Shown here in pieces: positions 1-64,000 of a DNA stretch of 64,000 bases. The position numbers were made by a program, and so were the translations under genes. Origin of the DNA: a virus; the IMG/VR virus record IMGVR_UViG_3300048834_000455, positions 1 to 64,000 of that record; one strand, given 5' to 3'. The number at the start of each line of letters is the position of its first letter. Within the stretch, counting starts at the first letter, position 1. The notes beneath the pieces were generated by a model that saw only the letters and a program-made list of their open reading frames with translations, was not told where the DNA came from and searched no databases.

Positions 1-693
1 ACATCTCAGGTGTTTCCGTCGCATTCAAGCGAGCCTAGCGCGGGGATAACCTTGTCGTCTTCGGTTGACGACAAGTTGAAGTTCGCTGTTCAATGTCCGA
101 CGACGCAGATCGAAACACAGTACGACCACCCGCTGCTGTTCGAGGACCGTATCGCGTACCTGGACCCTACCGAGACGCTAATTCTCTTCCCCCCAAAACT
201 CCGGCTCGATACGGGCGATCCGGCGATCGTGAACGAGTCCCATCTCGAATGGGATGCGGCCTGGCATGGGGGCTCAATGGCGACCAATGCGATCGGATAC
301 GCGAGCATCGACCTGGCCGGCGGCGACTACGACAACATGGTGCGCTGCTGGATCGTCGCTCGCACCTGGGAGGGCGCGGAAGAGTGGCGGCACGAGCTTC
401 CGATCGTTAAATCATTTTCCAACCTAGCCAGCAGCACTGACGGCCGCACCTTCATGCTGTACAGAACCAGCGACGGGGACCATGATACAGCAACCGAGCT
501 GCGGTGCCGCATTATTACAACCGCTACCGGGGCTTTGCTCCGCGACTACGACCTCGGGGATTACCCCTATTACCCGATCGAGAGCGTCAATAAGGGCCAG
601 GGATCGCGGGTGTTGTCCGAGACGCTGGCCATCCACGGCGATCGAGTAATCATGCTTGCCGGCGGCAACGCTTACGACCTGGCCCCCGCCTAA
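1..693 (+). CDS. Phage structural protein, C-terminal part (5' end outside window)
   Basis: The frame is open from base 1 and ends with TAA at 691-693. A GTG at 10 is possible but nothing resembling a ribosome site precedes it, so this is probably the C-terminal part (about 230 codons) of a longer protein. The sequence has beta-rich stretches with tG-x-L-L-x-D-Y-D-L and D-x-V-x-x-L-A-G-G-N patterns that recall beta-propeller blades. No family is recognised. It lies 26 bases before a run of tail-fibre genes in the same direction, so a tail, baseplate or particle-surface role is inferred from position only. Confidence 0.75.
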   Translation, partial: TSQVFPSHSSEPSAGITLSSSVDDKLKFAVQCPTTQIETQYDHPLLFEDRIAYLDPTETLILFPPKLRLDTGDPAIVNESHLEWDAAWHGGSMATNAIGYASIDLAGGDYDNMVRCWIVARTWEGAEEWRHELPIVKSFSNLASSTDGRTFMLYRTSDGDHDTATELRCRIITTATGALLRDYDLGDYPYYPIESVNKGQGSRVLSETLAIHGDRVIMLAGGNAYDLAPA

Positions 694-719
694 CATAGGC
701 CCGCAAGAAAGGATCCACG

Positions 720-1064
720 ATGGCCACACCCGAGAAAGTCAAAATCCCCAAGCACACCCGCGGCGACAGTGCCAGGCTCACGTTCAATCTGACGACCGAT
801 GCCGACCTGACGAACTGCACGGCCAAGATGACCTTTCGCAAGAACAGCGCGACGGGCGCCATCGTCAAGACGCTCGACAGCGAGGCCGGAACGCCGACCC
901 TCACGGTGTCCAATAGCCCCAAGAAGGTGGTGACATCGGTGTTCTCTATCGACGTGGTTGGCCAGATTTACTGGGACCTTGAGCTTGTTAATAACGATTG
1001 GGATCTGCCGAAGGTTACCCCGTATGCGGGGGTCTGGCAAATCACGCAGGACCAGACCCCGTAA
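720..1064 (+). CDS. Small baseplate/fibre-associated protein
   Basis: 114 aa, preceded by AGAAAGGA 5 bases before the ATG. The layout (short beta strands, R-G-D-S-A-R-L-T-F-N-L near the start, then alternating polar strands and a W-x-L-E core) resembles the small N-terminal domain found in phage upper-baseplate and fibre proteins, where a polymer-like strand sandwich anchors a fibre. That is a fold-level impression, not a firm match. Its stop overlaps the next start (TAATG), so it is translationally coupled to the collagen-like fibre gene, which supports a shared structure. Confidence 0.8.
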   Translation: MATPEKVKIPKHTRGDSARLTFNLTTDADLTNCTAKMTFRKNSATGAIVKTLDSEAGTPTLTVSNSPKKVVTSVFSIDVVGQIYWDLELVNNDWDLPKVTPYAGVWQITQDQTP

Positions 1065-1669
1065 TGGCTGACTTCAGCATCGGCGCCATACTCGAGGTCC
1101 CGTTTGCGGAGTTCGAGGCCGAGGTCGTGCTCAATATCACCGAGTTCAGCGTAGACTTGGTGCTAGAGTCTGGGCCGGCCGGAGCGGTTGGGCCCGCGGG
1201 CCCGGCTGGTGCGGCTGGAGCAACCGGGGCGGCAGGGCCGGCCGGGCCTCAAGGAATCCAGGGCCCCGCAGGCCCCGCAGGAGACGCCAAGGCCGCCTTC
1301 GTGGCCGAGAACAACGAGCCCAGCGCCACCATCCACGCAGGCCAGGCCGTGGCCACCTCGGCTAGCGGCGGTGTCGTCCTCGCCTCCTGCGCCAACACCG
1401 CCCTGCAAGCCATGGGCATCGCCGAAACCACGGCCGCGCCTGGCGCCGACCTCACCGTGGTAGCCCTCGGAATCGCCGAGGTGGCCGACTGGACGCCAGC
1501 CACCGGGGCCGCCTGGCTACCCGCCAACACCAAAGTTTGGCTGGGGCTAGCCGGGGCCCTGACCACGACCCCAACCGCGACGGCCGGCCAGTATCACCAA
1601 TCCCTGGGCGTGGTGATCGACCCGTATAAAATCGTTGTTTCACCATCTCGAATCATAATTTTGACATAA
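1064..1669 (+). CDS. Collagen-like tail fibre protein
   Basis: 201 aa. Start ATG overlaps the previous stop; an in-frame TTG at 998 would extend into the preceding gene and is not preferred. Residues 37-75 are thirteen uninterrupted Gly-X-Y triplets, many of them GPA, the signature of a trimeric collagen-like shaft. The C-terminal 120 residues have the G-Q-x-V ... L-A ... G-I-A ... W ... pattern repeated in the next gene, and probably form a globular fibre domain. The role is a trimeric tail fibre or head decoration; position next to other fibre genes favours a tail fibre. Confidence 0.85.
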   Translation: MADFSIGAILEVPFAEFEAEVVLNITEFSVDLVLESGPAGAVGPAGPAGAAGATGAAGPAGPQGIQGPAGPAGDAKAAFVAENNEPSATIHAGQAVATSASGGVVLASCANTALQAMGIAETTAAPGADLTVVALGIAEVADWTPATGAAWLPANTKVWLGLAGALTTTPTATAGQYHQSLGVVIDPYKIVVSPSRIIILT

Positions 1670-1693
1670 ATAAGCACCAGGAGAAGCAAGATA

Positions 1694-2413
1694 ATGGCAG
1701 ATCAAAAACCCTTAAAGGTAAACGCGAACGGCGACCCATCTCAATTCGGAACCGGCGACACCATCCCACTGGCGAGCGGCGGTACAGGCCAAGCAGCCGC
1801 CGACGCCGCAGCCCTTCGCACCGCCTTATCCATCCAGACGCAGGACGCCGCGCTGGACGAGATTGCAGCCCTCACCCTGACGAAGGGCGACATCCTGGTC
1901 CACGACGGCACCAACCTCAACAAGTTGGACCCCGGCACTAATGGCCAGGTGCTGGCGGCCGCTAGCGGAGAGGCGACGGGGCTCGATTGGATCGACGTTG
2001 TTACCGCCGCTGAGGCCAAGCACACCACGACCAATGACAACGCCGGCACCGCCAACATGGGCCAGCCGGTGTACATCAAGTCTGACGGCGACTTCGATCT
2101 GGCCCGCGCCAACGCCGAGGGCACCTGCCGCTCGATTGGCTTCGTGCAGGACGCCACCATTGCGGCCGCCGCTGATGGCGAAGTTCAACTAGATGGTGTT
2201 ATCACGCTTGGGGCAACGGCCGACTGGGACGCCATCACGGGCGGCTCTGGCGGGCTTACCCCTGGCGCTATCTACTACGTGAGCACAGCCACGGCGGGCC
2301 TGCTGCAGAGCACGGTGCCATCGGGCGCCGGCAACTACATTTGCCCCGTGCTGCTGGGGCTTTCGGCGACGGCCGGGCAGATCCTGAATCGCCCTCGCAT
2401 CGCGCTGACTTAG
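1694..2413 (+). CDS. Tail fibre protein with GGTG-type N-terminal adaptor
   Basis: 239 aa, ATG preceded by CAGGAGAAG. The N-terminus (M-A-D-x-K-x-L-K ... G-x-P-S-Q ... T-G-D-T ... G-G-T-G-Q) is shared with the following gene, so the two probably dock on the same tail-tip or baseplate partner through this segment. The C-terminal 130 residues share the fold pattern of the end of the collagen-like protein (G-Q-P-V-Y ... L-A-R-A ... G-F-V ... G-V-I-T ... W-D ... I-Y-Y-V-S). Function as a receptor-contacting or spacer fibre is inferred. Confidence 0.85.
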   Translation: MADQKPLKVNANGDPSQFGTGDTIPLASGGTGQAAADAAALRTALSIQTQDAALDEIAALTLTKGDILVHDGTNLNKLDPGTNGQVLAAASGEATGLDWIDVVTAAEAKHTTTNDNAGTANMGQPVYIKSDGDFDLARANAEGTCRSIGFVQDATIAAAADGEVQLDGVITLGATADWDAITGGSGGLTPGAIYYVSTATAGLLQSTVPSGAGNYICPVLLGLSATAGQILNRPRIALT

Positions 2414-2425
2414 TCTGGAGGCCCA

Positions 2426-3679
2426 ATGGCAGATGTCAAAGTTCTCAAAGCCGGCACGACGGGCGAACCGTCACAACTCGCGACCGGCGACACCCTCGGC
2501 GCGGCACACGGCGGAACCGGCCAGACGACCCTTGCCCTCGCCCTGGCTGCCTTGCTCGGCGAGGTGGGCGGTACACCTGGGGCTGGCAAGGTTCTGGTGG
2601 ACGTTGACGGGGCGGGGACCTATGAGTGGGCGGCACCAGGAGGCGGCATGATCATCGACGACAGCACGGACTTTGGAGACGGGAGTAGCGGCGCTGTTAC
2701 GGCCACTACGGCGACGATCACGGCCGACATCGACGCCACCACGTACACGGTACCAAACGGGGTTACCGTTTCAATCGGCTGGAATTCCTCGGCTGGCAGG
2801 GCTGCCAGAATCCGGGCGCAGCAGTATGTGCGTGTGATAGGAACAGGCAAAATCACTGCTTCCGGGTCCAACGCTCCTACAGGCTCAGGAACAGTTGGCG
2901 CGGTAGGGGGGGCATCCCTGACAGGCGGCGGCGGTGGTGGCGGCGGCGGCGCTTCTGGGGGTGCAGGAGGAACGTCTGGGCGCACTGGAAGTGATGGCTC
3001 AAGCCGTAGCGGAAATAGTGGAGGCGCAGGCGGAACCGGCACCCCTGGGGGAGGAAGCGGGGAGATTCATTCGGGCGGCGCTGGCTCGGGGAGCGGCGGT
3101 TCCGGCCTTTCCGAGACCCCTCTACTGTTTGCGTCAATGGCCGATTGGGTGGCAGCGGACTGGGACGTAGGGGGTAGTGGTGGGGGGGGGGGCGACAAAA
3201 CGGGTTCAGCCCACGGAGGCGGCGGAGGCGGCGGTGGAGGAGTGCTTTTACTCGCAGCCCCCGTCATAGACCTTCGGCGAACCACATCCACCTCTTTACT
3301 GGCCAGTGGTGGAGCCGGTGGCGCGGGTTCTGGGGCTAGTACTGGTGGCGGTGGCGGCGGGGGCGGGGGCGGAGTAATCTCTGTCGTTTGTCGCCAGTTC
3401 CTTATGCCCCAGGTTTATATGTCGCCCACCATTGCTGTTTGCGCCGCTTATGGTGGGGCAACTGGAAGCATAGATACGGCGTCAAGTTATCTCCGTGTTG
3501 GAGTGGGGGGTCGCATTATTGTTGCCTGTGAGAATGCGGACGCAGTAAACAGGGAGAACAAAGCTCTGCAGAATGTGACCAACTCTGCAACCTGCTACTT
3601 GGCCGACCAAGCTAACCCTACTACCCACGGGCAACCGAGCCCACCTGTAATCATTATGCAACAGGTGGCACCCGCATGA
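2426..3679 (+). CDS. Glycine-rich tail-tip adhesin (polyglycine-type)
   Basis: 417 aa with GGAGG 5 bases before the ATG. Residues 1-33 repeat the adaptor of the preceding fibre gene. Roughly residues 150-330 contain long runs of glycine (up to about ten in a row) separated by short serine/alanine/threonine segments and by a few hydrophobic strands; the last 90 residues are ordinary sequence. Alternating poly-Gly blocks are the hallmark of polyglycine-II helix sandwiches in T-even Gp38-type receptor-binding adhesins (established for Salmonella phage S16). A similar host-recognition role is inferred. It overlaps the next gene by 4 bases. Confidence 0.8.
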   Translation: MADVKVLKAGTTGEPSQLATGDTLGAAHGGTGQTTLALALAALLGEVGGTPGAGKVLVDVDGAGTYEWAAPGGGMIIDDSTDFGDGSSGAVTATTATITADIDATTYTVPNGVTVSIGWNSSAGRAARIRAQQYVRVIGTGKITASGSNAPTGSGTVGAVGGASLTGGGGGGGGGASGGAGGTSGRTGSDGSSRSGNSGGAGGTGTPGGGSGEIHSGGAGSGSGGSGLSETPLLFASMADWVAADWDVGGSGGGGGDKTGSAHGGGGGGGGGVLLLAAPVIDLRRTTSTSLLASGGAGGAGSGASTGGGGGGGGGGVISVVCRQFLMPQVYMSPTIAVCAAYGGATGSIDTASSYLRVGVGGRIIVACENADAVNRENKALQNVTNSATCYLADQANPTTHGQPSPPVIIMQQVAPA

Positions 3680-4143
3680 TTATCGCCCTCCCCACCGCCC
3701 TCATCGAGTGGACGAACGTCGCCTGGCCCGAGCTGCTCAAGGTCGGTGGCCTGGGCAACGTCCGTTTCCGCGTCGTGGACAAGCTCCCGTTCGGCAGCGA
3801 CGCCTACGCCATGACCTGGCGCGGCGAGGTGCTAATCCGACGCGAGTGGATAGCGCCGGCGCTCCAAGACCTCGGGCCGAACAACGAACTCTCCCTGCGC
3901 CACCTGTGGGCCGTGAGCATCCTGGCCTGGCACGAGCCTGTTCACGTGCTGGAACAGCGCGGACGCCCCTGGGCCCTCTACCTCGCGCGGTACGTGTGGC
4001 AGTGGGTTTGCGCGGGATTCTCCTATCGTGAAATAGACGAGGAAGAACACGCTTACGAACACCAGGCGCGGTTAGCCGAGAGGTGGCGCAGCGGGCCTCC
4101 GGTGGTGATGCCTGACTGGATTTGGACGAGGCCGGGAGGATAG
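3676..4143 (+). CDS. Putative zinc metallopeptidase-like protein (HExxH)
   Basis: 155 aa, ATGA overlap with the adhesin gene. Residues 86-90 are H-E-P-V-H followed by V-L-E-Q, and an acidic/histidine block (D-E-E-E-H-A-Y-E-H) lies about 35 residues downstream, matching the zinc-binding HExxH plus distant Glu/His layout of small phage and bacterial peptidase-like proteins. Proline inside the motif is unusual. Between them a Trp-rich amphipathic helix is predicted. It sits between fibre and lysis genes, so cleavage of a structural protein or of the cell envelope is possible; the substrate is unknown. Confidence 0.75.
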   Translation: MIIALPTALIEWTNVAWPELLKVGGLGNVRFRVVDKLPFGSDAYAMTWRGEVLIRREWIAPALQDLGPNNELSLRHLWAVSILAWHEPVHVLEQRGRPWALYLARYVWQWVCAGFSYREIDEEEHAYEHQARLAERWRSGPPVVMPDWIWTRPGG

Positions 4144-4145
4144 CT

Positions 4146-4754
4146 ATGGACGGGACAGAGTTTGGCGGGGTTGGGCTAGCAGCCGGAATCGTGCTCAAGT
4201 CGAGCGTGGACTGGGTCAGAGAGCGCTGGAAGGGGCGCAACGACGCCAAGAAGCTCGACATCCAGCACGACCAGCAGGCGGCCGAGAACGACGCCAGGGC
4301 CGTCCCGGCCTACCAGGACCTGGTGGCAACGCTGATGGCCAGTCAGCAGGCACTGAGCGTCAAGCTCGACACCGTGGAGGCCGGCTACACCGCCAAGCTC
4401 GACAATCTGCAACGCTCATACAACGAGCAGGCCATTAAGCTGGGGATCCTTGAGCACCAAATGGTCGACATGACGAGCAAGCTCGCCGACGCGCACCAGC
4501 AGAAGGCCCTGGACGTGGCCACCATTGGCCACCTCAACTCCGAGGTTGACCGGCTCTGCGACGACCTCGACGACGTTCGGGCGAACCTGATTGCCATGCG
4601 CCGTGACCGCGACAAGTACCGCGATCTATTCCACCAATGCGCCGAGGGTAGTCTTTCGCTGCCCTTCATCGACCCTGGGCCGTTGGTGCTTGATGGCGAA
4701 GAGATTGACGCAACCCAGACGAACAGACTCCTCGGAGTGAAAGGACCAATCTAA
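4146..4754 (+). CDS. Coiled-coil protein of the lysis region
   Basis: 202 aa from the ATG at 4146, two bases after the previous stop. An upstream in-frame TTG would run into the preceding gene. A weakly hydrophobic start is followed by about 130 residues of heptad-like Leu/Ile/Ala with many Lys, Glu and Gln, i.e. a long coiled coil, then a short proline-bearing tail. No signal peptide or clear membrane segment. Position directly before a peptidoglycan enzyme suggests a holin- or spanin-associated role, but no family match supports that. Confidence 0.75.
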   Translation: MDGTEFGGVGLAAGIVLKSSVDWVRERWKGRNDAKKLDIQHDQQAAENDARAVPAYQDLVATLMASQQALSVKLDTVEAGYTAKLDNLQRSYNEQAIKLGILEHQMVDMTSKLADAHQQKALDVATIGHLNSEVDRLCDDLDDVRANLIAMRRDRDKYRDLFHQCAEGSLSLPFIDPGPLVLDGEEIDATQTNRLLGVKGPI

Positions 4755-5491
4755 TGCCTGACGCCATCAAGCGCCTGACCTGCCCCGCCGAGGACGCATC
4801 CCGCACCATCGACCTCGACGATATGACGAAGCCCGACCTGGTGCGCTGGATTGCGGGAGCCTTCCCCGACGTGCTGCGATACAACGAGAAGGGCGACAAA
4901 GCGTTTCTCGGCGTCGTGAAGGCCAAGCCCGTGGACCCTCCTGCCAAACCCGGCCCCGTCCACGACCCTTCGCTAGTCGGCCCCAAGAAGACCCCGACTC
5001 TCAAGAAGGGCGACTTCCACCTCGTGGTCAACGACAGGGACGAGACCCTCAAGGCCTACGACAGCGAGGGCAAACTCGTGGCCGAGATTCCCTGTCTCGC
5101 GAAAGGCGTCAACGGGCGCACCACGTGGGCCAACGGAGGCGACACCCCGCCCGGCCTCTACAAGCTCGGCACCCTCTACCGCTGGACCAAGGACGAGGGC
5201 ACGGGCATCCTCAACGCCTTCGGGCTTTTGTGCTGGGACCTTGAGGAGCAAGAGGGCCAGGAGAACGTTCGAGGCCGAGACGGGATCGCTCTCCACTGCG
5301 GCGGCACCGGAGCTTGGCCCAGCCCGACAGCGGCACGGCAGACGCTGGAGAAGACCCTCGGTTGCGTGCGCGTCCACAACGAGGACGCCGAGAAGGTGAT
5401 CCTCCCGCTGAGCCACGTGTTCGTCAAGGGCGCCTGGCAGAGGCGGCCTAACACCGTGTGGGTCTCGGTGTTCCAGGACTGCGACCGATGA
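4754..5491 (+). CDS. L,D-transpeptidase (YkuD-fold) wall enzyme, probable lysis protein
   Basis: 245 aa, TAATG overlap. Residues 1-75 form a separate N-terminal segment ending in a proline-rich linker. Residues 85-240 resemble the YkuD catalytic fold: a conserved T-P-P-G-L-Y-K-L-G strand, H181 in A-L-H-C-G-G-T-G and the catalytic-site motif L-G-C-V-R with C204 and R206. Enzymes of this fold cut or form peptide links in peptidoglycan using the cysteine. In this place, after fibre genes and before small membrane proteins, it probably serves as the phage's wall-acting lysin or modifies the wall. No signal peptide is visible, so export would need a holin. Confidence 0.85.
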   Translation: MPDAIKRLTCPAEDASRTIDLDDMTKPDLVRWIAGAFPDVLRYNEKGDKAFLGVVKAKPVDPPAKPGPVHDPSLVGPKKTPTLKKGDFHLVVNDRDETLKAYDSEGKLVAEIPCLAKGVNGRTTWANGGDTPPGLYKLGTLYRWTKDEGTGILNAFGLLCWDLEEQEGQENVRGRDGIALHCGGTGAWPSPTAARQTLEKTLGCVRVHNEDAEKVILPLSHVFVKGAWQRRPNTVWVSVFQDCDR

Positions 5492-5970
5492 CCGCCGCCG
5501 CTACTCTCGCCGGCCTCCTCGCCCTCGCCGTCATCATGGCCCTGTTCGTGCTGATGGCTCTGTCTGGGGAACCAGAGTCGCCGCGCAGCCCTCGCCCCTC
5601 GGAGAGCGACCCTCTCGCCGGTTCGCAACGCCTGCAGGACTACCGGGCAACTGCCTCCTCGGTCGCTACCATGACGCGCCCGCACGCACGGCCCCGGAAG
5701 CCCTCCGCCCAAGCCTTCCCCTCTCACCACCCACGCAAAGCGCAGCCCTCGAACCCGTGGGCTCACGACGAGGGCCACATGGCCAACCTGTTGCCCCAGG
5801 ATTCCGGGTCCTACGAGGCGAGCACGCATGTCCACCATCACGGCGGTCATCACCACCATTGCACCGTCGAGAGCGGTCACCACTACGTCGACCCTGCGCC
5901 TTGCTACGACTCCGGCTCAAGCTATGATTCGAGCTCTAGCTGTGACAGCGGCTCTGGCGGCTGCGAGTAG
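5488..5970 (+). CDS. Single-span membrane protein with histidine/cysteine-rich tail
   Basis: 160 aa; ATGA overlap with the transpeptidase gene. Residues 3-25 form one hydrophobic helix. A proline/serine/arginine-rich linker follows, then a His cluster near residues 113-135 and a Ser/Asp/Gly/Cys-rich end. The two clusters could bind metal ions. Single-span topology and the lysis neighbourhood suggest a holin-like or spanin-like protein, but the metal-binding tail is not a feature of known holins. Function unknown. Confidence 0.75.
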   Translation: MTAAATLAGLLALAVIMALFVLMALSGEPESPRSPRPSESDPLAGSQRLQDYRATASSVATMTRPHARPRKPSAQAFPSHHPRKAQPSNPWAHDEGHMANLLPQDSGSYEASTHVHHHGGHHHHCTVESGHHYVDPAPCYDSGSSYDSSSSCDSGSGGCE

Positions 5971-6071
5971 CGGTCTCGACTCCAGCAGATCCTCTCACCC
6001 TGACCTCCGCGGGCGCTAAGGCTTCGCCGAGACCATAGACGCCCGGGGCTACCCGGGAGAAGCGAGCGTTC

Positions 6072-6281
6072 ATGGGCTACTCGTTCTCTCACCCCAATCG
6101 CGGCCGCGTGCAAGAGCGCCGCAAGACGCGTAGCAAGTGCTCGCTTTTTCGCCGCAAGATCGTTTACGCGAACCCCGACCTCGCCGAAGCCGCTGCCGCC
6201 GAGATGGCCGCGATCTACCAGCAGGAGTTTCGCGCCTACCCCTGTGACCGCTGCCGATGCTGGCACGTGGGCCGACCATGA
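6072..6281 (+). CDS. Small zinc-ribbon protein (CxxCxxWHxG family)
   Basis: 69 aa. Basic N-terminal half and a C-terminal knuckle Y-P-C-D-R-C-R-C-W-H-V-G. The same layout (basic start, a Y-x-T/N-P-x segment, helix, then C-x-x-C-x-x-W-H-x-G) occurs in the genes at 44756 and 57060, so the window holds three paralogues. Known small phage proteins of this look are unnamed; nucleic-acid binding is the simplest inference. A 100-base gap precedes it, with an inverted repeat GGTCTCG/CGAGACC and a CCCGG hairpin. Confidence 0.7.
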   Translation: MGYSFSHPNRGRVQERRKTRSKCSLFRRKIVYANPDLAEAAAAEMAAIYQQEFRAYPCDRCRCWHVGRP

Positions 6282-6293
6282 AAGGAGACACCA

Positions 6294-6389
6294 ATGACCG
6301 CACTTGACCAAGCCTGGATCAACCTGGGCTTCTCGCTCTCGCTACTCTTCGCGGCCCTCGCCATCTTCTGGCGCACGGCAAAGCCCTGA
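6294..6389 (+). CDS. 31-aa single-span membrane peptide, possible holin
   Basis: A short frame with a strong AAAGGAG 6 bases before its ATG encodes 31 residues: a few polar residues, one hydrophobic helix (about residues 10-27, rich in Leu, Phe and Ala) and a basic end R-T-A-K-P. It lies at the end of the late operon and overlaps the 3' end of the convergent primase gene. The good ribosome site and single helix fit a small lysis or accessory membrane peptide. Function is inference only. Confidence 0.55.
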   Translation: MTALDQAWINLGFSLSLLFAALAIFWRTAKP

Positions 6390-8643
6390 TCCACCTGACG
6401 GCCCTAACCGTCCACTCAGTGGGAACGATGCCCGCAACGACAGCACGCCGGTGTGCACAATCCCACAGGTGCCAAAGAGTCGCGACCTTGGCGGCCAGAG
6501 TCGGAAGCCTGTTGGCCCAGGCCCTGACGTGGTAAAGGTCGCCCTCTGGTCGGTACTGCGGTCCGAGCCAGGCTGACAGCTCCGTAAGGGCTTCGGCGCC
6601 GTCGTCGGAAATCGCCAAGGCCAGGCGCTCCGGAGGCTGACCGTTCACGGGGGTGATGGGAGGTAGCAGTCGGCGGATGGTGTCGCGATAGTCGGCCATC
6701 AGGCTTTCAGGTATGGGCTTGGCGCTACGCACGTCGCGATAGCCAGCACGAGGCAGGGCGAACACCCAGAAAAAGCGCTCCAGTAGCCCGCGCCCCGAGA
6801 ACAGTTGGTTCATGAGGACGCCTCGAAGGTGTACGGGCTGGCTCATGACGAGCATGGCCAACGAGGGTCGCTCGGAGAAGTAGGAGCCTCCCGAAATGGT
6901 GTCCTTGGCCAGAAACTCACCCGAGAACGCGGACATGTAGACCGTTGCCACCTCAGCACGCTGTGAATACTTGCCGGCCATTCCCTCGAAGGGGCCACCC
7001 TCCGCGGAGAGCAGACCGATTGAACCCTGCTCGGCCAGCAGGCTGGCCAGTTTCTCCGGGGTCACGTCCTGGCAAGTGAGGCGCTTGGGTCGGAGAGCGG
7101 CTAGTGCGTTGAGGCGTCGGATGTGGTCGGCCAACTCGGCCCGAAGGTCGTCTTCGCCCTTGCTGGCCCTCTTGAGCAGCGCCGTCCGTCTGCTCTCGAG
7201 CAGTTGGCGTTCGGCCTCCTGCTCGGCGAGCTCGTCGCGGTAAGCCTCTCTGGCTTCAGCTTCGTGGGCGTACAGGGGGGAAGCAAGGTGCGCGATGTCG
7301 GCGCTCTTTCGCTCGGCGCTGTCGGCCCCCACCCCAGCGGCCACGGCGAGATTCTCAAGGCGCTGGCCAATCTTGACATAGTACTGCCCGTGGGTCGCCG
7401 TAGAAATCACACAGGTTGCGATGGCCTGGGGGTTGTCTCGGGGCGTCTGGTTGCACTCGCTGACGGCGTCGGTTACGGCTTCCAGTGACTCCGGCAAGCA
7501 CCCGGTCGGAGGCTCAGGGGTCTCCCAGGCGTCAAGGGGAAGGATCTCCGGCCAATCAAACTCGGTCTCAGGATCCTGGGACAATTGGGACGGAAAGGAA
7601 TCAATCGGCTCGGCATCCGGGTGAGAGTGCCGGGTCCCGTTACCGTTGGTGGGCACGGTGCTCTTGCCGTTCGCCTCCGTCTTGGGGCGAGGTGGGGTGT
7701 AGAACTCCCTGGTCAGCGCGATGGCGCCGCTCACAGTGCCTTCTCCGTAAAGCTCACCAGCCCGCGCGGGTCGGTCCCATTTGGGACGGTAGAGCCCGGA
7801 AGCCCGGAAGGCAGAGTCGACGCGGGCGGGGTCGCCCTGGAGATAAAAGGCAAGCTTCGAGCAAAGCCAGCCGTCCGCCGTGCTTTGGTCCCCATACCAC
7901 GCGCCCCAATCGCCACGGTCATAGAGGGCAATGAACTTGTCGCCATCCTTCGAGCGGCGGGCTACGTCCAACAGCTCTTGATCGGACAACGAGACGGGTT
8001 CACTGGCTTTGGGCTTGTTCGCTGACGCAGGCCTTCTTTTAGCGGCGGCTCGCTCGGTCCGATGGGCCAGGGCGCCCTCGTGGAGCCGGCGAACGTTCTC
8101 TCCGCTATCCGGCAACGTGCCCCCATGCGAGAGATGATGGGCATGCCCGGTTATCGTGAAGTAGCGGGAGCCTGGATATATCTCAGTGACGACCCCGGGT
8201 CGAGGATACCCATCGAACTTGCACCCCGGTGGCAGCGACAATCCAGGTGCATGGACAAACCCCTTAATGCCACGGCCAGAGGGGCTAACCTCCCAGTACG
8301 CTGGTATGTCGGCGATGATTTCAGCAACCTGCCCGTCGAGCACCCCATCCGACGAAATACAATCATCGAAATCGACACCGACAAAATCCGTTCCCCCAAG
8401 CATGAACCCAATGCCAGTGACTGAGTACTTAGCCATGGCTTTGACAGCCGCCCCAAAGCCGACCCCCGACGCGGGAAGGGTGGCGTTGACGGGCAGGCCG
8501 TTACGGGGGTCGACGGGGATTTTAGTAATCTTGCCGTCCCTGTCTTCCGTGTTCCACAGGATGAACGAGGGCACAGTCTTGAGGTCGTCAGGAATGTTTT
8601 CCAGTTGGAGGTCGGCCGCTCCGATCTTGATTGGCGCGTTCAT
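6319..8643 (-). CDS. Primase/polymerase-type replication protein (NrS-1-like, DUF3987)
   Basis: 774 aa. The N-terminal part (about 1-190) has G-F-M-L-G-G ... G-V-D-F-D-D-C and a later S-G-R-G-I-K strand, as in primase-polymerase (PrimPol-like) domains of the NrS-1 phage type; the Asp pair would bind metal. Residues about 245-300 carry the helical segment with F-R-A-S-G-L-Y-R-x-K-W-D typical of this family. The rest, up to about 740, is DUF3987-like. The final 30 residues (R/W/P-rich) look unlike the family and overlap the convergent gene, so the end may be altered. Expected job: priming DNA synthesis. ATGA overlap with the gene before it. Confidence 0.85.
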   Translation of the reverse strand: MNAPIKIGAADLQLENIPDDLKTVPSFILWNTEDRDGKITKIPVDPRNGLPVNATLPASGVGFGAAVKAMAKYSVTGIGFMLGGTDFVGVDFDDCISSDGVLDGQVAEIIADIPAYWEVSPSGRGIKGFVHAPGLSLPPGCKFDGYPRPGVVTEIYPGSRYFTITGHAHHLSHGGTLPDSGENVRRLHEGALAHRTERAAAKRRPASANKPKASEPVSLSDQELLDVARRSKDGDKFIALYDRGDWGAWYGDQSTADGWLCSKLAFYLQGDPARVDSAFRASGLYRPKWDRPARAGELYGEGTVSGAIALTREFYTPPRPKTEANGKSTVPTNGNGTRHSHPDAEPIDSFPSQLSQDPETEFDWPEILPLDAWETPEPPTGCLPESLEAVTDAVSECNQTPRDNPQAIATCVISTATHGQYYVKIGQRLENLAVAAGVGADSAERKSADIAHLASPLYAHEAEAREAYRDELAEQEAERQLLESRRTALLKRASKGEDDLRAELADHIRRLNALAALRPKRLTCQDVTPEKLASLLAEQGSIGLLSAEGGPFEGMAGKYSQRAEVATVYMSAFSGEFLAKDTISGGSYFSERPSLAMLVMSQPVHLRGVLMNQLFSGRGLLERFFWVFALPRAGYRDVRSAKPIPESLMADYRDTIRRLLPPITPVNGQPPERLALAISDDGAEALTELSAWLGPQYRPEGDLYHVRAWANRLPTLAAKVATLWHLWDCAHRRAVVAGIVPTEWTVRAVRWIRALPCARRWRGPRRVARARSPG

Positions 8644-9038
8644 GAGCGCACCTCTCCGAGATACTCGTCGAGAGCGGCCAAGGCGAGCGCGGAGAAGGCA
8701 TCGGCCTTGTCGCGGGACACGAAGGTGACCACGGGGTCATAGATCGGTTTGCCGTCCAGGGCCAGCTTGACCTCGCCACCGTACACACGGACTTTGCTCG
8801 GCGGATTGCACCAGCGCCTGCCGTCCTTCTCGAAGACCAGGCAACCGTGATAGATTACACCAGAAGCTGTCTCGATGGTGATAACGTCGGTGGCGGCGCC
8901 AGCGCCGGTTAGCGCTTTGTGTTCGCGGATGACGGCGACGGTCGGCCGAGGCGGTGCGCACATCGCCATGGCCTGGGCGGTCCTGGTGTTGGCGGCGGCC
9001 CCGGAGGGGGCCCCACCTTGGCGAGGCCCCGGGGTCAT
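8640..9038 (-). CDS. Small conserved phage protein next to primase
   Basis: 132 aa from the ATG at 9038, which has AAGGGGGA just upstream; a longer reading from 9113 lacks this. Contains W-C-N-P-P-S-K, then a gly-rich strand and G-K-P-I-Y-D-P-V-V, and a C-terminal helix. Small proteins with a W..PP/PSK ... Y-x-P-V pattern accompany phage replication genes, but no function is known to me. Its 3' end overlaps the primase start by 4 bases, so the two are probably co-translated. Confidence 0.75.
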   Translation of the reverse strand: MTPGPRQGGAPSGAAANTRTAQAMAMCAPPRPTVAVIREHKALTGAGAATDVITIETASGVIYHGCLVFEKDGRRWCNPPSKVRVYGGEVKLALDGKPIYDPVVTFVSRDKADAFSALALAALDEYLGEVRS

Positions 9039-9286
9039 ACCGTCCCCCTTGCGATGAGCGCGAGGGCCTCGGCGCGGGAGCCAACCAGGTGCCGGATCGG
9101 CGGCTCGCACCAACGGATCACGGTCACGAGCCAGCCCTCTCTTGTGGGGCTGGCGGCGTGTAGCGGGTAGCGCTGGCGGTTGCGCTGATGGGGCGAGGGT
9201 GTTAAACTAACCACGGGTTCGTCATAGCCTTTTTGAGGGTTGCACTTTGCGGGTGCAGCCCTTTTTGTTTTGGGGCGGGGCGTCAT
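9035..9286 (-). CDS. Hypothetical basic protein
   Basis: 83 aa from the ATG at 9286 (AGAAAGG upstream). Lys/Arg-rich first 20 residues, then W-L-V-T-V-I-R-W-C and a final helix. No recognised domain. Overlaps the following gene by 4 bases, so part of the minus-strand replication operon. Its N-terminal coding region also holds a plus-strand terminator-like hairpin (9237-9271). Confidence 0.6.
   Translation of the reverse strand: MTPRPKTKRAAPAKCNPQKGYDEPVVSLTPSPHQRNRQRYPLHAASPTREGWLVTVIRWCEPPIRHLVGSRAEALALIARGTV
9237..9271 (+). terminator. Possible rho-independent terminator on the plus strand
   Basis: Stem GGGTTGCAC (9237-9245) pairs with GTGCAGCCC (9253-9261) over a 7-base loop, with one G-T pair, and is followed by TTTTTGTTTT. 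It would stop rightward read-through from the late operon into the early genes. It lies inside a minus-strand gene, so chance coding sequence is the alternative. Confidence 0.45.
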
Positions 9287-9384
9287 AATGTAGCCTTTCT
9301 CTGTGGGATTCCGGTCTCTATGCCGGCGGTCGTGGGGCAATGTCGAGCACGCCAGCGGGTGCCGGCGTGCGGGGTTGTCATGGG

Positions 9385-9774
9385 TTAGCGGGCGAGCGCC
9401 TGAACGGTGTGGCGTTCAAGCCACTTGGCAAAATCTGCGATGGCGATGCGCTTGGCGCCGCCAGCGGTAACCTGCGTGTATCGCAACTCTCGGCGATCGC
9501 AGGCCCGGCGGATGGTGTCGTCGCTCACCTCATATGCCTCAGCGAGCGTCGCAATCGATGCGTAGCGAGGAACCGCGCGGCCTTCCTCGAGGCGATCCAG
9601 CTTACGCATGATACGGTCCAGCATCTGTACGGGGTCCTGTTGGGTGTCTCTCACGGTGCTTATCAGTGCCTCCTCTTGCGGTATATGCAGAGGATAGGCT
9701 ATTCTGGCGGCATACATAAGGAGCAATCGTTTGCCACACTCTTTAGCTTCCAGCCTCGCCCGCCGTTCGGTCAT
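9385..9774 (-). CDS. Helix-turn-helix (excisionase/MerR-like) protein
   Basis: 129 aa from the ATG at 9774. The C-terminal 55 residues read as a HTH_17/excisionase-type winged helix: a segment like S-I-A-T-L-A-E-A-Y-E-V-S-D-D-T-I-R-R-A, then R-R-E-L-R-Y and a hydrophobic end with F-A-K-W-L. The N-terminal half is helical. It could control this operon or act as an excision factor for the broken integrase at 19.6 kb. Start is uncertain because the ribosome site is weak. Confidence 0.65.
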   Translation of the reverse strand: MTERRARLEAKECGKRLLLMYAARIAYPLHIPQEEALISTVRDTQQDPVQMLDRIMRKLDRLEEGRAVPRYASIATLAEAYEVSDDTIRRACDRRELRYTQVTAGGAKRIAIADFAKWLERHTVQALAR

Positions 9775-9877
9775 CGGGAGTGGCGTAGTCACGGTGCCAG
9801 CCCTGGGGGCTGGGGTGCCTTGGACGGACCAGCCTGATCGAAAATTTAAGCACCAACGCTTTGACAGCGTGTCCAAA

Positions 9878-10747
9878 ATGGCTTTCCCGCTCTATGTCGG
9901 AAATCGACCCTTCGTCCCGGGATACGTGCACTGGACCGCCAATCGGCTGCCCCATCCCTGTCGGTTTGACCTTGGAGAATTTCTCGATAGGCTCGAGCGA
10001 TTCAACCTGGCCGGACTTGACCTCGACGAAGACGACCCGGACCTGCGCGGGGACCTGGGGACGCTTAATTTTGCAGAAACCTATGGACCACTTGGGCGGA
10101 TTTTGGTGACCGCCGACCAGTTCGCGGCAGTAGAAGACTTCGTTCCAAGCGAGCATCTCCAAGGTGATTTCCAGCGGCAGGCCCTGCGCAAATGGCTCGA
10201 TCCGAAGTACAGATTCGTCAGCAGCATGCCGTGGGAGGGGCCATTCTTTGAGCCTCGGAGAGACTGGGAACTAGAGTTAGCGGCGGTATCCTCGACCATC
10301 CTGCTATGGCGGCTGTGGGAAGACACTTCGGTTGACTTTGAGCGTCTCTTCGAGGACGTGCGAGCCCTTGACGAATATCCGGCCGACTTTGTTCTGCGCG
10401 CGGAGTCCTTGGGGGATGATCCTGAGGTTGTCGCGGCTAGCCGTCTTTTCAACCGTTTCGTGACTTCTGAAGACTATGATTCCGCCGAGATCCCCCAAGG
10501 AGACTGGCTTCCAAGCGAGCGCTCAAGGTTTTGGCGGGGTATCCTCTTTGGATTGATCGCCCGGCAGATCGATCAATTCCTTGAAGACCAAGTCTCCGCC
10601 AAGCTTCAGACTTCGCGAAGCCGCGACAGAAGCGCCCTCTCCTTTGTTGCGCCTAAGTCCTTCGCTGGCATCATCTGGATGTCGTTTCTGACGCGCAAAC
10701 CCTCGCCGTTACTGGGTGGCCATAAACGCGGTTTGTGGCCAATTTAA
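9878..10747 (+). CDS. Orphan protein, possibly truncated relative of CGNR-type zinc-finger proteins
   Basis: 289 aa from the ATG at 9878 (no strong ribosome site). Mainly helical, acidic. An N-terminal L-N-F-A-E-T-Y-G-P-L-G segment and a late W-M-S-F-L segment recall bacterial proteins that end in a CGNR-like zinc knuckle after S-x-x-G-A-I-W-L-Q-F. Here the protein stops soon after that point with no cysteines, so it may be a shortened copy. The gene at 18523 has the complete version of the layout. It runs against the flanking minus-strand genes and has less extreme GC content, as expected of acquired cargo. Confidence 0.65.
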   Translation: MAFPLYVGNRPFVPGYVHWTANRLPHPCRFDLGEFLDRLERFNLAGLDLDEDDPDLRGDLGTLNFAETYGPLGRILVTADQFAAVEDFVPSEHLQGDFQRQALRKWLDPKYRFVSSMPWEGPFFEPRRDWELELAAVSSTILLWRLWEDTSVDFERLFEDVRALDEYPADFVLRAESLGDDPEVVAASRLFNRFVTSEDYDSAEIPQGDWLPSERSRFWRGILFGLIARQIDQFLEDQVSAKLQTSRSRDRSALSFVAPKSFAGIIWMSFLTRKPSPLLGGHKRGLWPI

Positions 10748-10796
10748 CTTCCTTCAACTTTGACGCCTCGGAAAGACGAGGAGAAAAGAGCGCACC

Positions 10797-11075
10797 ATGA
10801 GCCCTATCACCACCGAGTTAGACATTCACGCCGCAACCGACAGAGCGAAGGTCGAGGCCGGCTACCACGACGGCAAGCTCGACGCCGCCCTCGTGTTCAA
10901 GGCCAACGACGACACTGACGTGGTCGTGGGGGTTCGCCGCAAGATGCCGGCCGTGCAGGGCCAAGCCTGGGCCGGGTTCCTCGGGAACATCGGAGGCGCC
11001 GTGCAGGACGGCAAGCTCGACCTCACCGACGTGGCCAAGGTGGCCATGGGTAGCGACCTGGGAAAGCTCTTCTAG
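10797..11075 (+). CDS. Frameshift gene, zero-frame product (92 aa)
   Basis: 92 aa; the ATG follows a GAGGAG purine tract. Mixed alpha/beta with a G-F-L-G-N-I-G-G-A-V stretch, acidic C-terminal third. Two codons before the stop lies the heptamer G-GGA-AAG (11060-11066) in the phase needed for minus-one slippage, and an open coding-like frame follows (see the 229-aa product). No family is recognised. A short hairpin-prone tract CCTCG/CGAGG precedes the gene. Confidence 0.75.
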   Translation: MSPITTELDIHAATDRAKVEAGYHDGKLDAALVFKANDDTDVVVGVRRKMPAVQGQAWAGFLGNIGGAVQDGKLDLTDVAKVAMGSDLGKLF

Positions 11076-11485
11076 GCGAGATCGCGTCTCAGACCCTGGA
11101 GGCCGTCCTCGTTCCCGTTCTCGACAAGCTCCTTCCCGACCCTCCGCCCAAGCCCGGCAACCCCTTCGCCTCCCAGGTGCAGGACGAGACGGCGAGGCTG
11201 CAGGGCAGGGGCGACGGCAGCGAGAGGCCTGCAAACGAGGGCGACCTCTCGCCTGACCACGGCGAGCGGAGAGACCTCGCGCCCATCGTGGTGCCCGCCG
11301 CTCACGACGAGGGCGGGGACGCTGCCACCGAGACCACCGAGCTAGAGGCGGCACTCGACGCGACACCGGCCGCACGGTTCGAGCTTGAGACGCACCGGGG
11401 GATCGTAGGAAGCGAGGGCGAGTTTGCGCCGTTCCGCGGACTCGAAGACCTGCCAGCACCTGCGGTCGACCCCTGGCCGGACTAG
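10797..11485 (+). CDS. Frameshift fusion product (229 aa) by -1 slippage at GGGAAAG
   Basis: If ribosomes slip back one base on GGGAAAG at 11060-11066, translation passes from residue 90 into a second frame at 11066 that stays open to TAG at 11483-11485, giving 229 aa. The second frame has strong GC3 bias and an acidic Pro/Glu/Ala/Asp-rich composition like its neighbours. It has no ATG and no ribosome site; the first GTG is at 11177 without a Shine-Dalgarno. GGGAAAG is the slippery site of lambda gpG-gpGT. The protein is not a recognisable tail chaperone, so what the extension does is unknown. Confidence 0.6.
11060..11066 (+). promoter_or_regulatory. -1 ribosomal slippery heptamer GGGAAAG
   Basis: In the zero frame it is read ctG-GGA-AAG, the X-XXY-YYZ arrangement. 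The zero-frame stop follows within two codons. A small stem GAGA/TCTC with loop TCGCG sits at 11078-11090, about 11 bases after the heptamer, and might stimulate slippage. Confidence 0.6.
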
Positions 11486-11568
11486 TGCTGGCGTGGTAGG
11501 ATGGTGGCAACAGGTTCGACTCCTACCTGACTCGCCACTAAACGCAAGGGCTTCGGCCCATAGAATGC

Positions 11569-11604
11569 AAAAAAGCCCCCGCCCTAACCGGCGGGGGCTT
11601 TTTT
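11569..11604. terminator. Bidirectional rho-independent terminator
   Basis: AAAAAA, perfect 9-bp stem GCCCCCGCC / GGCGGGGGC (11575-11583 and 11590-11598), loop CTAACC, then TTTTTT. It lies between convergent genes ending at 11485 (plus) and 11611 (minus) and works in both directions. Confidence 0.95.
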
Positions 11605-11610
11605 GCGTCT

Positions 11611-12177
11611 CTAGGTGGTCTCAACCCACTCGGGCACTCCGTGCGGATAGATGGGGACGATAGCGGGCGATTTCGTGCGAGTCACTACCAAGCCGCCACC
11701 CATGCTCTCGATGTCGTCGGACATGGCGTCCATCCTGCGGTAGATGCCGTACTCCTCGCGAGTGGACTCAGCCTTCTCGACGTGCCACCCGTGGGGATTG
11801 TCGATCTTGCCGTCAGGGGCTCCCGCGACAATGGTGGGCCGCAGGAACTCGGCGTAGGTTTCGGGGACGAGAGCACCATCGCCGCGCCCGTCCAGCTTGT
11901 CGTAGCCGTGGGGCTCGCCGAGGAATTTGATTCGCTTCCAGCCCTCGGGCGCGTGAGCGTCAGTGGCCAGGGGTGCAGGGTGGGCGCACAACTCATAGTC
12001 GCCCACCAAGGCAACGCCCGAGTCAATCACGACTCCTGTCGTGCCGTTGATGTATCCAAGGGTTTTGGCCGGGGTCTCGAAAGCCGTCCAGTCCTCCAGG
12101 CGGGCACTGACTCCCGTGCCCAAGATGCGGGCGAGGATGGTCAGTTTCTGGCGGTGGAAATCTTTACGGGTGCTCAT
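11611..12177 (-). CDS. Hypothetical early protein
   Basis: 188 aa. The ATG follows directly on the stop of the upstream gene, so it is coupled to it. N-terminal basic helix, then a mixed alpha/beta body with G-Y-I-N-G-T-T-G-V-V-I-D and a late E-E-Y-G-I-Y-R-R-M-D helix. No known motif. Last gene of the transcript starting at the promoter at 12455-12483, ending at the strong terminator. Confidence 0.7.
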   Translation of the reverse strand: MSTRKDFHRQKLTILARILGTGVSARLEDWTAFETPAKTLGYINGTTGVVIDSGVALVGDYELCAHPAPLATDAHAPEGWKRIKFLGEPHGYDKLDGRGDGALVPETYAEFLRPTIVAGAPDGKIDNPHGWHVEKAESTREEYGIYRRMDAMSDDIESMGGGLVVTRTKSPAIVPIYPHGVPEWVETT

Positions 12178-12408
12178 TTAGGCCACCCTCTTTCGGCTGA
12201 CTTCGAGCAGTGTTTTCGGGGCGGCGTAGCGGGTCTTCACGTTGACGCTGTCGGCGCCGTACCACTGCTGGCGGCCCGCGCCGTCCACGGTCAGCACTAG
12301 GCCCTCTTGCTCGGCGACCACCCAGACGTGGGCGACGGTGCTAGGACCTGACTTGACCGGGCTGAATACGTGGGCGGTGGCTCTTGCGATTACTTGGGGG
12401 TTTCTCAT
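12178..12408 (-). CDS. Small hypothetical protein under operator-controlled promoter
   Basis: 76 aa. AAAGGAG lies 8 bases before the ATG, just after a conserved leader hairpin. Basic, beta-rich (H-V-W-V-V-A-E-Q-E-G-L-V-L-T-V-D). No family recognised. It is the first gene after one of two duplicated promoters. Confidence 0.75.
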   Translation of the reverse strand: MRNPQVIARATAHVFSPVKSGPSTVAHVWVVAEQEGLVLTVDGAGRQQWYGADSVNVKTRYAAPKTLLEVSRKRVA

Positions 12409-12428
12409 CTTCGTTCTCCTTTGTTGTT

Positions 12429-12446
12429 GGCCGTTTGCGCTCGGCC
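12429..12446 (-). promoter_or_regulatory. Conserved leader hairpin (copy a)
   Basis: In the RNA: 5-bp stem GGCCG/CGGCC closed by the 8-base loop AGCGCAAA, ending 6 bases before AAAGGAG of the gene starting at 12408. The copy at 13848-13865 has the identical loop on a different stem. Confidence 0.75.
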
Positions 12447-12454
12447 TTGATACT

Positions 12455-12483
12455 GTTATATCACCGCGTTAACCCGGTGTCAA
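12455..12483 (-). promoter_or_regulatory. Strong sigma70 promoter with palindromic operator (copy 1)
   Basis: Minus-strand -35 TTGACA (12478-12483), 17-base spacer, -10 TATAAC (12455-12460). The spacer contains the near-perfect palindrome CACCGCGTTAACCCGGTG (12462-12479). A regulator bound there would cover the spacer and block the promoter. Matches the copy at 13873-13901 at all but one base in this core. Confidence 0.85.
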
Positions 12484-12842
12484 GCATATCTGTTTGCGAG
12501 TTTCTCTAGCTCTCGCTCCCACTGCTCCCGCCCGGCGACGCGAGAGGCCGCCTGGAGCCGCTCTTTGAGGCTCGGCGGCACTTTCACGGCCCACGCCACC
12601 CGCGCAACCCCGTCGCCGTTACGCTGCCACTCGCACCGGGTGCAGGTGCAGTCGGTGGGATGGCCGGACCCGGTGAGGCGAGAGATCTTTTCGTCGAGGG
12701 CTGTCAGGCGCTTGGTCAGCTTTTCGCGCTCTTTGCGGGCCAGCCGTGCCTCGGCGCTCTGGTCCGCTTCTGGGTGCTCGGGGATGGCCGCCAGCGCCTG
12801 GGCGGTCTCTCGTCGCTGCTGCTGGGTTTCGCGGAGGGTCAT
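12480..12842 (-). CDS. Hypothetical helical protein with Cys pair
   Basis: 120 aa, ATGA overlap with the upstream gene. Highly charged helices (Q/R/E/K-rich, coiled-coil-like) at both ends flank a central D-C-T-C-T-R-C-E-W knuckle that might hold zinc. Its stop lies at the -35 box of the promoter at 12455-12483. No family recognised. Confidence 0.7.
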   Translation of the reverse strand: MTLRETQQQRRETAQALAAIPEHPEADQSAEARLARKEREKLTKRLTALDEKISRLTGSGHPTDCTCTRCEWQRNGDGVARVAWAVKVPPSLKERLQAASRVAGREQWERELEKLANRYA

Positions 12843-13270
12843 AGCTGCTGCAGGGCCTCTCTGGCGCCGGGCGTCATGTAGTCAACACGGCGCTCTTTGG
12901 CGCTGGCCACAACGACGATCTGCCTGTTGGGCTCGATGTCGCGGCGGTAGATACCGAGCCCGCCGACGAAATCCAGCTCGCTCTGGGTGACGTAGCGGAC
13001 CTGCTGGCGCTCCACCTCGACCATGGCGGCTTCTCGCGCTTCATCGTCTGCTAGTTTGGCCAGGCGGTAGGTCGGCTCCACGCCCATCCTGACTGCCGCC
13101 TCCACGAAAGTCTCGCCGTCGAGTTTGCGGCCTATCCGTTCGACTGCGCGGAATCGGTCTTCGCTGTCGGGGTACTCCTCGAATCTCCAGAGGTCCCAGT
13201 CGTAGCCGCGACTGTCGCCAGGAGTGACGTCGTAGAATGCGTGATTCTCGTTGATTTTGCGTACTGCCAT
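12839..13270 (-). CDS. Hypothetical early protein
   Basis: 143 aa from the ATG at 13270, with AGAAAGAAG after a leader hairpin. Mixed alpha/beta with F-Y-D-V-T-P-G-D-S-R-G-Y-D-W and a C-terminal I-V-V-V-A-S strand. No motif recognised. Longer readings from 13417 would overlap the upstream gene and lack a ribosome site. Confidence 0.75.
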   Translation of the reverse strand: MAVRKINENHAFYDVTPGDSRGYDWDLWRFEEYPDSEDRFRAVERIGRKLDGETFVEAAVRMGVEPTYRLAKLADDEAREAAMVEVERQQVRYVTQSELDFVGGLGIYRRDIEPNRQIVVVASAKERRVDYMTPGAREALQQL

Positions 13271-13287
13271 GATGAGAACTTCTTTCT

Positions 13288-13307
13288 GCGCGGATTGGCC
13301 CCCGCGC
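13288..13307 (-). promoter_or_regulatory. Conserved leader hairpin (copy e, variant loop)
   Basis: RNA stem GCGCGG/CCGCGC with loop GGGCCAAT, ending 2 bases before the AGAAAGAAG ribosome site of the gene starting at 13270. Same size and place as the other leader hairpins. Confidence 0.6.
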
Positions 13308-13316
13308 GGGCTGTGT

Positions 13317-13550
13317 CTAGAACCCCTCGTATTCCTCGAGGGCACATTTGGCGGCCAAGTCGGGCCGGCTCGCCAAGCACTCGGGGCAGACGTCATAGGG
13401 GTGAGGGTCGTTGCCAATGGTGTAGTGGCTCCAGCCAGCCTCGATGGCCGCGCTGTCGGCCTCCGCGTCGTCGGCCTTCGCCAGGTCCCGGCTCTCGGTG
13501 GTGCAACCTGGCGTGTCGCACGCCAGCCAGTGGAGGGAGCGGTCGGACAT
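13317..13550 (-). CDS. Small zinc-binding protein
   Basis: 77 aa from the ATG at 13550, which overlaps the previous stop (TAATG). An N-terminal C-D-T-P-G-C and a later C-P-E-C form a plausible four-cysteine zinc site around a W-S-H-Y core. No specific family. Confidence 0.7.
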   Translation of the reverse strand: MSDRSLHWLACDTPGCTTESRDLAKADDAEADSAAIEAGWSHYTIGNDPHPYDVCPECLASRPDLAAKCALEEYEGF

Positions 13551-13825
13551 TAGACTCGAGCGCAAGCCGCGTCAAAGGCTTCGTTGAGAAGGCGACCAAT
13601 CTGATCTTTGGTTTCATCGTAAGCCTTGCAGGCCTCGTAACTGTCGCCCTCGCTAGGCTCGATCTCGATCTTGGTGTCGAGATAGCGATCGGCCACCTCG
13701 ACTGTGACTTCGGCGCCCTCATAGAAGGTGCCGACGATCTCTTCAGCGGTCTCGGCGTACAGGTCGGCTGGAACTCCGTCTAGGCCCTCGGTGCTGGTGG
13801 TGACGATAATTTTGGTGATGTTCAT
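13550..13825 (-). CDS. Small acidic protein, first gene of an early transcript
   Basis: 91 aa, AAAGGAG 8 bases before the ATG. Strands at the start (I-T-K-I-I-V-T-T-S-T-E-G-L) then an acidic helical body. No motif. First gene behind the promoter-operator at 13873-13901 and leader hairpin 13848-13865. Confidence 0.75.
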   Translation of the reverse strand: MNITKIIVTTSTEGLDGVPADLYAETAEEIVGTFYEGAEVTVEVADRYLDTKIEIEPSEGDSYEACKAYDETKDQIGRLLNEAFDAACARV

Positions 13826-13847
13826 CTTGCGTTTCTCCTTTGCGTTT

Positions 13848-13865
13848 CGGGGTTTGCGCTCCCCG
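13848..13865 (-). promoter_or_regulatory. Conserved leader hairpin (copy b)
   Basis: RNA stem CGGGG/CCCCG with loop AGCGCAAA, 6 bases before AAAGGAG. All five stem pairs differ from or compensate relative to copy a except where shared, while the loop is unchanged. Confidence 0.75.
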
Positions 13866-13872
13866 TGCTATA

Positions 13873-13901
13873 GTTATATCACCGCGTTAACTCGGTGTCA
13901 A
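13873..13901 (-). promoter_or_regulatory. Strong sigma70 promoter with palindromic operator (copy 2)
   Basis: Minus-strand -35 TTGACA (13896-13901), 17-base spacer, -10 TATAAC (13873-13878). Operator palindrome CACCGCGTTAACTCGGTG at 13880-13897. Upstream, 13902-14064 has no gene I can support; it contains short GC-rich inverted repeats only. Confidence 0.85.
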
Positions 13902-14064
13902 CACCTGCGAGAAATAAAAGTGGCCGTCCCGATTTGCGCAAACAAAGGGCGGCCAACAAAGGAGCCGGGATTCACGCCCGGACGGGCTTTCGCTCCGCTC
14001 TCCGGGGAAGCTCGCCCCGAGGAGGGCTCTAGCGTACCACGGCGTGGCGGGGTGGGCAAGCGGG

Positions 14065-14244
14065 CTAGGCCTCCTCGTTGCGCTCGGCGGTCTCCTCAAC
14101 GTAGGCGTCCCAGTCGCGCTCGGTCCAGGAGGAACAGATGGCGCGAACTCTCTGCTCTACGGCCTGGGCCTGCTCTAGATCGCCCTTGGCTTCAAGTCTC
14201 TCGACCTGCCGAGCCAGCTTGTACACGGTATCAAAAGCCGTCAT
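14065..14244 (-). CDS. Small charged helical protein
   Basis: 59 aa, Glu/Arg/Ala-rich and helical throughout (R-Q-V-E-R-L-E-A-K-G-D-L-E-Q-A). GGAGAG lies before the ATG. The last 14 bases of the upstream gene overlap its start. Too short for the usual length cut-off but with good codon bias. Function unknown. Confidence 0.6.
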   Translation of the reverse strand: MTAFDTVYKLARQVERLEAKGDLEQAQAVEQRVRAICSSWTERDWDAYVEETAERNEEA

Positions 14245-14677
14245 TGCTCTCCTCCTTCTGCTCGGCCTCTAGCCTAGCGGTCGCCGCCTCGTAAGGCAAA
14301 TTCTCGCGCAGGCAGTACAGCCCCGCCGCCAATCCCACCACCGCAAGCTCCAGCGTCTCCTGCGCGGTCCCCTCGGCGGTCACCCAGCGGCAGGTCGACC
14401 AGGTGGGGTGGTCGGTCGGGTAGATGCTCAGCGTCGCGTGGTCGTTCGTCTCATGTGCGGCCTTGATGCCGTCGACATCGCTCTCGACGTTCACCTGCTC
14501 GGCGATGTCGCGGAGCTGCCACAGGAAGGCGATGGCGGCCTTCTCCTCCTGCGCGATCTCGGGGTACATGTGGCGTTGCGTCCGGCAGCGGTCCGAGCGC
14601 TCTTGGACGCCGTCACTGGCGAGGTCGAGCAGGGTATCGAGCAGGTCTTTGAGGGTGGGGGCGGGGTCGGTGGTCAT
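14231..14677 (-). CDS. Hypothetical early protein
   Basis: 148 aa. The ATG follows immediately on the stop of the dndB-like gene region in transcript order, with AGGTGAGC upstream. Two helical segments around a W-S-T-C-R-W-V-T-A-E-G-T-A strand; Glu-rich end. No family recognised. Confidence 0.7.
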   Translation of the reverse strand: MTTDPAPTLKDLLDTLLDLASDGVQERSDRCRTQRHMYPEIAQEEKAAIAFLWQLRDIAEQVNVESDVDGIKAAHETNDHATLSIYPTDHPTWSTCRWVTAEGTAQETLELAVVGLAAGLYCLRENLPYEAATARLEAEQKEESNDGF

Positions 14678-15745
14678 CTAGCTCACCTCCAGCCCAAGGA
14701 CACCCTTGAGGTAGTTGGCCGTAGCCGTGACGTGAGCCGAGGTCTTCTGGACCACCCCACCGGTCAGCGCCTTGCCCTCCCAATGCGGGGCCGAGCGTAG
14801 CCAGTTGACGTCCTCGAGAGGCTGGAGTCGCCCCTCCCAGTCGCTGTGCTCCGAGACCAGAGCTTCGCCGGCCACTCCGAGAGCTTGCAGAGCCACGGCG
14901 TGAGCGTGAACGGTGTCTTGCCGAAGCTCGGCGCTCTGGACTTGGCCGAGGCGAGCGCGCGACCAATCGGGGATGCAGTTGCCGACCTCTTCCCAGAAGC
15001 GGTGAGCCAGAGCCGCCTGCTGCTTCGTTGGCGAACCCTTGCGGCCAATCCCGAGCAGAGCCTGCGTGGCCTGGTGGATCGCGCCGATGGTGAACAGCTT
15101 GCGACTGGCCTTGCCAATGCTGGGCTTCTCCATCTCGGTCAGCCCCCGGAAGGTCGGATTCCTGGTGGCTAGATCGCGGGCGAGGTCAGCCATGGCGTCG
15201 CGGTGATCATACAGCACACCGAGACTCTTGGCGGGCTTGGCGCCGTGGAAGTTCAGGTCCGAGAAGAGCTGCTGCGAACGCTTCAGGCCAGCGTCTATGA
15301 ACAGCACCACGGACAGGCTCTCGCTCGCCAACTCGGGCCGCTCCTTGATGGCGCGGATGATGGCCGCCCTTCGGTGCTGGCCGTCGTTGACGAGGATGGT
15401 GGCCGACATTGGCACGTGGAGAGTCCCAATGTTGTGGTTGCCCTCGCTGGCCTCGAACCGGACCTCGGCGGCGATGCTCGCGATGATGGGCGGGAGCACG
15501 TAGTCGTTGGCGTTGTCCACGAGATAGCGAGCAATCCCAGGCACTCGCGAGGGGTTGAGCACTCGTTGCGCCCGGAGCTCGGGGCTCAGCTCTTCCTCGT
15601 CAATCACGAGGATTCGGGGGATTAGCTGGAGCGGGCACATGATCGAGAAGTAGGAGCGACCGGCCTGGATGCCGCGCAGAGCTGCGAACGAGTAGGCCAT
15701 GGTTTCCACGCGGGGCGGGGTGGGTTTGGTTTGAGTCTTAGACAT
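14678..15745 (-). CDS. dndB: DndB-like DGQHR-domain protein
   Basis: 355 aa from the ATG at 15745 (GAAAGGAC upstream). Residues 121-125 are D-G-Q-H-R within I-L-V-N-D-G-Q-H-R-R-A-A-I, the defining motif of the DndB family; S-R-V-P-G-I-A-R-Y-L, F-S-D-L-N and N-P-T-F segments also fit. In hosts DndB is associated with dndCDE (DNA phosphorothioation) and represses or limits modification. No dndA, C, D or E gene is visible in the window, so this is a lone copy. It may alter a host Dnd system or have another DNA-related job. Adjacent genes are short early genes in the same direction. Confidence 0.8.
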   Translation of the reverse strand: MSKTQTKPTPPRVETMAYSFAALRGIQAGRSYFSIMCPLQLIPRILVIDEEELSPELRAQRVLNPSRVPGIARYLVDNANDYVLPPIIASIAAEVRFEASEGNHNIGTLHVPMSATILVNDGQHRRAAIIRAIKERPELASESLSVVLFIDAGLKRSQQLFSDLNFHGAKPAKSLGVLYDHRDAMADLARDLATRNPTFRGLTEMEKPSIGKASRKLFTIGAIHQATQALLGIGRKGSPTKQQAALAHRFWEEVGNCIPDWSRARLGQVQSAELRQDTVHAHAVALQALGVAGEALVSEHSDWEGRLQPLEDVNWLRSAPHWEGKALTGGVVQKTSAHVTATANYLKGVLGLEVS

Positions 15746-15770
15746 GTGGTCCTTTCTATATAGAGGGGGG

Positions 15771-16118
15771 TCAAACTTCGTCTTCGGCCAGCGCCACAGG
15801 GTCCCAGCCAAGGTGATACTCGCCGAACCACTGCCCCACGTGCTCCACCCCATCCACACTCACCGTGAACTCGGTGTCGCCAGGGATCGCGAGGTCAGCG
15901 CAGATGGCCGCGTGAGCCGCCGTGGTGACCGCCTCGAGCTGGTCGGCGTTCAAATCGGCAAGGCGCAATGTGTCGAAGGTGACGGCGGCCTCGGTGGTCT
16001 GTGCGAAGGTTAGCTTCAGCCGGGTGTCGTCGGCCTCGCGGCACCCGCAGTCTCGCGCGTCGGCGAGGCAGTCTGGGCACTGGTGCTTCTTCAGGGGCTC
16101 TTGGTAGTCGCAGCGCAT
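15771..16118 (-). CDS. Zinc-ribbon N-terminus, hypothetical protein
   Basis: 115 aa. Starts with a cysteine cluster (C3, then C-P-D-C-L ... C-G-C) likely to hold zinc, followed by an acidic alpha/beta body with F-T-V-S-V-D-G-V-E-H-V-G-Q-W-F-G-E-Y. The single-base overlap ATG/TGA with the upstream gene indicates coupling. No known function. Confidence 0.7.
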   Translation of the reverse strand: MRCDYQEPLKKHQCPDCLADARDCGCREADDTRLKLTFAQTTEAAVTFDTLRLADLNADQLEAVTTAAHAAICADLAIPGDTEFTVSVDGVEHVGQWFGEYHLGWDPVALAEDEV

Positions 16119-16384
16119 CAGATGTCACCCCAGCGGCTCAGCTCGTCGCCCACCTGTGACAGCTCGAGCCCGCGCAGGGAGAAGGAGCGGCTCACGAGGC
16201 AGCGGTTGCCGTTCTCGTGCTCGCAGTAGAGCCCGCGCCCGTTCGTCGCGGTGCGGTAGGTGGTGCGCGTGGAGACCGGCTCGCGGGTCACGGGGTGGCT
16301 GTAGGTGTGCACCCAGGTCCACTCCCAGCCGTGGGCGCCGTTGGGGCGGAGGTCGGAGATTCCAGTGGCGATGGTGGCGGTCAT
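16118..16384 (-). CDS. Small hypothetical protein
   Basis: 88 aa from the ATG at 16384, with AGAAAGGACC behind a leader hairpin. Contains W-E-W-T-W-V-H-T-Y-S-H and C-E-H-E-N-G-N-R-C. Beta-rich; the His/Cys spacing might bind metal. No family recognised. Confidence 0.65.
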   Translation of the reverse strand: MTATIATGISDLRPNGAHGWEWTWVHTYSHPVTREPVSTRTTYRTATNGRGLYCEHENGNRCLVSRSFSLRGLELSQVGDELSRWGDI

Positions 16385-16400
16385 TTGCAGGGTCCTTTCT

Positions 16401-16420
16401 GCCCGGTTTGGGCGCCGGGC
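16401..16420 (-). promoter_or_regulatory. Conserved leader hairpin (copy c)
   Basis: RNA stem GCCCGG/CCGGGC with loop CGCCCAAA, ending 2 bases before AAAGGACC of the gene starting at 16384. Confidence 0.7.
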
Positions 16421-16433
16421 CGCCGTAGTGAGG

Positions 16434-16694
16434 TTAAGCGCCGAACCAAGTCTTGCGCCAGGCTGCATTGGCGGCTTCCTGTGCGCGGTCGGCCTGGTGC
16501 TCGGCGAGGATGGCGCGAGCCTCGTCCTCGGTGATGCCGAAGCGCTTGGCGCGGCTGGCGACCAGGGTGGGGCAAAGGGCGAGCTTGGCCGCCTCGAAGG
16601 CCTCGGAGTAGCTGAAGGCCGGGGCGGAAGCGACTTCGACGAAGCCGCCGTTCCCCAAGGTGTAGAAGCGTTCGGTGGTGGCGGTGGGGTTCAT
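16434..16694 (-). CDS. Small helical protein
   Basis: 86 aa, AAGGAG before the ATG. A short strand region (F-Y-T-L-G-N-G-G-F-V-E-V) is followed by helices including F-G-I-T-E-D-E-A-R-A-I-L-A-E-H-Q. No recognised domain. Confidence 0.7.
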   Translation of the reverse strand: MNPTATTERFYTLGNGGFVEVASAPAFSYSEAFEAAKLALCPTLVASRAKRFGITEDEARAILAEHQADRAQEAANAAWRKTWFGA

Positions 16695-16709
16695 AGCGGG
16701 CTCCTTCTT

Positions 16710-16728
16710 GCCGGATTTGGGCTCCGGC
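16710..16728 (-). promoter_or_regulatory. Conserved leader hairpin (copy d)
   Basis: RNA stem GCCGGA/TCCGGC with loop GCCCAAA, ending one base before AGAAGGAG of the gene starting at 16694. Confidence 0.7.
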
Positions 16729-16741
16729 TGGCCCTTAAAAT

Positions 16742-17017
16742 TTAGCGGTAGCTGTTAGCGATTTGGTTGAGCAGGTAGCGGTCGACGAGGCGCTGCAACG
16801 CCTCAACGGTGCGAGGGTTAAGGTTCGCCAACTCGACCCAAGCAAGCTGGCTGCACTCCGTAGCCCAGCCAAGGAAGCGCTCGGCGTGAGCGGCATGTAG
16901 AGGCTTGGGGAAGGTGGTCTCTACCCATCCATCCACCCAGCCGCCGTGAGACTTGGTGTTGACGCAGACGACGGCGCCCATAACTGTGATGGTGAAAGAG
17001 GTTTGAAAAACAGGCAC
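16742..17017 (-). CDS. Small hypothetical protein (GTG start)
   Basis: 91 aa from GTG at 17017, placed 8 bases after AAGGAGG. Strand-rich N-terminus (F-Q-T-S-F-T-I-T-V-M-G-A-V-V-C-V) and helical C-terminus ending in R-Y-L-L-N-Q-I-A. No family recognised. A UUCG-capped hairpin sits upstream. Confidence 0.65.
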   Translation of the reverse strand: MPVFQTSFTITVMGAVVCVNTKSHGGWVDGWVETTFPKPLHAAHAERFLGWATECSQLAWVELANLNPRTVEALQRLVDRYLLNQIANSYR

Positions 17018-17040
17018 GGTGTGCCCTCCTTGGGTGGTGT

Positions 17041-17056
17041 AAGCGGCGAACCGCTT
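17041..17056 (-). promoter_or_regulatory. UUCG-tetraloop leader hairpin
   Basis: RNA stem AAGCGG/CCGCTT closed by UUCG, a very stable tetraloop, about 10 bases before the AAGGAGG of the gene starting at 17017. It takes the place that the CAAA-loop hairpins hold at other leaders. From here to 17234 no gene is seen. Confidence 0.6.
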
Positions 17057-17234
17057 CTCTATGCTCGTCCTCGTAGGCGTCGAGCCTGCCCAGCGTTGCT
17101 AGCGCCTTGCGTGGCCCTTTGAAGCGGTTGCCCTCCGCTGTTCCCCTCGCGACTTACGGGGGAGCCCGTCCGGGCTAGCCCCTCCCGCGCGAACGGGGAG
17201 TCCCCGCCACCCGGCGGGTATGTTCTGCGAAACT

Positions 17235-17390
17235 TTAGAGGCTAGTGTGGAGGCCGGTGGCAGAGGTGAAGACTTCGCGGAGACTCTCTGCGTAAATGCC
17301 GGTGCTCTCGTTCACGACCCGGGCGTTGGCTCCGCGCATCGCGTAGAAGGCGACATCGTAGAGGTCGGCCGGCGTCAGGGTGATGACCAC
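17235..17390 (-). CDS. Short coding remnant or small gene
   Basis: 51 aa from GTG at 17390 to TAA at 17235-17237. Codon bias is good and the sequence (L-T-P-A-D-L-Y-D-V-A-F-Y-A-M-R-G) looks like real protein, but the frame is open a little further upstream with no ATG before a stop, so it could be the end of a broken gene. Confidence 0.35.
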   Translation of the reverse strand: MVITLTPADLYDVAFYAMRGANARVVNESTGIYAESLREVFTSATGLHTSL

Positions 17391-17431
17391 GGCGCGGATG
17401 CCATCCTTCGCGAAACCGTTGACTTTTCACT

Positions 17432-17601
17432 CTGCAAAAAGGTAGGAAGCAGAAAGCCCGTAAAACCAGGGTTTCTCTGCAGGCACTGGCCCGGGCTGGC
17501 CCTTTTTGCAGTTCGTACTTTTCGCTCGCTGCAAGAAGGCAGGTCGCGAAAAACCTGACTAACCCTAGCCTCAGGATACACCCGCACCCTTTTTACCCTT
17601 T
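17432..17601. repeat. Intergenic inverted and direct repeats
   Basis: CTGCAAAAAGG (17432-17442) is the exact reverse complement of CCTTTTTGCAG (17501-17511). ACCCTTTTT occurs twice in tandem near 17583-17601. No convincing gene covers 17391-17570. The cluster might be a protein-binding or origin-like region. Confidence 0.5.
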
Positions 17602-17828
17602 TTACAGACCGATCCTAGAGAGTGGGGGAGGGTGGAAGGGAAAAGCTCGGCTGGTAAAGTCTCCAGGTCTGGTTGCGACACCAGGGCCAAAGCTCTGCCT
17701 AGCGCATCAGATCCGTAGTAATGACAGATACCACCGGCGTGTGGTATTCTGTCTGCGGTTGTCGTAGAGGTCAATCGCGAGCGCTTTCCCGTGCCACCGG
17801 GGGCGCTCTGTTTCGTTCTAGAGGTCAT
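17571..17828 (-). CDS. Possible small early protein
   Basis: 85 aa with GGAGACG before the ATG. Ser/Thr/Pro-rich start and a basic K-K-G-K-K end. Low complexity, no motif; its 3' part overlaps the repeat cluster. May not be real. Confidence 0.35.
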   Translation of the reverse strand: MTSRTKQSAPGGTGKRSRLTSTTTADRIPHAGGICHYYGSDALGRALALVSQPDLETLPAELFPSTLPHSLGSVCKKGKKGAGVS

Positions 17829-17848
17829 CTCGTCTCCTAACCTGGGCC

Positions 17849-18217
17849 CTACAGGCTCCAGTTAATGTTCTCGGCTCTCGCCGAAGCTTTCTTGTTGGTG
17901 GCGGGGTCAATACGGTGTTTGTGTAGGTAAGCGAGCACGTCGCTTACGAGCACCCTTACGCGGTGACCCTCGGCCTCTTGGATGCGCGGCAGCTCGCCGT
18001 CCCGGACCAGCTTTGCCGCCGTCTTCTCGTGGGCTCCGATCATCTTGCCAACGGCTTTTAGGCCGATAGCAACGTCATAGTCGGGGTGAGCAACAGCGGG
18101 GGCGGTCCCGCACCAAGCTGCAATCTGCTGGCCCTGCAACTGGAGCGCTGAGGCCAAAAGCCTAACCTCGTCTGTCAGGCACGCCACCATCGCCTTTAGG
18201 TCGGCGACATCAGACAT
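17849..18217 (-). CDS. Excisionase-like helix-turn-helix protein
   Basis: 122 aa from the ATG at 18217. Leu/Gln-rich helical first half. The second half reads as a HTH_17-type domain: G-L-K-A-V-G-K-M-I-G-A-H-E-K-T-A-A-K-L-V, then D-G-E-L-P and R-V-L-V-S-D-V-L-A-Y-L. Such proteins act as excisionases or transcriptional regulators. Overlaps the repressor-like gene by 8 bases. Confidence 0.7.
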   Translation of the reverse strand: MSDVADLKAMVACLTDEVRLLASALQLQGQQIAAWCGTAPAVAHPDYDVAIGLKAVGKMIGAHEKTAAKLVRDGELPRIQEAEGHRVRVLVSDVLAYLHKHRIDPATNKKASARAENINWSL

Positions 18218-18434
18218 GGGCAGATTCGCTCTCGAGGGGCCAGCCGTCCGGAGCAAACAATTCCTCTACTGGGCACCCGAGGGTCTGCGCCACCCTTGCA
18301 CGGACCCTGGGTCCGGCTGGAGTTTTTCCTGCGCGCAAGCGGTATAGGTTGCTTGGATGAGTACCAACGGCGCGGGAAAACTCTGGCATCCCGAGCCCCG
18401 CTGCCTCCATGGCTACCTGGATCATGGTCGTCAT
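18210..18434 (-). CDS. XRE-family HTH regulator (Cro/CI-like)
   Basis: 74 aa, AAGGAGG before the ATG. Residues about 8-60 form a compact XRE helix-turn-helix (A-G-L-G-M-P-E-F-S-R-A-V-G-T-H-P-S-N-L-Y-R), then L-G-C-P-V-E-E-L-F. No dimerisation or protease domain, so more like Cro. Divergent from the gene at 18523, with an operator-like region between; probably the switch protein of the left early region. Confidence 0.8.
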   Translation of the reverse strand: MTTMIQVAMEAAGLGMPEFSRAVGTHPSNLYRLRAGKTPAGPRVRARVAQTLGCPVEELFAPDGWPLESESAHV

Positions 18435-18479
18435 TTTCTCGACCTCCTTGTCAGTGATAGGCCCAGTGTAGTATCTTCT

Positions 18480-18518
18480 TGTAACTAGACAAAGTTAAAA
18501 CTGGTTACAGGGGTTACG
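18480..18518. promoter_or_regulatory. Putative operator between divergent genes
   Basis: TGTAAC (18480-18485) and GTTACA (18504-18509) are inverted half-sites; a third GGTTAC lies at 18513-18518. They sit between the XRE gene start (18434) and the plus-strand gene start (18523). Binding by the XRE protein is inferred. Confidence 0.45.
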
Positions 18519-18522
18519 AAAA

Positions 18523-19578
18523 ATGCACCGCGGCGACATCACTTTTCACTGGCACCGAGACCCTATCGGGTATGAGGTAAAGCCTGATATCAGGTATGAG
18601 AAGAACCCGGATCGAAGCGATAGAGAGGTGAGGGAGGGGCTGGCGATATGGGAGAAGAGCGCCATAGGGGCGGCGGAGACAACTTGGCCGCTCACGCCCA
18701 ATCCGGTGACAGGTGAATGCGAAAATGACGGCTCTGTCCTTTTGGTTAGCCAACTCGCGGAAGTAGAACTCACCAAGGCCGGCCTTGAGAAGTGGTGCAA
18801 TCGGCACGGCCTGCTATTCACCGGGGAAGAGCGGTTGCTGCGAGACGCAAAGGGCTTCCTTACCCCTGGCTGCCCCAACAACAGGGTTGTCAACCTGGTC
18901 GAAAGCTACAAGGATCCAATCCGACAAGCGAAGGCATTCATGGCGTTCCTGTCAATGATGCAGACAGGAATCGACCCAGGCTATATAAGCCCGCACCCAC
19001 TCGCTAAGGCACTCGAGGCTCACGGGGTGCCCACCAACCGCTTCCCCGGGTTAGGATATCTCAACATTTTCGAAGCCAGCCCCGAGTGGGAACCCATTCC
19101 GCCAGCCTGGCCGGGGCAGGAATTCAAACCTGATGACGTCCCGCTGATGGCGCAAAGGATCCTTTGGTCCTTTCTGTTCAAGGTGCTCAAAGAAAAGGTC
19201 AACCTTGTCTCTGTTGTGGAGCAAACGGGGATGGCTGAAAGGATGGCGCTTAGGCCTGTCGACTTCGAGGCAGCCATTTGGTTGCAGGCTTCGTTCCATC
19301 TTCACGAAGGGAAACACGCCAGGGTGTGCCCCATCTGCAACAAAGTCTATGAGGTGAGCGCTGAGACCCCGAAGGGTCCCACGTCTCAGCGCTATTGTGG
19401 AGGCAGGTCCAGCAAGACTTGCAAAGTTCGGGCCAACGAGCGCCGCCGGGATAAGGCTTTTGAGCTATTCAAGGCTGGCGCGAATGTCCAGGAGGTTCTA
19501 GAGCAAGTGAACGGGATGGGGTTCGGAGTATCTAAGCGGGATACAATCGAGGGCTGGAGGGCGAAGGTCAATGGCTAG
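18523..19578 (+). CDS. CGNR-like zinc-finger protein of the left lysogeny region
   Basis: 351 aa. The first 270 residues are mostly helical, with N-L-V-E-S-Y-K-D-P and a late A-I-W-L-Q segment. The end carries C-P-I-C-N-K ... R-Y-C-G-G ... C-K-V-R-A-N-E-R-R-R, a CGNR-type zinc knuckle followed by a basic helix, as in a family of bacterial DNA-binding proteins. Its stop overlaps the integrase start (ATGGCTAG), so the two are translated together. A regulator of lysogeny or integration is a fair guess. Confidence 0.7.
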   Translation: MHRGDITFHWHRDPIGYEVKPDIRYEKNPDRSDREVREGLAIWEKSAIGAAETTWPLTPNPVTGECENDGSVLLVSQLAEVELTKAGLEKWCNRHGLLFTGEERLLRDAKGFLTPGCPNNRVVNLVESYKDPIRQAKAFMAFLSMMQTGIDPGYISPHPLAKALEAHGVPTNRFPGLGYLNIFEASPEWEPIPPAWPGQEFKPDDVPLMAQRILWSFLFKVLKEKVNLVSVVEQTGMAERMALRPVDFEAAIWLQASFHLHEGKHARVCPICNKVYEVSAETPKGPTSQRYCGGRSSKTCKVRANERRRDKAFELFKAGANVQEVLEQVNGMGFGVSKRDTIEGWRAKVNG

Positions 19579-20245
19579 AGCGGACGGTAAAGACCGTGGA
19601 CTATTCCAGAAGCCAGCCAACTCCGGCGTGTGGTGGATTCGATTTGCCGACCACCGCAAGCGCGAGCGGCGCTTTAAGGTCGGCAAAAAGAGCGATGCCC
19701 AGAAAGCCTATGCCCACAAGAAGCAGATCGTCCAGAAGATCAAGCTGGGGACCCTCCCCGAAACAGCTCTGGACGGCGAGGACATTCCGACCCTGAAGGA
19801 ATACCTCGAATCGATCACCCCAGAGCTAGAGCAGAAAAAGAGCTGGCGAGACGATCAGCGCTTCCTTAAACGGTGGGTAGCGATGCTCGGAAGCTACGGG
19901 ATCGACGAAATCCAGGCCAAGCATGCGGTGAAACGACGAACAGCTCAGCTCGCCAAGGGTAAAAAGCCCGCGACCGTAAACCGAGAGACGGCGTTCCTCA
20001 AGGCTGCCTTGACCAGAGCGGTACGCGATGGGGTTCTCGAGAAGAATCCCCTAGCCGGCTTCAAGATGCTGCCCGAGAACAACGAGCACGACCTTTATCT
20101 CACCGAGCCCCAGGAGGTGCGCCTGGCCGCCGTCATGGCGCCAGAGGACTTCGAGGTGGTAGCGCCATTTAGTTATAGTTTATGGCAGACATCTAGTCAA
20201 TATGGTTGGCAAATGTTTTTGGCAGACATATACTCAAGGCTATGA
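19571..20245 (+). pseudogene. Tyrosine integrase, truncated before the catalytic domain
   Basis: 224 codons. The N-terminal part has the AP2/SAM-like arm domain (R-G-L-F-Q-K-P-A-N-S-G-V-W-W-I-R) and the core-binding domain ending at E-K-N-P-L-A-G-F-K and L-T-E-P-Q-E-V-R-L. In intact relatives the Arg of the G-x-R-x-x-E motif follows soon after. Here the sequence changes near base 20160 into an AT-rich stretch and ends after about 25 unrelated residues, with no catalytic Arg, His or Tyr. It cannot recombine DNA alone. The join carries TGGCAGACAT repeats. Confidence 0.8.
20183..20229. repeat. TGGCAGACAT direct repeats at the integrase break
   Basis: TGGCAGACAT at 20183-20192 and again at 20220-20229, 37 bases apart, in a short AT-rich segment. 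A related TATGACAGAC follows at 20241-20250. They mark the point where integrase homology stops, as expected of a recombination scar or the edge of a lost element. Confidence 0.6.
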
Positions 20246-20442
20246 CAGACGAGGAAAGACGCAAGATGGGGCGGCCCCGAGAGTACGACGGGAATGAGCC
20301 TGGAGCGCCGCGACTTACGATCCGATTTCGGCCGGACGTGCTGGCTTGGCTGCGCGCTCAACCGGGAGGACCCCGCCGCGCCATCGAGCGATGGGCCCTG
20401 GGCGAGATGGCTGCCGAGCGCAAAAAAGCCCCACCGAAGTGA
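20242..20442 (+). CDS. Small ribbon-helix-helix-like protein
   Basis: 66 aa from the ATG at 20242. After a charged start (E-E-R-R-K-M-G-R-P-R-E-Y), the segment L-T-I-R-F-R-P-D-V-L-A-W-L-R and the helix that follows match the strand-helix-helix plan of Arc/CopG DNA-binding proteins. Lys-rich tail. It overlaps the end of the broken integrase frame by 4 bases. Confidence 0.55.
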   Translation: MTDEERRKMGRPREYDGNEPGAPRLTIRFRPDVLAWLRAQPGGPRRAIERWALGEMAAERKKAPPK

Positions 20443-20475
20443 GGCTGGCTGGAGGCTCCGAGAGGCTTTCGCCCT

Positions 20476-20658
20476 TCACACCGCTTTCGCTGCCCGCGCA
20501 GAGACCAGCTCTGCCCGCAGGAGCGCGATGGCCGTCAGCTCGGAACAGATGGCCCGCGCGTTCGCGACGGTGGCCGGTGCTGAGCGCAGGCGCTGCAGGT
20601 TCTCGTGCGCGAGGCGGTAGCGGTCGGAGAGGTCCTGGAGGTTATCGGTGCTGGTCAT
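20476..20658 (-). CDS. Small helical protein near att
   Basis: 60 aa from the ATG at 20658. Two charged helices (L-S-D-R-Y-R-L-A-H-E-N-L-Q-R-L and I-C-S-E-L-T-A-I-A-L-L-R). No motif. Converges on the small ribbon-helix-helix gene. Confidence 0.45.
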   Translation of the reverse strand: MTSTDNLQDLSDRYRLAHENLQRLRSAPATVANARAICSELTAIALLRAELVSARAAKAV

Positions 20659-20746
20659 AGGCACAGGATAGCAGGCGGGGCGAGGGCAATCGGTGACGGT
20701 TGTCACTGGGGCGGCTGGGTGTCACTCCTTGCCGCACGATTTGCAC

Positions 20747-20768
20747 GGGTGTCCCGTCAGGTGTCCCC
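20747..20768 (+). promoter_or_regulatory. Integrase arm-type sites, left pair
   Basis: GGGTGTCCC (20747) and AGGTGTCCCC (20759) are direct repeats with 12-base phasing. Weaker versions GGTTGTCAC (20697) and GGGTGTCAC (20717) lie further left. The same pair with the same 12-base phasing lies on the other side of the tRNA half. Confidence 0.65.
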
Positions 20769-20841
20769 ATGTCGGCCGAACTGAGCTGCACTGTGCGGCA
20801 AACCCTTACTTCTCTTGGTGGGCCTCGAATCTCCATTTTGC

Positions 20842-20871
20842 TTGACCTTTCTCGTGAAACTGTGCTATTTT
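20842..20871 (+). promoter_or_regulatory. Promoter-like sequence before the tRNA half
   Basis: TTGACC (20842-20847), 18-base spacer, TATTTT (20866-20871), 10 bases before the first tRNA base. It is placed as a tRNA promoter would be. Confidence 0.5.
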
Positions 20872-20881
20872 CTCGAGGCTC

Positions 20882-20923
20882 GCCGGGATAGCTCAGGGGT
20901 AGAGCAACTCACTCGTAATGATC
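20882..20923 (+). tRNA. 5' half of tRNA-Thr(CGU), attachment-site core
   Basis: GCCGGGA acceptor strand, TA, D-arm GCTC/GAGC, anticodon stem ACTCA and loop CTCGTAA (anticodon CGU at 20914-20916). Three bases of the 3' stem (TGA) follow, then tRNA sequence stops: no T-arm, no 3' acceptor strand. It cannot make a tRNA. Lying beside integrase and between arm repeats, it is best read as the att core, with strand exchange in the anticodon arm. Confidence 0.8.
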
Positions 20924-20957
20924 GAGGCTCCCCCGCAACCACAACGACTGCCATCGT

Positions 20958-20979
20958 GGGTGTCCCCAAAGGTGTCCCC
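20958..20979 (+). promoter_or_regulatory. Integrase arm-type sites, right pair
   Basis: GGGTGTCCCC (20958) and AGGTGTCCCC (20970), direct repeats 12 bases apart, in the same orientation as the left pair at 20747/20759. Confidence 0.65.
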
Positions 20980-20981
20980 AA

Positions 20982-22034
20982 CTATGGTTCTTCCTCTCGG
21001 TCGAGCACCTTGACCGCCTCGTGCAGATGGTCGGGAGAGAGCTTCGCGTACCTCTCCGTGATAGTGATCGAGCGGTGTCCCGCGAGAAGCTGGATGGTCC
21101 GCAGAGGTGTCCCTGCCATTGCCAACCGGCTGCAGTAGGTATGTCGCAGGTCGTGCCATCGCAGGTCGCGGATTCCGGCCTTCGCTAGCGCGGGCTTGAA
21201 GTGCTTTCGGTAGAAGTTGACGCCTGACCACGCCGTCCCCGTCAAAGGGTGGGGGAACAGCCACTCTGACCCCAGCGCCTCGGCGAGCTCCAATTGCTTG
21301 ATGATGAGCCTCCGCAGGTCGGCCCCCATCGGAACCTCGCGAGGGTAGCCGCTCTTCGTCAGGGGTAACCGGAGAACATTGGCGTCCAGGAGTACCTGGT
21401 TCGTCTTCGCCAGGAACTGCTCGGACTGTCTCATGCCCGATAGGAAGGCGATCTGCACGAAGCGCCACTTCCACGGCTCCATGTGTTCACGTAACCGTGC
21501 CTCCTCGCTGTCGCTAAGCCAACGTAAGCGGCCGTGGTCCTCCTTGAGCGCCTTGTATCCGCGGAGAGGGTTGGCCGGCAAGATGCGGTCTCTGACTGCC
21601 AAATTCAGCAGCGCATGGAGTCGCCTGGTCACGCGATTGACGCTGGCCGGTTGAAGCCCTCGCGCCAGCTCCTTCTGTTGCCACAGGCTCACCATCATCG
21701 GCGAAATCTTGGCAATCTTCGGATCGTTGAGGTCTCGGACCAGCCGGTTCTCTATGTGCTCGTGGTAGCGGTGTTGACGGTTGCGGGCCTGGTCGTCAGC
21801 GCGGTATCGCTTGGCCAGCTCGGAGAGGCGAACCGGCGTCTGCATCATGTCCGCTTGGATCTGATCCATCATCTCGAGGATCTTCTGTGCGGCCTTCTTG
21901 CCGTCTTTGCCGGGTCCACACTTGCGGCGGAATCGACGGCCGGTGTCGAGCTTCTTGTCTACCCAGTAATCGCCCGTCGTTGGGTCTTGTCGAATGTATT
22001 GCAGCTTCGTGCTAACTAGTGTGGGAATAGCCAT
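20982..22034 (-). CDS. int: Tyrosine recombinase / phage integrase
   Basis: 350 aa from the ATG at 22034, which has AAAGGAG upstream; a longer frame to 22178 is not needed. Arm-binding start, SAM-like core-binding domain to about residue 160, then the catalytic domain with R202 (S-G-M-R-Q-S-E), K227, H294/R297 (W-H-D-L-R-H-T), H320 (L-L-A-G-H) and the nucleophile Y329. All catalytic residues are present. The stop lies 2 bases from the right arm repeats of the att site, so it should act on that site at a tRNA-Thr gene. Confidence 0.95.
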   Translation of the reverse strand: MAIPTLVSTKLQYIRQDPTTGDYWVDKKLDTGRRFRRKCGPGKDGKKAAQKILEMMDQIQADMMQTPVRLSELAKRYRADDQARNRQHRYHEHIENRLVRDLNDPKIAKISPMMVSLWQQKELARGLQPASVNRVTRRLHALLNLAVRDRILPANPLRGYKALKEDHGRLRWLSDSEEARLREHMEPWKWRFVQIAFLSGMRQSEQFLAKTNQVLLDANVLRLPLTKSGYPREVPMGADLRRLIIKQLELAEALGSEWLFPHPLTGTAWSGVNFYRKHFKPALAKAGIRDLRWHDLRHTYCSRLAMAGTPLRTIQLLAGHRSITITERYAKLSPDHLHEAVKVLDREEEP

Positions 22035-22181
22035 GCTTCTCCTTTGGGAGGCGACCCGGCCGAGAGCGCGAAGAACAGGTTCTTCAGGCGCAGGTCTCGG
22101 GCTATCGGCTCGGGGCCTCGTTTTCTTCTGTGCCCTCATCATAAGGGCAGTTCTCAAATCGCGGGACGCGGTCGCCAAGAA

Positions 22182-22853
22182 TTATTTTGGATTCTTGGAA
22201 TTGACCGCCGCGTCTTCTCCTGGCAAGGGTTGCCGGTAGGCGTTAAGGTCCACGACTCGGCCCCCTCGAGGCCCGTGGTTCTCGTCTCGCCAGGCGATGG
22301 CCACCGACTTCCCGTCTTGGGCTCGACGTAGCAGGTTGAGCCTGCACAGCCTCTCCGCGACCGCAGACCGCGTGATCCTGAACCTGTTGGCGATGCCCTC
22401 GAGGTGGTGCTTGATTTGTCCATAGTGCATTTTCTCTCGCCGCTGCCAGCAAAGGATCAACTCGCGGCAGTCAGGGTCTTCTCGCAGCATCTCTCGAGGC
22501 AGCAAGAAAGTCATCTGGTACGTGAACGCCTCCTCTTCTTGCTGGGCCCCCATCGGGTATCCGCGAACCAAGCGCACTCTGTGCAAACGAAAGTGCGCCA
22601 TCTCGTGACACTTCAGGCCAACCTCCAGACCCATCAGGTTCGCCTGTGCATGGCACAGCCTCGCCAAGTGCTTGTTGATGAGAATGGCCGGTCGGCTCAG
22701 GTCGAGAGCCGCCTCCCTTTGCCCCAGCGGTACCCTGACCACGGGCAGGTTGAGCGCCTCCAATATCTCGTCCAAATGATCGGCTGGGACGCCAGCCTTT
22801 CCTCCAAGTAAAAAATTCCGATCATACTCACAAATCTCCTCAAGTTTACTCAC
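22182..22853 (-). CDS. ImmA/IrrE-type metallopeptidase
   Basis: 223 aa. H83-E84-M-A-H87 zinc motif preceded by a helix and followed about 20 residues later by Q-E-E-E-A-F-T-Y-Q-M-T-F-L-L-P, the usual third-ligand region of the ImmA/IrrE family. A C-terminal helical part resembling a winged helix (R-F-R-I-T-R-S-A-V-A-E-R-L) follows. In mobile elements such enzymes cleave the element's repressor to trigger excision. The likely target is the repressor at 25481. Confidence 0.9.
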   Translation of the reverse strand: MSKLEEICEYDRNFLLGGKAGVPADHLDEILEALNLPVVRVPLGQREAALDLSRPAILINKHLARLCHAQANLMGLEVGLKCHEMAHFRLHRVRLVRGYPMGAQQEEEAFTYQMTFLLPREMLREDPDCRELILCWQRREKMHYGQIKHHLEGIANRFRITRSAVAERLCRLNLLRRAQDGKSVAIAWRDENHGPRGGRVVDLNAYRQPLPGEDAAVNSKNPK

Positions 22854-22893
22854 TTAGTCCCTCCATCCGTTCGGATTGCTAGACTATCATGAA

Positions 22894-22955
22894 CGTGAAC
22901 ATAAGATCACTAGGTGTGTGCGGAAGGAATGTTTTGGGTCGCTGTCATGTTCACG
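22894..22955. repeat. Inverted repeat upstream of the ImmA-type gene
   Basis: CGTGAACAT (22894-22902) and ATGTTCACG (22947-22955) are perfect inverted copies in the 159-base gap between the peptidase gene and the membrane protein gene. May be an operator or part of a transcription stop; no gene is seen in the gap. Confidence 0.4.
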
Positions 22956-23012
22956 GAAATAAGCCGAAAATTATTCGAAAAATTTCTGGCTTACATGCAT
23001 GACCTTACGAAA

Positions 23013-23516
23013 TCATTTCTTTGGCGGGAGTGGGAGATTCTGCTGTTCTGGATCCGTCTCCATAAAGTCGGAAGGATCACGCTTGGTTACAATCAGCGTA
23101 GCGCCCCGAAGTCTAACTATGCATTGCAGCACTTGAAACAGGATACTAGAAAAGAAAAGAAGAGCGACATAGGTCAGTTTCGAGATGTCCAAGATGGCTG
23201 CCGCAGCGAAAAGCGGAATCCCGGCCAAAGCCCAATAGATGGTCTGATTGAAACTGTCTAGCAGAACTCTGTCTTTTCCCGTCTTTCTGAGGATCTCGAA
23301 ATGAGGCGATTGAACATAAAGGAGCATAACCGAAACCACGCTAGCCAGTAAGGCCGCTAGCGCCAGGCTTCCTCCTAGAATCGCCTCAATCAAGCTACTC
23401 TGGTGAATATCCCGGAAGATTTTGGCGGAAGTTTCCGGGGCCCGCCATCGTAGCACCGCCAAGCAAACGGGTATTACGGCCGCAATAAAGCTATTCGTCC
23501 AGAAGGCTTGGCGCAT
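23013..23516 (-). CDS. Four-span membrane protein of the lysogeny cassette
   Basis: 167 aa. Hydrophobic segments at about residues 8-25, 43-67, 92-110 and 114-132, then a charged tail (K-R-D-P-S-D-F ... P-P-K-K). No family recognised. The start overlaps the end of the 410-aa gene by 26 bases, so both are made together. The base composition is clearly more AT-rich than the rest. Small multi-span proteins paired with a soluble partner in prophage lysogeny regions are often exclusion or abortive-infection effectors; that role is inference. Confidence 0.8.
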   Translation of the reverse strand: MRQAFWTNSFIAAVIPVCLAVLRWRAPETSAKIFRDIHQSSLIEAILGGSLALAALLASVVSVMLLYVQSPHFEILRKTGKDRVLLDSFNQTIYWALAGIPLFAAAAILDISKLTYVALLFFSSILFQVLQCIVRLRGATLIVTKRDPSDFMETDPEQQNLPLPPKK

Positions 23517-24723
23517 CTTCTATGCTCTTGTCGGTTCCTTTCTTCGGGAGAACCAATTTTGCGTTAAGAATGTGGTCGCGGTGTTGGAGAAAAACGGCGT
23601 CTAGTTCAGCGAATGCCGCGATAGGATCCAAAACTCTTGAGCTACTCTTTTTTGTGGGGAGATCCACTTGGAATTCGCAGTACTTTTTGAGCAGATTGTA
23701 CTGCATTTCCTCGCCCCTGCTCGTCTTGCCCTTAAGACCGAGCTTCTTCACTTGACGTCCGATAGCCTTGCCTTCAGCGAGTTTGGTTAACCATTTTCTG
23801 ACCCATCCGTCGAACATTTTTGGACTTGTCCGAGACAGCATTATGATTTTAACAAGGTCTGGCTCACTGTCACTTATCAGTTTTCCCATATGCGTGTCTA
23901 ACTCAGCATCTTCTAGAAGATTTAACTGGTGGTCGGAGCCAGCGACAACCAACTCAAACTGATGAAACTCGTCCACATCTCTTAGAATATCTTCTGGCTT
24001 ATCTAGATCGGCCAGTTTCCAGAATCCTATAGTACCATGGACTTCTCGCAATCTTGGGTCTAGCTGTCTCGCAATGAAGCGGATCAGATGGAGGTCTTGG
24101 GGGCCATTCTTGTGCTTGATGAGACCAATTAGATTAGGAGCAAAAAAACTGAAGAAACAGCTATTGGCAATCCACCCTGCACGATGGTCGAAGTCTTTTA
24201 GTTCTCCATTGTGCTCTAGTTCCGGACAATCGTTGCCCGTTGAAAGGGCGAGCTGGTAGCGATTGGAACCGTGGCTGACAAGGGTTAGTCGAGAAGTCTC
24301 CGTGAGTTGCTGGACCCGCAAGTCTTTTTCAATAGAGTCGAGGGCAGCAATTAGCGTGGCTGCAGTCAAAGATGCGGAGTTTTTCTCGGATCGGAAGCGC
24401 TGAAACCTCAAGCGCCGACTAACTTTTCTCAGTCTTTCTGGCTCAAGCTCCTGGTTTCCACCCTTAGTGGAGACAGCTGCATAGGAGCCCTCGGGCTGCA
24501 AGAACCTTGCCGCGCTTCTGGGCTCCAGTGTGCGAACCAAGGGGAGTAATGCGAATTCACCCACCAGCACTTCAGCAACCTTCTTGGACTCGTGATCAAT
24601 GGCGACAATTACATCGTCGAACGGGTCTGGAGCTTTAACATGAAGTGGGCGCCGAAACTCAGTGTACTCAGGGCCTACCGCTGCCCTTGCTTGCTCGATT
24701 GGATCCCTCAATTTTCCTCGCAA
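23491..24723 (-). CDS. 410-aa soluble partner protein, candidate exclusion/defence component
   Basis: At least 410 aa. No domain recognised; alpha/beta with D-D-V-I-V-A-I-D-H-E near residue 38, a central C-F-F-S-F-F-A-P-N and a Lys-rich C-terminal third (V-K-K-L-G-L-K-G-K-T). The start is unclear: TTG at 24723 lacks a ribosome site and the frame stays open to about 24790 without ATG, while an ATG at the end of the preceding gene is in another frame, so a sequence or real frameshift is possible. Low GC and position between repressor and integrase mark it as accessory cargo. Confidence 0.75.
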   Translation of the reverse strand: MRGKLRDPIEQARAAVGPEYTEFRRPLHVKAPDPFDDVIVAIDHESKKVAEVLVGEFALLPLVRTLEPRSAARFLQPEGSYAAVSTKGGNQELEPERLRKVSRRLRFQRFRSEKNSASLTAATLIAALDSIEKDLRVQQLTETSRLTLVSHGSNRYQLALSTGNDCPELEHNGELKDFDHRAGWIANSCFFSFFAPNLIGLIKHKNGPQDLHLIRFIARQLDPRLREVHGTIGFWKLADLDKPEDILRDVDEFHQFELVVAGSDHQLNLLEDAELDTHMGKLISDSEPDLVKIIMLSRTSPKMFDGWVRKWLTKLAEGKAIGRQVKKLGLKGKTSRGEEMQYNLLKKYCEFQVDLPTKKSSSRVLDPIAAFAELDAVFLQHRDHILNAKLVLPKKGTDKSIEDAPSLLDE

Positions 24724-24784
24724 GGCACCCGTTGACGGCCGCCTCGAAAGAGGCCCTTCGTGCCATGTTTTCTGTCGACCGCGA

Positions 24785-25465
24785 TCATTGCTCCACGAAT
24801 ATGGGTGGCCATTTTTGCAGTACCCCCTTCATGCTAACCTCGTCGGCGTCGAGCGGAGAGACGGCCGCTTGCCCCATTTCCTTGAGCTTTAGCTCGTCGA
24901 TGGCCAGTCGCTGAACGTTGGCCATGGCCTTGATGTCGTTGACGTAGGGATCGGCTTTCCTGTTGGCTTTTTCCTCGGCGTCACATATCTGCCTGAAGAC
25001 CGCCCTCTGGACGCTCTCGGAATCGGGTAGCCGCGGCGTAACCTTTCCACGGACGCCATCCGAACGCTTAAGATAGCGGGACTCCCCCGAGAAGACGTAG
25101 ACCTCGAAGAATTCTCCAGTCTCTCCAGCGTACTTGACGGAAGAACCGCGTCGAAGGATTCCAATCTTCTCGCCACCCACCGAAGCCCAGACCTGAGCGT
25201 CCTTGGTCGCGGTCACTGCATCAACAGGGTCCGGGGCTTTGTAATCGCCAAAGGGGGTAAGGTCCGGCTTTTTCGTTTTACTCTCAGGCGCTTGAGGCTT
25301 CTCCGAAGACACCTCTTTGGGGGCCGGCTTCGGCTTAGCGTTCCGCTGCGGAGAGTCGTCGCCGGAGCATACCACAGCGCAAAGGACGAAGAAGGCTGCG
25401 ACGGAGTAGATGCAGCCCTTAGCAAGGCAACCGGGCACCTTCTTTTGGCCAACAGGTTCAGCCAT
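24785..25465 (-). CDS. Membrane-anchored protein with SH3-like segment
   Basis: 226 aa. Basic start, one hydrophobic helix (about residues 17-34) ending in V-V-C-S-G, which could be a signal anchor or a poor lipobox. A Lys/Pro-rich linker follows, then an extracytoplasmic part with an SH3-like pattern (A-Q-V-W-A-S-V-G-G-E-K-I-G-I-L-R-R-G) and a helical end. Lipid- or membrane-anchored SH3 proteins near phage repressors can block superinfection at the cell surface; this is a reasonable but unproven role. Confidence 0.75.
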   Translation of the reverse strand: MAEPVGQKKVPGCLAKGCIYSVAAFFVLCAVVCSGDDSPQRNAKPKPAPKEVSSEKPQAPESKTKKPDLTPFGDYKAPDPVDAVTATKDAQVWASVGGEKIGILRRGSSVKYAGETGEFFEVYVFSGESRYLKRSDGVRGKVTPRLPDSESVQRAVFRQICDAEEKANRKADPYVNDIKAMANVQRLAIDELKLKEMGQAAVSPLDADEVSMKGVLQKWPPIFVEQ

Positions 25466-25480
25466 AGAAGTAACCGCTCA

Positions 25481-25960
25481 TCAACCTTTCCCCCCCTTTT
25501 TCTTGTTGTTGCCACCGTCGCCGCGCTTCTTCTTGTCGTTCCGCGCGGCTAACTCGGCCTGCTCGGGAACCGCGACACCCATCTGAAGTGACTCCATCAT
25601 CAGCGCAAGGTTCTCATCAACGGCGCCGTCGGCGAACTTAGCCACCATCTCGTCGGTCCAAGCGAGTTGGTGGAGCGCTTTCTTGACTGCTTTGGCTTGC
25701 TGAATCTCGCCGTTTACGATCTGCATCGCGAGCTCAGGAGATATCGGCACAGGATCGTTCTCGTCTTCTCCCAGCAGCCAAGAGATTTTGACCCCGAGCT
25801 GCGCAGCCAACAGGGGCATCTGATCCCAGCTTGGCTTGTACTCCCCGTTGGTCCATCCGCCCACATTGCTGGCCCGCACGTCCATGCGCTTAGCCAGTTC
25901 ATACTTGCTTATCCCAAGCGCATTCCGCGCCATCTCTAGCCTTTCGGCAAATCGATCCAT
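25481..25960 (-). CDS. CI-like XRE repressor
   Basis: 159 aa from the ATG at 25960 (an in-frame ATG at 26008 would read through the promoter region). Residues 5-60 form an XRE helix-turn-helix (L-G-I-S-K-Y-E-L-A-K-R-M-D-V-R-A-S-N-V-G-G-W). The remainder is helical with a Lys/Gly-rich tail and no Ser-Lys autoprotease motif, so release from repression would need the ImmA-type protease. Divergent from the Cro-like gene across a 80-base operator region. Confidence 0.85.
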   Translation of the reverse strand: MDRFAERLEMARNALGISKYELAKRMDVRASNVGGWTNGEYKPSWDQMPLLAAQLGVKISWLLGEDENDPVPISPELAMQIVNGEIQQAKAVKKALHQLAWTDEMVAKFADGAVDENLALMMESLQMGVAVPEQAELAARNDKKKRGDGGNNKKKGGKG

Positions 25961-25983
25961 ATCGGCGATCCTAATGCAGAAGT

Positions 25984-26028
25984 TCTGTATTGACAACGAC
26001 CGGTTCATCTGTCATAAATGAATACAGA
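25984..26028. promoter_or_regulatory. Early rightward promoter with operator half-sites
   Basis: TTGACA (25990-25995), 17-base spacer, CATAAA (26013-26018) gives a rightward promoter for the Cro-like gene. Inverted half-sites TCTGTAT (25984-25990) and ATACAGA (26022-26028) flank it, so repressor binding would occlude the promoter. Confidence 0.65.
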
Positions 26029-26040
26029 GGAACTGTAATA

Positions 26041-26259
26041 GTGACTGTAGCCGAAAAGATAAAAGCCCTCCGTCAAGAGCGCGGACTCACCATGAAAGAG
26101 CTAGCCGAGGCCCTGGGGCTCAAGCACGCTTCACAGGTATCTAACTGGGAGAACGAGGCCAACGGGCCCAGCAAAACTGCCATTGTTCGCCTGGCCGAAT
26201 TCTTCGGGAAAGACACCGGATTCTTTTTGGAAGGCGCAAGTACCGCAACCAAAAGTTGA
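26041..26259 (+). CDS. Cro-like XRE regulator
   Basis: 72 aa from GTG at 26041, with AGAGGA upstream. Almost entirely one XRE domain (A-L-R-Q-E-R-G-L-T-M-K-E-L-A-E-A-L-G-L, then Q-V-S-N-W-E-N). Opposite to the CI-like gene, so probably the Cro of this switch. Confidence 0.85.
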   Translation: MTVAEKIKALRQERGLTMKELAEALGLKHASQVSNWENEANGPSKTAIVRLAEFFGKDTGFFLEGASTATKS

Positions 26260-26282
26260 CGGCCCTTGGTGGGCCACGACAC

Positions 26283-26298
26283 GGCGTGTTCATACGCC
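26283..26298 (+). terminator. Short hairpin after the Cro-like gene
   Basis: GGCGT/ACGCC stem with loop GTTCAT. No T-run follows, so it may regulate read-through or be mRNA structure only. Confidence 0.3.
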
Positions 26299-26354
26299 GA
26301 TTATACGGCCGCTCTCGGTATCGCGGGACGCGCCTACAAGAAAGGAGTGAGAAA

Positions 26355-26588
26355 ATGTATAGACCCGTGATGCAGGGAGGCCGTGGATTCGTGAGCCTCA
26401 CCCCCGAAATCGACAAACACCAAGAGTACTGGGAAAACGTCGTCTCCATCGGCCTGACGCAGATTCAACGCTGCGAGGATGCCCGGTGGAAGGTCCGTCA
26501 AGCCGTCGAGGAGCGCAAGGTGATTCCCGTCGACTTTCAACCCCGACCCGCCCAGATAAGAACAAAGCCGCCCAAAAGAGCGGCTTAG
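26355..26588 (+). CDS. Small early protein
   Basis: 77 aa, AAAGGAG 7 bases before the ATG. Basic C-terminal half. No motif. A 95-base gap without a gene precedes it and 92 bases follow. Confidence 0.65.
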   Translation: MYRPVMQGGRGFVSLTPEIDKHQEYWENVVSIGLTQIQRCEDARWKVRQAVEERKVIPVDFQPRPAQIRTKPPKRAA

Positions 26589-26680
26589 CTTTCCCGCTCG
26601 GCGTTCACAGCGCCGGGTGGGGTTCCCTCGGAGAGAGTTCTTGCCTCCGAGTATATCAACCGCTGGAGGTTTTCACAAGA

Positions 26681-26902
26681 GTGTCTGCTCTAACCCTGAC
26701 CGTAAAAGACATCGCTACTGACCTTCGTGTCCACGAGGACACCATCTACCGCGCTCTCTGGGCCGGGAAGCTCCGTGGCACCAAGCACAGCTTCGGCTGG
26801 CGCATTGCCCCATCTGACTACCGCAAGTGGCTCGACCATCATAGCTCTTCGCCTGCCGACGAGAAGGAAGCTCTGAAGGAGGCCCTCTATGGCCGCCGCT
26901 AA
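26681..26902 (+). CDS. Excisionase-like HTH_17 protein
   Basis: 73 aa from GTG at 26681 with GGAGG upstream. V-K-D-I-A-T-D-L-R-V-H-E-D-T-I-Y-R-A-L then G-K-L-R-G-T and W-R-I: a winged-helix of the excisionase/MerR-like group. Likely the excision factor for the integrase at 20982, or an early regulator. Confidence 0.8.
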   Translation: MSALTLTVKDIATDLRVHEDTIYRALWAGKLRGTKHSFGWRIAPSDYRKWLDHHSSSPADEKEALKEALYGRR

Positions 26903-27089
26903 CGACCGCTACGCCCTCGGTGTCCACACCATCTCCGAGGACGCTTACCCCGCGTTCCTGCTGGCTAAAATCCAGGCCGACCACGCGCAAGCCCCCGCAG
27001 AATCCCCCCTCCTCGGAGCCGCCGCCGTCGTTGGCGCCGTGCTGGGCGTCGTCCTCGTGTGCTACTGGCTGGGAGGTGTGTTGTCATGA
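26889..27089 (+). CDS. Small single-span membrane protein
   Basis: 66 aa overlapping the previous gene by 14 bases. Soluble first 40 residues, then one hydrophobic helix (L-G-A-A-A-V-V-G-A-V-L-G-V-V-L-V). Function unknown. Confidence 0.6.
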   Translation: MAAANDRYALGVHTISEDAYPAFLLAKIQADHAQAPAESPLLGAAAVVGAVLGVVLVCYWLGGVLS

Positions 27090-27373
27090 GGGAGATTCAC
27101 AGCATCCGCTACAGTCTCACGCTGGGCAGCCGCGCCGACGAGGTGTTCGCCGACACCTTGTGGGCCGAGGGCGAGAAGTTCGCGCGCATCCTCCAGGACG
27201 GCGACCTCGTGACCGCCGTTCTCGCGGAGGTGCCCGAGGGGCTATCGTCGCGGCCGGCGCGCACGTTCACCTGTCCCCTGGAGGCCGTCAAGTGGCTCAC
27301 CCGTGGCCTGCGTAGCGACGCCCGAGCGCTGTACATCGAGGCCGAGCAGGCGCAAGGGCTGGTGGCGGCATGA
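27086..27373 (+). CDS. Hypothetical early protein
   Basis: 95 aa, ATGA overlap. Beta-rich first half (I-R-Y-S-L-T-L-G-S), helical end. No motif. Confidence 0.65.
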   Translation: MREIHSIRYSLTLGSRADEVFADTLWAEGEKFARILQDGDLVTAVLAEVPEGLSSRPARTFTCPLEAVKWLTRGLRSDARALYIEAEQAQGLVAA

Positions 27374-27612
27374 GCTATCTAGTACGCCTACCCGTCTGGA
27401 TCGAGGTCTACGCCGACGAGGCTCCCGCCGACCCCGAGGCCTTCGCCAAAGACGCCGCCGAGGATGGAAGTGCCAACCTGGTGGTGGTCGGACCCGCCGA
27501 GACCACTTGCGTTGACTGCGGTCTCGGGCCTGACCACTGCGGGTGTGTCTCAGACGACGAGGACGCCCGCCAACTCGATAACCTGCAGAGAGCGAGAGAT
27601 ATCGCGGCATGA
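27370..27612 (+). CDS. Small zinc-binding protein
   Basis: 80 aa, ATGA overlap. An acidic N-terminus with W-I-E-V-Y-A-D-E-A and a C-V-D-C ... C-G-C cluster that could hold zinc. Confidence 0.65.
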   Translation: MSYLVRLPVWIEVYADEAPADPEAFAKDAAEDGSANLVVVGPAETTCVDCGLGPDHCGCVSDDEDARQLDNLQRARDIAA

Positions 27613-28202
27613 TCGAAACTTCTCACCTCCAAATCGCCCGTGACGCCCTCCGCGAAAAAGTCGATGCCCTTGAAAAAGAGCGCGATAAGGCCGCGAAGGC
27701 GGTGCGGGAATACACGAATGTAGGCGACTGGCTTGCCCTCGGTCGGGAGCACTACGAGGCTTTTGAGGCCGCCGCCACCGAGCGATACCGCGAGGCGCTG
27801 TTTGCCCTGGACGCGCTAGGCAACCGCCTGGAGAGCCTGGAGCGCAAAGTCAAGAAGGCTCCCAGCTCGGTGACCCTCGCCTTCACCATGTCGATGCCTG
27901 GCCGCAACTCGTGGAACGGGCGCTGGTCGGGCGAGGACAAGGTCTACGCCCTGGTCCGCACCTTTCGCGGCAAAGACGTTCCCGCAGCGCAGGCCCTGGT
28001 CGCTAAAGACTACCTCTACCGCTGGGATGACGGCTGGTGCGCGGGCGTAACCGTCACCGAAGTCACGAGCGCGGAGGCTGCCAAGCTGCGCCGCAAGTCG
28101 GCCGGCTTCTGCGGCTACGACTGGATGGTTGGCTCGATCGTCAGACACGGCCGCATCACCACCGACCACGACCTTGCCAAGGAGGCTTCATGCGCAACCT
28201 AA
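27609..28202 (+). CDS. Hypothetical phage protein with N-terminal coiled coil
   Basis: 197 aa, ATGA overlap. Residues 1-85 form a helical hairpin; residues 90-185 hold N-S-W-N-G-R-W-S-G, Y-L-Y-R-W-D-D-G-W-C-A-G-V and G-F-C-G-Y-D-W-M-V-x-S-I, a pattern I have seen in unnamed phage and plasmid proteins. Function unknown. Confidence 0.75.
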   Translation: MIETSHLQIARDALREKVDALEKERDKAAKAVREYTNVGDWLALGREHYEAFEAAATERYREALFALDALGNRLESLERKVKKAPSSVTLAFTMSMPGRNSWNGRWSGEDKVYALVRTFRGKDVPAAQALVAKDYLYRWDDGWCAGVTVTEVTSAEAAKLRRKSAGFCGYDWMVGSIVRHGRITTDHDLAKEASCAT

Positions 28203-28414
28203 CCATGTACGGCTACGCCGCCGAGGGCAAGCACGATCTCGGTGCCTACGCCTTTCTTCACGAAGACCAGCGCGACGAGGAGGCCAAAGAGGCCCACCGT
28301 TTCGGTACCAACACCCGTGTGCGGAAATTCAAGTTCACGCTCGAGTTTGCCGAGGACCTGTTCCCGGCCGAGCCCGAGGTTAACGGCGGAGCGACCAAGG
28401 CGGTGCTTTCATGA
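28190..28414 (+). CDS. Hypothetical early protein
   Basis: 74 aa from the ATG at 28190 with AAGGAGG upstream, inside the end of the preceding gene. Contains R-V-R-K-F-K-F-T-L-E-F. No motif. Confidence 0.65.
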   Translation: MRNLTMYGYAAEGKHDLGAYAFLHEDQRDEEAKEAHRFGTNTRVRKFKFTLEFAEDLFPAEPEVNGGATKAVLS

Positions 28415-28638
28415 ACGGCTTCACCGACGAGCAATGGGTTCGCTACCAAGCGGAGCACACCGCCGCCGCTACCGAGATGCTCTATCGCAACGTGCGCGAC
28501 AAAGCCACCGAGGTGCACAACGAGAAGCTGCGCGAGCTTCGCCCCATCGGCGGTGTCATCGCTAGCGCCGTCACCGGCAACCCCCAGGCCCCGGCCGAGG
28601 TTCGCGAGTTCTGGGCGCGGATTGGAGACCGCAAGTGA
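28411..28638 (+). CDS. Small helical early protein
   Basis: 75 aa, ATGA overlap. Helical, with Tyr/Glu/Ala-rich first half. No motif. Confidence 0.6.
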   Translation: MNGFTDEQWVRYQAEHTAAATEMLYRNVRDKATEVHNEKLRELRPIGGVIASAVTGNPQAPAEVREFWARIGDRK

Positions 28639-28892
28639 AGATCCATCCCACGTTTCGCGCCGCCGAGTATCCCGTCGACTGGAGCCGCCTCACCGTGCTC
28701 TCGGTGGCGCTGGGCAAGCTGCCTTGCTACGGCGAGCCCGACCCCTACCTCGCACACCTCGTTGACCGCGACCCGCCTGCGCTGTCCGAGGCGCGGATGG
28801 AGGACCTGCGGGGCCTGGCCCGTGCCGGCGTGACACCCGAGGAGATTCTGGCGAGGCTTTCGCCGGACGAGCTTGCGAGGTTGCCCTACTGA
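28635..28892 (+). CDS. Hypothetical early protein (GTG start)
   Basis: 85 aa, GTGA overlap. Ends with a helix pair G-V-T-P-E-E-I-L-A-R-L-S-P-D-E-L. No family. Confidence 0.6.
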   Translation: MKIHPTFRAAEYPVDWSRLTVLSVALGKLPCYGEPDPYLAHLVDRDPPALSEARMEDLRGLARAGVTPEEILARLSPDELARLPY

Positions 28893-29317
28893 TGGCCACT
28901 AACGAGAAAATCGAATCCCGCCTGATGTCGCACGTCTACGCTCTCGAACTGCTGAAATCAGAGTTCATGGAGATCATCTCCGCCGAGGAGCCCGCGACCG
29001 ACCGGGCCGTCAAGGCGGCCGCCCTCTTTGCCCGAGCAACGGAGGACTTCGGGTCCTTTATCGCCTGCGTGAAGGACGACATTGCCCATCTGGTGCCCGC
29101 CGCGAAAGACGAGTTCCAGGTGGGGAAAATCCGCGTTCGCCATACCATCACCGAAAACAAGAAGCTCGACCAGGAGCGCTGGGCCGAAGCCGTAGGCGCA
29201 TCTGAGGAGTTGGCCCGTATCGAGCAGGCTTCCACCCAAGCCGCTGCGGCTCTCCGAAAGGCGCGCCTCCCCTATATGCTGCCGAGCTATGGCATTGAGA
29301 TCAAGGAAGTGAAGTGA
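28892..29317 (+). CDS. Helical protein preceding the recombination ATPase
   Basis: 141 aa, single-base overlap (TGATG). Two long helices with a central F-Q-V-G-K-I-R-V-R-H-T-I-T-E-N-K-K strand. It is directly before a Sak4-like ATPase and SSB and may work with them; no family match. Confidence 0.7.
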   Translation: MATNEKIESRLMSHVYALELLKSEFMEIISAEEPATDRAVKAAALFARATEDFGSFIACVKDDIAHLVPAAKDEFQVGKIRVRHTITENKKLDQERWAEAVGASEELARIEQASTQAAAALRKARLPYMLPSYGIEIKEVK

Positions 29318-29318
29318 T

Positions 29319-30533
29319 ATGAGCATTTTTAAGAAAGCCACCCGTGACCAACTGAAGCTCCGCATGGCGCTGGCCGGCCCGAGCGGGAGCGGCAAGACGT
29401 TCTCCGCCATGACCATCGCCAAGCGATTCGGGAAGGTCGCGGTCATTGACACCGAGCACCGCAGCGCCAGTCGCTACGCCGACCTGTTCGAGTTCGACGT
29501 GGACGAGTTCGAGCCACCGTTCCATCCCGACCGCCTGATCCGCCACATCAACGCCGCCGAAGAGGCAGGCTACGACGTTGTGGTCGTGGATAGCCTGTCC
29601 CATTTCTGGGCTGGCAAAGGCGGCATCCTAGAGATTGTCGACGAGGTGACCGCCAAGTCTCGCAGCAAGAATTCTTACAATGCCTGGAACGATGGCACGG
29701 CCATCTTCAACGACATGGTCGACAAGATCATCCGCTGCAAGATTCACATCATCTGCACTATGCGAAGCAAGTCTGAGTACCTCCAGACCGAGGACGACAA
29801 GGGCCGCAAGAAGATCGAGAAGGTCGGTACCAAGCCCATCCAGCGTGATGGCCTGGAATATGAGTTTGACCTCGTTTACGACATGGACCTTCAACACAAG
29901 GCCATCGTCTGCAAGAGCCGCGTGTTCGGTGCTCCGGACGTGGTGCGTTTGCCCGGTGTAGAGTTGGCCGAGCTTCTCTACAACTGGACGCAGACCGGGT
30001 CTCCACCAGCGCCGAGCCAGCCGGCGAAGACTCCCGAGGAAGATCGCCATGCCCGCACCCTGGCCCGCCTCCGTGAGTTGTTCGGCAAGGTTTATGGCAA
30101 AGACGCCAAGGCCTTCTCCGAGACCTTCGGCGTGGAGGCCAAGGACCTGCCCTCTCTGTCTCTCGAGGAGCTGGAGGCCATCGGTCGCGGTCTGGCCGCC
30201 CTGTCCGAGAAACGCCTGCAACCCGCACCACCTGCCGACCCTGAGCCCGTGACCACTCCCGCCAAGGCGGAGCCGCTGTTCAAGGATGCCAACCCCGAGA
30301 AGTACGCCTCGATGAAGGCCAAGCTGTTCGCGGTGGCCGGCGAGGTTTGGCCCGACGACGTGAAGAGCGAGAAGACCTACGCTTTCTTCGCCGAGCACAG
30401 CCTTCTCGCTGGACACCCCACGCAGGCCCGCCGTTCCGTGAGCCTGTCGACCGAGCGCCAACTCTCCGACGCCATCAAAGCCGTCGAGAAGAAGCACACC
30501 ACCAAAGCCGCCCTGACCGGCGTGAAAAACTAG
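29319..30533 (+). CDS. RecA-fold ATPase, AAA_24/Sak4-like recombination protein
   Basis: 404 aa. Walker A G-P-S-G-S-G-K-T (residues 20-27), Walker B V-V-V-V-D-S-L-S near 95, and I-C-T-M-R-S-K after it. The first 230 residues fit phage AAA_24 ATPases related to Sak4 single-strand annealing/recombinase proteins; the remaining part is helical with a charged linker. The SSB gene 9 bases downstream fits, since Sak4-type proteins act with their SSB. Probably promotes homologous recombination during replication. Confidence 0.85.
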   Translation: MSIFKKATRDQLKLRMALAGPSGSGKTFSAMTIAKRFGKVAVIDTEHRSASRYADLFEFDVDEFEPPFHPDRLIRHINAAEEAGYDVVVVDSLSHFWAGKGGILEIVDEVTAKSRSKNSYNAWNDGTAIFNDMVDKIIRCKIHIICTMRSKSEYLQTEDDKGRKKIEKVGTKPIQRDGLEYEFDLVYDMDLQHKAIVCKSRVFGAPDVVRLPGVELAELLYNWTQTGSPPAPSQPAKTPEEDRHARTLARLRELFGKVYGKDAKAFSETFGVEAKDLPSLSLEELEAIGRGLAALSEKRLQPAPPADPEPVTTPAKAEPLFKDANPEKYASMKAKLFAVAGEVWPDDVKSEKTYAFFAEHSLLAGHPTQARRSVSLSTERQLSDAIKAVEKKHTTKAALTGVKN

Positions 30534-30542
30534 GAGAAGACC

Positions 30543-30986
30543 ATGAATTCTGTTGCTATTACGGGCCGCTTAGGCGGAGACCCCGAATTGAGATTCACGA
30601 ACAACGGGAAAGCCGTTGCTTCGTTCTCACTGGCCATCAAGCAGACCAAAGAGATTACCCATTGGGTACAGTGTGAAGCGTGGGAGAAGACCGCCGAGTT
30701 CATCAACCAGTATTTCGTAAAGGGCGATGGCATCGAGATTGTCGGCTCCCTCAAAGAGGAGACCTGGCAAGATAAAAACGGTGGAGGCAAGCGCTCTAAG
30801 CTCATGGTGCGCGTTGGCCAGGCGCACTTCCCCGAAGGCAAAGCCGGTGGCAATGGCGGACAGGGAGAGGGCGACCGCCAGCCTGCCCGAAGTGGCCAGC
30901 AGTCATCTCGTGGCGGGCGCAACGACTACGGCAACGACTCGGGGCTGAACCACGACGACCTCGGACCCGACGAGATCCCGTTTTGA
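30543..30986 (+). CDS. ssb: Single-stranded DNA-binding protein
   Basis: 147 aa, TAGGAGAAG before the ATG. Residues 1-100 are the OB-fold (S-V-A-I-T-G-R-L-G-G-D-P-E-L-R-F-T, W-V-Q-C-E-A-W, V-K-G-D-G-I-E-I-V-G). A Gly/Gln/Asp-rich linker and the acidic tip D-E-I-P-F follow, the standard partner-binding tail. Coats ssDNA during replication and recombination. Confidence 0.97.
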   Translation: MNSVAITGRLGGDPELRFTNNGKAVASFSLAIKQTKEITHWVQCEAWEKTAEFINQYFVKGDGIEIVGSLKEETWQDKNGGGKRSKLMVRVGQAHFPEGKAGGNGGQGEGDRQPARSGQQSSRGGRNDYGNDSGLNHDDLGPDEIPF

Positions 30987-31213
30987 TGGCCACCTCTACC
31001 CCCACCCAACTCTATCGCATCGAGGCGCAGGTATCTCCCCTCCACGCCGAGGCCCTCACCCTCCGCGGCTATGCCTTCGCTCCCGAGCCAAAGGGAGTCT
31101 GGCAGCGCACGGTTCCCGAGGCCGACCGCGACCGCGAGCTAGCGTGGGTCGACGCCAACGCCCCTGGCTGCCGTCGCAAGGCTGTGGCTGTTCCGCTGGA
31201 GGTGGCGAGATGA
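30986..31213 (+). CDS. Small hypothetical protein
   Basis: 75 aa, start overlapping the ssb stop (TGATG). No motif beyond a basic end. Confidence 0.55.
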   Translation: MATSTPTQLYRIEAQVSPLHAEALTLRGYAFAPEPKGVWQRTVPEADRDRELAWVDANAPGCRRKAVAVPLEVAR

Positions 31214-31632
31214 GCGACCTTAGCCCCAAAGACCACCTTCGCGAAGCCGTGGCCGCCCTGCGCGAGAAGCTCGAGGAGATGCCCGACCAATGCTGGAGCG
31301 CCGAGGAAATCGACGCCACCCGCCAAGCCCTGGGCTATCTCCAGAGCTTGGCCAAGGTCGCCAATGCTATCACCGTGACGGCTAAGACTAGGCCCGGTCG
31401 CGGTGAGTGGGTCGACTTCGAGCACCGCAACTGCGACGGCACCGTGTCCATCCAGCGTGTCTACGACGAGACGAGCGGTCACCGAGGCCTGTTCATCCCC
31501 GACAAGGGCATCAAGCCCAATCATGCCGACACCATCAAGGCCGAGGGCTGGGACGCTATGGCGCGAGGCCTTCTCGACCACATGGCCGTCGCTGAGTGGA
31601 CCCGCCGCAACCGGACAGAGGTAACACCGTGA
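31210..31632 (+). CDS. Hypothetical early protein
   Basis: 140 aa from the ATG at 31210, ATGA overlap. Helical N-terminus (A-V-A-A-L-R-E-K-L-E-E) then mixed. No family. Confidence 0.65.
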   Translation: MSDLSPKDHLREAVAALREKLEEMPDQCWSAEEIDATRQALGYLQSLAKVANAITVTAKTRPGRGEWVDFEHRNCDGTVSIQRVYDETSGHRGLFIPDKGIKPNHADTIKAEGWDAMARGLLDHMAVAEWTRRNRTEVTP

Positions 31633-32213
31633 AGCCCCTATCCACCAAACCCATCATCCGCGACGGCGTCACCATCGCCAACGCCTACCAGTGGAGCTTC
31701 GGTTGGTGCGCCGAGTGGGTCGAGTTTGAGGGCGAACAGGAGAAGGCTCGACCCTTCAGCCTCCTCAGTCACCCCTCCAGCAAGCACGATATTTGCGCCA
31801 CCTTCGAGACTCTGAAGCAGAACGTGCTCCGAACGCATGCCGAGCTGACGAAGCAGGGCCTGGCGTTCAATGCCGTGCCTCCGACTGTCGAGGTGGTCTT
31901 CTACGGTGCCAGCGACGACAACATTGAGATCGAGGGTCCGATAGAAGGCGCTGACGAGTACGGCGCTTGGATGAGCCGCGACCACAGGGGCTGCGGGGTG
32001 GTCGGCATCTTCCTCCTTGAGGGCTACGGTGGAGCCTGCCATATCAACGCCATCTATGACGGCTGCTGGTCGTTTGCCGTGGGCCAGACCGAGGAGAACA
32101 CGCCCCTGCCGCCCTGGCCAGTATCGTTGTCGGCCGAGGGCTACACCACCAAGCTTACCCTGACCGTGCCCGTGGGAACTAGCGTGAGCAAGGTTGGTGA
32201 CGACGATGAGTAG
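31629..32213 (+). CDS. Hypothetical early protein (GTG start)
   Basis: 194 aa from GTG at 31629, GTGA overlap. Strands with W-S-F-G-W-C-A-E-W-V-E-F and a long acidic body. No motif recognised. Confidence 0.65.
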   Translation: MKPLSTKPIIRDGVTIANAYQWSFGWCAEWVEFEGEQEKARPFSLLSHPSSKHDICATFETLKQNVLRTHAELTKQGLAFNAVPPTVEVVFYGASDDNIEIEGPIEGADEYGAWMSRDHRGCGVVGIFLLEGYGGACHINAIYDGCWSFAVGQTEENTPLPPWPVSLSAEGYTTKLTLTVPVGTSVSKVGDDDE

Positions 32214-32754
32214 CCCCTTCAACCCCTTCGTCGTTGCCGTGGAGGCGCTGCGCGAACGCATCGACGCCTACGAGGACGTTATCGCTACCCGCGAGGAGCA
32301 CGACGTGCCCACCGACTCCCACGAGCAGCGATTGGCTGACACTCGAAAGGCGCTGGCTCGCTTCGAGCGCCTAGCCGCCAGAGAGGTGGAGGCGCCCGGC
32401 GAGGGCTCTCTATCGCTCGGCAACCTCACTTACGCCCCCGAGGCTGACGGCGCCCTTCGTGTCGACCTCGACGGCTACGGGGTTAGCGGGCGCATGTGGA
32501 TGGACACGGCCGAGAAGGTCGCCCTCCATCGCTACCTTGGCGGCTTCGTGTTGCCGAAGGTGGAGCGGTTCCCTGTTGGCTCGCGCACGGATGCGGCGGG
32601 CTTCACCGGCAGGCCGTGGGTGGACATCGCTGTCTATCGCACGACGAACCGCGTTCACGTTGGCGAGAAGGTCTTGACGCCGAAGGGGGCCCGTGCCCTT
32701 GCCGCGTGTCTGCAGGCTGCTGCTGATGAAGCGGAGGGGGTGGCCAATGCTTAA
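32206..32754 (+). CDS. Hypothetical early protein
   Basis: 182 aa from the ATG at 32206, 8-base overlap. Helical first 65 residues, beta-rich rest ending in a helix rich in Ala. No family. Confidence 0.65.
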   Translation: MSSPFNPFVVAVEALRERIDAYEDVIATREEHDVPTDSHEQRLADTRKALARFERLAAREVEAPGEGSLSLGNLTYAPEADGALRVDLDGYGVSGRMWMDTAEKVALHRYLGGFVLPKVERFPVGSRTDAAGFTGRPWVDIAVYRTTNRVHVGEKVLTPKGARALAACLQAAADEAEGVANA

Positions 32755-33388
32755 GCCCTCCTTCATCACCTTCACCGGCGTCGACGAGCGCACCGACTGG
32801 CAGCGCGTCCAAGCGCTAAGCGACCGCTATCCCGTGGAATGGGCCGCGCTGTTTTCTCGGGACCGGCAGGGCCGCGAACGGCGCTACCCGTCAGCGGCCT
32901 GCATAGGGGCGTTTCGCGCTCTGCCCGTGACCAAGGCGGCCCACGTCTGCGGATGCTACGCCAAAGCGGTCATGGCCTGGTCTCAAGTTGACCTCGACCT
33001 GACGGGCTTCGACCGTATTCAGGTCAACCACAGTAAGCCCGAGGCCGGTGCTATTCGCGCTTTCGCTCAGGAGTGGGGAGCGAAGGGCATCATGCAGACC
33101 CGCACCCTCGAGTTTCCTTACGGCCAACGCGTTGCACAACTCTTCGACCGCTCAGGCGGGCGTGGAGAATATCCGAGCCGTTGGCCCACCCACCCCGGCA
33201 ACGGTCGTCTCGTGGGCTATGCTGGCGGTATCGGCCCCGACAACGTGCTCGACACTCTCCGCGCCATCGTCGCGACCGGCCCTTACTGGATCGACATGGA
33301 GAGCGGCGTGCGCACGGACGACTGGCTGGACCTCGACAAGTGCGAGGCTGTGCTGCGGGCGGTGTATGGCAAGGCGGTGCCCCGATGA
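32747..33388 (+). CDS. TIM-barrel protein resembling phosphoribosylanthranilate isomerase
   Basis: 213 aa. F-T-G-V-D-E-R-T-D-W at the start, D-R-I-Q-V-N, and near the end Y-A-G-G-I-G-P-D-N-V-L-D and W-I-D-M-E-S-G-V-R-T, which parallel the phosphate-binding and catalytic strands of TrpF-type barrels. Similar stand-alone proteins occur in phages and bacteria without a known pathway. No tryptophan gene is nearby, so the substrate is open; nucleotide or NAD-related chemistry is one option. Confidence 0.7.
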   Translation: MLKPSFITFTGVDERTDWQRVQALSDRYPVEWAALFSRDRQGRERRYPSAACIGAFRALPVTKAAHVCGCYAKAVMAWSQVDLDLTGFDRIQVNHSKPEAGAIRAFAQEWGAKGIMQTRTLEFPYGQRVAQLFDRSGGRGEYPSRWPTHPGNGRLVGYAGGIGPDNVLDTLRAIVATGPYWIDMESGVRTDDWLDLDKCEAVLRAVYGKAVPR

Positions 33389-33603
33389 ACGCCAAGGCCC
33401 GCAAAGCGCTGCTCGCCCACGAGGTATTCGGCCAACTCGCGGCGGCCATCGAGTGGCACGTGGCGACTAGCGACTGGGACGCCTTCAACTCCGACGACTT
33501 CACGGCCGAGGAAATTCAGGCCGCACTGGAAGAGCATCGCCAGAAGTTCCGCGCTAAAGCCCACGAGAACTGGAACAGGTTCAAGCGGGAGGTCCACCGA
33601 TGA
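33385..33603 (+). CDS. Small helical early protein
   Basis: 72 aa, ATGA overlap. Entirely helical, with F-T-A-E-E-I-Q-A-A-L-E-E-H. No motif. Confidence 0.6.
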   Translation: MNAKARKALLAHEVFGQLAAAIEWHVATSDWDAFNSDDFTAEEIQAALEEHRQKFRAKAHENWNRFKREVHR

Positions 33604-33740
33604 GCGTCCCCCGTTTCGTTCTAGAGGAGCCCATCGACTGGGCTCTCCTCGTTTGGTACCTATCGCCGGAAGAGCGATGGCTGTTGGCCGTGTTCTGCCG
33701 CGCCTTGCTCCGCGTAAGGTCGCAGGAGGCTACGGCATGA
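33600..33740 (+). CDS. Very small Trp-rich protein
   Basis: 46 aa, ATGA overlap at both ends. Contains P-I-D-W-A-L-L-V-W-Y-L-S-P-E-E-R-W-L-L-A, an amphipathic or membrane-touching helix. Retained because the coupling at both ends and codon use fit the operon. Confidence 0.5.
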   Translation: MSVPRFVLEEPIDWALLVWYLSPEERWLLAVFCRALLRVRSQEATA

Positions 33741-34057
33741 CCGACGAGGAGCTTCAGTACCTCAAGGATTGGCACCACAGCACTCAGGGCTTGATTGGTC
33801 TGGTTCACTGGAACCTAAAACAGGCGAACGGTCTGGGCGAGTTGGGTGACAAGAGCCAACGAGCCTACGAGTTGGTTTCGTCCTTCGTTCGTAACGCGCC
33901 GCGAAGCCCTGGCGAGCGTCGCCTAGCCGAGAGCCAAGCCAAGGCCGAAGCCCGTTACAAATACGGGGATGGCTGGTGCGACCAGATCAAAGACCACCGT
34001 TCCGAGTGCGAAGTCTGCATGAAGACCTACGACGACGGCGAGGTGCCACATGTCTAG
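33737..34057 (+). CDS. Hypothetical early protein with C-terminal Cys pair
   Basis: 106 aa, ATGA overlap. Helical, ending with E-C-E-V-C. No family. Confidence 0.65.
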   Translation: MTDEELQYLKDWHHSTQGLIGLVHWNLKQANGLGELGDKSQRAYELVSSFVRNAPRSPGERRLAESQAKAEARYKYGDGWCDQIKDHRSECEVCMKTYDDGEVPHV

Positions 34058-34376
34058 CACCCTAGCCCAACGTCTTCGCGTCGCCGCAGAAGCTGAGAAC
34101 GTTCGTCGTCACGTCACGCGGAGCCACCTCGACGGCATGGTGCGCTGGAAGGGCCGTCCCTCCTCGATAGGCCCGTTCCTCCTGCGCGTCCTGCAAACCG
34201 GCCCTGAGACATGGAGCGCGCTGGAGGTCGTGAAGGTCGAGTGCGGCCGCGATGGCCACTCGGAGCACTTCTACCAGCGCACGGGCGCCATCATCGCCAA
34301 CGCTGACAGCACTGATGCCGCTATCCGCGCCGGGCTTCTGGCGTTGGCGGAGCGACTGGAGGCCTCGAATGGCTAA
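34050..34376 (+). CDS. Hypothetical early protein
   Basis: 108 aa, 8-base overlap. Basic first half (R-H-V-T-R-S-H-L), helical end. No motif. Confidence 0.65.
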   Translation: MSSTLAQRLRVAAEAENVRRHVTRSHLDGMVRWKGRPSSIGPFLLRVLQTGPETWSALEVVKVECGRDGHSEHFYQRTGAIIANADSTDAAIRAGLLALAERLEASNG

Positions 34377-34905
34377 GCGCACGGCAAACTTCGGCGACTC
34401 ACCTCGCACCGTTCCCGCCAACCCGCCCTTGCTCTTCCTCGACATCGACGGCGTGCTCAACGGCCACGAGCAACACGCGAACAAGTTCTGCGGCATCGGC
34501 GCAACCCAGGCCGCGTTCCTGAACCAGATTCTCGCCGACGTGCCCGACCTGCAGATCGTGGTCTCCTCCGCGTGGCGCTACATGATTCTCGGTGGGGCGA
34601 TGACCCTTAAGGGCTTCGAGCACTTGCTGCAGACCCACGGTGTCTGCGCCTACAACCGCCTGCACGGGCACACCGAGGCCGACCTAACCGACGAGATTCT
34701 TGGAGGCGGGCCGCCTCCATACGGTGGGAGAGCCGAGCTTATCGAGCGCTACGTCGACCAGCACCAGCCGAGCGCCTGGGCCGTCGTCGATGACCTGTTG
34801 CTCGCGGTCGACAACTTCGTGCAGACCGACCCCAAGCGGGGGCTCACCGAGGCGAACGTGGCCGACATCGTCACGATCCTGATGTGGGACGGGGCGACGC
34901 CATGA
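34369..34905 (+). CDS. HAD-superfamily phosphatase-like protein
   Basis: 178 aa. L-L-F-L-D-I-D-G-V-L-N (D25 and D27) is HAD motif I; S-S-A-W-R fits motif II and A-V-V-D-D is a likely motif IV. This short cap-less form resembles the HAD domain found in phage nucleic-acid repair contexts. Probable phosphate hydrolysis on a nucleotide or RNA/DNA end. Confidence 0.8.
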   Translation: MAKRTANFGDSPRTVPANPPLLFLDIDGVLNGHEQHANKFCGIGATQAAFLNQILADVPDLQIVVSSAWRYMILGGAMTLKGFEHLLQTHGVCAYNRLHGHTEADLTDEILGGGPPPYGGRAELIERYVDQHQPSAWAVVDDLLLAVDNFVQTDPKRGLTEANVADIVTILMWDGATP

Positions 34906-35159
34906 CCACCTGGTTCTTCATCCTCGACTGCTCCGACGACAGGTTCAAGGTGCTGTCTCGGCATCGCGCCAAGCACGTCGCCTTTGCCCGCCTCAAGAAG
35001 GGCCATCGCTGTCACGCCATATTCCGCCTGCAGAAGGGGCTCTACCACAAGATCTCCCGATGGGTGACGCCCTACGACCAACCCGGCTTCTTCAAGGAGG
35101 TCGACCTAGCCAGCGACCTTCACCGAGAGCTTCTAGCCAAAATGGAGACCCACCAATGA
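34902..35159 (+). CDS. Small hypothetical protein
   Basis: 85 aa, ATGA overlap. Basic middle (R-H-R-A-K-H-V-A-F-A-R-L-K-K). No motif. Confidence 0.6.
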   Translation: MTTWFFILDCSDDRFKVLSRHRAKHVAFARLKKGHRCHAIFRLQKGLYHKISRWVTPYDQPGFFKEVDLASDLHRELLAKMETHQ

Positions 35160-35431
35160 CCGCATACATTCACGGCACCTACCTGGTCCGTTCCCCCGAC
35201 TACCACGGCGACGACGAGGGCTCGCCCGTCGAGGCCAGCTTCCCCGACGACGCGGCCGAGAAGTACGCCGCCGAGAACGACTGCGAGCACGACTACCGCT
35301 TCCAGGATGGCGACGGCATTGTGCTCGAGGTCACGCACCCCGACGGCAAGGTCAGCCACTGGCGCACTTGGGGCGAGCGGGACGTCGTCTACCGCTCCCT
35401 CGAGGTGGACGAGCAGGGGGCAAAGGTATGA
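35156..35431 (+). CDS. Small acidic protein
   Basis: 91 aa, ATGA overlap. Asp/Glu-rich, beta-like. Acidic proteins of this size can mimic DNA, but nothing specific supports this. Confidence 0.6.
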   Translation: MTAYIHGTYLVRSPDYHGDDEGSPVEASFPDDAAEKYAAENDCEHDYRFQDGDGIVLEVTHPDGKVSHWRTWGERDVVYRSLEVDEQGAKV

Positions 35432-35790
35432 CTGCCACCAAGTGGAACCCCCGATACGCCGCATACGCCCTCGCGAACAACCGCACGCCCGAGGAGCAGA
35501 AGGCTGCCGAGCCCGGCAACTGCGGCTACATCCTGTGGGTGACGAAGGCGCTGCGTGAGTACCGCGAGGAGAACGACCTCGAGGAGTGGGCGCCGCTGAG
35601 CAATGACGACGTGGACACCTGGCTGTGGATGCACGCCGAGGGCGAGCGCATCCTGGCGATGAGTGACGAGGAGATTCTCGCTGACTGCCGGGCACGAGGC
35701 GAGGACCCCGAGGTGGTCGCTGCCGAGACCAAGGCTATGCTGCTGGCCGCGCTTGATGCCGCCTGCGGGCCGACGGAGGCGACGGTATGA
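35428..35790 (+). CDS. Acidic helical protein
   Basis: 120 aa, ATGA overlap. Helical and acidic (E-E-N-D-L-E-E-W), no motif. Confidence 0.65.
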   Translation: MTATKWNPRYAAYALANNRTPEEQKAAEPGNCGYILWVTKALREYREENDLEEWAPLSNDDVDTWLWMHAEGERILAMSDEEILADCRARGEDPEVVAAETKAMLLAALDAACGPTEATV

Positions 35791-36356
35791 CCGCCGAGAC
35801 CTTCGCGCAAAACTTGCGAGCCGAGATGGGGCGGCTCTTCAAATCGCATTGCGATCTATATACCGCTCTCCCCACCGGTCTTAAGCGATCATCGGGTGAC
35901 TTCATAAACGGACGACGGCTCCCCACCCCCGCCGCAATCATCGCCCTCGCCACCGCCCTCGGCTGCCCCGTTGAGCGGCTAACCGTCTCGCGGGAGGAGT
36001 TGGAACGGCGCTGGTTGCGCGCGTCTCAGTCGCTCTATCGCGTGCGAGAGTACGCCGACGCGGCCCGAGGAGAGGGCGACACCGAGACCGCCGAGTACCT
36101 CCACATGCTCCTCGACGAAGAGAGGGTTCCAGACCTGTGGTGGTGGCAACACGCCGAGGACGAGGAGAAGCTCGACCGCCTTCAGGAGGAGTGCGACCAC
36201 CACGCCGCCCGAGCTTCGAAGCTGGACTGCGAGCGAACCGACCTCGAGTATCGCGTAGCCGAGCTTGAGCGTCGCCTAGCCAGCGCCGAAGCCGCTTGCG
36301 CCGATGTCTCGTGGGAGTGCCCTGGGTGCGCCGCTGCGAGAGAGGCCAAGCCATGA
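35787..36356 (+). CDS. HTH plus coiled-coil protein with Cys pair
   Basis: 189 aa. Residues 20-62 look like an XRE-type helix-turn-helix (I-I-A-L-A-T-A-L-G-C-P-V-E-R-L), followed by a long coiled coil (L-E-Y-R-V-A-E-L-E-R-R-L-A) and a final C-P-G-C. May be a DNA-binding regulator. Confidence 0.65.
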   Translation: MTAETFAQNLRAEMGRLFKSHCDLYTALPTGLKRSSGDFINGRRLPTPAAIIALATALGCPVERLTVSREELERRWLRASQSLYRVREYADAARGEGDTETAEYLHMLLDEERVPDLWWWQHAEDEEKLDRLQEECDHHAARASKLDCERTDLEYRVAELERRLASAEAACADVSWECPGCAAAREAKP

Positions 36357-37135
36357 GCATGGACTCCTTCGGTCAACCATACTACGACGCCGTCAAACGC
36401 CGCTTCCTCAAGGACGTTGAAGGGCACACCATCACACTGGCGATGGCCGACCCGTTGCCTTCCCGTTACATCGTGGTCCGCAACCCGAAGGAGAGCGGCT
36501 ACTGGTGGAAGATCGTCACCTACCCAGGCGGCCTGCTCATAACTGGGGACATGGGCACCTACTGCTTCGAGCGCGAGAACGACATGTTCGGCTGGTGGCC
36601 GGCGGACTACCGAGGTCACCCATCTTATTCCTACATCGCAGAGAAGTGCGTCGCCGCCGACAAGGGCGGGACTGGAGTCAAGCGCTTCAACGAGGCCAAA
36701 GCCAAGCACCTGATCGATGAGCTCGAGCGCGAGCATCGCGAGGAGTACGGGCCACAGGCGGCCGAGGACGAGGACGACGAGCCGATAGAGGATCGAACCA
36801 ACCCCGATTTCCTGCAAATGATCGTCTCCATTCGCGAGTGGTTCGACAGCGACGAATTCCATGAGAGCGACACCTTGTTCTATCAGGCCATCGAGAGAGC
36901 GAATCAGCGCCTCTGGAATGAGCGCACCGGCGAGAGCACCCGCGACTATGATCGATTCCACATCGACCTTTGCGAATTCGGCTCACCCAACGACTACAGC
37001 TTCCATTTCCTCTGGTGTGTTCACGCCGTGCGCTGGACCATCGACCGCTTAGCCGCGCAGCAAACCGAGAGCGAGGCGCGCGAACAGAGCCTGCTTCAAC
37101 TCCTAAACCAAACCGAAAGCGAGACACCATCATGA
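36353..37135 (+). CDS. Hypothetical early protein
   Basis: 260 aa, ATGA overlap. Several Trp/Tyr-rich strands (Y-W-W-K-I-V-T-Y-P-G-G), acidic linker near residue 140, helical end. Pattern recalls unnamed phage proteins with a small beta sandwich plus helices. Function unknown. Confidence 0.7.
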   Translation: MSMDSFGQPYYDAVKRRFLKDVEGHTITLAMADPLPSRYIVVRNPKESGYWWKIVTYPGGLLITGDMGTYCFERENDMFGWWPADYRGHPSYSYIAEKCVAADKGGTGVKRFNEAKAKHLIDELEREHREEYGPQAAEDEDDEPIEDRTNPDFLQMIVSIREWFDSDEFHESDTLFYQAIERANQRLWNERTGESTRDYDRFHIDLCEFGSPNDYSFHFLWCVHAVRWTIDRLAAQQTESEAREQSLLQLLNQTESETPS

Positions 37136-37425
37136 CCACAAATGACCGCACCATCGCCCGCGCCATCCACGGCGACACCAAGCCCGAGCTGCGCGACGTT
37201 ACCGCCGACTACGACGAGATGCGTGCCGCGTACAACAGCGCCAAGCTTGGCGAGGAGGCCTGCGAGAAGCTGCTCGACACGATGGCCGCGGTGGTCAAGG
37301 AGGATCACCCTCCCGCCGAGATGCTCTTGCGGCTCAAGGCTTGCCTGACGCACCATGACCGCGAAGTGCGCCCTTTGCTTCGTCGCGACATGGCCGCCAC
37401 TGCCGCCCCAGAGGTGCCAGCATGA
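37132..37425 (+). CDS. Hypothetical helical protein
   Basis: 97 aa, ATGA overlap. Helical, no motif. Confidence 0.6.
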   Translation: MTTNDRTIARAIHGDTKPELRDVTADYDEMRAAYNSAKLGEEACEKLLDTMAAVVKEDHPPAEMLLRLKACLTHHDREVRPLLRRDMAATAAPEVPA

Positions 37426-37649
37426 ACCTCACCACCTCGCACACCATCGTTCCCCTCGCAGACCACCCGAGCCGCAACGACGACACCGCGCAGATCGTGT
37501 GGACCGAGTTCGCTCGCCGCCTCCCGACCGTCTACGCCGTACGCGGTGGCTTCCTTCTCACGTGGGGCGGGAGCGCTGTGCTGGAGCTGTTCGCGACCGA
37601 GGGCGAGGCCGTCAGCGCGTGGCGTGGTATTGCCAAGGAGGCCTTATGA
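37422..37649 (+). CDS. Small hypothetical protein
   Basis: 75 aa, ATGA overlap. W-T-E-F-A-R-R-L-P and a G-G-F-L-L-T-W-G-G strand. No family. Confidence 0.6.
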   Translation: MNLTTSHTIVPLADHPSRNDDTAQIVWTEFARRLPTVYAVRGGFLLTWGGSAVLELFATEGEAVSAWRGIAKEAL

Positions 37650-38095
37650 CCGCTGAGCGCCTAGCCGAAATCCGCGAGGCCGCCGCTACCAAGGCGCCCG
37701 CTCACGCCGCTGACCACCGCCGCGAGCTGCTCGACCACGTGCGAGAGATGGAGTGCGCCCGCGACCTGGCCGTGCGCCGTTGCGAGGACTGGTTCGCGAT
37801 CGCGCAGACCCTCCGCGCCGAGGTCGACACCCTTCTCGTGCGCGTGCAGGCTGCCGAGGGGCGCCATCAGCAGAACGTGCAGATTCGCAAGATGTGGCTT
37901 GAGGAGCGGCGGAGGAAGGCTTCGCCCGAACTGCAGGATCGAGTGGAGGAGTTGGCCCGAGAGGTGCGCGACCTTCAGTGCGACTTGCGCAACGCGGAAG
38001 AGGACGCGCAGGAGGACCGCGACGAGGTCGACCGCCTTCGCAAGTTAGTCCCGTATGAGTGCCAATGGGCGACGCCTGGCGAGGTGCGGAGATGA
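37646..38095 (+). CDS. Coiled-coil protein
   Basis: 149 aa, ATGA overlap. Nearly all residues lie in heptad-like, Glu/Arg-rich helices. Possible partner or scaffold for the DNA-binding protein that follows. Confidence 0.65.
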   Translation: MTAERLAEIREAAATKAPAHAADHRRELLDHVREMECARDLAVRRCEDWFAIAQTLRAEVDTLLVRVQAAEGRHQQNVQIRKMWLEERRRKASPELQDRVEELAREVRDLQCDLRNAEEDAQEDRDEVDRLRKLVPYECQWATPGEVRR

Positions 38096-38595
38096 GAGGC
38101 GATCACACCGTTCTTCGTGGCGCCATCAAGGACCACCGTGTCGCCTCTCTCGCCGACCTCAATGCTCGACCTTTGCGCAGGCTTGCCAAGCGCCGATGCC
38201 GTGGCGTCAAGCTTGGCAAGACCTGTCAGCGAGTGCTCGAGTTCATCGCCTCCTGCGCTTACAGCCCTTCGCTACGGGAGATTGGCGAGGCCGTTGGGCT
38301 CTCAAGCTCAAGCTCGGTGCAGGCCCACGTGAAGAATCTGGAGGCCTTGGGCTATCTAGAGCCGTCGGTACCCGGCAAGCCTCGATCCATCGTGCTGGCC
38401 AACCGCCCCGACTACCTCGGCCGAGCCCTAGCCCTCGCGCAAAGCCTCGCTTCGGAGACCGGCCGCGAAGATGCCACAACGCTGCTCGACATCCTCGAAA
38501 AGATGGCAGGGCTGGACCCACGTGATGGGACCGCCGAGAGCATCGCCGAAGCTTCCATGCCCCACAATTCACCGCAGAAAGAGAACCAGTCATGA
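38092..38595 (+). CDS. LexA-like winged-helix DNA-binding protein without protease domain
   Basis: 167 aa. Residues about 42-100 match the LexA N-terminal domain: R-V-L-E-F-I, Y-S-P-S-L-R-E-I-G-E-A-V-G-L-S-S, S-V-Q-A-H-V-K-N-L-E-A-L-G-Y-L. The C-terminal part has neither the Ala-Gly cleavage site nor the Ser/Lys dyad of LexA. It could bind LexA-type operators without being cleaved in the SOS response, which would alter host or phage SOS control. ATGA overlaps on both sides. Confidence 0.8.
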   Translation: MRGDHTVLRGAIKDHRVASLADLNARPLRRLAKRRCRGVKLGKTCQRVLEFIASCAYSPSLREIGEAVGLSSSSSVQAHVKNLEALGYLEPSVPGKPRSIVLANRPDYLGRALALAQSLASETGREDATTLLDILEKMAGLDPRDGTAESIAEASMPHNSPQKENQS

Positions 38596-38729
38596 CGATA
38601 CACTACCGCTGCAACCCTGACGGCACCTCGACCCCCACTGAGCCCTGCGACCTCACGCCCATTTGCTTCGGCGTCGCTAAGCTTGTCGCGGGTCTCGAGA
38701 GCGCGCTGCTGGAGGTGCGAGATGCGTAA
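38592..38729 (+). CDS. Very small Cys-containing protein
   Basis: 45 aa, ATGA overlap upstream and 8-base overlap downstream. Three cysteines (C7, C19 and C25) might bind metal. Real by coupling and codon use; function unknown. Confidence 0.5.
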   Translation: MTIHYRCNPDGTSTPTEPCDLTPICFGVAKLVAGLESALLEVRDA

Positions 38730-39219
38730 CCTCCGCCTCTTCATCGCCGGAGCCAGTAGTCAGCGCCTGGCTGTGCGCGAGGTCATCGACGCCTGCACCG
38801 CCCTCGGCCACACCGTGACATACGACTGGACCCGGGCGCCAGAGTGGGAGCAAGACTTCCCGCTGACCCGCCTTCAGTCCATCGCCGCAGCCGAGGCCAA
38901 CATGGCTGGAGTGCGAGAGTGCTGGGCGCTCATCTGGGTCGTGGACCGCGACCACCCGAGCCACGGAGCACCGTTCGAGGCTGGCGTCGCTTGGGCGTCT
39001 GGCAAGCCTGTCGTCGCGCTTTGGTCGGGAGACCTCGCCGCTATGGACTACTGGATCTACGCGGCTGGAGCGATGGGCCATGCGGTTCACAACGTGCGCA
39101 GCGCCATCTATGTTCTCTCTGACCTCGTGCTGGGGTTCAGGCCTCCCGAATCTGACTTCGAGACCTTAGCCGAAGCCGACGTTCCCGGGCAGATTCTGCT
39201 CGCGGAGGTGGCGTTGTGA
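38722..39219 (+). CDS. Nucleoside 2-deoxyribosyltransferase-like protein
   Basis: 165 aa. L-F-I-A-G-A-S-S near the start, T-Y-D-W-T, then A-L-I-W-V-V-D and [19 protein letters not shown], the Rossmann-like order of deoxyribosyltransferase/DUF4406-type proteins, with a Glu in the G-x-x-F-E-x-G-x-A motif as catalytic candidate. Substrate probably a nucleoside or nucleotide. Adjacent to the Gp37/Gp68-type gene. Confidence 0.75.
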
Positions 39220-39932
39220 GCACGGGTATCGAGTGGACCGACGAGACTTACAACCCGCTCAGCGGCTGCGACAAGATTAGCCCTGGCTGTGCTCATTGCT
39301 ACGCCGAAGTGATGGCCAAGCGCCTGCAGAGGATGGGCCAGCCTAACTACCGCGACGGCTTCAAGCTCACCTTCCACCCGCACATGCTCGACAGACCGCG
39401 CCGGTGGAAACGGCCGCGCATGATCTTCGTCAACAGCATGAGCGACCTGTTCCATGTCGGGGTCCCGTTGGAGTACATCCAGAGGGTCTTCACGGTCATG
39501 CGCGAGACGCCCCAGCACACCTACCAGGTGTTGACAAAGCGCGCTGATCGCCTCGCCTCTCTGGCGCCAGAGATCGACTGGCCGGCCAATGTTTGGCAAG
39601 GGGTCTCAGTCGAGAACCGCCGCTTCACTGACCGCATTGACCACCTTCGAACCGTGCCGGCCACCGTGCGCTTTCTATCGCTAGAGCCTCTACTGGGCCC
39701 GCTTCCGAACCTGAACCTCGAGGGCATCCACTGGGTGATCGTCGGTGGCGAGAGCGGCAACGGTGCGCGGCCGATGGAAGAGGCTTGGGTCCGCGACATC
39801 AAGGCGCAGTGTGACCGCGCGGGCGTGGCGTTCTTCTTCAAGCAGTGGGGAGGCACGAACAAGAAGGCCACCGGGCGCCTGCTCGACGGCCGCACGTGGG
39901 ACGCGATGCCACCAAGAGGGGTGCTCGCATGA
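39216..39932 (+). CDS. Phage Gp37/Gp68 family protein (DUF5131)
   Basis: 238 aa, GTG start in a GTGA overlap. [12 protein letters not shown] at the start, the cysteines of [14 protein letters not shown] (C18, C25, C28), V-N-S-M-S-D-L-F and V-L-T-K-R are hallmarks of the DUF5131 family, which resembles radical-SAM enzymes. Function in phages unknown; likely a chemical modification step. Confidence 0.92.
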
Positions 39933-40693
39933 TCATCGATACCCCACCACCAACGGGCCTAATCCCCATCTCGTTTGACCAGCCCCGCGTTGAGCTCCAA
40001 GCGCCGCTGTCGAAGGCCAAGGGCAAAGCAGAGATGCTCGCGAGATGGCAGGCCGCTATCGACGCCGCAAGCCGTCACCCTGGCACGTTCACCGAGTTGG
40101 CCGACTACGCGCAGCACCAGCAGGCTATGCGCCTCTGCCGTGACTACCTCGCCGAGGCTATCACCCACGCCCGCAGCAAGTCCGCGAGTGTCGGCGGTGG
40201 CCCCCAAGCGGTCTCGACACCGCGACCGTTCTTCGAGTTCGTGCAGGCTCACCTCGGCGTATACTTCGGCATCGACCTCGCCGCGGTGGCCGAGAACGCC
40301 CTCTGCGCCGAGTACTTCGGGCCGTGCGCAGGGTCGCTTGCATGCGACGCCCTCACGCAGGACTGGGCCGCTGTCACCGGGCCGAGTCGCTGGGGCTGGC
40401 TAAACCCGCCCTTCTCGCACGTTCTGCCCTGGGTCCGCAAGGCCCGGCTCGAGTGCGCCAGAGGTGCGCGCCTGGTCATGTTGCTCAAGCTCGCGCCCGG
40501 CACCAAGTGGCACATCGAGGAGATTGACGGCCAGAACTGCAGCGTCTTCAAGATGAGAGGGCGCCTGAAGTTCCCTGGCTTCGACCACGGAGCCGCGTTC
40601 GACACGCAAGTGGTCATGTTTGACGGACTGCCCTTCCGTGAACGCACATGGGACTGGAGGCCTGCGATGAAGGCTGCGGGGTTCGAGGTATGA
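39929..40693 (+). CDS. DNA N6-adenine methyltransferase (phage Dam-like)
   Basis: 254 aa. A helical N-terminal 90 residues is followed by the methyltransferase: [23 protein letters not shown] and the catalytic N-P-P-F at 159-162, as in the phage Dam family (PF05869-like). Adds methyl groups to adenine using SAM; may protect phage DNA from restriction or mark it. ATGA overlaps both sides. Confidence 0.9.
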
Positions 40694-41364
40694 TCATCCT
40701 GCCTTACGCCAACGCCAGCTTCGCCACCGCTGAGCTAGACCCACCATGGGACGGCAAGGAGAAAGGCTGCCGTGGCTATGCCGGTGTCAAAGGCTACGAC
40801 GTGGATGCCGCCTCTCAGTACGAGAACGTGATGTCTCTCGCCGAGATCGAGGCCCTCGGCTTCGAGGCCATCCGCTGCTGCAAGCCGAGCTTCCACCTCT
40901 GGCTCTGGGTCACGGAGTTGTTCCTCGAAGAGGGGCTGCTGCTGCTCAAGCGGTGGGGCCTGCAGCGCAAGCGAACGCACGTGTGGGTCAAGACCACGAG
41001 GGGCATTTCGCGCACGCTGAAGGGGCTCGAAGGCTTCTCTCGCCAGCGCATAGCCGAAGCTTCGGAGGTCCTGGAGGCAGCCGGCTACTCTGGCAAGCCG
41101 TACTCGCGCACCGGTCACTGGGGCAAGATGGGTCACGAGTACCTCATCATGGCCACCAACGACGCTAGCATGCGCACCCTCAACGCGACCCGCGAGCCGA
41201 GCGTGTTCTTCGCGCCTGTACCCGATGGCAAGCACTCGGCCAAGCCGCCCGAGGCTTACGACCTTATCGCGCGCAACAGCCCTGGCCCTCGCTTGAGCTT
41301 GTTCCAGCGCACACACCGACCCGGCTTCGAGTGCTGGGGGAATCAACTGGAGGCGGTTTCGTGA
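40690..41364 (+). CDS. MT-A70 family N6-adenine methyltransferase
   Basis: 224 aa. D-P-P-W at 17-20 near the N-terminus, L-W-L-W-V-T, W-V-K-T-T and H-S-A-K-P-P-E are MT-A70 features. It directly follows the Dam-like gene, so the phage has two adenine methyltransferases of distinct families. DNA is the likelier target in phages. Confidence 0.9.
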   Translation: MIILPYANASFATAELDPPWDGKEKGCRGYAGVKGYDVDAASQYENVMSLAEIEALGFEAIRCCKPSFHLWLWVTELFLEEGLLLLKRWGLQRKRTHVWVKTTRGISRTLKGLEGFSRQRIAEASEVLEAAGYSGKPYSRTGHWGKMGHEYLIMATNDASMRTLNATREPSVFFAPVPDGKHSAKPPEAYDLIARNSPGPRLSLFQRTHRPGFECWGNQLEAVS

Positions 41365-41984
41365 GTTCACGTTATCAACAGGGTTGTCCACTGGCGTTAT
41401 CTACGGGCCCCTGCCGAACCCTGACCCTCACCCGAGAGCAGCGCGACCGCGAGAGTGCCGAGATGCTGGTTCGCGGCAACGTGCTCAGTCTCGTCGGCCG
41501 CACCGTGCCGAGAAGCGCTGGACACATGGTGGACTGCAAGTGTTGCGGCAAGACGTTCCGTGTAATCCACCACAAACAAGTCGTTTGCAGTGAGGCGTGT
41601 CGCAAACGATGGGACCGGGTGCGCAGCGGCAACCGACCAGGGCGAAGCACTCTCGGCCGGCCGTTCAAGGCGCTTGACCTCCGCGAAGTCCTCGCGTCTA
41701 CAAGCTACACCGTTCCCGAGGCTACGCAGTTCATCGCCACCGTTGACGCTCTTCGTGCTGCGTGCCTCGCACAGTACGGCGGAATCTATCCGTGCGAGAA
41801 GGCCCTCGGGTTACGCCGTGGCGCCATCGCTGCCCTGTGCCAGCCCGACCCCGGGCTGCAGCGCGTCAAGCAGCGGCGCCTCGAATCCCTCGCTGCTCGG
41901 ATCGGAGTTACCCACAGTATCCCCATGGCCTATTACGATAGGGACAATAGACTAAAAGATAATCAAGCGGAGGCGGCTTCATGA
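41361..41984 (+). CDS. Zinc-finger protein in methyltransferase cluster
   Basis: 207 aa, GTG start in a GTGA overlap. C-K-C-C-G-K ... C-S-E-A-C-R-K-R-W forms a zinc knuckle followed by a basic helix; the C-terminal half contains a possible HTH (A-L-G-L-R-R-G-A-I-A-A-L-C). Likely DNA-binding. Confidence 0.7.
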   Translation: MSSRYQQGCPLALSTGPCRTLTLTREQRDRESAEMLVRGNVLSLVGRTVPRSAGHMVDCKCCGKTFRVIHHKQVVCSEACRKRWDRVRSGNRPGRSTLGRPFKALDLREVLASTSYTVPEATQFIATVDALRAACLAQYGGIYPCEKALGLRRGAIAALCQPDPGLQRVKQRRLESLAARIGVTHSIPMAYYDRDNRLKDNQAEAAS

Positions 41985-42055
41985 CTTCCGATTTGTTCAC
42001 AAGGATCCAGCTACTTACCCAGGGTAAAGACATACTGGTTGACGATCTTTTATGA
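41981..42055 (+). CDS. 24-aa peptide, possible coupling gene
   Basis: A 24-residue frame overlaps the stop before it and the start after it by 4 bases, bridging two genes. It may only keep ribosomes moving to the next start. Confidence 0.35.
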   Translation: MTSDLFTRIQLLTQGKDILVDDLL

Positions 42056-42840
42056 GCATCACTGACCGCATATGTCGGACGCTCGACGAGGAGTCCGCTC
42101 GGGCCCTCCTCCTTCACGAGGAGATTCCAGACTGGATAGACATCGAGCGCCGACCAGAAAAACCACGACCAGCACCGCGACCCGAAAAGAAAGCAGCAAC
42201 AATGGGAATCCCGCAACACGCACCGCAAAAAGAATCCCTCGATCTAGTCGGTCAAGCCATGGCCAAGATCGGACGAGGCGCCATTACCGAGGCGTCAGTT
42301 GCTACTGGCCTTGGGCGAAACACGGGCGGACTCCATCGTTGGCTGAAGACCGGTACCGGACTGTCGGCTCCGCGCGTGGCAAAGCTAATGGAGTGGGCCC
42401 AGGAGGTGTTGGACGCCGAGGACCCTGGCGCCGCTGTCCGCGAGAGGTGGGATGAGGCGCGGAAGAAGATGTCCACCGCAAAGAAACTCTCCCGCGCCGC
42501 CACCCCGCAAAGCTTCGCCGATGACCGCGCAGGCACCGAGAAGGCGAAGGCCGAGATCGAGGCGCCACCCGAAGCGGTCGACCACTTCGGTGGCAAGAGA
42601 GTGCTCTGCCCTGGCTGCCGAGGTTGGTTCGAGCCGGGTGACCGCTGCGCGTGCTTGGGTCCCGCCTCAACAGCCCTGGGTCAGCGGGCGATGATCGCCG
42701 CTACACCCTCACCCGCGCCCCCCGGTGACGCCGTCCTCGTCGAGCACCTGGAGCGCATGCTGGCCGACGAGATCGCGCGGCTGGCTCCGAACGCGGCGCC
42801 GAGGATTCGCGCGAGAGTGCTGCTGGAGGCGAGGGTATAA
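42052..42840 (+). CDS. HTH/zinc-ribbon protein in methyltransferase cluster
   Basis: 262 aa. After a Pro-rich linker, residues 65-110 look like a helix-turn-helix (A-S-V-A-T-G-L-G-R-N-T-G-G-L-H-R-W-L) and residues near 185 hold C-P-G-C-R ... C-A-C. Possible regulator. Single-base overlap with the cytosine methyltransferase. Confidence 0.7.
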   Translation: MSITDRICRTLDEESARALLLHEEIPDWIDIERRPEKPRPAPRPEKKAATMGIPQHAPQKESLDLVGQAMAKIGRGAITEASVATGLGRNTGGLHRWLKTGTGLSAPRVAKLMEWAQEVLDAEDPGAAVRERWDEARKKMSTAKKLSRAATPQSFADDRAGTEKAKAEIEAPPEAVDHFGGKRVLCPGCRGWFEPGDRCACLGPASTALGQRAMIAATPSPAPPGDAVLVEHLERMLADEIARLAPNAAPRIRARVLLEARV

Positions 42841-44759
42841 TGGGCGCCACACTCAAGGCAAAACGTGACACCGAGGGCCAGGGCTGGCTATCCGAGGAGA
42901 GCACCGAATTCGCCGCTTGCGAAGCGCTAGTTGACAAGCTCAAGGCGCTAGAGTCCACCGAGGAGATGATCGTCGACCTCTTCGCCGGTGGAGGCGGAGC
43001 GTCACACGGCATCTTCATGGCCACCGGCAAGCACCCACACGCCGCTGTCAACCACGACCGAGAAGCCATCCTGATGCATAGCATCAATCACCCCGACACC
43101 GTCCACTATGTCTCCGATATCCGCGGCATCATCCCGTGGGAAGTGACGAAAGGCCGCCCCGTGGGCTTGCTCTGGGCCTCGCCCGATTGCAAACATTTTA
43201 GTAAGGCGAAAGGTGGGACGCCCGTCGAGAAGGAGATTCGCGACCTCGCTTGGGTCGTGCCAACGTGGGCCCAGACCGTTCGTCCCCGCGTCATCTGTTT
43301 GGAAAACGTCGAGGAGTTCATCACCTGGTGCCCGCTCGTCGAGAAGGTGGACAAGATCACCGGCCTGGTGGTCATCAATCCGCGAACCGGCAAGCCGATG
43401 ATGGAGCCCGACGCCTCCAAAAAGGGCGAGACGTTCACCGCATGGGTGGATGCCCTCAAGCGCTGCGGCTATGCCGTGGAGTGGAAGGAGCTTGTCGCGG
43501 CCAACTACGGCGTGCCCACCACGCGGAAGCGCCTCTTCGTTATCGCGAGGTGCGATGGCCTGCCTATCGTTTGGCCTGAGCCAACCCACAGCAAGGGAGG
43601 AGCAGGGGGCCTTTTGCCCTGGCGCAGCGCCGCCGAGTGCATCGACTGGAAGCTGCCTACGCGAAGCATATTCGGCCGGCCGCGTCCTCTTGCCCACGCC
43701 ACTATGGCCCGCATCGCCAAAGGCATCGAGCGCTTCGTTCTCAACAACCCGAGGCCGTTTCTCGTACCGTTGACCCACCAGGGAGCACCCCGGGTTTACG
43801 ACATAGACGACCCCTTCCGCACGGTCACGGCCGCCCATCGCGGAGAAGTCGCTATCGTGGAGCCGGTCATGGCGCCGACCACGAACGGTGTCGGCGGACG
43901 CGCTGGGCAAAGTAGACCGCGATCGGTCGAGGAGCCTGCCGCCACCATCACTTCGAAGGCCGATACGGTCCTAACGGTGACGCACATGGCGCCCTACGGT
44001 GTTCCCCGCTACGGTGAACGCGAGGGGCAGGAGCCGCGAACCAACGACATCCAGGAGCCGATGCCGACCGTCGTGACAACAGGCAACGGGTTCCAACTCT
44101 GCTCGGCTTTCATGGCGCAGCACAACGGCGGATTCAACACGACCCCCGGTCACCCGCTGGAAGCCCCCGTCTCAACCATTTGCCAGAGCGGGGCGAATCA
44201 GCAGCTCGTGACCTCGCATCTGATGATCCAGCGCAGAAACGCCTTTGGCCGGAGTATGGAGGAGCCATCGCCGACCAGTACGGCGCACACGAACCATCTT
44301 CACGCCGTGACCGGCCATCTGGAGGTGATGCGCAACAACGCGAACGGCCAGGACGTGCAGGAACCTGCACCTACCGTCTGCGCCCAGGGAACTCACCTGA
44401 GCGTCGTGCTGAGCTTCCTCACTAGCTTCTATGGCACGGGGCTCGGCCAGGACTGCCGCGCACCGCTGCGCACCGTGACCACCTGCGACCGCTTCGGGGT
44501 CGTGACCGCTCACGCCGCCGTCGAGATTGACGGCCAGACCTACGCTCTCTCGGATATCCACATGCGGATGCTGGCGCCGAGAGAACTCTACCTCGCTCAA
44601 GGGTTTCCGCCCGAGTACGTGATCGACCCGATACTCGACGGAAAACCCCTCACGAAGACCGCGCAGGTTCGAATGTGTGGCAACAGCGTTTGTCCCGGCC
44701 TGGCAGCCGCCATCGTCAGCGCCAACTACCAGCCGCTAGAGATGCAGGTAGCAGCATGA
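42840..44759 (+). CDS. C5-cytosine DNA methyltransferase
   Basis: 639 aa, longer than usual. Motif I D-L-F-A-G-G-G-G-A-S (46-55), motif IV with catalytic C117 in S-P-D-C-K-H-F-S, motif VI E-N-V (155-157), motif VIII T-R-K-R, and the end with L-A-Q-G-F-P and C-G-N-S-V. Between about 320 and 560 lies a long target-recognition region made of repeated units with E-P-x-P-T-V/I (see findings). Methylates cytosine in DNA; may evade several restriction specificities. Confidence 0.95.
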   Translation: MGATLKAKRDTEGQGWLSEESTEFAACEALVDKLKALESTEEMIVDLFAGGGGASHGIFMATGKHPHAAVNHDREAILMHSINHPDTVHYVSDIRGIIPWEVTKGRPVGLLWASPDCKHFSKAKGGTPVEKEIRDLAWVVPTWAQTVRPRVICLENVEEFITWCPLVEKVDKITGLVVINPRTGKPMMEPDASKKGETFTAWVDALKRCGYAVEWKELVAANYGVPTTRKRLFVIARCDGLPIVWPEPTHSKGGAGGLLPWRSAAECIDWKLPTRSIFGRPRPLAHATMARIAKGIERFVLNNPRPFLVPLTHQGAPRVYDIDDPFRTVTAAHRGEVAIVEPVMAPTTNGVGGRAGQSRPRSVEEPAATITSKADTVLTVTHMAPYGVPRYGEREGQEPRTNDIQEPMPTVVTTGNGFQLCSAFMAQHNGGFNTTPGHPLEAPVSTICQSGANQQLVTSHLMIQRRNAFGRSMEEPSPTSTAHTNHLHAVTGHLEVMRNNANGQDVQEPAPTVCAQGTHLSVVLSFLTSFYGTGLGQDCRAPLRTVTTCDRFGVVTAHAAVEIDGQTYALSDIHMRMLAPRELYLAQGFPPEYVIDPILDGKPLTKTAQVRMCGNSVCPGLAAAIVSANYQPLEMQVAA

Positions 44760-44959
44760 GCCTAGACCCCGCCTTCCTCCGAGGCGTCCAGCGATACTGC
44801 GGCGCCTACAAGAATCCGAAGCGGCGCTACCCAACCAAGGCCGACGCACAGCGCTCCCTCGGCAAGCTCTACGCCACCGCCAAAAGGCAGCGCTCGCAGA
44901 TGCCGGAGCCATTCCACTGCGCTACATGCGGAGCGTGGCACAACGGGAGGCGACGGTGA
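44756..44959 (+). CDS. Small zinc-ribbon protein (CxxCxxWHxG family)
   Basis: 67 aa, ATGA overlap. R-R-Y-P-T-K-A-D-A-Q-R-S-L then F-H-C-A-T-C-G-A-W-H-N-G. Paralogue of the genes at 6072 and 57060. A 46-base gap follows. Confidence 0.7.
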   Translation: MSLDPAFLRGVQRYCGAYKNPKRRYPTKADAQRSLGKLYATAKRQRSQMPEPFHCATCGAWHNGRRR

Positions 44960-44980
44960 GGGTGGGAGGAGCGAAAGTTA

Positions 44981-45010
44981 ACATGAGATTCCCACCGTTT
45001 TCGACATGAG
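44981..45010 (+). repeat. Direct repeats upstream of HTH gene
   Basis: ACATGAG at 44982-44988 and 45004-45010, each followed by a pyrimidine-rich TTCC/TCC. Placed in one of the few gaps of the early operon, before the HTH gene. Confidence 0.35.
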
Positions 45011-45278
45011 GTCCTCAAGACAAATGGCGGCTACTGTAATACAATTAGGACCTAGGCAGGATAAGGATTTGAGCACGATACACACCATGCGCGTAATACG
45101 CAAAAACAAGGGCCTGAAGATGGTCCAACTGGCCGAGCTAACCGGCATCCATATCGCCGATCTTTCGAAGGTCGAGACTGGCGAGCGCCGGCCTTTCCCC
45201 GGGTGGCGCCGTCGCATCGCCGAGGCTCTTGAGACGCCCGAGGCGGAGCTGTTCCCAAGCGAGGCGGAGCAGCCATGA
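45006..45278 (+). CDS. XRE-family HTH regulator
   Basis: Up to 90 aa; the start may be ATG 45006, ATG 45024 or a later codon, none with a clear ribosome site. The conserved part is R-V-I-R-K-N-K-G-L-K-M-V-Q-L-A-E-L-T-G-I-H, then D-L-S-K-V-E-T-G-E-R, a standard XRE domain with L-F at the end. Probably controls the replication genes that follow, at a rare operon break. Confidence 0.7.
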   Translation: MRSSRQMAATVIQLGPRQDKDLSTIHTMRVIRKNKGLKMVQLAELTGIHIADLSKVETGERRPFPGWRRRIAEALETPEAELFPSEAEQP

Positions 45279-47494
45279 GTGCACTGTTTCGCGAATACGC
45301 GCTAACCCATCTACAGTCTCGGCCTCGCGCCGCGGACAATGGGCTCTGGCATGACTTTCGATGCCAGCAACCAGGCCATGACGACCGTTCGGCGAGTTGC
45401 TCCATCAATACCGAGGACGGCCGCGTGCGATGCCAAGCTCCCTCCTGCAACTTTGATGGGTGGATCGATGAATACGCCTCGGAATGTGGCATGCCCGCGC
45501 CCCCCGATAAGCCAGGGTGGAAGGATGGGAAGCCGATTCGAGACGAGGATCTCGACAAGCTCAAGACCAGTACACCGCTCTCGACCAGGGTCCGCCCATC
45601 CGCAAACTATCCTTATGACGACGCGGACCACAAGCCATACATGCGGGTTCAGCGCCTCGACTTTGGGGACGGCCGCAAGAGCTACCCGCAAAGCGCCTTC
45701 GTCAACGGTGAATGGACCAGCGGCCTACCTAAAGATTTCGAGCGTATTCTCTATCGTCTTCCCGACCTGCTAAAGAGCCGCGACGCTCTCGTGCTGGTGT
45801 GCGAGGGCGAGAAGAGCGCCGACCTCGCGAGACGCCTCGGCTTCACCGCGACAACGGCTTCGGGGGGCGCCGGCAACGCGCACAAGACCCGCGACTGGAC
45901 ACCGCTTGCCGACAAAGATGTCGTGATCATCCGGGACAACGACGAGGCCGGTATGGCCCATGCGCGACAGGTCGCAGGCCTTCTCATCGGCATTGCGCGG
46001 AGCATTCGCATCATCACCATGCCCGACGTGGCCGAGAAGGGCGACCTGGTGGATTGGGTGGAGGCTGGTGGTGACGCCGACGGGCTGCGGGAGCTTATCG
46101 AGGCTACGCCGGCTTTCGGGCTGCCCGTTCCGCCACCACCACCACCAACCTTGTCCCGGGTTTTCGCCGAGAGGGCCTTTGTCTGCAATGCCTGGGACCA
46201 CTTACCAACCGCGAATGTTCTCGCCAGCTTTCGGTCCAAGCAATTCAAGGACCCTGCCGCCCGAGCTGGCGCCCAAGCCATCAAGCGCATCCTCAAGAAC
46301 AACTCCGAGCTCGAACCTCTGGCCGTCGGAGCCGAGATGGGGCGAACCGGACACTTTGAACTCTGGCTGCAACTCGAGAAATTCAGCAACGAACGCCTCC
46401 AGCATCTGGGCATGGCGCGAGCCAGCACCTATAAGGCGTTCCGGGAGCATTGTTCTTGGGATAGCGGCCTGGCCTTTGTTCGAGACGCCGAGGAGTCGCA
46501 CGGGAGAGGATCGTTCCAGGACTGGATCGCTACCAGGCAAGAAGGTGTTGCTGAACTGCTGGCCCACGCGAGCACGACGGAACTCAAGACTCTAAAGACG
46601 CACGTCGAGGAATGGCTTGATGAGCTAATCGCCGGCCGAAAGAGCGAAGGCCTCTTTAACCTGGCGTTGCTGGCGCCCATCATCGGAGAGTCTGGCGGTG
46701 GGGATGTCATTGTTGGAATTGCTCCACCCAAAACCGGGAAGACCACGTTCGTCGGCAAGCTCATGACCGACCTGGCCAACGAGAACGTGAAGAGCCTTTA
46801 CGGGCAACTTGAGATGAGAATGGATCAGGTCGTCAAGCGCGAGGTAGCAAAGCTCCTCCAGAAACCCGTGAAAGACGTGACCGAGGCCGACGCTAGAGAA
46901 CTCCGGAAGAGCGGCAAGCTTAGCCACTTGGCAAACATCTACATGACCAAGAGGTGCACGACCCTGAGTTCCTATCGCGCCGAAGTCTCGTCCATTCTCG
47001 CGAAGAACCCTGACATCAAGTTCTGGGTAACCGACTATGCGGAATGCCTTCAGCGCTTTGGCGATGGCGCCAACCGCGTCGACGAGTCCGAGGCCATTGC
47101 CAAGATGATCAAGGAGACCGCCATCGCGTTCAACGTGTGCGCCTTCCTCCTGGTCCAGCCCACCAAGGAATACTCCAAGGAGGGTGCCGCTGGACCCAAG
47201 CCTTACCACGCCAAAAACTCCGGCAAATGGGAACAGGATGCTCAAGCGATGATCTTCCTGCAATCGCCGGCCCGCTTCTTCGCGGATATGCCCAAGGAGT
47301 ACCTAGAGGTTCATGTTATGGCCTCTCGCGACTCCGATACCGGTGTTATCCCTCTCCGTTGGAACCCAGCGACATTTGATTATGAGCTATGGAAGGGCCC
47401 GGTACCCGCTGGTGGTGGGCGACCCCTGAAACAGCAGACTGAGACCCAGCGCTATGCGCTTGACCAGGTAGAAATGGAAGACATCCCCCTATGA
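45275..47494 (+). CDS. Primase-helicase (Toprim plus DnaB-like)
   Basis: 739 aa. N-terminal zinc-binding/CHC-like part (P-G-H-D-D-R-S-A-S-C-S-I, then C-x-x-x-x-C), a Toprim domain (V-C-E-G-E-K-S-A-D-L, R-D-N-D-E-A-G), a helical middle, and a RecA-fold helicase with Walker A P-P-K-T-G-K-T-T and downstream D-Y-A-E. Layout as in T7 gp4-type bifunctional enzymes but with a longer middle. Unwinds and primes DNA at the fork. ATGA overlaps at both ends. Confidence 0.92.
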   Translation: MSALFREYALTHLQSRPRAADNGLWHDFRCQQPGHDDRSASCSINTEDGRVRCQAPSCNFDGWIDEYASECGMPAPPDKPGWKDGKPIRDEDLDKLKTSTPLSTRVRPSANYPYDDADHKPYMRVQRLDFGDGRKSYPQSAFVNGEWTSGLPKDFERILYRLPDLLKSRDALVLVCEGEKSADLARRLGFTATTASGGAGNAHKTRDWTPLADKDVVIIRDNDEAGMAHARQVAGLLIGIARSIRIITMPDVAEKGDLVDWVEAGGDADGLRELIEATPAFGLPVPPPPPPTLSRVFAERAFVCNAWDHLPTANVLASFRSKQFKDPAARAGAQAIKRILKNNSELEPLAVGAEMGRTGHFELWLQLEKFSNERLQHLGMARASTYKAFREHCSWDSGLAFVRDAEESHGRGSFQDWIATRQEGVAELLAHASTTELKTLKTHVEEWLDELIAGRKSEGLFNLALLAPIIGESGGGDVIVGIAPPKTGKTTFVGKLMTDLANENVKSLYGQLEMRMDQVVKREVAKLLQKPVKDVTEADARELRKSGKLSHLANIYMTKRCTTLSSYRAEVSSILAKNPDIKFWVTDYAECLQRFGDGANRVDESEAIAKMIKETAIAFNVCAFLLVQPTKEYSKEGAAGPKPYHAKNSGKWEQDAQAMIFLQSPARFFADMPKEYLEVHVMASRDSDTGVIPLRWNPATFDYELWKGPVPAGGGRPLKQQTETQRYALDQVEMEDIPL

Positions 47495-48579
47495 ATCGAC
47501 CAGCATACGAAGACAAACGGGACGCAAGTGTGCGCCGATATCTGCTGAGAGCCTTGAGGAAGTGCAAGCTCTCTGGCCTGCAGTGGGACATCCTTGCCTA
47601 CATCATCGAGGAGACCTACGGATGGGAAGACCCAGACCGGAAGGCTCGTGGGCAAAAGTGCCTTCCTCGCAAGGATCGGAACGACTTCTGGTATCAGGAG
47701 ATAGCCGAGGAGGTCGAGGCCACTTGGGACGCAGTTTCAAGAGCTATGCGTAAGCTCATCACCATGCAAATCCTAACCGAGTATTCGGTCGCCTCCAAGA
47801 TTGCCCCAGGGTGCTACGGGATCAATTCCGACCCGTCAACATGGATCATCCCACCACGTGATAGGTCGGCTAAATTGCCGACCCAAAAGGCCCCTATTCG
47901 TCGGCCAAATTGCCGACCGAACACAGTTTTCGGTCGGCTCAAAAGTGTCGATTTTTCGGACAAATTGCCGACCAATGTTGCCGAAAAAGCCGATAACCAA
48001 GCCGTTTGCGAGGCCCCTAATCTAGACAATCTAGATAAAGATCCCCCTGTAGTCCCCCAGGGGACTGACCATGACGGTACGGATTCGGAAGTACTTTCGG
48101 GGGATCCGGGCTACACGCTGATCGAGACAGCCGCGAAAGCTCTGGAACGACAGGATATGAGCATTGACGAAGTTATGTGGCAGGCCGAGAAGCATTACTC
48201 CAGGCGGTTCGTTCGAGACCTGGACGCCAGCAAGGGCGAACCGAGAAAACTCCGGTCTTACTTCGAGTCGAGCCGTTTTCGGGGGTCGCTGTTGAGCTTT
48301 TGGATCGGTGCGATGACGCCGGTTTTCGACGCTCGCCAACTCGCCAAGCGACAGCCGCAAGAGCAGCGATATGTTCCCCGTTCACCGTTCAGGGACTGCC
48401 TCGACCGGGTCCAGGACGTGGTGGCTGAGCGCAAGCGAGAAGCGGAGATTCGAAGCGAGCAAGCTAGAGGGGCGGGACCGCTGGACCCTAGCCAGCGGGG
48501 AGAGGCCCGGGGACAGCCGACCCCGAGACCTCCCCTGGCATTCCGTGACCACCGAGACCAACGCAAGGAGACCGCATGA
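47491..48579 (+). CDS. Replication initiator, phage O-like, with internal origin
   Basis: 362 aa. Residues 1-110 resemble the phage replication protein O N-terminal winged helix (L-S-G-L-Q-W-D-I-L-A-Y-I-I-E-E-T-Y-G-W, then N-D-F-W-Y-Q-E-I-A-E). The middle is a low-conservation linker whose DNA contains iterons, as in lambda O. The C-terminal half is helical and Arg/Gln-rich, perhaps loading the helicase encoded just before. Confidence 0.85.
   Translation: MNRPAYEDKRDASVRRYLLRALRKCKLSGLQWDILAYIIEETYGWEDPDRKARGQKCLPRKDRNDFWYQEIAEEVEATWDAVSRAMRKLITMQILTEYSVASKIAPGCYGINSDPSTWIIPPRDRSAKLPTQKAPIRRPNCRPNTVFGRLKSVDFSDKLPTNVAEKADNQAVCEAPNLDNLDKDPPVVPQGTDHDGTDSEVLSGDPGYTLIETAAKALERQDMSIDEVMWQAEKHYSRRFVRDLDASKGEPRKLRSYFESSRFRGSLLSFWIGAMTPVFDARQLAKRQPQEQRYVPRSPFRDCLDRVQDVVAERKREAEIRSEQARGAGPLDPSQRGEARGQPTPRPPLAFRDHRDQRKETA
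47864..47973 (+). other. Putative replication origin: iterons in the initiator gene
   Basis: Palindromic units of the form GTCGGC-y-AAATT-GCCGACC lie at 47864-47883 and 47899-47918, a half unit GGTCGGCTC at 47932-47940 and a unit ending AAATTGCCGACC at 47958-47973. They lie in the linker-coding part of the initiator gene. A less GC-rich stretch with CTAGA repeats (48018-48035) follows and could unwind. Confidence 0.75.
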
Positions 48580-49142
48580 GCGCCCAAAAAACCACCGTCA
48601 CTATTCGTTTCGAGGTCACCGATGAGCGTGCGCTTTGGAGCGACGAGGATTTCGACCAGCACGAATGGCTGCGGACTGGCTTGAAGCAGTTTCTTAAGGA
48701 CTCTAAACTCCCGATTGAACTTTGCGGATGGGGGCTCGACGAGGGAGACGGAATGACCACGCTCGTCATCGGCAAGGTCGTTTCTTGCACAGTCAAGGCC
48801 GACAAGACTCCAGGATTCATCTACTTCGCCCGCACTGATGGCGCGTTCAAGATTGGTCGCAGCAAGACGCCGGTGAAGCGATTGGCTTCAATCGCCACTG
48901 GTTGCCCATACCCGGTGGAGATCTACCGGCAGATCGAGGTCGACGACATGGCCACTGCCGAGAAGTGGTTTCACGATGCGTTCCAGCACGTTCGTATTCG
49001 TCCGAGAGGCGAGTGGTTCAAGGCTGACCCGGTGGAGCTAGACACGGCTATCCGGACCTTCGCCTTCCCGCCCGCTAGTCGTGGACGTGCGAAGCGATAC
49101 TCCCAAGCTGAACTAGCTCGACTGGAAGCCGAGCTAGGCTAA
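48576..49142 (+). CDS. GIY-YIG family protein (T5orf172/MUG113 type)
   Basis: 188 aa. Residues 85-150: G-F-I-Y-F-A-R, F-K-I-G-R-S, R-L-A-S-I-A-T-G-C-P, A-E-K-W-F-H-D-A-F and G-E-W-F, the pattern of the T5orf172 branch of GIY-YIG nucleases. A separate N-terminal beta domain precedes it. May cut DNA or RNA, or only bind nucleic acid. ATGA overlap with the initiator. Confidence 0.85.
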   Translation: MSAQKTTVTIRFEVTDERALWSDEDFDQHEWLRTGLKQFLKDSKLPIELCGWGLDEGDGMTTLVIGKVVSCTVKADKTPGFIYFARTDGAFKIGRSKTPVKRLASIATGCPYPVEIYRQIEVDDMATAEKWFHDAFQHVRIRPRGEWFKADPVELDTAIRTFAFPPASRGRAKRYSQAELARLEAELG

Positions 49143-49289
49143 ACCCCCCCTCGCCCTCCCCACCAAACCCCCGAACACCGTCGGCCACGCCCGGCCACAC
49201 GCCACCAAACAACACGTTAGCGCCACAAACCCCCAGATTCCGCCGAGTCCACCCCTCACCCCTCCCCCCTCACCGCGAAAGGAGCGCAC

Positions 49290-49343
49290 ATGCCACACCA
49301 ACCCGAGTCTGACTGCGAACCCCGAGAGGCCCCGCGGTGGTAG
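49290..49343 (+). CDS. 17-aa leader frame before the zinc-finger gene
   Basis: AAAGGAG (49278-49284) precedes an ATG that opens only 17 codons and ends 7 bases after the GTG of the next frame. The 147-base gap before it (49143-49289) is C-rich with no gene. It may be a coupling leader or the true start of the following gene disrupted by a frameshift. Confidence 0.35.
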   Translation: MPHQPESDCEPREAPRW

Positions 49344-49675
49344 TCGTGGTGCCCCTGCTGGGTTCGCGAATCCTGGGCTCGACAACGGCCTGGATGCTGA
49401 GCGAGACGCCTCTGGTGCTGGTGGCGCCGAAGCCTCGAGCAGTCGAGTCGAAGCCCATGTGGGACCCTCGTTTGCAACCGGTCCTCGCTCGGACCTGCGC
49501 TGCGCCGGGTTGCACAAACGCCACCGTGACCCTCACGAAGCCCCGAGGTGGTGGCACCGGTGACCGCCGCTACTGCTGCTTCGAGTGCCAGCAGCGGGCG
49601 TACCGGGTTCGGGCGAAAAGGCGCAAGATAATTCTCCGCGTGATGGGACCCAGCGAGACCGAGGGGCGAAGCTAG
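49337..49675 (+). CDS. Zinc-finger protein, start uncertain
   Basis: Up to 112 aa from GTG at 49337; later ATGs at 49397 and 49457 are possible. The C-terminal part has C-A-A-P-G-C ... R-R-Y-C-C-F-E-C-Q-Q-R-A-Y-R-V-R, a zinc knuckle with a basic helix like those of CGNR-type DNA-binding proteins. Confidence 0.6.
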   Translation: MVVVVPLLGSRILGSTTAWMLSETPLVLVAPKPRAVESKPMWDPRLQPVLARTCAAPGCTNATVTLTKPRGGGTGDRRYCCFECQQRAYRVRAKRRKIILRVMGPSETEGRS

Positions 49676-49679
49676 CGTG

Positions 49680-50129
49680 ATGAGCAGAACTGACAGCAAG
49701 AAACCAACCCCCACTACCGTGGCCACTGTAGGCCTCTCAGAGCCCGACTTGACCTCGAAGGGTACCTTGAGCAAGGCCGAGGTCCAGGAACGCCTCCCAG
49801 AGCAACGACACACGTGTGAATCCCGAGAGAAAAAAGACTCCGAGTTGGCGTTCGGGTCGCCAGAGTGGCATGCGGTCCACGGCGGGGGTCGCTCGACACC
49901 TCTCCGCGACATGCCGGAGGGTGTGCTGGGTGCCGCGAAGCAGGTGCGCAAATTCTGTCTGGAGTGCGTTGGCGGGTCGCCGACCCTCGTGCGGCACTGC
50001 GCCGGGTTCTCGTGCCCGCTGTGGGCCTGGAGGTTCGGCAAGGACCCTCGCTTCGTCAAGGACGGCGACCTACTCGATCCCGAGAAGGTCCGGGCCCTAG
50101 CGTTCGCCACCGAGGCGGTCCCGTGCTAG
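49680..50129 (+). CDS. Phage protein with four-Cys zinc motif
   Basis: 149 aa. A disordered Ser/Thr/Lys-rich start, then C-L-E-C-V-G-G-S ... H-C-A-G-F-S-C-P-L-W-A-W-R-F-G, a motif common in small phage proteins of unknown role. Probably binds zinc. Confidence 0.75.
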   Translation: MSRTDSKKPTPTTVATVGLSEPDLTSKGTLSKAEVQERLPEQRHTCESREKKDSELAFGSPEWHAVHGGGRSTPLRDMPEGVLGAAKQVRKFCLECVGGSPTLVRHCAGFSCPLWAWRFGKDPRFVKDGDLLDPEKVRALAFATEAVPC

Positions 50130-50320
50130 TCGGCCTCATCATCGGCCTAGCCCTTGCCCTCCTCGTCGCTGCCGCCTACCGCTACCAGGCCGAGGCGATG
50201 GACGACGACCTCGAGATCCACCTGACCCGCGCCGAGGTGCCTGGCGTGCTGACCGACCTGCAGGAGCGGGGCTATGCCGTCGGCACCGTGACCCTCGTGA
50301 TCGTGGAGGCGCCGCTATGA
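50123..50320 (+). CDS. Small single-span membrane protein (GTG start)
   Basis: 65 aa, 7-base overlap. Hydrophobic N-terminal helix (L-V-G-L-I-I-G-L-A-L-A-L-L-V-A-A-A) and an acidic soluble tail. Function unknown. Confidence 0.6.
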   Translation: MLVGLIIGLALALLVAAAYRYQAEAMDDDLEIHLTRAEVPGVLTDLQERGYAVGTVTLVIVEAPL

Positions 50321-50568
50321 GCGCCGACCCGTCGACACCAAACGCCCCTCACGCTGCACAGGATGGCCCAGGAGGCACACTTGGGTCCTGGGCGGCACTT
50401 GGCGAAGGCGAGACTGCAAGTTGGCCTCAGGAGGCGTCTGAGAGCGTTTCTGGCGTGCGGCTGTTTGACGCGGACTTGAAGACGCTGCGGGTGTACTCGG
50501 CCGAGCAGGTGGATCGGCTCGTGGCGGGTTTGTCGGAGAGAATACGTTTACTGGAGGTAGAGAGATGA
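50317..50568 (+). CDS. Small early protein
   Basis: 83 aa, ATGA overlap. Disordered, Gly/Pro/Ser-rich first half, helix at the end. No motif. Confidence 0.55.
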   Translation: MSADPSTPNAPHAAQDGPGGTLGSWAALGEGETASWPQEASESVSGVRLFDADLKTLRVYSAEQVDRLVAGLSERIRLLEVER

Positions 50569-51020
50569 GCGAAGTTTTGGACCTGGGGAAACCGCGAGAC
50601 GAGTACCTCTCCGGGAGGAAGGCGAAGCGTCTTTGTGACCTTCTCGTCGCCACTGGCTATGACCCCTCGATAGTTCGCGACACGGCGTGGATTCACCGCA
50701 TCAGCAAGCGAGTTGTTCTCGGCTATTCCGTAGAGATCGAAGGGTTTCGCGAGCGCGATCTGGACCTCGCGGTGGCCTTCCCGGAAGATGCCGAGCTTCC
50801 CGTGACCGTGAAGGCTGACCGTTTCCCACTCGCCTCCTTCCAAGCTGTTCTCGCCATGATATCCAAGGCTGAAACCGAGGCTGACTCTCGACTAGAAGAG
50901 GCGGTCAGGGTCGGAGTGGTGCGTCCTGATGGCTCAAGGCGCAAGGTTGGTGAGCCATGGGAGAAGCCAGACCCCTTCCGTGGCGTGGGCATCAAGACTC
51001 TTGGGGGCATGCAGTCATGA
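50565..51020 (+). CDS. Hypothetical early protein
   Basis: 151 aa, ATGA overlap. R-K-A-K-R-L-C-D-L-L near the start; alpha/beta. No family. Confidence 0.65.
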   Translation: MSEVLDLGKPRDEYLSGRKAKRLCDLLVATGYDPSIVRDTAWIHRISKRVVLGYSVEIEGFRERDLDLAVAFPEDAELPVTVKADRFPLASFQAVLAMISKAETEADSRLEEAVRVGVVRPDGSRRKVGEPWEKPDPFRGVGIKTLGGMQS

Positions 51021-51322
51021 CCGGCGCGGAGATCCTGGCCCTCCCAATAGGGGTCAACGACTGCGACGCCAAGACCATCGGCGAGTATCTCGGCAAGCTG
51101 CTGTCCACACTGTGGGAAGAGGCCGAGGGGTTTAGCGGAAAGCGGCCTTTCGGCAACAGCGGGTGGCAGGGGCCTGTTGAGGTGGCGCTCGTTCGTGGCG
51201 GTGTTGTGCGTGGCAATATCATCGAGGAGACCTACGGATGCTGGCTCGATGATTACGACGAGCCTGGCGCAGAAGCGGCTGTGCAGTTGGCGATACGGGC
51301 GATGTGGGAGGGCGTGAGATGA
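51017..51322 (+). CDS. Hypothetical early protein
   Basis: 101 aa, ATGA overlap. Mixed alpha/beta with F-G-N-S-G-W-Q-G-P-V. No family. Confidence 0.65.
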   Translation: MTGAEILALPIGVNDCDAKTIGEYLGKLLSTLWEEAEGFSGKRPFGNSGWQGPVEVALVRGGVVRGNIIEETYGCWLDDYDEPGAEAAVQLAIRAMWEGVR

Positions 51323-51759
51323 GTGACCGACTAGCTCCCCTGGTGGAGGAACGCCGCATCGTGCTGGTAGTGGACCCGGACCGGCTCGACCGGACACTCT
51401 TGGTGAACATGGCCCAGGTTTGCGCGGACGTGTGGATTGACGGGGCAGGCATGGTTCATGCGTTGAGCGGCACCGTGGTCGCGATGGAGGAGGGGCCTGG
51501 CCCTGACGCTACCGGCAACTGGTCTCTCGATGTCGCGGGCGAGGATAGTTGCCCGGCCTGCAGTCACAACTTCGAAGCGGCGGCTATCAACCTTGCCAAG
51601 GCCCTGCGACTCCAAAAAGGCCTGGAGGCTATCCTCGACCACGTGGGGCGAACGGCTCCGAGAGGTGGCGGGGCTTCGTGTGACACCTCGCAGGCGCTAG
51701 CGACCGAGGCCACGGTTCGGCGGTTAGCCAAGAAGGCGCTGAAGGCGGAGCCGAGATGA
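51319..51759 (+). CDS. Hypothetical early protein with Cys pair
   Basis: 146 aa, ATGA overlap. Rossmann-like start (R-R-I-V-L-V-V-D-P-D-R-L) and S-C-P-A-C in the middle. No family. Confidence 0.6.
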   Translation: MSDRLAPLVEERRIVLVVDPDRLDRTLLVNMAQVCADVWIDGAGMVHALSGTVVAMEEGPGPDATGNWSLDVAGEDSCPACSHNFEAAAINLAKALRLQKGLEAILDHVGRTAPRGGGASCDTSQALATEATVRRLAKKALKAEPR

Positions 51760-51932
51760 CCGACACCGAGGCCCTGAATCTGGTGCTGACCATGGCCACC
51801 CTTTGGCAAGATGGCAAGGTGGATCGCGCGCGGATGTTCGCCCCGGGATTCGCCGACGACGGACTTGACGAGACTGCCGAGGCGTTGCGGATTGCTCGGC
51901 ACGTGGTGGCCGGGATGGAGGCAGGACGATGA
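51756..51932 (+). CDS. Small helical protein
   Basis: 58 aa, ATGA overlap both ends. Helical, acidic middle. No motif. Confidence 0.5.
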   Translation: MTDTEALNLVLTMATLWQDGKVDRARMFAPGFADDGLDETAEALRIARHVVAGMEAGR

Positions 51933-52774
51933 GCCTGGACCTTGACGCCATCGAAGCGCGTTTCTCGGTGGCAACGAGAGCGCCGTGGAGCGTCGTCGGT
52001 GCTGAGCTTCTGCGGTTCGCACAGGCCGACGTTCCGCTACTGACCACCGAGGTTCGCCGCCTTCGCGAGGAGGTCAGCCTGCAGTGCTGCTATGCCATCC
52101 CGCCACACCTCGAGGGGATGACCGCTGAGCAACTGGCCCACCGCCTGGAGATGATGCGAGCGAGGGTGGAGACACTGGCCGTCACCTTCCCGGGGGTCGA
52201 GGAGATGCCGAGGATGCTGGAGCACCTGGCCGAGCCTGCGTTCGGAATTATCGACACGGCTGTGCGTCTCGAGTGGGCCCAGGAGTGGCTCGAGAACGCA
52301 AGGGCGCGAGGGAGCGCTGAGCGTGGCGCCAGGGTTGATGCTGAGGAGGCAAGGGCGGAAGCAGAGGCCGCGCTGGTCAGTCCCCCGACTAGACGCTGCC
52401 TAGATACCCTCACCCTCACTGACCGCAAAGGCGAGGGGTTGGCGGTCATGTTCCAGACGTGCTGCAACGGCGAGATGGGGTCGACGGCAGAGATGCAGCT
52501 CGAAGGCCGCAATCTCGAGGACCTGTTCCTCTTCGTTGCTCCGATGGTGTTGCCGTGGCCGTCGGGCTTCAGCAACGACCGCCCGAGGATTCGCGGGTGG
52601 GTAGGTCGCGGAGAGGACTGTGGCCATCTCGTCTACACGAGGTTCAGCAAGCCGCGCACCATTCGCTGGGGCCCCGACTTTGAGTCGCACGAGATGAGCG
52701 TGCAGGAGGCGAAAGAGCTGGCTGGATGCCTGCTCGCGGCCATCTTTGAGGCGGAGAGGGGGACGTGGCCATGA
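51929..52774 (+). CDS. Hypothetical early protein
   Basis: 281 aa, ATGA overlap. Coiled-coil in the first 150 residues (E-E-A-R-A-E-A-E-A-A-L), beta-rich C-terminal part with W-V-G-R-G-E-D-C-G-H-L-V-Y. No family. Confidence 0.7.
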   Translation: MSLDLDAIEARFSVATRAPWSVVGAELLRFAQADVPLLTTEVRRLREEVSLQCCYAIPPHLEGMTAEQLAHRLEMMRARVETLAVTFPGVEEMPRMLEHLAEPAFGIIDTAVRLEWAQEWLENARARGSAERGARVDAEEARAEAEAALVSPPTRRCLDTLTLTDRKGEGLAVMFQTCCNGEMGSTAEMQLEGRNLEDLFLFVAPMVLPWPSGFSNDRPRIRGWVGRGEDCGHLVYTRFSKPRTIRWGPDFESHEMSVQEAKELAGCLLAAIFEAERGTWP

Positions 52775-53217
52775 GCATAGAGCAAGAGCCGCCGTTGAAG
52801 CGACATCTCGAGATTGCCCTGGACTGCATCAACGCCTGCCTCGACGAGGGTGGGTTTCGGTACGATTCGCTGAGCCAGGAGACCCGCGACGCCCTCGCCT
52901 TCTTTGAGTCTCTGACATCCGTCCAGCTAAGGCAGGTCTCCCGCGATGGACGCCCTTACTGGATTGCTCGCGATGTGCAGCCGGTACACGTCTCGGACTC
53001 GCTGCACGTGGGGTTCTTCGTGCCAGAGAGTCAGGAGTCTCCGTTCTGGCGTCCGGGCGGGGCAACCGCTATCGGTCTGGCGCTCATCGCTGCTGACGCT
53101 GACGCTCTCGCGAAGAAGGCCCGCGAGGATGCCGAGTATGAGCGCACCGGTCCGATGGCCTGGGAAGACGATGCGCGCGCCATCGACTGGCGGAAGCGGA
53201 ACGGGGTGCAGTCTTGA
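52771..53217 (+). CDS. Hypothetical early protein
   Basis: 148 aa, ATGA overlap. Helical first half, then W-I-A-R-D-V-Q-P-V-H-V-S. No family. Confidence 0.65.
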   Translation: MSIEQEPPLKRHLEIALDCINACLDEGGFRYDSLSQETRDALAFFESLTSVQLRQVSRDGRPYWIARDVQPVHVSDSLHVGFFVPESQESPFWRPGGATAIGLALIAADADALAKKAREDAEYERTGPMAWEDDARAIDWRKRNGVQS

Positions 53218-53567
53218 GCCAGGCCGTCATCGCTGCGCTTTCCGCCGTGCGCTTCCGCTGGACGGGCGAGAAAGACCTCCAGGACGGTATCGAGAGTGTG
53301 TTGGTGGGCGCGGGACTGGAGTTTCGGCGCGAGCACCGGTTGAGCGGCGCCGACGTGATCGACTTCCTCGTGGGGTCTACCGGCGTGGAGGTGAAGATCA
53401 AGGGCCAGGCGGCTGCCGTGCTGGCCCAACTCACCCGGTACGCCGAGCATGAGAGCGTCACTGAGCTGGTGCTGGTCACCGGTCGGCTGCAACTGACGAG
53501 GATGCCGGGGATGCTGAACGGGAAGCCGCTGCGGGTCATTCCGCTGACGGGAAGTTTGCTCGGGTGA
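53214..53567 (+). CDS. VRR-NUC/PD-(D/E)XK-type nuclease-like protein
   Basis: 117 aa, TTG start (TTGA overlap). A-D-V-I-D-F-L-V ... G-V-E-V-K-I-K fits the D-x(n)-E-x-K core of small restriction-like nucleases. Small nucleases of this fold often neighbour an SNF2-type helicase in phages, as here. Likely acts on branched or damaged DNA with that helicase. Confidence 0.75.
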   Translation: MSQAVIAALSAVRFRWTGEKDLQDGIESVLVGAGLEFRREHRLSGADVIDFLVGSTGVEVKIKGQAAAVLAQLTRYAEHESVTELVLVTGRLQLTRMPGMLNGKPLRVIPLTGSLLG

Positions 53568-55441
53568 AGAACGGGACGGTGACATGGCTTGCGTCAGGAC
53601 CGACCTCGCCCCGCCCTCATTGGCTTGTGCAGTGTAAGCCGCACGTGATGATCCGTCTCAAGCGTAACTTCGAGCGTGTGGACAAGAGCCAGCACGGCGC
53701 GGTGCTTATCGTCGACACGCCCGAGAGTAGCCGAGACCTGCTCTGGTTCATGCAGCGATTCCCGATGGAGATCGGAAACTCCGACCGCGCTGCGTTGACG
53801 GCGAGAGCTGAAGTTCACTTGAAGCGCGAAGAGATGACCGAGAGCATCCTTTCGGGAGAGTATGTTCCGCCGAGCGACACCAAGATGGCGCTGCCCGCGA
53901 GGCCATACCAGCAGGTGGCCGCTGACCTCGTTTGTGCAACGGGTCAACTCTTGCTCGCTGACGATCTTGGGCTTGGAAAGACGATCACGGCAATCACGGC
54001 CATCGCGAAGGTTGGCAAGTTCCCGGCCCTGGTGGTCACGATGACGCATCTACCCACGCAATGGCAGCGTGAGCTGAACCGCTTCTGTCCTGGGCTGAAG
54101 ACGCACGTGCTCGAGAAAGGCACGCCTTACGACCTGGCCAACGAACGGCGTGGTCGGCGCAAGAAGTCCGATGTGCAGGCAGTCGGGATGCCTGACGTGA
54201 TTATCACGAACTACCACAAGCTGTCGGGCTGGGCGGAAACGCTCGTAGAGCTCGGAGTGCAGACGGTGGTCTTTGACGAGGTGCAAGAGCTTCGCCGCGG
54301 TGAGACGCAAGCCGGTACCAAGACGCTTAAGTACGCCGCTGCCGAGTACGTTTCGCACCGGGCCGCCGTCAGGATGGGTTTATCCCATACTCCAATTTAC
54401 AACTATGGCGGCGAGATGTACCACGTGATGTCCGCGCTGGCGCCTGATTCGCTGGGCACGCAGGGTGAGTTTCATCGAGAGTGGTGTGTCTCGGATAACG
54501 GGAAGTGGCGCCTGGAAGATCCCGTGGCTTTCGGGGAGTACATGCGAGACTCGGGATTGATGCTGAGGCGAACCCGCGCTGATGTGGGACGAGAGGTGCC
54601 GGCGCTATCCATCTTCCCTCACCAGGTGGAGACCGACAAGAAGAAGTTCACGGGTGCCGACCTGGCCGCGCTGGCGAGAACCATCATGTCAAGCGAGCAA
54701 CTTGAGAAGGGCGCCAAGTTTCGTGCGGCAAGTGAGCTAGATTATAAGCTGCGCCGCGAGACTGGGATGGCGAAAGCCGAGTATGTCTCCACGTTTGTGC
54801 GCGGTCTCGTGGAGAACGGGGAGGCCGTGGTTCTGTTCGGGTGGCACCGTGACTGCTACACCGTATGGCGCCAGGCTCTTTCGGACCTTGACCCCGCCTT
54901 CTACACCGGCAAGGAGACTGCGGCCCAGAAGGAGGCGGAAATCAACCGCTTCAAGGAGGGCAAGACCAAGGTGGCCATCATCTCGCTTCGTGCTGGAGCT
55001 GGACTCGACGGCCTTCAACACGTTTGTCGCACCGTGGTGTTTGGCGAGATCGACTGGAGCCCGGGAATCCATGAGCAATGCGTGGGCAGGGTGCACCGTG
55101 ACGGCCAGACCGACCCCGTTTGTGCATACTTTCTCCTCGCGGACTGGGGCAGCGACCCGATCATAGCTGACGCCCTCGGCGTGAAGCGCGGACAGATAGC
55201 AGGCCTGCGCGACCCCAACGCACCCTTAGTGGAGGCTGGTGTCGACCCGCACCACATGCGCAAGCTGGCAGAGAGCTTCCTGCGCCAACGGGGCGAGCTA
55301 CCGCCAGAGGCCGAGTCGTCTACCGAGTCGGAACCCTCAACCCCACTTGCCGAAGCTCCGCCGGTTGTCACCGTCGAGGACTCCCGCGAAGGCGCTTTCC
55401 AGCTTGGCCTATTCGAAGAGCAGGAGTCAAGCGCTGCATGA
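53564..55441 (+). CDS. SNF2-family DEAD-box-like helicase
   Basis: 625 aa from GTG at 53564. N-terminal extension of about 110 residues; then P-Y-Q, motif I A-D-D-L-G-L-G-K-T, motif II D-E-V-Q (instead of DEAH), motif III variant L-S-H-T-P-I, and motif VI Q-C-V-G-R-V-H-R-D-G-Q. Standard phage SNF2 layout with a disordered acidic tail. Remodels DNA or replication complexes with ATP; paired with the nuclease before it. Confidence 0.92.
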   Translation: MKNGTVTWLASGPTSPRPHWLVQCKPHVMIRLKRNFERVDKSQHGAVLIVDTPESSRDLLWFMQRFPMEIGNSDRAALTARAEVHLKREEMTESILSGEYVPPSDTKMALPARPYQQVAADLVCATGQLLLADDLGLGKTITAITAIAKVGKFPALVVTMTHLPTQWQRELNRFCPGLKTHVLEKGTPYDLANERRGRRKKSDVQAVGMPDVIITNYHKLSGWAETLVELGVQTVVFDEVQELRRGETQAGTKTLKYAAAEYVSHRAAVRMGLSHTPIYNYGGEMYHVMSALAPDSLGTQGEFHREWCVSDNGKWRLEDPVAFGEYMRDSGLMLRRTRADVGREVPALSIFPHQVETDKKKFTGADLAALARTIMSSEQLEKGAKFRAASELDYKLRRETGMAKAEYVSTFVRGLVENGEAVVLFGWHRDCYTVWRQALSDLDPAFYTGKETAAQKEAEINRFKEGKTKVAIISLRAGAGLDGLQHVCRTVVFGEIDWSPGIHEQCVGRVHRDGQTDPVCAYFLLADWGSDPIIADALGVKRGQIAGLRDPNAPLVEAGVDPHHMRKLAESFLRQRGELPPEAESSTESEPSTPLAEAPPVVTVEDSREGAFQLGLFEEQESSAA

Positions 55442-55557
55442 ACTTCGTCCTCATCATCAACACCATCTGGGAGCGTGGCCGGCAGACCATCTGGACCGAC
55501 GGTGGCGAGGACCTGCGACGACGTCCACCAGAGGTGGCCTACAACGAGCGCGACTGA
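55438..55557 (+). CDS. Very small early protein
   Basis: 39 aa, ATGA overlap with the helicase gene. W-E-R-G-R-Q-T-I-W-T-D-G-G. Function unknown. Confidence 0.45.
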   Translation: MNFVLIINTIWERGRQTIWTDGGEDLRRRPPEVAYNERD

Positions 55558-55567
55558 CGCCGCAAGG

Positions 55568-55645
55568 ATGCTCGAAGTCGCCGCTTTCATCGAAGCCCAG
55601 CAGAAGCTTCCGCTACCGACCCACGACATCAAGGAGCCGACATGA
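55568..55645 (+). CDS. 25-aa peptide
   Basis: A 25-residue frame 10 bases after the previous stop, with ATGA overlap to the next gene. May serve coupling. Confidence 0.35.
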   Translation: MLEVAAFIEAQQKLPLPTHDIKEPT

Positions 55646-55896
55646 CCGAAGAAAAGCAGATCGCGGAGTGGAACCGCAAGAACGCCGAGGATAGCCCTGA
55701 CCGCCTGACCCACAAGAGGAAGCTGGCGGAGTTGGGCGAGCATTGCAACGCCATCGTGGCGCTCGTCGACGACTACTTTCAGCCGCCGAACCTGATGGCC
55801 TGGCGTGGCGATGGGGACTGGGAGGTCTTCATCCGGCGCAAGGGCAGCAGTGTCGAGTTTGGGCCGAGCGAGTGGGAAGCGGAGGAGACGTTATGA
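55642..55896 (+). CDS. Small hypothetical protein
   Basis: 84 aa, ATGA overlap, AAGGAG upstream. Helical with W-R-G-D-G-D-W-E-V-F. No motif. Confidence 0.6.
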   Translation: MTEEKQIAEWNRKNAEDSPDRLTHKRKLAELGEHCNAIVALVDDYFQPPNLMAWRGDGDWEVFIRRKGSSVEFGPSEWEAEETL

Positions 55897-56678
55897 GCAT
55901 CTGTGGGATTTGCGCGTGCGAGAGGTGCATCTGTGCTGAAGCGGGCATAGGCTTACCTTCAGCACAGTTTGTCGCAGACATGGCCACTCGCTCGGCCCAG
56001 TTTGCCGAATCGGTCGCGCGGCACTGCGCGAAGGAGCCCGCTCCTCCCGTAGAGGTCGCCGTCGATGGAAAGATGGCTGTCAACCTCCGCTTCAGGGTAA
56101 ACGGCTGCGACGTGCCTGCCGAGCAGTTCGCCGAGGCTGTTGCGAGGACGAAGGGCGAGGGCAGCTTCCGCCACGAGATCCTCGTCGCTGACGACCTGCA
56201 CGAGCCGACGACTCCCGAGGATGAGGCGAAGGCGCGGGAGTGGTACCAGACGATAATCCCTCGCGCTGGTGGTGGAACCGCGCACCATGAATACGACGTG
56301 GCCGCGTACATCGTGGGGGACATGGTCGCGGAGGAGCGAGAGGCGTCGCCCGCCCATCTCGGATCGGGAGAGTGGATCTGCGGCATCTTTGAGGATGGAC
56401 CCGAGGGCAATAACCCGTGGGCGCGCTATGCAATGCAACTCCTGCAGGCGCTCAGGAACGCCAAGGCCGCAGACGCCAGCTTCTACAAGTGCCCGGGTGA
56501 GCGGGAGAGCACGGTGTGGGGGCACATCGAGAGAGCGCTGGCCCTGCCGATGCCGGGGGCCGACGATGCCGCCATGGTGCTCGACATCGGCTGCGAGTGC
56601 AACAAGGCTGGCCGGCCGCACAAGACGGGATGCCCGATGCCAGTCGACGAGATTGAGGAGACGAAGGGCCGTGGTTAG
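55893..56678 (+). CDS. Cys-rich N-terminus, hypothetical protein
   Basis: 261 aa, ATGA overlap. Starts with C-G-I-C-A-C-E-R-C-I-C, a dense Cys cluster likely to bind zinc, and ends with another C-E-C-N ... C. Beta-rich body. Unknown function. Confidence 0.65.
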   Translation: MSICGICACERCICAEAGIGLPSAQFVADMATRSAQFAESVARHCAKEPAPPVEVAVDGKMAVNLRFRVNGCDVPAEQFAEAVARTKGEGSFRHEILVADDLHEPTTPEDEAKAREWYQTIIPRAGGGTAHHEYDVAAYIVGDMVAEEREASPAHLGSGEWICGIFEDGPEGNNPWARYAMQLLQALRNAKAADASFYKCPGERESTVWGHIERALALPMPGADDAAMVLDIGCECNKAGRPHKTGCPMPVDEIEETKGRG

Positions 56679-57063
56679 CGTGATGACCGAGAGCCAGTTC
56701 CAGGCACGTGCTGGCGTGGCGGTGATGGCGAAGCACCGAGGACGCTATGACCTCCTGTGGGCCAACGAGAAGGTGTTCTACAAGGGGAATGATAGCTACA
56801 CCTACCAGTACCACGGTGAGCTTGTGCCCGACCAGGTCCCGCCGAGCTTCAACGACCGCGCTCTGGCCTTCTCGCTGTGGGTGCGGCACCGCGTGTGCCC
56901 GTGGATTGACCGCGTGCTCTGGGCCATCGCTTTCCTGGGGTTCCTTGTGGGGTTCATGGCGGGCTTTGCGGAGGCTGGGTTCTCGTTGCCGGCGACACCG
57001 GGAGCGGCGGCCATCGGGTTCCTCACAGGGTGGGGCATCGCGTTTCGCACGAGGTTGCCGTGA
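56671..57063 (+). CDS. Membrane protein with two spans
   Basis: 130 aa from GTG at 56671 (or ATG 56683). Soluble first half, then two hydrophobic helices near residues 85-105 and 110-128. Unknown function; candidate envelope protein among early genes. Confidence 0.6.
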   Translation: MVSVMTESQFQARAGVAVMAKHRGRYDLLWANEKVFYKGNDSYTYQYHGELVPDQVPPSFNDRALAFSLWVRHRVCPWIDRVLWAIAFLGFLVGFMAGFAEAGFSLPATPGAAAIGFLTGWGIAFRTRLP

Positions 57064-57560
57064 TCGCCACCTGCGACCGCTTCCGTCGCCCGAAGCGCTG
57101 CTATACCACGGAGATAGAGGCCAAGATTGCCATCGACGTGATGCGATCGCGCGGGACCGGCAAGGTCGGCGTTCCCTTCGCACGTGAGCGCCTGCAAAGC
57201 CTGGCCCCTTTCCAGTGCGAGGTCTGCGGCAGTTGGCACGTGGGCAGTCAGCGAGGCCTAGCGCCAAAGCTCCTTGCGTCTTCCCAGAAGCAGGCGGCGC
57301 TGGATGCCCTCGCCTCGGCGCCCGAGGAGATGCACACCTCTGCAGCGGCCGCGTTCTGCTTCGTCGGCGTGCGGCGGGTGCTCAACGCCGTCGGGCAGCA
57401 TCTCTGGCCGAAGCTCGTGGACAACGGCGGGCCCGACTACCTCTTCTCGCGGGACCAGCTTCGCGCGTGGGTTGTTGCGGGATGGCCACGGTCGTCACCG
57501 AGGGTGAGAATGCGGGTGGTGCTCGACCGGCACTTTCCTCCGAAAGAGAAGCTCGCGTGA
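57060..57560 (+). CDS. Zinc-ribbon protein (CxxCxxWHxG family), longer form
   Basis: 166 aa from GTG at 57060 (GTGA overlap). N-terminal part R-C-Y-T-T-E-I-E-A-K ... F-Q-C-E-V-C-G-S-W-H-V-G repeats the small family seen at 6072 and 44756; a further 100 residues form an extra helical domain. Confidence 0.7.
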   Translation: MIATCDRFRRPKRCYTTEIEAKIAIDVMRSRGTGKVGVPFARERLQSLAPFQCEVCGSWHVGSQRGLAPKLLASSQKQAALDALASAPEEMHTSAAAAFCFVGVRRVLNAVGQHLWPKLVDNGGPDYLFSRDQLRAWVVAGWPRSSPRVRMRVVLDRHFPPKEKLA

Positions 57561-57617
57561 TGGGACCTATCGGCGGGGCTTGGCGAAGAATGTGTGAGGA
57601 TTTCGAGAGGAGACACC

Positions 57618-58181
57618 ATGATTCCAGATGAGATGCCGGCCGGGTTGGCCAGAGTGGTGCGCGGCTATGGCGCCGATTGGATGACATGGAGGCCGGGTGT
57701 AACCGACCCCACCTGGACCGCCAGGACGCATGGTTACACCTTCTGGCTGCAGGAGACGAGAGCCCTGACTACATGGCGCGAGCCTGACGTGCTGGTCGCG
57801 ATGCTAGATCACGGCTCGCGCCTTGTAGAGCGACTATTTCTCAACGTGGAGAGCTACAGCGAGACGCTCATCAAGTGGTTCAAGAAGGCCAGGATAGCCG
57901 AGCAACAAGCCAACCGCGTCGACGAAGACGCTCTGGAGATTCTCTCGGCCGGTTGGTCCGGCAACGACCCAGAGAACAGGAGCAAGGTTTCCTTTCAGCA
58001 CTGCCAAGCTGGAGAGTTGGCAATGATGGGCGTTTTCATTATGCGGCGGCAATGGCCCGGCGAACCCTGGCGCGAGGTTGACGACGGATGGCTAGACGCT
58101 GCGGGCATGGAGCGTCTAGAAACGTACTTGGCCGAGTGCAGGGCGAGGCGCGAGAAGGCAGCCGCCGAGGCCACCTCGTGA
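57618..58181 (+). CDS. Hypothetical early protein
   Basis: 187 aa from the ATG at 57618 with GAGGAG upstream; 57 bases of non-coding sequence with a repeat precede it. Trp-rich strands (W-M-T-W-R-P, W-L-Q-E-T-R) then helices. No family. Confidence 0.65.
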   Translation: MIPDEMPAGLARVVRGYGADWMTWRPGVTDPTWTARTHGYTFWLQETRALTTWREPDVLVAMLDHGSRLVERLFLNVESYSETLIKWFKKARIAEQQANRVDEDALEILSAGWSGNDPENRSKVSFQHCQAGELAMMGVFIMRRQWPGEPWREVDDGWLDAAGMERLETYLAECRARREKAAAEATS

Positions 58182-58798
58182 CCGACACCGAGAAGCTCGT
58201 CGAGCGATGCCCCGGCATGCCCGTGCATGCCGCTCACGCTATCGTGATGCACGGTGGCCAGGACCTCGCGTGGCAATGGTTCGATGCTGGTAACGTCTGC
58301 CACGCCAAAGGCGAGCGGGACCTCCTCGTGCGCGTCGAGCTTGCAGGGCGGCCGGGGCAGGAGCATGGCTATCTGTTCCAGTTTGGCAGAGGTGACGACT
58401 GGAGCGCATATCGCCAGCACTGGTTCCAGTACGAGGCGGTTGGGCACGGCGATGTCAGGCCTGCGGTGGTCGAGCTGTTCGAGCAGATGCGCACGATGGA
58501 CCCTCGCTTCCTCACGGGGCTGCCCGAGGATCTGCGGAAGATAGCCGAGCAGGCTCTCACGATGCACCGAGCCTGGGACACGGCATGGGCGGCCGGTGGA
58601 GTGAACAGCCTCTTTCTCGTCTGGGGCGATAGCGACGACATACCACGGGCGCGAATCCACTGGACCAAGCGCCACTTCGTGCAGATGTCCTACAACGGAC
58701 CAGATGACGAGGTCTTTAGCCTGCAGACGAAGGACCTTCGCTACTCTGACGACTTCGCCAAGTTCGTGCAGTGCTTCCGGGTGGAGGCCACGGTATGA
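58178..58798 (+). CDS. Hypothetical early protein (GTG start)
   Basis: 206 aa, GTGA overlap. H-A-A-H-A-I-V-M-H-G-G near the start and several Trp/Phe-rich strands. No family. Confidence 0.65.
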   Translation: MTDTEKLVERCPGMPVHAAHAIVMHGGQDLAWQWFDAGNVCHAKGERDLLVRVELAGRPGQEHGYLFQFGRGDDWSAYRQHWFQYEAVGHGDVRPAVVELFEQMRTMDPRFLTGLPEDLRKIAEQALTMHRAWDTAWAAGGVNSLFLVWGDSDDIPRARIHWTKRHFVQMSYNGPDDEVFSLQTKDLRYSDDFAKFVQCFRVEATV

Positions 58799-59106
58799 GC
58801 GACACGATCTTGGGCGACAAGCCCGCACCCAACAGCCTCTGCGACTATGGCAACGGGCCGAACGTGACGGAGAAATACATGCTCCGCCTAATCGCTGACG
58901 ATGCCGACCTCGACAAGACGCTGGTTAGAGTTCGGTGGGAGCTTTTCTACGGCTGCCATGGCAGCACGACGACGGTGTTCAAGGGGTCCTACCCTAGCCC
59001 GGCCGAGGCGGCGCAAGCTGGAGCCGATGCTATCAAGCACCACCGAGAGGGCTTCGCCCACGCGAATGAGCTAGCGGTGTTGATGGCGAGGTACAACCGG
59101 ATATGA
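58795..59106 (+). CDS. Hypothetical early protein
   Basis: 103 aa, ATGA overlap. Alpha/beta with a W-E-L-F-Y-G-C-H-G-S strand. No family. Confidence 0.6.
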   Translation: MSDTILGDKPAPNSLCDYGNGPNVTEKYMLRLIADDADLDKTLVRVRWELFYGCHGSTTTVFKGSYPSPAEAAQAGADAIKHHREGFAHANELAVLMARYNRI

Positions 59107-59888
59107 CCGCGCTCCTAACCGTCATCACGCTTCTGGCACCTCTGGCCGTGGTGGCGTTCGCGATGTGCCCTTTCTTCGCTGCGGTTTCAGAGCGTGCCCG
59201 CGAGCAGATTGACCTCGAATGGGTGCTGGTCTGTACGCTGATTGTGGTCGCGCTTCTCGGAACGTTCACCTCGGGCTGGTTCATCTCTGCCCTCTGGTAT
59301 CGACCCAATGCTCTACCGCCGCTGGTTGCCCTCGTCTGGGCCTCGCTTCTGGGCGGCTGGCTGGTGTCGATGGGGCAGCACTTCAAGCGGCACAGCCAGA
59401 TGGAGAAGGAATGGTTCGAGATGCGCCGCGCCAAGGAGGGCGCCGAGAACGCCTTGACCTGCGCGGACATGCTCGAGTGGCACCACGCTTGGTTCATCTC
59501 AGACCTTGACCTCGTTCTCCTGACGATGCTCGATGGAAAGCCCGAGGTTCTCGCCAACCTCTGGGAAGGGTGGGGCTACGATAAGCGCAACGAGGTCAGA
59601 TTTTCGCTGTGGAAATTGCAGAGGGCTGGCCTGACGGAGCTTGGCCCCAAGATCTCCTGTAGGGTTCCTGACGAGTGGACGGGTCACCTAGAAGACTCCT
59701 CCGAGCGAACGGAGACGCGAGACCGCAGCACCATCCAGACGAGCGTCAAAGGTCGCGAGACCGTGGCAAGGTGCTTCGGCAAAGGCAGGTTCTCGCCGTC
59801 GCACGCCCGCGAGTCGATAGAGGCTCAGGTCGCGGAGCGGTGGGCCAATGCGGCGTCTTGGCGCAAGTATGCGGGTGCCACCAAGTGA
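59103..59888 (+). CDS. Membrane protein with cytoplasmic domain
   Basis: 261 aa, ATGA overlap. Three hydrophobic segments (about 3-25, 40-62, 72-88), then a soluble helical domain with L-T-M-L-D-G-K and a winged-helix-like R-F-S-L-W-K-L-Q-R-A-G-L-T-E-L stretch. May link the membrane to DNA or replication. Unknown. Confidence 0.65.
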   Translation: MTALLTVITLLAPLAVVAFAMCPFFAAVSERAREQIDLEWVLVCTLIVVALLGTFTSGWFISALWYRPNALPPLVALVWASLLGGWLVSMGQHFKRHSQMEKEWFEMRRAKEGAENALTCADMLEWHHAWFISDLDLVLLTMLDGKPEVLANLWEGWGYDKRNEVRFSLWKLQRAGLTELGPKISCRVPDEWTGHLEDSSERTETRDRSTIQTSVKGRETVARCFGKGRFSPSHARESIEAQVAERWANAASWRKYAGATK

Positions 59889-60211
59889 CCGCACTACTCC
59901 TCGCTTCCGGCCTCGCCCTCTTCCTCGGCTACCGCTGGGGCCGGTGGTCACGGTTGCGGCAGTTGGTCCAGTGCTTCGGCTCCGAGCAGCTTTGCAAGCA
60001 GGAGCTGGTGACGATGGCCGAGCGGCAACGGCATCGCAACCTGCTGCGAACGGGCGACAAGGACGTGGTTGCGCTAGTTGACGCGCTGGATGAGCTTTGG
60101 ACGGACTACGTGGAGTGCGAGTGGCAGACGACTCCCGAGGGCCTGGAGCTTCGGCAGGCGCTGAAGACGGTTGCGGATGCTGTTGGCCGGCCGTTGGGAG
60201 CGTGCGCGTGA
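59885..60211 (+). CDS. Small membrane-anchored protein (GTG start)
   Basis: 108 aa, GTGA overlap. N-terminal hydrophobic helix, then Q-C-F-G-S-E-Q-L-C and a helical end. Unknown. Confidence 0.55.
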   Translation: MTALLLASGLALFLGYRWGRWSRLRQLVQCFGSEQLCKQELVTMAERQRHRNLLRTGDKDVVALVDALDELWTDYVECEWQTTPEGLELRQALKTVADAVGRPLGACA

Positions 60212-60492
60212 TGTATCTAGCCCTCAAGGAGATAGCGTTTATGGTCGAGCATCGGCAAGAGCTTATCAACGAGATTCTCGACCAGGCGCAGACGAGCGCG
60301 GAGTCCTACGGGCACTTCCCGCAGTCAGACGTGAGCAATGTGCGGATGTGCGCTTGCATCCTCTGGGACCTCGCGCAGGCCATGGAGACGAAGCCTGCCA
60401 AGGGCGAGAAGAGGGCGTCTAGCTTCACGATATCGCCCGAAATGAAGGCGTTCCTGGAGCGGGCCTATGCGGCGGGAGAGTTGACGAGATGA
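60211..60492 (+). CDS. Small helical protein
   Basis: 93 aa from the ATG at 60211 (TGATG overlap; a GTG directly before is possible). Helical. No motif. Confidence 0.6.
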   Translation: MYLALKEIAFMVEHRQELINEILDQAQTSAESYGHFPQSDVSNVRMCACILWDLAQAMETKPAKGEKRASSFTISPEMKAFLERAYAAGELTR

Positions 60493-60644
60493 GCGCTTCC
60501 GTCGGCGACATGATTCTCGTGGCTGTCTTTGCGGCTGGGTGGGCCTTCGGCCTCGGCTGGTCTCGCGGCTACCTCGCGGGCTACAAGTATTGCTACTGGA
60601 TATATAAGGGTCGGAAGTGGCCTGAGCCAGGGGACGAGGAGTGA
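60489..60644 (+). CDS. Small membrane protein
   Basis: 51 aa, ATGA overlap. One hydrophobic/aromatic helix (A-A-G-W-A-F-G-L-G-W), Tyr-rich segment and acidic tail. Unknown. Confidence 0.5.
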   Translation: MSASVGDMILVAVFAAGWAFGLGWSRGYLAGYKYCYWIYKGRKWPEPGDEE

Positions 60645-61084
60645 TGCACGTTGTAGAGGATGCTCACGCCGAGCCTGAATTCGAGATGAAGGTTCGCCTC
60701 CAACGCCTTTCCGATGGGAGCTACACGGTTCTCGGGCTGCGTCTCGACGAGGAGGACGAGAAGCACGCGCCACACGGCAAGCCGATGCTGACGGCCGTCT
60801 TTCGCTGGATGCGGCAGTTTGTGCTGCCCGGCATCAACCTCGTCGCGAAGATGAACTGGGGCTTCGGCCAGGCCATCCTGATGGACGACGCTACAGCCCT
60901 GGCGACTCAGGCGCAGTTCGATGCGCTGTCAGAGTACTCGGCGAGCTTCCCTAGCGACACCTACGTGGGCAAGGTCTGGAAGCGGCGTCACGGTGACGGC
61001 TGGCTCCTGGGCGAGTACGTCGACACGCCCGACCCGAACCTCGTGGGCGTGAAGTGGCGTGAGCTTCTGGTGGTGGAGGCATGA
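60644..61084 (+). CDS. Hypothetical early protein
   Basis: 146 aa, single-base overlap. Alpha/beta. No family. Confidence 0.65.
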   Translation: MHVVEDAHAEPEFEMKVRLQRLSDGSYTVLGLRLDEEDEKHAPHGKPMLTAVFRWMRQFVLPGINLVAKMNWGFGQAILMDDATALATQAQFDALSEYSASFPSDTYVGKVWKRRHGDGWLLGEYVDTPDPNLVGVKWRELLVVEA

Positions 61085-61416
61085 TGACCGTGACCAAGCC
61101 CACGCCGCAGACCCTCAAGCGCATCGAGGCCGAGGTGGTGCACTGGCCCGAGAAGGGTGTGTCGAACCTCGTTCAGCTTCGCCGTATCCGCGACGGCGAC
61201 CAGACGCACTACGAGGTGTATTGGCGCCGAGAGTGGCTTCACCTCGGCTGTGTTCGCAAGTATCGCGACGAGGACCACGGGTGGGTATGGGAGCAGCGTT
61301 GGCCCTGGGAGAGCGAATTCTGGGCCGCATACAAGGGCAACCGGGGCGAGGCGATCCGCGACCTCGTGCAGGTTTACGTCTACAACAACGGCACCGGCGA
61401 GGATGACGAGTCGTGA
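61081..61416 (+). CDS. Hypothetical early protein
   Basis: 111 aa, ATGA overlap. Trp/Tyr-rich strands (Y-W-R-R-E-W-L-H-L-G). No family. Confidence 0.6.
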   Translation: MMTVTKPTPQTLKRIEAEVVHWPEKGVSNLVQLRRIRDGDQTHYEVYWRREWLHLGCVRKYRDEDHGWVWEQRWPWESEFWAAYKGNRGEAIRDLVQVYVYNNGTGEDDES

Positions 61417-61718
61417 AGATTGGCGAGGCCACGAGGATAGACGACAGGTGCTTCCATCCCGCCAACCCCGACCACCGGGTCGAGCCCACGAAGGACGGCG
61501 GCTACTGCGTCTTCGACCCTGGCGGCGTGCAGATTGGCGCCGTCGCCCGAGAGAACAGCGGCACGTGGTGCTTCGCGGGTGCCATCGCTGGAGCAGGATC
61601 GTTCGCCTCGCCTCTCGCTGCTCTCGTGGCGCTGTTCGATGAGCTTTGGAAGCGCGTCGACAAGATCGCCGTCAACCGGAACCCTCGCCCCAAGGTCGCA
61701 AACGGGAGACGCAAGTGA
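61413..61718 (+). CDS. Hypothetical early protein (GTG start)
   Basis: 101 aa, GTGA overlap. Basic C-terminus; F-D-P-G-G-V-Q-I-G-A strand. No family. Confidence 0.6.
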   Translation: MKIGEATRIDDRCFHPANPDHRVEPTKDGGYCVFDPGGVQIGAVARENSGTWCFAGAIAGAGSFASPLAALVALFDELWKRVDKIAVNRNPRPKVANGRRK

Positions 61719-62116
61719 TGACCACAGAGACCGACGAAGCACCCGGCCTGGTCGCCCTCATCTTCTCGTGCATCTGCTGCGGCACGACGGAGGGCGGGCG
61801 CGTGCTCGCCTCGCTAGGGCCGTTCTGCCACCGATGCCACCAGAAGGGCGAGGACGAGCCGAAGCTTGGCCGCTACACCGAGGCCGAGCAAGCGGCGCTC
61901 ATCGACATCGCGGTGGCCAGCGGGTGGGAGCATCCGTGGCAGGTGAACCTCTGGCAGCGCGAGGTCTGGCGTGCGGCGCGAGGGCGAACGCTCAAAGGTG
62001 CGACGACGGCGCTGAAGAGGCTACTGGAGCGCAAGAGCCTGGAGCCTTGGCGGTGGGCAGACCCCGAGGGTGCGGAGTTGCTGGACTATGGGCGGCTGGC
62101 GGAGGTGAGGGCGTGA
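61718..62116 (+). CDS. Zinc-binding early protein
   Basis: 132 aa (TGATG overlap). S-C-I-C-C-G ... F-C-H-R-C-H-Q-K near the start makes a zinc ribbon; helical end. Unknown. Confidence 0.65.
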   Translation: MTTETDEAPGLVALIFSCICCGTTEGGRVLASLGPFCHRCHQKGEDEPKLGRYTEAEQAALIDIAVASGWEHPWQVNLWQREVWRAARGRTLKGATTALKRLLERKSLEPWRWADPEGAELLDYGRLAEVRA

Positions 62117-62583
62117 GTGAAGAGTATGACCCAGCAGATGAACGATGCTTCTGTCACGGCTACGATGTCGACTGCTGCCCGTGCGTCAACGGCGATGAGC
62201 CTTGGCCTGACGTGAGGCCCGCACTGGCCAAAGACACCGTCGAGTACGCATCCCACTTCAAGGCGTTCATGGCCCACTGTGCGGAAGGCGCCGCCGATAC
62301 CAGTAGGGCGCACCGGAAGACCTTCTGGCGCAGCGTCATGTGCCCGTGCCCGGTGGAGGGATTCCCGAGGGTCGTGCAAGTCGAGGGTCCTGCCGCTGCC
62401 CACCTCTGCGGTATGGTCGCGGTTGTGGTCGCTCTCGAGGGGCATCCGCAGTGGGGCCGAGCTTGGGTGGAGATAAAGGGCCATGAGCTTGACCGCTACG
62501 GGTTGGAGAACCTGCAGTTGGCGTTGGCTTCGGCGCACGAGGACATGGCGCACATCGAGTATGCGCCCGAGGGGGACGAGTGA
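62113..62583 (+). CDS. Cys-rich hypothetical protein (GTG start)
   Basis: 156 aa, GTGA overlap. C-F-C-H-G-Y-D-V-D-C-C-P-C near the start likely binds metal. Unknown. Confidence 0.6.
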   Translation: MSEEYDPADERCFCHGYDVDCCPCVNGDEPWPDVRPALAKDTVEYASHFKAFMAHCAEGAADTSRAHRKTFWRSVMCPCPVEGFPRVVQVEGPAAAHLCGMVAVVVALEGHPQWGRAWVEIKGHELDRYGLENLQLALASAHEDMAHIEYAPEGDE

Positions 62584-63080
62584 AGCACCTCCGCTATCTC
62601 TCCTACCTCCTTCGCCACAAGTGGTGGGTCGTGTTCGCCGCTGTGAAGATGCGCCTCTGGCCCTGGGGCCACCCTTGGCTTTGGCTGCGCCTACTCGTGC
62701 ACGACTGGAGCAAATGCTTGCCATCAGAGTGGATTCCGTATGCCGAGAGCTTCTACGGGCCGCACGAGTGGAAGGCGAGGCCGACTGAGATGAAGGCCGC
62801 CTTCAACAGAGCCTGGCTACTGCATATCCACCGGCAAGACCACCATTGGCAGCATCATTGCCTCTTGGAGGACAGTGGCGGGATGAAGGTGCTCGAGATG
62901 GGCACGGCCGCCACCTTGGAGATGGTTTGCGATTGGGCTGGAGCAGGGCGAGCTATCCAGGGTCGATGGGACCTTGGCGCGTGGTACACAGCTAACCGAG
63001 ACCGCATGCACCTTGGGCCGGAGACACGGCGGAAGGTCGAAGGACTCATAGCCCGACACTGGACGGCATCGCCACCGTGA
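62580..63080 (+). CDS. DUF5662 family protein
   Basis: 166 aa, GTG start in a GTGA overlap. H-D-W-S-K, W-x-P-Y, and H-I-H-R-Q-D-H-H-W-Q-H-H are the signature of DUF5662, a phage/bacterial family with a dense His/Asp site that recalls HD-type hydrolases. Function unknown; metal-dependent hydrolysis is plausible. Confidence 0.85.
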   Translation: MKHLRYLSYLLRHKWWVVFAAVKMRLWPWGHPWLWLRLLVHDWSKCLPSEWIPYAESFYGPHEWKARPTEMKAAFNRAWLLHIHRQDHHWQHHCLLEDSGGMKVLEMGTAATLEMVCDWAGAGRAIQGRWDLGAWYTANRDRMHLGPETRRKVEGLIARHWTASPP

Positions 63081-63499
63081 GCACCACCAACTTCGAGATC
63101 ACCACCGTCATCGTGCGCCACCACGATACTGGGCAGCTCGCCCTTGCGCCCTCTCACGCCGAACTGCCTGACGGCAAGATTGCAGACGCCAGCCTGCCGC
63201 TCTTTCGCCGCCTGTTCCGCAGCATGTGGCGGATGATGCTGCCGCTCGTGTACCAGCAGCAGACCGGCGACCTGATGGTGGAGCTAGACGGCGAGGGTCC
63301 ACGCGGGCCAAGGGTGTTCCTCTCGCGCATCGACGCCGCCAACGGGCACCACTGGGCGGCTATGTCGCCAGAGGTGCAGTACCTCAACGCCTACGAGATG
63401 CGCCTTCACGCGGCGGCTCTGCTTGAGGGTGCCGACATGATGGACGCCAAGAATGCGACCGAGAATATGCTGCGGGAGACGCTGGAGGGGAAGCGTTGA
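63077..63499 (+). CDS. Hypothetical early protein (GTG start)
   Basis: 140 aa, GTGA overlap. R-L-F-R-S-M-W-R-M-M near the middle, helical end. No family. Confidence 0.6.
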   Translation: MSTTNFEITTVIVRHHDTGQLALAPSHAELPDGKIADASLPLFRRLFRSMWRMMLPLVYQQQTGDLMVELDGEGPRGPRVFLSRIDAANGHHWAAMSPEVQYLNAYEMRLHAAALLEGADMMDAKNATENMLRETLEGKR

Positions 63500-63521
63500 G
63501 AGGTGCGCGAACCCTTTGCTG

Positions 63522-63821
63522 ATGACCAGTTGGCGCCCCATCCACGAGCTTTACCTGGAAGCTGCCGAGAACTTCGACGAGATGGCCAAGCTTCGGCCGG
63601 CGACATCTGCTCTCGGGAGGAGCGGGTTCATGCTCGAGTTTCGCGGTGATGTGCTGGCTATCGTCGCTCAGCATGCGGACGGCCATTGGTGCGCGACGAT
63701 GCCCCGCAAGATGGGAGAGGCTGAGGGCAAGACGCCGCGCGAGGCGTCTATGGCACTGCTGCGGATGCTCTATCAGCGAGGCGTCGAGAGGCAAGCGCGG
63801 AGAGCGGAAAAAGCCGAGTAA
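63522..63821 (+). CDS. Hypothetical early protein
   Basis: 99 aa from the ATG at 63522 after a 22-base gap. W-R-P-I-H-E-L-Y-L-E-A-A-E-N-F start. Weak ribosome site, so the start is not secure. No family. Confidence 0.55.
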   Translation: MTSWRPIHELYLEAAENFDEMAKLRPATSALGRSGFMLEFRGDVLAIVAQHADGHWCATMPRKMGEAEGKTPREASMALLRMLYQRGVERQARRAEKAE

Positions 63822-63832
63822 GTTTCTCGGCG

Positions 63833-63844
63833 CGTGATGGGACC
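63833..63844 (+). repeat. CGTGATGGGACC repeat (copy 4)
   Basis: Other exact copies lie at 38521-38532, 49639-49650 and 57556-57567, all on the same strand. Here it lies in a gap before the last gene of the window. Confidence 0.6.
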
Positions 63845-63900
63845 GATCCAAGGTGGCCGCCGAAACTCTGGAGACTAAGATTCAATAAGGAGACCAGAGA

Positions 63901-64000
63901 ATGCCTAAGACCCTGCGCCTGTCGCAAGTGATTGCCATCGAGAAGCAAGTAAAATCTCGCACCAACGGAGAGGGCGCTGAGTTGCACAAAGCCAACCAGA
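63901..64000 (+). CDS. Conserved phage protein, N-terminal part (continues beyond window)
   Basis: Begins with TAAGGAG 8 bases before the ATG. The first residues (L-R-L-S-Q-V-I-A-I-E-K then G-A-E-L-H-K-A) resemble the opening of a family of conserved phage and actinobacterial proteins of about 250 aa with no known function. Only 33 codons are inside the window, so the match is provisional. Confidence 0.6.
   Translation, partial: MPKTLRLSQVIAIEKQVKSRTNGEGAELHKANQ

Follow-up and report, generated by a model that had tools for sequence, protein, structure and literature searches.

Compact pseudoknots adjoining the ribosome sites of small phage genes

Several described RNA elements stand close to ribosome sites or fold compactly. 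The 5′ mRNA stabilisers – the 5′ stem-loops of ompA and of bla fusions, and the SP82/STAB-SD leaders of Bacillus – place a stable structure, a strong extended Shine-Dalgarno sequence or both 5′ of a gene that protects the mRNA; they have been reported as hairpins or as polypurine sites (PMC3997798, PMC7509114). Phage T4 has leader structures upstream of the ribosome sites of gene 43 (a hairpin of 18 nt whose loop has conserved bases) and gene 32 (which has a pseudoknot), each serving one gene and autoregulated by its product (PMC3014915). PreQ1 class I riboswitches are very small H-type pseudoknots with an A-rich loop near the Shine-Dalgarno sequence, part of which lies in the knot, and with a conserved ligand core (PMC11625349). 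The SAS/ESAS repeats of cluster K and EF actinophages occur in several copies per genome at the ribosome sites of small genes; base pairing of the cluster K ESAS repeats was judged unsupported (PMC3203893), and a consensus, GGGAAAGGACCCC, is available for Cluster EF (PMC7302621). The exonuclease-resistant RNAs (xrRNAs) of RNA viruses are compact knotted ring folds that can stop 5′-3′ exonucleases, RNase J1 included (PMC5760640), and the STAXI motif of bacterial and phage-related DNA consists of two or three tandem pseudoknots that lie near DNA-handling genes and in many cases carry UUCG loops (PMC2864571).

The phage element reported here has the layout 5′-S1 (4 bp)-L1 (0–2 nt)-S2 (5–7 bp)-S1′-A-rich L3 (usually 3–4 nt)-S2′-AGAAAGGA-start. 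Whereas the stabilisers are hairpins or polypurine sites, these elements are pseudoknots between genes; the stabilisers best fit two plain hairpins in the same gene cluster. The T4 operators serve one gene each, whereas here many unrelated genes are preceded by a knot flush with the Shine-Dalgarno sequence. No preQ1 ligand core is seen, and the Shine-Dalgarno sequence is not part of the knot: every tabulated copy has AGAAAGGA on the 3′ side of S2. Unlike SAS/ESAS, the element conserves pairing, and in place of the 13-bp SAS/ESAS sequence (GGGATAGGAGCCC or GGGAAAGGACCCC) the ribosome sites read CAGAAAGGACCC, AAGAAGGAGCCC and CAGAAAGAAGTT, with only partial resemblance, the site of leader 16401 being the one that the EF consensus resembles. 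The xrRNAs are larger, and exonuclease resistance of the phage element is a proposal. STAXI differs in its tandem copies, and the phage element has no Rfam match: the window leaders matched none of the 4227 models of Rfam 15 at gathering or relaxed threshold, and among the relatives the only matches were to a tRNA and, in a different leader, to Twister-P5. No published description of the element was found in a literature search that left most subscription journals outside.

Pseudoknots and hairpins in one phage gene cluster

The window (the whole stretch of 64,000 nucleotides analysed) belongs to an 89,905 bp record of an unclassified phage. Five hairpins with perfect Watson-Crick stems and the loop nGSSCAAW, reported in an earlier sequence-only reading, are present in this record where that reading placed them; all are on the minus strand, directly 5′ of start codons and with ribosome sites, within one gene cluster. 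A count of perfect stems 5 bp or longer with a 7–8 nt loop ending in GSSCAAW gives 5; in 30 dinucleotide shuffles of the record this count averaged 0.13 and never exceeded 1. The loop heptamer by itself shows no enrichment, with 76 occurrences where 70 are expected. Compensatory changes occur at four of the five stem positions when four of the five copies are compared. A covariance model built from four copies returned the held-out leader 16710 as the top non-member, yet with an E-value of only 0.27. Whole-leader fold energies are ordinary (z from −0.6 to −1.5), so that energy alone would have overlooked the element.

The sequence-only reading took the hairpins for a single family sharing a constant loop, but there are two kinds among them: three intercistronic leaders (13288, 16401 and 16710) are compact H-type pseudoknots, each with an S1 of 4 bp and an S2 of 6 bp, and two are simple hairpins, predicted to be 5′-terminal, that lack a pseudoknot partner. 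In the three, the 'loop' opens with four bases that pair with the four just 5′ of the stem (GCCC/GGGC, GGCG/CGCC and GGGC/GCCC), with a joint chance of about 1.3e-6 for such upstream complementarity. The loop is thus fixed only in part, its first four bases covarying with the upstream sequence in these copies.

Leader 16401 with its Shine-Dalgarno sequence spans 16393..16424 (all features here are on the minus strand). Its S1 is GGCG (16424-16421) with CGCC (16414-16411) and its S2 GCCCGG (16420-16415) with CCGGGC (16406-16401); L3 is CAAA (16410-16407), and the Shine-Dalgarno sequence AGAAAGGA (16400-16393) precedes an ATG at 16384 that starts an 88-aa gene (16118..16384). Leader 16710 (16701..16734) has S1 GGGC (16734-16731) with GCCC (16722-16719), L1 CA, S2 GCCGGA (16728-16723) with TCCGGC (16715-16710) and L3 AAA, followed by AGAAGGAG (16708-16701) and the ATG at 16694 of an 86-aa gene (16434..16694). 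Leader 13288 (13279..13311) has S1 GCCC (13311-13308) with GGGC (13301-13298), S2 GCGCGG (13307-13302) with CCGCGC (13293-13288) and L3 CAAT (13297-13294); a Shine-Dalgarno-like AGAAAGAAG (13287-13279) and an ATG at 13270 follow, the latter starting a 143-aa gene (12839..13270). None of the three proteins belongs to a known family.

Each pseudoknot occupies the gap between neighbouring small genes in an operon, with the stop codon 0–22 nt upstream and the extended Shine-Dalgarno sequence 0–1 nt downstream. The sequence-only reading put all the hairpins 1–6 bases before this sequence; the distance is 0–1 nt for the three intercistronic leaders and 6 nt for the two promoter-proximal hairpins. 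The UUCG hairpin at 17041-17056, said to stand in the equivalent place, is unrelated, with some 9 nt between its end and the Shine-Dalgarno sequence that follows. A hairpin at 17123-17139 (15.4 bits in the covariance search) was left out, as no start site follows it and visual inspection showed no S1. When longer flanks are included, RNAfold, which does not model pseudoknots, prefers another fold of 16401, with GGCGG paired to a start-proximal CCGCC.

The two plain hairpins lie at predicted transcript starts, placed from promoters with TTGACA-17-TATAAC spacing. One, GGCCG AGCGCAAA CGGCC (12429..12446), is 0–2 nt from its predicted start, with AAAGGAG 6 nt downstream and an ATG at 12408; the other, CGGGG AGCGCAAA CCCCG (13848..13865), is 0–1 nt from its start, with an ATG at 13825. 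An S1 partner was sought upstream of both and is absent. Their promoters (12455..12483 and 13873..13901) are near-identical, and none is expected by chance. The spacer of the first holds an 18-bp palindrome, CACCGGGTTAACGCGGTG (12462-12479), which is a probable operator, and the second has the palindrome CACCGAGTTAACGCGGTG (13880-13897). Placed at the predicted 5′ ends of transcripts from two promoters that are probably operator-controlled, the hairpins are probably 5′ mRNA stabilisers. A pattern for this leader type gave 37 IMG/VR matches, none with the same hairpin and promoter, and the type is private to this phage. The loop AGCGCAAA could possibly kiss a terminator loop near 13935 through the TTTGCGC that it contains, a common heptamer with 29 sites.

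Relatives in other phages

A scan of IMG/VR with a seed pattern taken from 16401 identified the same pseudoknot element in unrelated phages, including gut Microviridae, which have single-stranded DNA. In the 20 tabulated members all 10 pairs are Watson-Crick, with nine different S1 and nine different S2 sequences, and both helices covary, with a score reached by none of 500 shuffles; one S1 position shows four pair types, all pairing. The likeness of S2 and of the Shine-Dalgarno sequence in many relatives results from selection by the seed pattern. An S1 of at least 4 bp is present in 24 of 64 leaders and in none with a reversed decoy, and many hairpins in the scan have no S1. The stop codon is mostly 5–13 nt before S1, and there are several copies per genome (three in the window, four or five in record G014). 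The proteins encoded downstream are unrelated to one another, which indicates that the element serves expression in general and not one gene.

Two covariance models, R2 and R3, were built from other phages only, with no window sequence. R2 retrieves leaders 13288 (first match, E 8.9e-8) and 16401 (second, 5e-7), and R3 retrieves these in the same order (5.3e-6 and 8e-6) followed by 16710 (third, 1.1e-5); the window copies thus rank first (E 9e-8 to 1e-5), and the next-best matches have E-values of 0.24 and 0.32, respectively. Leader 16710 is missed by R2, a model of the other loop geometry. In 675 kb of unrelated loci no model match fell below E 0.45. The selected RNA structure proposed in the sequence-only reading is therefore supported: the further copies for which it suggested a covariance search are present in other phages, and models made from them recover the window leaders. 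We regard the evidence for the pseudoknot structure of the intercistronic leaders as strong.

R1 matches in record G001 led to the actual finding; one in record G003 lies inside a gene and was rejected, as were plasmid matches, which look like chance, many being inside genes. The strict pattern was absent from all 398 bacterial genomes searched, and R2 found nothing in 148, a weak result with no positive control and 48 candidates scored per genome. No close relative of the whole phage was found by megablast or tblastn against phages, or in IMG/VR scans with the DndB, terminase, RecA-like and helicase proteins and the promoter palindrome, so that the motif itself, in place of orthologous leaders, had to supply the covariation.

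Possible functions of the intercistronic pseudoknots

Covariation establishes the structure, and the position of the element and its recurrence in unrelated phages are observed. Its function (insulation, a decay barrier and an open ribosome site) is wholly what we infer, with moderate confidence in that part. As a whole we tentatively favor the reading that these leaders are a family of compact phage mRNA pseudoknots acting as translation-initiation insulators and decay barriers. A rigid knot flush with the ribosome site would keep the extended Shine-Dalgarno sequence single-stranded and apart from upstream RNA, and each small gene could then be initiated on its own. Were the transcript cut upstream, the knot would lie at the 5′ end so created and, along with a bound ribosome, might stop a 5′-to-3′ exonuclease of the RNase J type, which the host presumably has. 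At primary 5′ ends, which leave no bases for S1, the plain hairpins would provide the stabilisation. Hairpins at 5′ ends and ribosome sites protect the RNA that follows them in B. subtilis (PMC3997798). Phage SP82 mRNA is shorter-lived when its ribosome site is mutated (PMC7509114), and a folded RNA can stop RNase J1 (PMC5760640).

Translational coupling, in which a ribosome ending the upstream gene would enter S1 and open the knot, making initiation of the next gene depend on upstream translation and setting the protein ratio, is an unlikely alternative. A distance of 5–13 nt from the stop codon, as in most copies, is within reach of a terminating ribosome; however, S2 is stable by itself, and the Shine-Dalgarno sequence lies outside the structure, leaving no evident thing for opening to release. 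The same position makes unlikely the translation switch hiding the Shine-Dalgarno sequence that the sequence-only reading had offered, since in every tabulated copy this sequence is abutted by the knot and is neither inside it nor sequestered.

We consider it similarly improbable that the knot is a translational operator, recognised through its A-rich L3 by a phage or host RNA-binding protein that represses or activates the small genes together. The several copies in one genome and the precedent of the T4 gene 43 hairpin (PMC3014915) speak for it, but no candidate protein was found, both helices vary freely and leave little sequence for recognition, and the element is common to unrelated tailed phages and Microviridae with no common regulator that could be named.

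That the element is a riboswitch for a small molecule, like the preQ1 or SAM pseudoknots, is very improbable: the H-type fold with an A-rich L3 adjoining the Shine-Dalgarno sequence is like preQ1 class I (PMC11625349), but relaxed Rfam thresholds gave no riboswitch match, the Shine-Dalgarno sequence is unpaired in the knot, no unpaired core beyond L3 is conserved, and the downstream genes are unrelated and carry no metabolic annotation. That the leaders are simple hairpins with chance upstream complementarity in GC-rich DNA, as the GC-rich arms, the two of five window copies lacking a partner and the many scan hairpins lacking S1 might suggest, is hardly credible given the joint chance for the window copies, the decoy comparison and the four pair types at one S1 position.

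Beyond insulation and a decay barrier, we raise as a speculation, and a rather doubtful one, that an undescribed widespread module of about 33 nt (pseudoknot and ribosome site) moves between unrelated double- and single-stranded DNA phages and plays in bacteria a part like that of the viral xrRNAs, so that each cistron of a phage operon has a protected open start site of its own.

The gaps between small phage genes are usually regarded as empty. A compact covarying pseudoknot bordering the ribosome site, present several times per genome and common to otherwise dissimilar phages, would constitute a new family of regulatory RNA. With it the true starts of small phage genes might be easier to locate, and synthetic operons would gain a small part, open to testing, with which to keep genes separate. 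It also raises the question of whether phages, like some RNA viruses, use folded RNA against 5′-3′ decay.

Hairpins and pseudoknots of the minus-strand gene cluster

All five hairpins claimed by the sequence-only reading are present as described. Each stands ahead of a start codon in the minus-strand gene cluster at 12.4–16.7 kb, and perfect stems with a 7–8 nt loop ending in GSSCAAW number five in the record, against 0.13 in shuffled sequence. The proposal of a single family does not hold, since three copies (13288, 16401 and 16710) are pseudoknots and two (12429 and 13848) have no upstream partner.

The 13288, 16401 and 16710 copies (minus strand) are intergenic, without a clear promoter ahead. 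Loop bases 1–4 of each are complementary to the four bases directly 5′ of the stem, giving the S1 pairs GCCC/GGGC, GGCG/CGCC and GGGC/GCCC; with the upstream sequence shuffled, the joint probability of these complementarities is ∼1.3e-6. From their sequences, these intercistronic leaders are very probably H-type pseudoknots, with a first helix (S1) of 4 bp, a loop (L1) of 0–2 nt, a second helix (S2, the hairpin stem first noticed) of 5–7 bp, and a loop (L3) usually of 3–4 mostly A residues. The 3′ end of the pseudoknot lies 0–1 nt ahead of AGAAAGGA or a similar extended Shine-Dalgarno.

The 12429 and 13848 copies (minus strand) lie downstream of two like-designed promoters, TTGACA-17-TATAAC. 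Normal promoter spacing would place the transcript start 0–2 nt ahead of each, and they would therefore be 5′-terminal hairpins. They differ at three of five stem positions, all compensated, and share an identical loop, AGCGCAAA; an S1-like partner was sought upstream of both loops and is absent. A near-perfect 18-bp palindrome, CACCGnGTTAACGCGGTG, probably a phage repressor's operator, occupies the spacers of these two strong promoters (12462–12479 and 13880–13897), its only occurrences at two or fewer mismatches in the 89.9-kb record. At 25481–26008 lies a CI-like HTH gene.

Several other features were observed nearby. A terminator-like hairpin (GGCCGCCC...GGGACGGCC; 13928–13967, minus strand) is upstream of promoter 13873, and TTTGCGCAAA in its loop contains both the loop sequence of the promoter-proximal type, GCGCAAA, and its complement. 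The gene behind the 13848 hairpin (13550–13825, minus strand) resembles DinI weakly (E 0.006, below cut-off) and perhaps has an SOS-related function. A GC-rich stretch of roughly 200 nt (17060–17260, minus strand) could form many stems and lacks a clear gene, with a hairpin at 17123–17139 (loop AGGGCAA) and a UUCG hairpin at 17041–17056; its fold energy is not unusual (z −0.62).

Related leaders in other phages

One IMG/VR scan with the pattern CCGG-N(6-10)-CCGGGCAGAAAGGA, which fixes part of S2 and the Shine-Dalgarno of the 16401 copy and leaves the loop and upstream bases free, matched 38 contigs, in most directly before a start codon. Loop and upstream bases pair over at least 4 bp in 12 of 36 distinct rows, against 4.7 with upstream parts swapped between rows (maximum 11 in 2000 trials), a strict control because GCCG/CGGC is common to many rows. 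Among all viral loci collected, 24 of 64 Shine-Dalgarno-adjacent hairpins have an S1 of at least 4 bp; decoys gave 0 (reversed), 2 (same-sequence) and 15 (plain-complement), the last being invalid because the complement of GCCG is its reverse complement. The tabulated helices are Watson-Crick without exception, S1 variants including GCCG, CCCG, ACCG, TCCC, CGGC, AGGC, GGCG, GGGC and GCCC, and S2 comprising GCCCGG, GCGGGG, GCGGCG, CCCGCA, GGGCGG, GCCGGG, GCGCGG, GCCGGA and a 7-bp form. An alignment of 11 sequences from other phages pairs in all cells, with GC, AU, CG and UA at one S1 position, and 0 of 500 shuffles reached its covariation score.

A covariance search had been named as a test of the original proposal, and models built without window sequence recover the window leaders, with E-values that are rough. 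The model from the 11-sequence alignment (R2) places 13280–13311 (E 8.9e-8) and 16393–16423 (5e-7) first in the 64-kb window, the third hit being at 0.24. Because the IMG/VR scan was seeded with the S2 and Shine-Dalgarno of the 16401 copy, that copy is only partly independent; S2 differs in the copies at 13288 and 16710. Another model (R3), derived from three leaders that have a second geometry and come from other phages, finds exactly the three window copies (E 5e-6 to 1.1e-5), then 0.32. In unrelated loci totalling 675 kb, R2 had no hit below E 0.45.

BLAST with a 33-nt consensus identified two Microviridae from pig faeces, one with its knot-adjacent Shine-Dalgarno degraded and a second one after it, and Dulem virus 34 from lemur faeces, with S2 altered yet still pairing. 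In viral record G014, a single series of small genes contains four or five copies. A third loop class, GGC(A/T)TTGTA ahead of AGAAAGGA, occurs in three different contigs (L178 at 7308, L185 and L210), where an upstream GCC could form a 3-bp pairing with it, and is perhaps a further variant. Locus L256 matches the Twister-P5 ribozyme at 53 bits (RF02684; 1538–1593, the same as L182 3337–3392) directly ahead of a Shine-Dalgarno, with a final hairpin GCCCGG-TCACAAGT-CCGGGC; other CAAG-loop leaders (L147 at 288, L181 and L206) may be related ribozymes.

The source phage

The record totals 89,905 bases, of which the window is bases 1–64000. Genes for a large terminase, portal, tape measure, integrase, two primase/helicases and SSB indicate a tailed, probably temperate phage. 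Phage sequence searches and IMG/VR scans found no close relative, and the best matches of single proteins are spread over phages and bacteria of differing phyla. Bacterial relatives of the integrase (20982–22178, minus strand) are mostly Myxococcota, and the RecA-like protein is nearest to that of Myxococcus phage Mx8. A full-length DndB/DGQHR protein (14678–15745, minus strand; PF14072, E 1.7e-120), nearest to actinobacterial proteins, is encoded inside the leader cluster; no dnd modification gene was recognised among the genes scanned.

Possible function and recurrence of the leader pseudoknot

The Shine-Dalgarno is outside the knot in every tabulated copy. We take AGAAAGGA to match a 16S rRNA 3′ end in CCUUUCU, which is common in Bacillota and Actinomycetota, both groups with RNase J. 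The most economical reading, offered tentatively and somewhat short of probable, is by analogy that the knot would isolate an open ribosome site from surrounding RNA and protect the message on its 5′ side. Downstream RNA in B. subtilis gains protection from 5′ hairpins and ribosome sites (PMC3997798), phage SP82 mRNA is shorter-lived after ribosome-site changes (PMC7509114), and bacterial RNase J1 can be stopped by folded viral RNA (PMC5760640); as a caution, a stem-loop too near the Shine-Dalgarno lowered the stability of one B. subtilis mRNA (PMC7509114). The sequences also allow translational coupling with the upstream gene, whose stop codon is close to the element, and a protein operator modelled on that of T4 gene 43 (PMC3014915) is possible. 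A preQ1-like switch is argued against, because the Shine-Dalgarno is never within the knot.

The element starts 0–22 nt, mostly 5–13 nt, past the stop codon of an upstream open frame and extends to the following gene's Shine-Dalgarno. No pair among 24 downstream proteins is similar at E 0.01, and flanking DNA matches are nearly all limited to the motif, the exceptions being 173 bp between L180 and L211, 187 bp shared by Dulem virus 34 and the window in the methyltransferase gene, and slightly longer matches of L255. The recurrence of the element is therefore not tied to the genes it serves. The data fit both horizontal movement of the module and its repeated origin.

Neither the window leaders nor the leader pseudoknots of the relatives matched a family in Rfam 15, and no description of the element was found in the open-access literature searched. 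Actinophage start-associated sequences are similar in position and copy number; unlike for the leader pseudoknot, RNA pairing was argued against by the authors for those of cluster K (PMC3203893). We rate the leader pseudoknot as a new variant among the cis-acting leader pseudoknots, a known kind.

What the first reader, a model, noticed from the sequence alone, without database searches (positions are those of the whole stretch)
20697..20980. att site made of the 5' half of a tRNA-Thr with phased arm repeats on both sides
Bases 20882-20921 match a tRNA-Thr(CGU) from the acceptor strand through the anticodon arm and then stop. Phages usually carry the 3' half. A promoter-like element precedes it. 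GGGTGTCCC/AGGTGTCCCC pairs with identical 12-base phasing occur 114 bases left and 37 bases right of the core. This suggests an attP using the anticodon arm, where the phage would supply promoter and 5' half to the rebuilt tRNA, or the central junction of tandem prophages.
Basis: partly seen in the sequence, partly recalled or inferred. Interest (0 to 1): 0.75.

Follow-up and report, generated by a model that had tools for sequence, protein, structure and literature searches.

The report
Phage attP carrying tRNA-Thr 5' half
A temperate phage keeps, beside its integrase gene, a promoter and the front half of a host threonine tRNA gene, so on integration it probably supplies the front rather than the usual back half of that gene; this is an uncommon but known style of attachment site.

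Summary
Bases 20882-20921 match nucleotides 1-40 of bacterial tRNA-Thr(CGU), 38/40 to the closest known gene; the record has no 3' half and no complete tRNA. GGTGTCCC-N4-GGTGTCCC occurs exactly twice in 64 kb, once on each side (0.03 expected). A sigma-70-like promoter sits just upstream. An integrase gene with all catalytic residues ends 2 bp past the right pair; its predicted fold best matches full-length lambda integrase. The order is lambda-like. The ends of the 89,905-bp record fall in open frames that join in frame, so this is most likely an attP inside one circular phage genome, not a chromosome junction. Eleven of 36 integrase relatives have a tRNA 3' part 41-46 bp past the int stop; none has an orphan 5' half there. 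5'-fragment sites are a known minority: 159 of 3,919 islands in Islander, plus archaeal pTN3. No genome with an identical tRNA was found, so rebuilding of the tRNA from a phage promoter is inferred, not shown. Verdict: a new member of a known kind.

The parts
20747..20769 (+). P-arm pair of putative integrase arm-type sites (GGGTGTCCC + AGGTGTCCCC, 12-bp phasing)
   Evidence: doubled motif occurs only here and at 20958-20980 in 64 kb
20842..20871 (+). sigma-70-like promoter TTGACC-18-TATTTT with TG before the second hexamer, pointing into the tRNA half
   Evidence: 1 found, 0.1 expected; consensus match only
20873..20881 (+). left copy of perfect 9-bp direct repeat TCGAGGCTC abutting the tRNA half
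   Evidence: function unexplained
20882..20921 (+). 5' half of a tRNA-Thr(CGU) gene (nt 1-40)
   Evidence: 38/40 to the nearest bacterial gene; no 3' half in the record
20912..20918 (+). anticodon loop CTCGTAA, inferred 7-bp crossover (overlap) region; anticodon CGT at 20914-20916
   Evidence: sequence; position inferred from known anticodon-loop att sites, not tested
20922..20930 (+). right copy of the 9-bp direct repeat TCGAGGCTC
20958..20980 (+). P'-arm pair of putative arm-type sites, between core and int stop
21074..21081 (+). further single GGTGTCCC inside int; possible extra arm-type site
21106..21113 (+). further single GGTGTCCC inside int; possible extra arm-type site
20982..22034 (-). 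lambda-type tyrosine integrase, 350 aa from ATG (an upstream TTG start would give 398 aa)
   Evidence: PF00589 1.2e-22, phrog_1 1.1e-59; R-K-HxxR-H-Y set present; model mean pLDDT 84, best PDB match full-length lambda Int 1z1b
19571..20245 (+). truncated second integrase: N-terminal and core-binding part only, catalytic domain missing
   Evidence: PF24624 and phrog_1; 40% identity over 86 aa to the intact one

Best explanation
This is the phage attachment site (attP) of a temperate phage with a lambda-type integrase. The integrase, bound to paired arm sites on both sides, recombines the anticodon-loop segment (20912-20918) with the same segment of the host tRNA-Thr(CGU) gene. The tRNA copy lies on the P side, so the int-distal junction (P-core-B') would become phage promoter plus phage 5' half plus host 3' half, a whole tRNA gene. 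The int-proximal junction (B-core-P') would keep the host promoter and an orphan 5' half. Shown here: the tRNA half, the phased arms on both sides, an integrase with all catalytic residues next to the P' arm, and phage genes on both sides. Inferred: the exact crossover, the identity of the host, expression from the phage promoter, and restoration of tRNA function.
For: tRNA half and its limits. Doubled arm motif only at these two places. Integrase family, catalytic residues and lambda-Int-like model with a three-strand-plus-helix N-terminal domain. Lambda-like order and distances. Phage genes both sides: tail-fibre-like gene, excisionase/regulator-like gene and integrase remnant on the left; repressor-like gene, replication, terminase, portal and tail on the right. 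Record ends join in frame inside one large open frame. Integrase relatives place tRNA cores at the same spot and orientation relative to int. The phage half joined to bacterial 3' halves is read as tRNA-Thr(CGT) in 68 of 143 cases. No complete phage tRNA that could compensate for a disrupted host gene. Precedents: 159 of 3,919 Islander islands have a 5' fragment (PMC4383910); pTN3 shares 41 bp with the 5' half of tRNA-Leu and separates the tRNA from its promoter (PMC5495485).
Against: No bacterial genome with the exact 40-mer and no lysogen junction found, so attB is unknown. The phage has A27, whereas none of the 125 bacterial pattern hits tallied has A at that place; joined to a host C43 this would leave an A-C mismatch at the outer end of the anticodon stem, though one viral contig, L200, has the same A27...C43 in a complete tRNA. 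Promoter is only a consensus match. Circularity rests on an in-frame join, not on terminal repeats. The 9-bp repeat flanking the half is unexplained.
Confidence: 0.76

Rival explanations
1. The record is an integrated prophage (or two adjacent ones) and 20882 marks the int-side junction: host promoter and host 5' half on the left, phage on the right. The host tRNA would have been broken, as in tRNA-dependent lysogeny.
For: An orphan 5' half next to int is what the int-side junction would look like. Left 20 kb differs somewhat in tetranucleotide signature, has its own primase-helicase and a broken integrase.
Against: The doubled arm motif lies 112 bp into the left side, which host DNA would not carry. 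Left genes look phage-like (tail fibre, excisionase-like, integrase). Record ends join in frame. The phage has no complete tRNA of its own to compensate.
Confidence: 0.12
2. Central junction of two tandem prophages, or a concatemer, rather than a circular monomer.
For: Sequence at such a junction is identical to attP; two integrase genes lie back to back on either side of the site.
Against: The two integrases are only 40% identical over 86 aa, so not two copies of one phage; a single circle explains the ends.
Confidence: 0.08
3. The half is a decayed tRNA gene or a decoy or regulatory RNA made from its own promoter, not part of integration.
For: A promoter precedes it; the downstream copy TCGAGGC resembles a T-loop, so an internal deletion of a whole tRNA is conceivable; the Rfam model aligns an acceptor-like 3' end.
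Against: Its place exactly between the paired arm sites and beside int is the att core position seen in relatives. The transcript has no unusual fold (z 0.47).
Confidence: 0.07

Closest known systems
tDNA islands and prophages with a 5' tRNA fragment (Islander, PMC4383910: 159 of 3,919; 3,760 have the 3' fragment)
   Same: Element carries, or displaces, a 5' tRNA fragment; tyrosine integrase; anticodon-centred site is one of the common classes
   Different: Those are integrated islands with both junctions seen; here only attP is seen and no host is known
pTN3-like integrases of Thermococcales (PMC5495485, PMC8371274)
   Same: attP/attB identity of 41 bp in the 5' half of a tRNA gene; rebuilt tRNA is cut off from its original promoter
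   Different: Archaeal, suicidal integrase whose own gene contains attP; here int is beside attP and attP has its own bacterial-type promoter
Lambda-type attP with tRNA 3' half (usual phage form; relatives such as L014, L023, L025, L039, L048)
   Same: Integrase family, tRNA orientation toward int, arm pairs between core and int stop
   Different: Identity block runs to the 5' end of the tRNA, not the 3' end
tRNA-dependent lysogeny (PMC10865867)
   Same: attB in a tRNA gene, no 3' half in attP, paired arm sites
   Different: There the shared core is about 10 bp and the phage carries a whole cognate tRNA; here there is a 40-nt match and no complete phage tRNA

Membership tests
Lambda-type tyrosine integrase | Catalytic R-K-HxxR-H-Y set | tested here: met
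   PF00589 1.2e-22; residues aligned with relatives
Lambda-type tyrosine integrase | N-terminal arm-binding domain (three strands and a helix) | tested here: met
   AlphaFold model strands 13-16, 22-28, 34-41, helix 42-63; best PDB match full-length lambda Int 1z1b/1z1g. Predicted fold only.
Lambda-type attP | Arm-type repeats on both sides of the core | tested here: met
   binding itself not testable
tRNA-gene attP (anticodon class) | Block identical to a host tRNA including the anticodon loop | tested here: inconclusive
   38/40 to known tRNA-Thr(CGU) genes; no exact host match in 84,980 species
5'-fragment tDNA element | Fragment reaches the 5' end, not the 3' end, of the tRNA | tested here: met
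   no 3' half in the record
5'-fragment tDNA element | Whole tRNA rebuilt at one junction after integration | not testable with these tools
   No lysogen found; sequence compatibility only
tRNA-dependent lysogeny | Phage carries a complete cognate tRNA gene | tested here: not met
   ARAGORN 0 in window and record, Rfam none above cut-off; record may lack a few bases at its ends

The most novel reading that the evidence does not exclude
The prophage permanently replaces the promoter of a host tRNA-Thr(CGU) gene with its own, so phage regulators acting near attP could set host tRNA-Thr(CGU) supply; and the exact 9-bp direct repeat around the 40-nt half records an insertion-like event by which a tRNA half was captured downstream of a pre-existing phage promoter.
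Probability: 0.15. Interest if true: 0.6.

Novelty: new member of a known kind. Interest (0 to 1): 0.36.

Why it matters
It is a clean bacterial-phage example of the rare 5'-fragment attP, in an integrase family whose other members with a visible tRNA part use the 3' half. It would let one test whether a phage promoter can take over a host tRNA gene and how the tRNA side of an attP can switch.

Tried and rejected
Exact 40-mer in IMG/VR and 84,980 species genomes: none. That phylum was then sampled (395 genomes): only that same MAG within 3 mismatches, so not a convincing host. The phylum of an Acidimicrobiia MAG (396 genomes): 4 within 3 mismatches, best 2. The same core in IMG/VR: 15 contigs, all with tRNA-Thr genes that continue into a 3' half, no other 5' half. 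No relative of the integrase region in annotated phages by DNA, and none of the left-side primase or of the end-spanning tail protein in IMG/VR. First idea that the 3'-half-plus-5'-half sequences at record 64.66-64.93 kb were partners of the Thr half: rejected, they have different acceptor stems and look like YrlA-type RNAs. First version of the D-arm test missed our own half because of a greedy pattern; redone with a random control. Even that version misses some class II tRNAs, so the negative for 5' halves in relatives also leans on ARAGORN.

Full report
What the window is. The window is bases 1-64000 of a virus record of 89,905 bases held as linear. Right of 21 kb lie an integrase, a repressor-like protein, replication genes, terminase, portal and tail genes. 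Left of 20 kb lie a tail-fibre-like gene, a primase-helicase, a DndB-like protein, an excisionase/regulator-like protein and the N-terminal part of a second integrase. The last open frame of the record (587 aa from a likely start, + strand) and the first one (230 aa, + strand) run off the two ends exactly in the same frame. Both ends are in tail-gene territory. I read this as one circular phage genome cut inside a tail gene. Chance would give frame agreement one time in three, so this is good but not conclusive evidence.

The observation. Bases 20882-20921 read GCCGGGA TA GCTC AGGGGTA GAGC A ACTCA CTCGTAA TGA. That is acceptor 5' strand, D arm, anticodon 5' strand, anticodon loop with CGT, and three bases of the 3' stem. 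The closest bacterial tRNA-Thr(CGU) found matches 38 of 40. Beyond TGA the similarity stops. ARAGORN finds no tRNA in the window or in the whole record. Rfam scores the half at 18.4 bits, under the cut-off of 29. The pair GGTGTCCC-N4-GGTGTCCC occurs at 20748-20767 and 20959-20978 and nowhere else in the window even with two mismatches; shuffles give 0.03. All six exact GGTGTCCC of the record lie within 366 bp here, on one strand. A sigma-70-like promoter, TTGACC-18-TATTTT, ends 10 bp before the tRNA half.

The integrase. The gene at 20982-22034 (minus strand) encodes a 350-aa tyrosine recombinase (PF00589, phrog_1) with the catalytic residues in place. Its AlphaFold model (mean pLDDT 84) has an N-terminal three-strand-plus-helix domain, and its best match among solved structures is full-length lambda integrase. 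The stop codon lies 2 bp right of the right-hand arm pair. The order P-arm pair, 112 bp, promoter and tRNA half with anticodon core, 37 bp, P'-arm pair, int stop follows lambda attP, where int also ends next to the P' arm (lambda layout from general knowledge).

Comparison within the integrase family. Of 36 relatives from IMG/VR with DNA beyond the int stop, eleven have a tRNA T arm 41-46 bp past the stop, pointing at int, that is a 3' half or a tRNA end. In several of them a pair of short direct repeats lies between the tRNA end and int (for example GTTAC...GTTAGC in L024, L025, L027). None has an orphan D arm there; ours has one at 93 bp and no T arm (chance per 510 bp 0.8% for T, 3.6% for D). 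So position and orientation of the tRNA relative to int are shared, while the side of the identity block is switched. The same anticodon arm elsewhere in IMG/VR occurs only in tRNA-Thr genes that continue into a 3' half (15 contigs).

Mechanism. With the tRNA half on the P side, crossover in the anticodon loop gives an int-distal junction made of phage promoter, phage 5' half and host 3' half, and an int-side junction made of host promoter and host 5' half running into phage DNA. Joining the phage half in silico to 3' halves of known bacterial tRNA-Thr(CGU) genes gives an ARAGORN tRNA-Thr(CGT) in 68 of 143 cases, including the closest ones. The crossover point, promoter use and host are inferred. 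The phage lacks a complete tRNA, which argues against tRNA-dependent lysogeny (PMC10865867). The left-hand arm pair and the phage genes on the left argue against an ordinary prophage-chromosome junction. A tandem-prophage junction would have the same sequence and cannot be told apart by the contig alone.

Host. The exact 40-mer is absent from one genome each of 84,980 species and from IMG/VR. A sample of 395 genomes of the phylum of the best match gave no second match within three mismatches, and a sample of 396 from the phylum of an Acidimicrobiia MAG gave four. The host remains unknown.

What is known. Islander counted 3,760 islands with a 3' and 159 with a 5' tRNA fragment (PMC4383910). Archaeal pTN3 integrates in the 5' half of a tRNA-Leu gene, shares 41 bp with it, and leaves the rebuilt tRNA separated from its promoter (PMC5495485; PMC8371274). 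The review states that rebuilt bacterial tRNA genes are expressed from their original promoter with very few exceptions (PMC8371274, citing Williams 2002). The finding belongs to this small class.

Left unexplained. The half is bounded exactly by a perfect 9-bp direct repeat, TCGAGGCTC (20873-20881, 20922-20930), the only 9-mer repeated at that distance in the record. It may be a scar of how the half was acquired. The second copy also resembles a T-loop, so a deleted tRNA is a weaker alternative.

Noticed in passing
L002 657-786 and 800-925 (record 64657-64786 and 64800-64925, outside the window): Two tandem RNAs shaped like permuted tRNAs: T arm, acceptor strand with GCCA, short loop, acceptor 5' strand, D arm, inside a basal stem. 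They resemble YrlA bacterial Y RNAs (RF02553, 14.1 and 21.2 bits, far below the cut-off of 69); single-strand folding shows the T arm and acceptor hairpin in both and the D arm only in the first. No TROVE/Ro60 gene in the record. Two Y-RNA-like genes in a phage look worth a separate study.
   Followed up: partly
window 11488-11536: A tRNA 3'-end-like element ending ...GGTTCGACTCCTACCTGACTCGCCA just upstream of a terminator-like hairpin; no 5' half nearby was recognised.
   Followed up: no
window 20873-20881 and 20922-20930: Perfect 9-bp direct repeat TCGAGGCTC exactly flanking the 40-nt tRNA half, like a target-site duplication.
   Followed up: partly
window 19571-20245: N-terminal remnant of a second, distantly related integrase just left of attP, suggesting the phage once swapped its integration module.
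   Followed up: partly
window 6319-8643 (-) and 45275-47494 (+): Two different primase-helicase genes (DUF3987/NrS-1-type and DnaB-type) in one phage record.
   Followed up: no
window 14678-15859 (-): DndB-family protein (PF14072, E 2.5e-120) in the phage; near full-length match.
   Followed up: no
record ends 1 and 89905: Open frames at the two ends join in frame, suggesting the 'linear' record is a circular genome without overlap left.
   Followed up: partly
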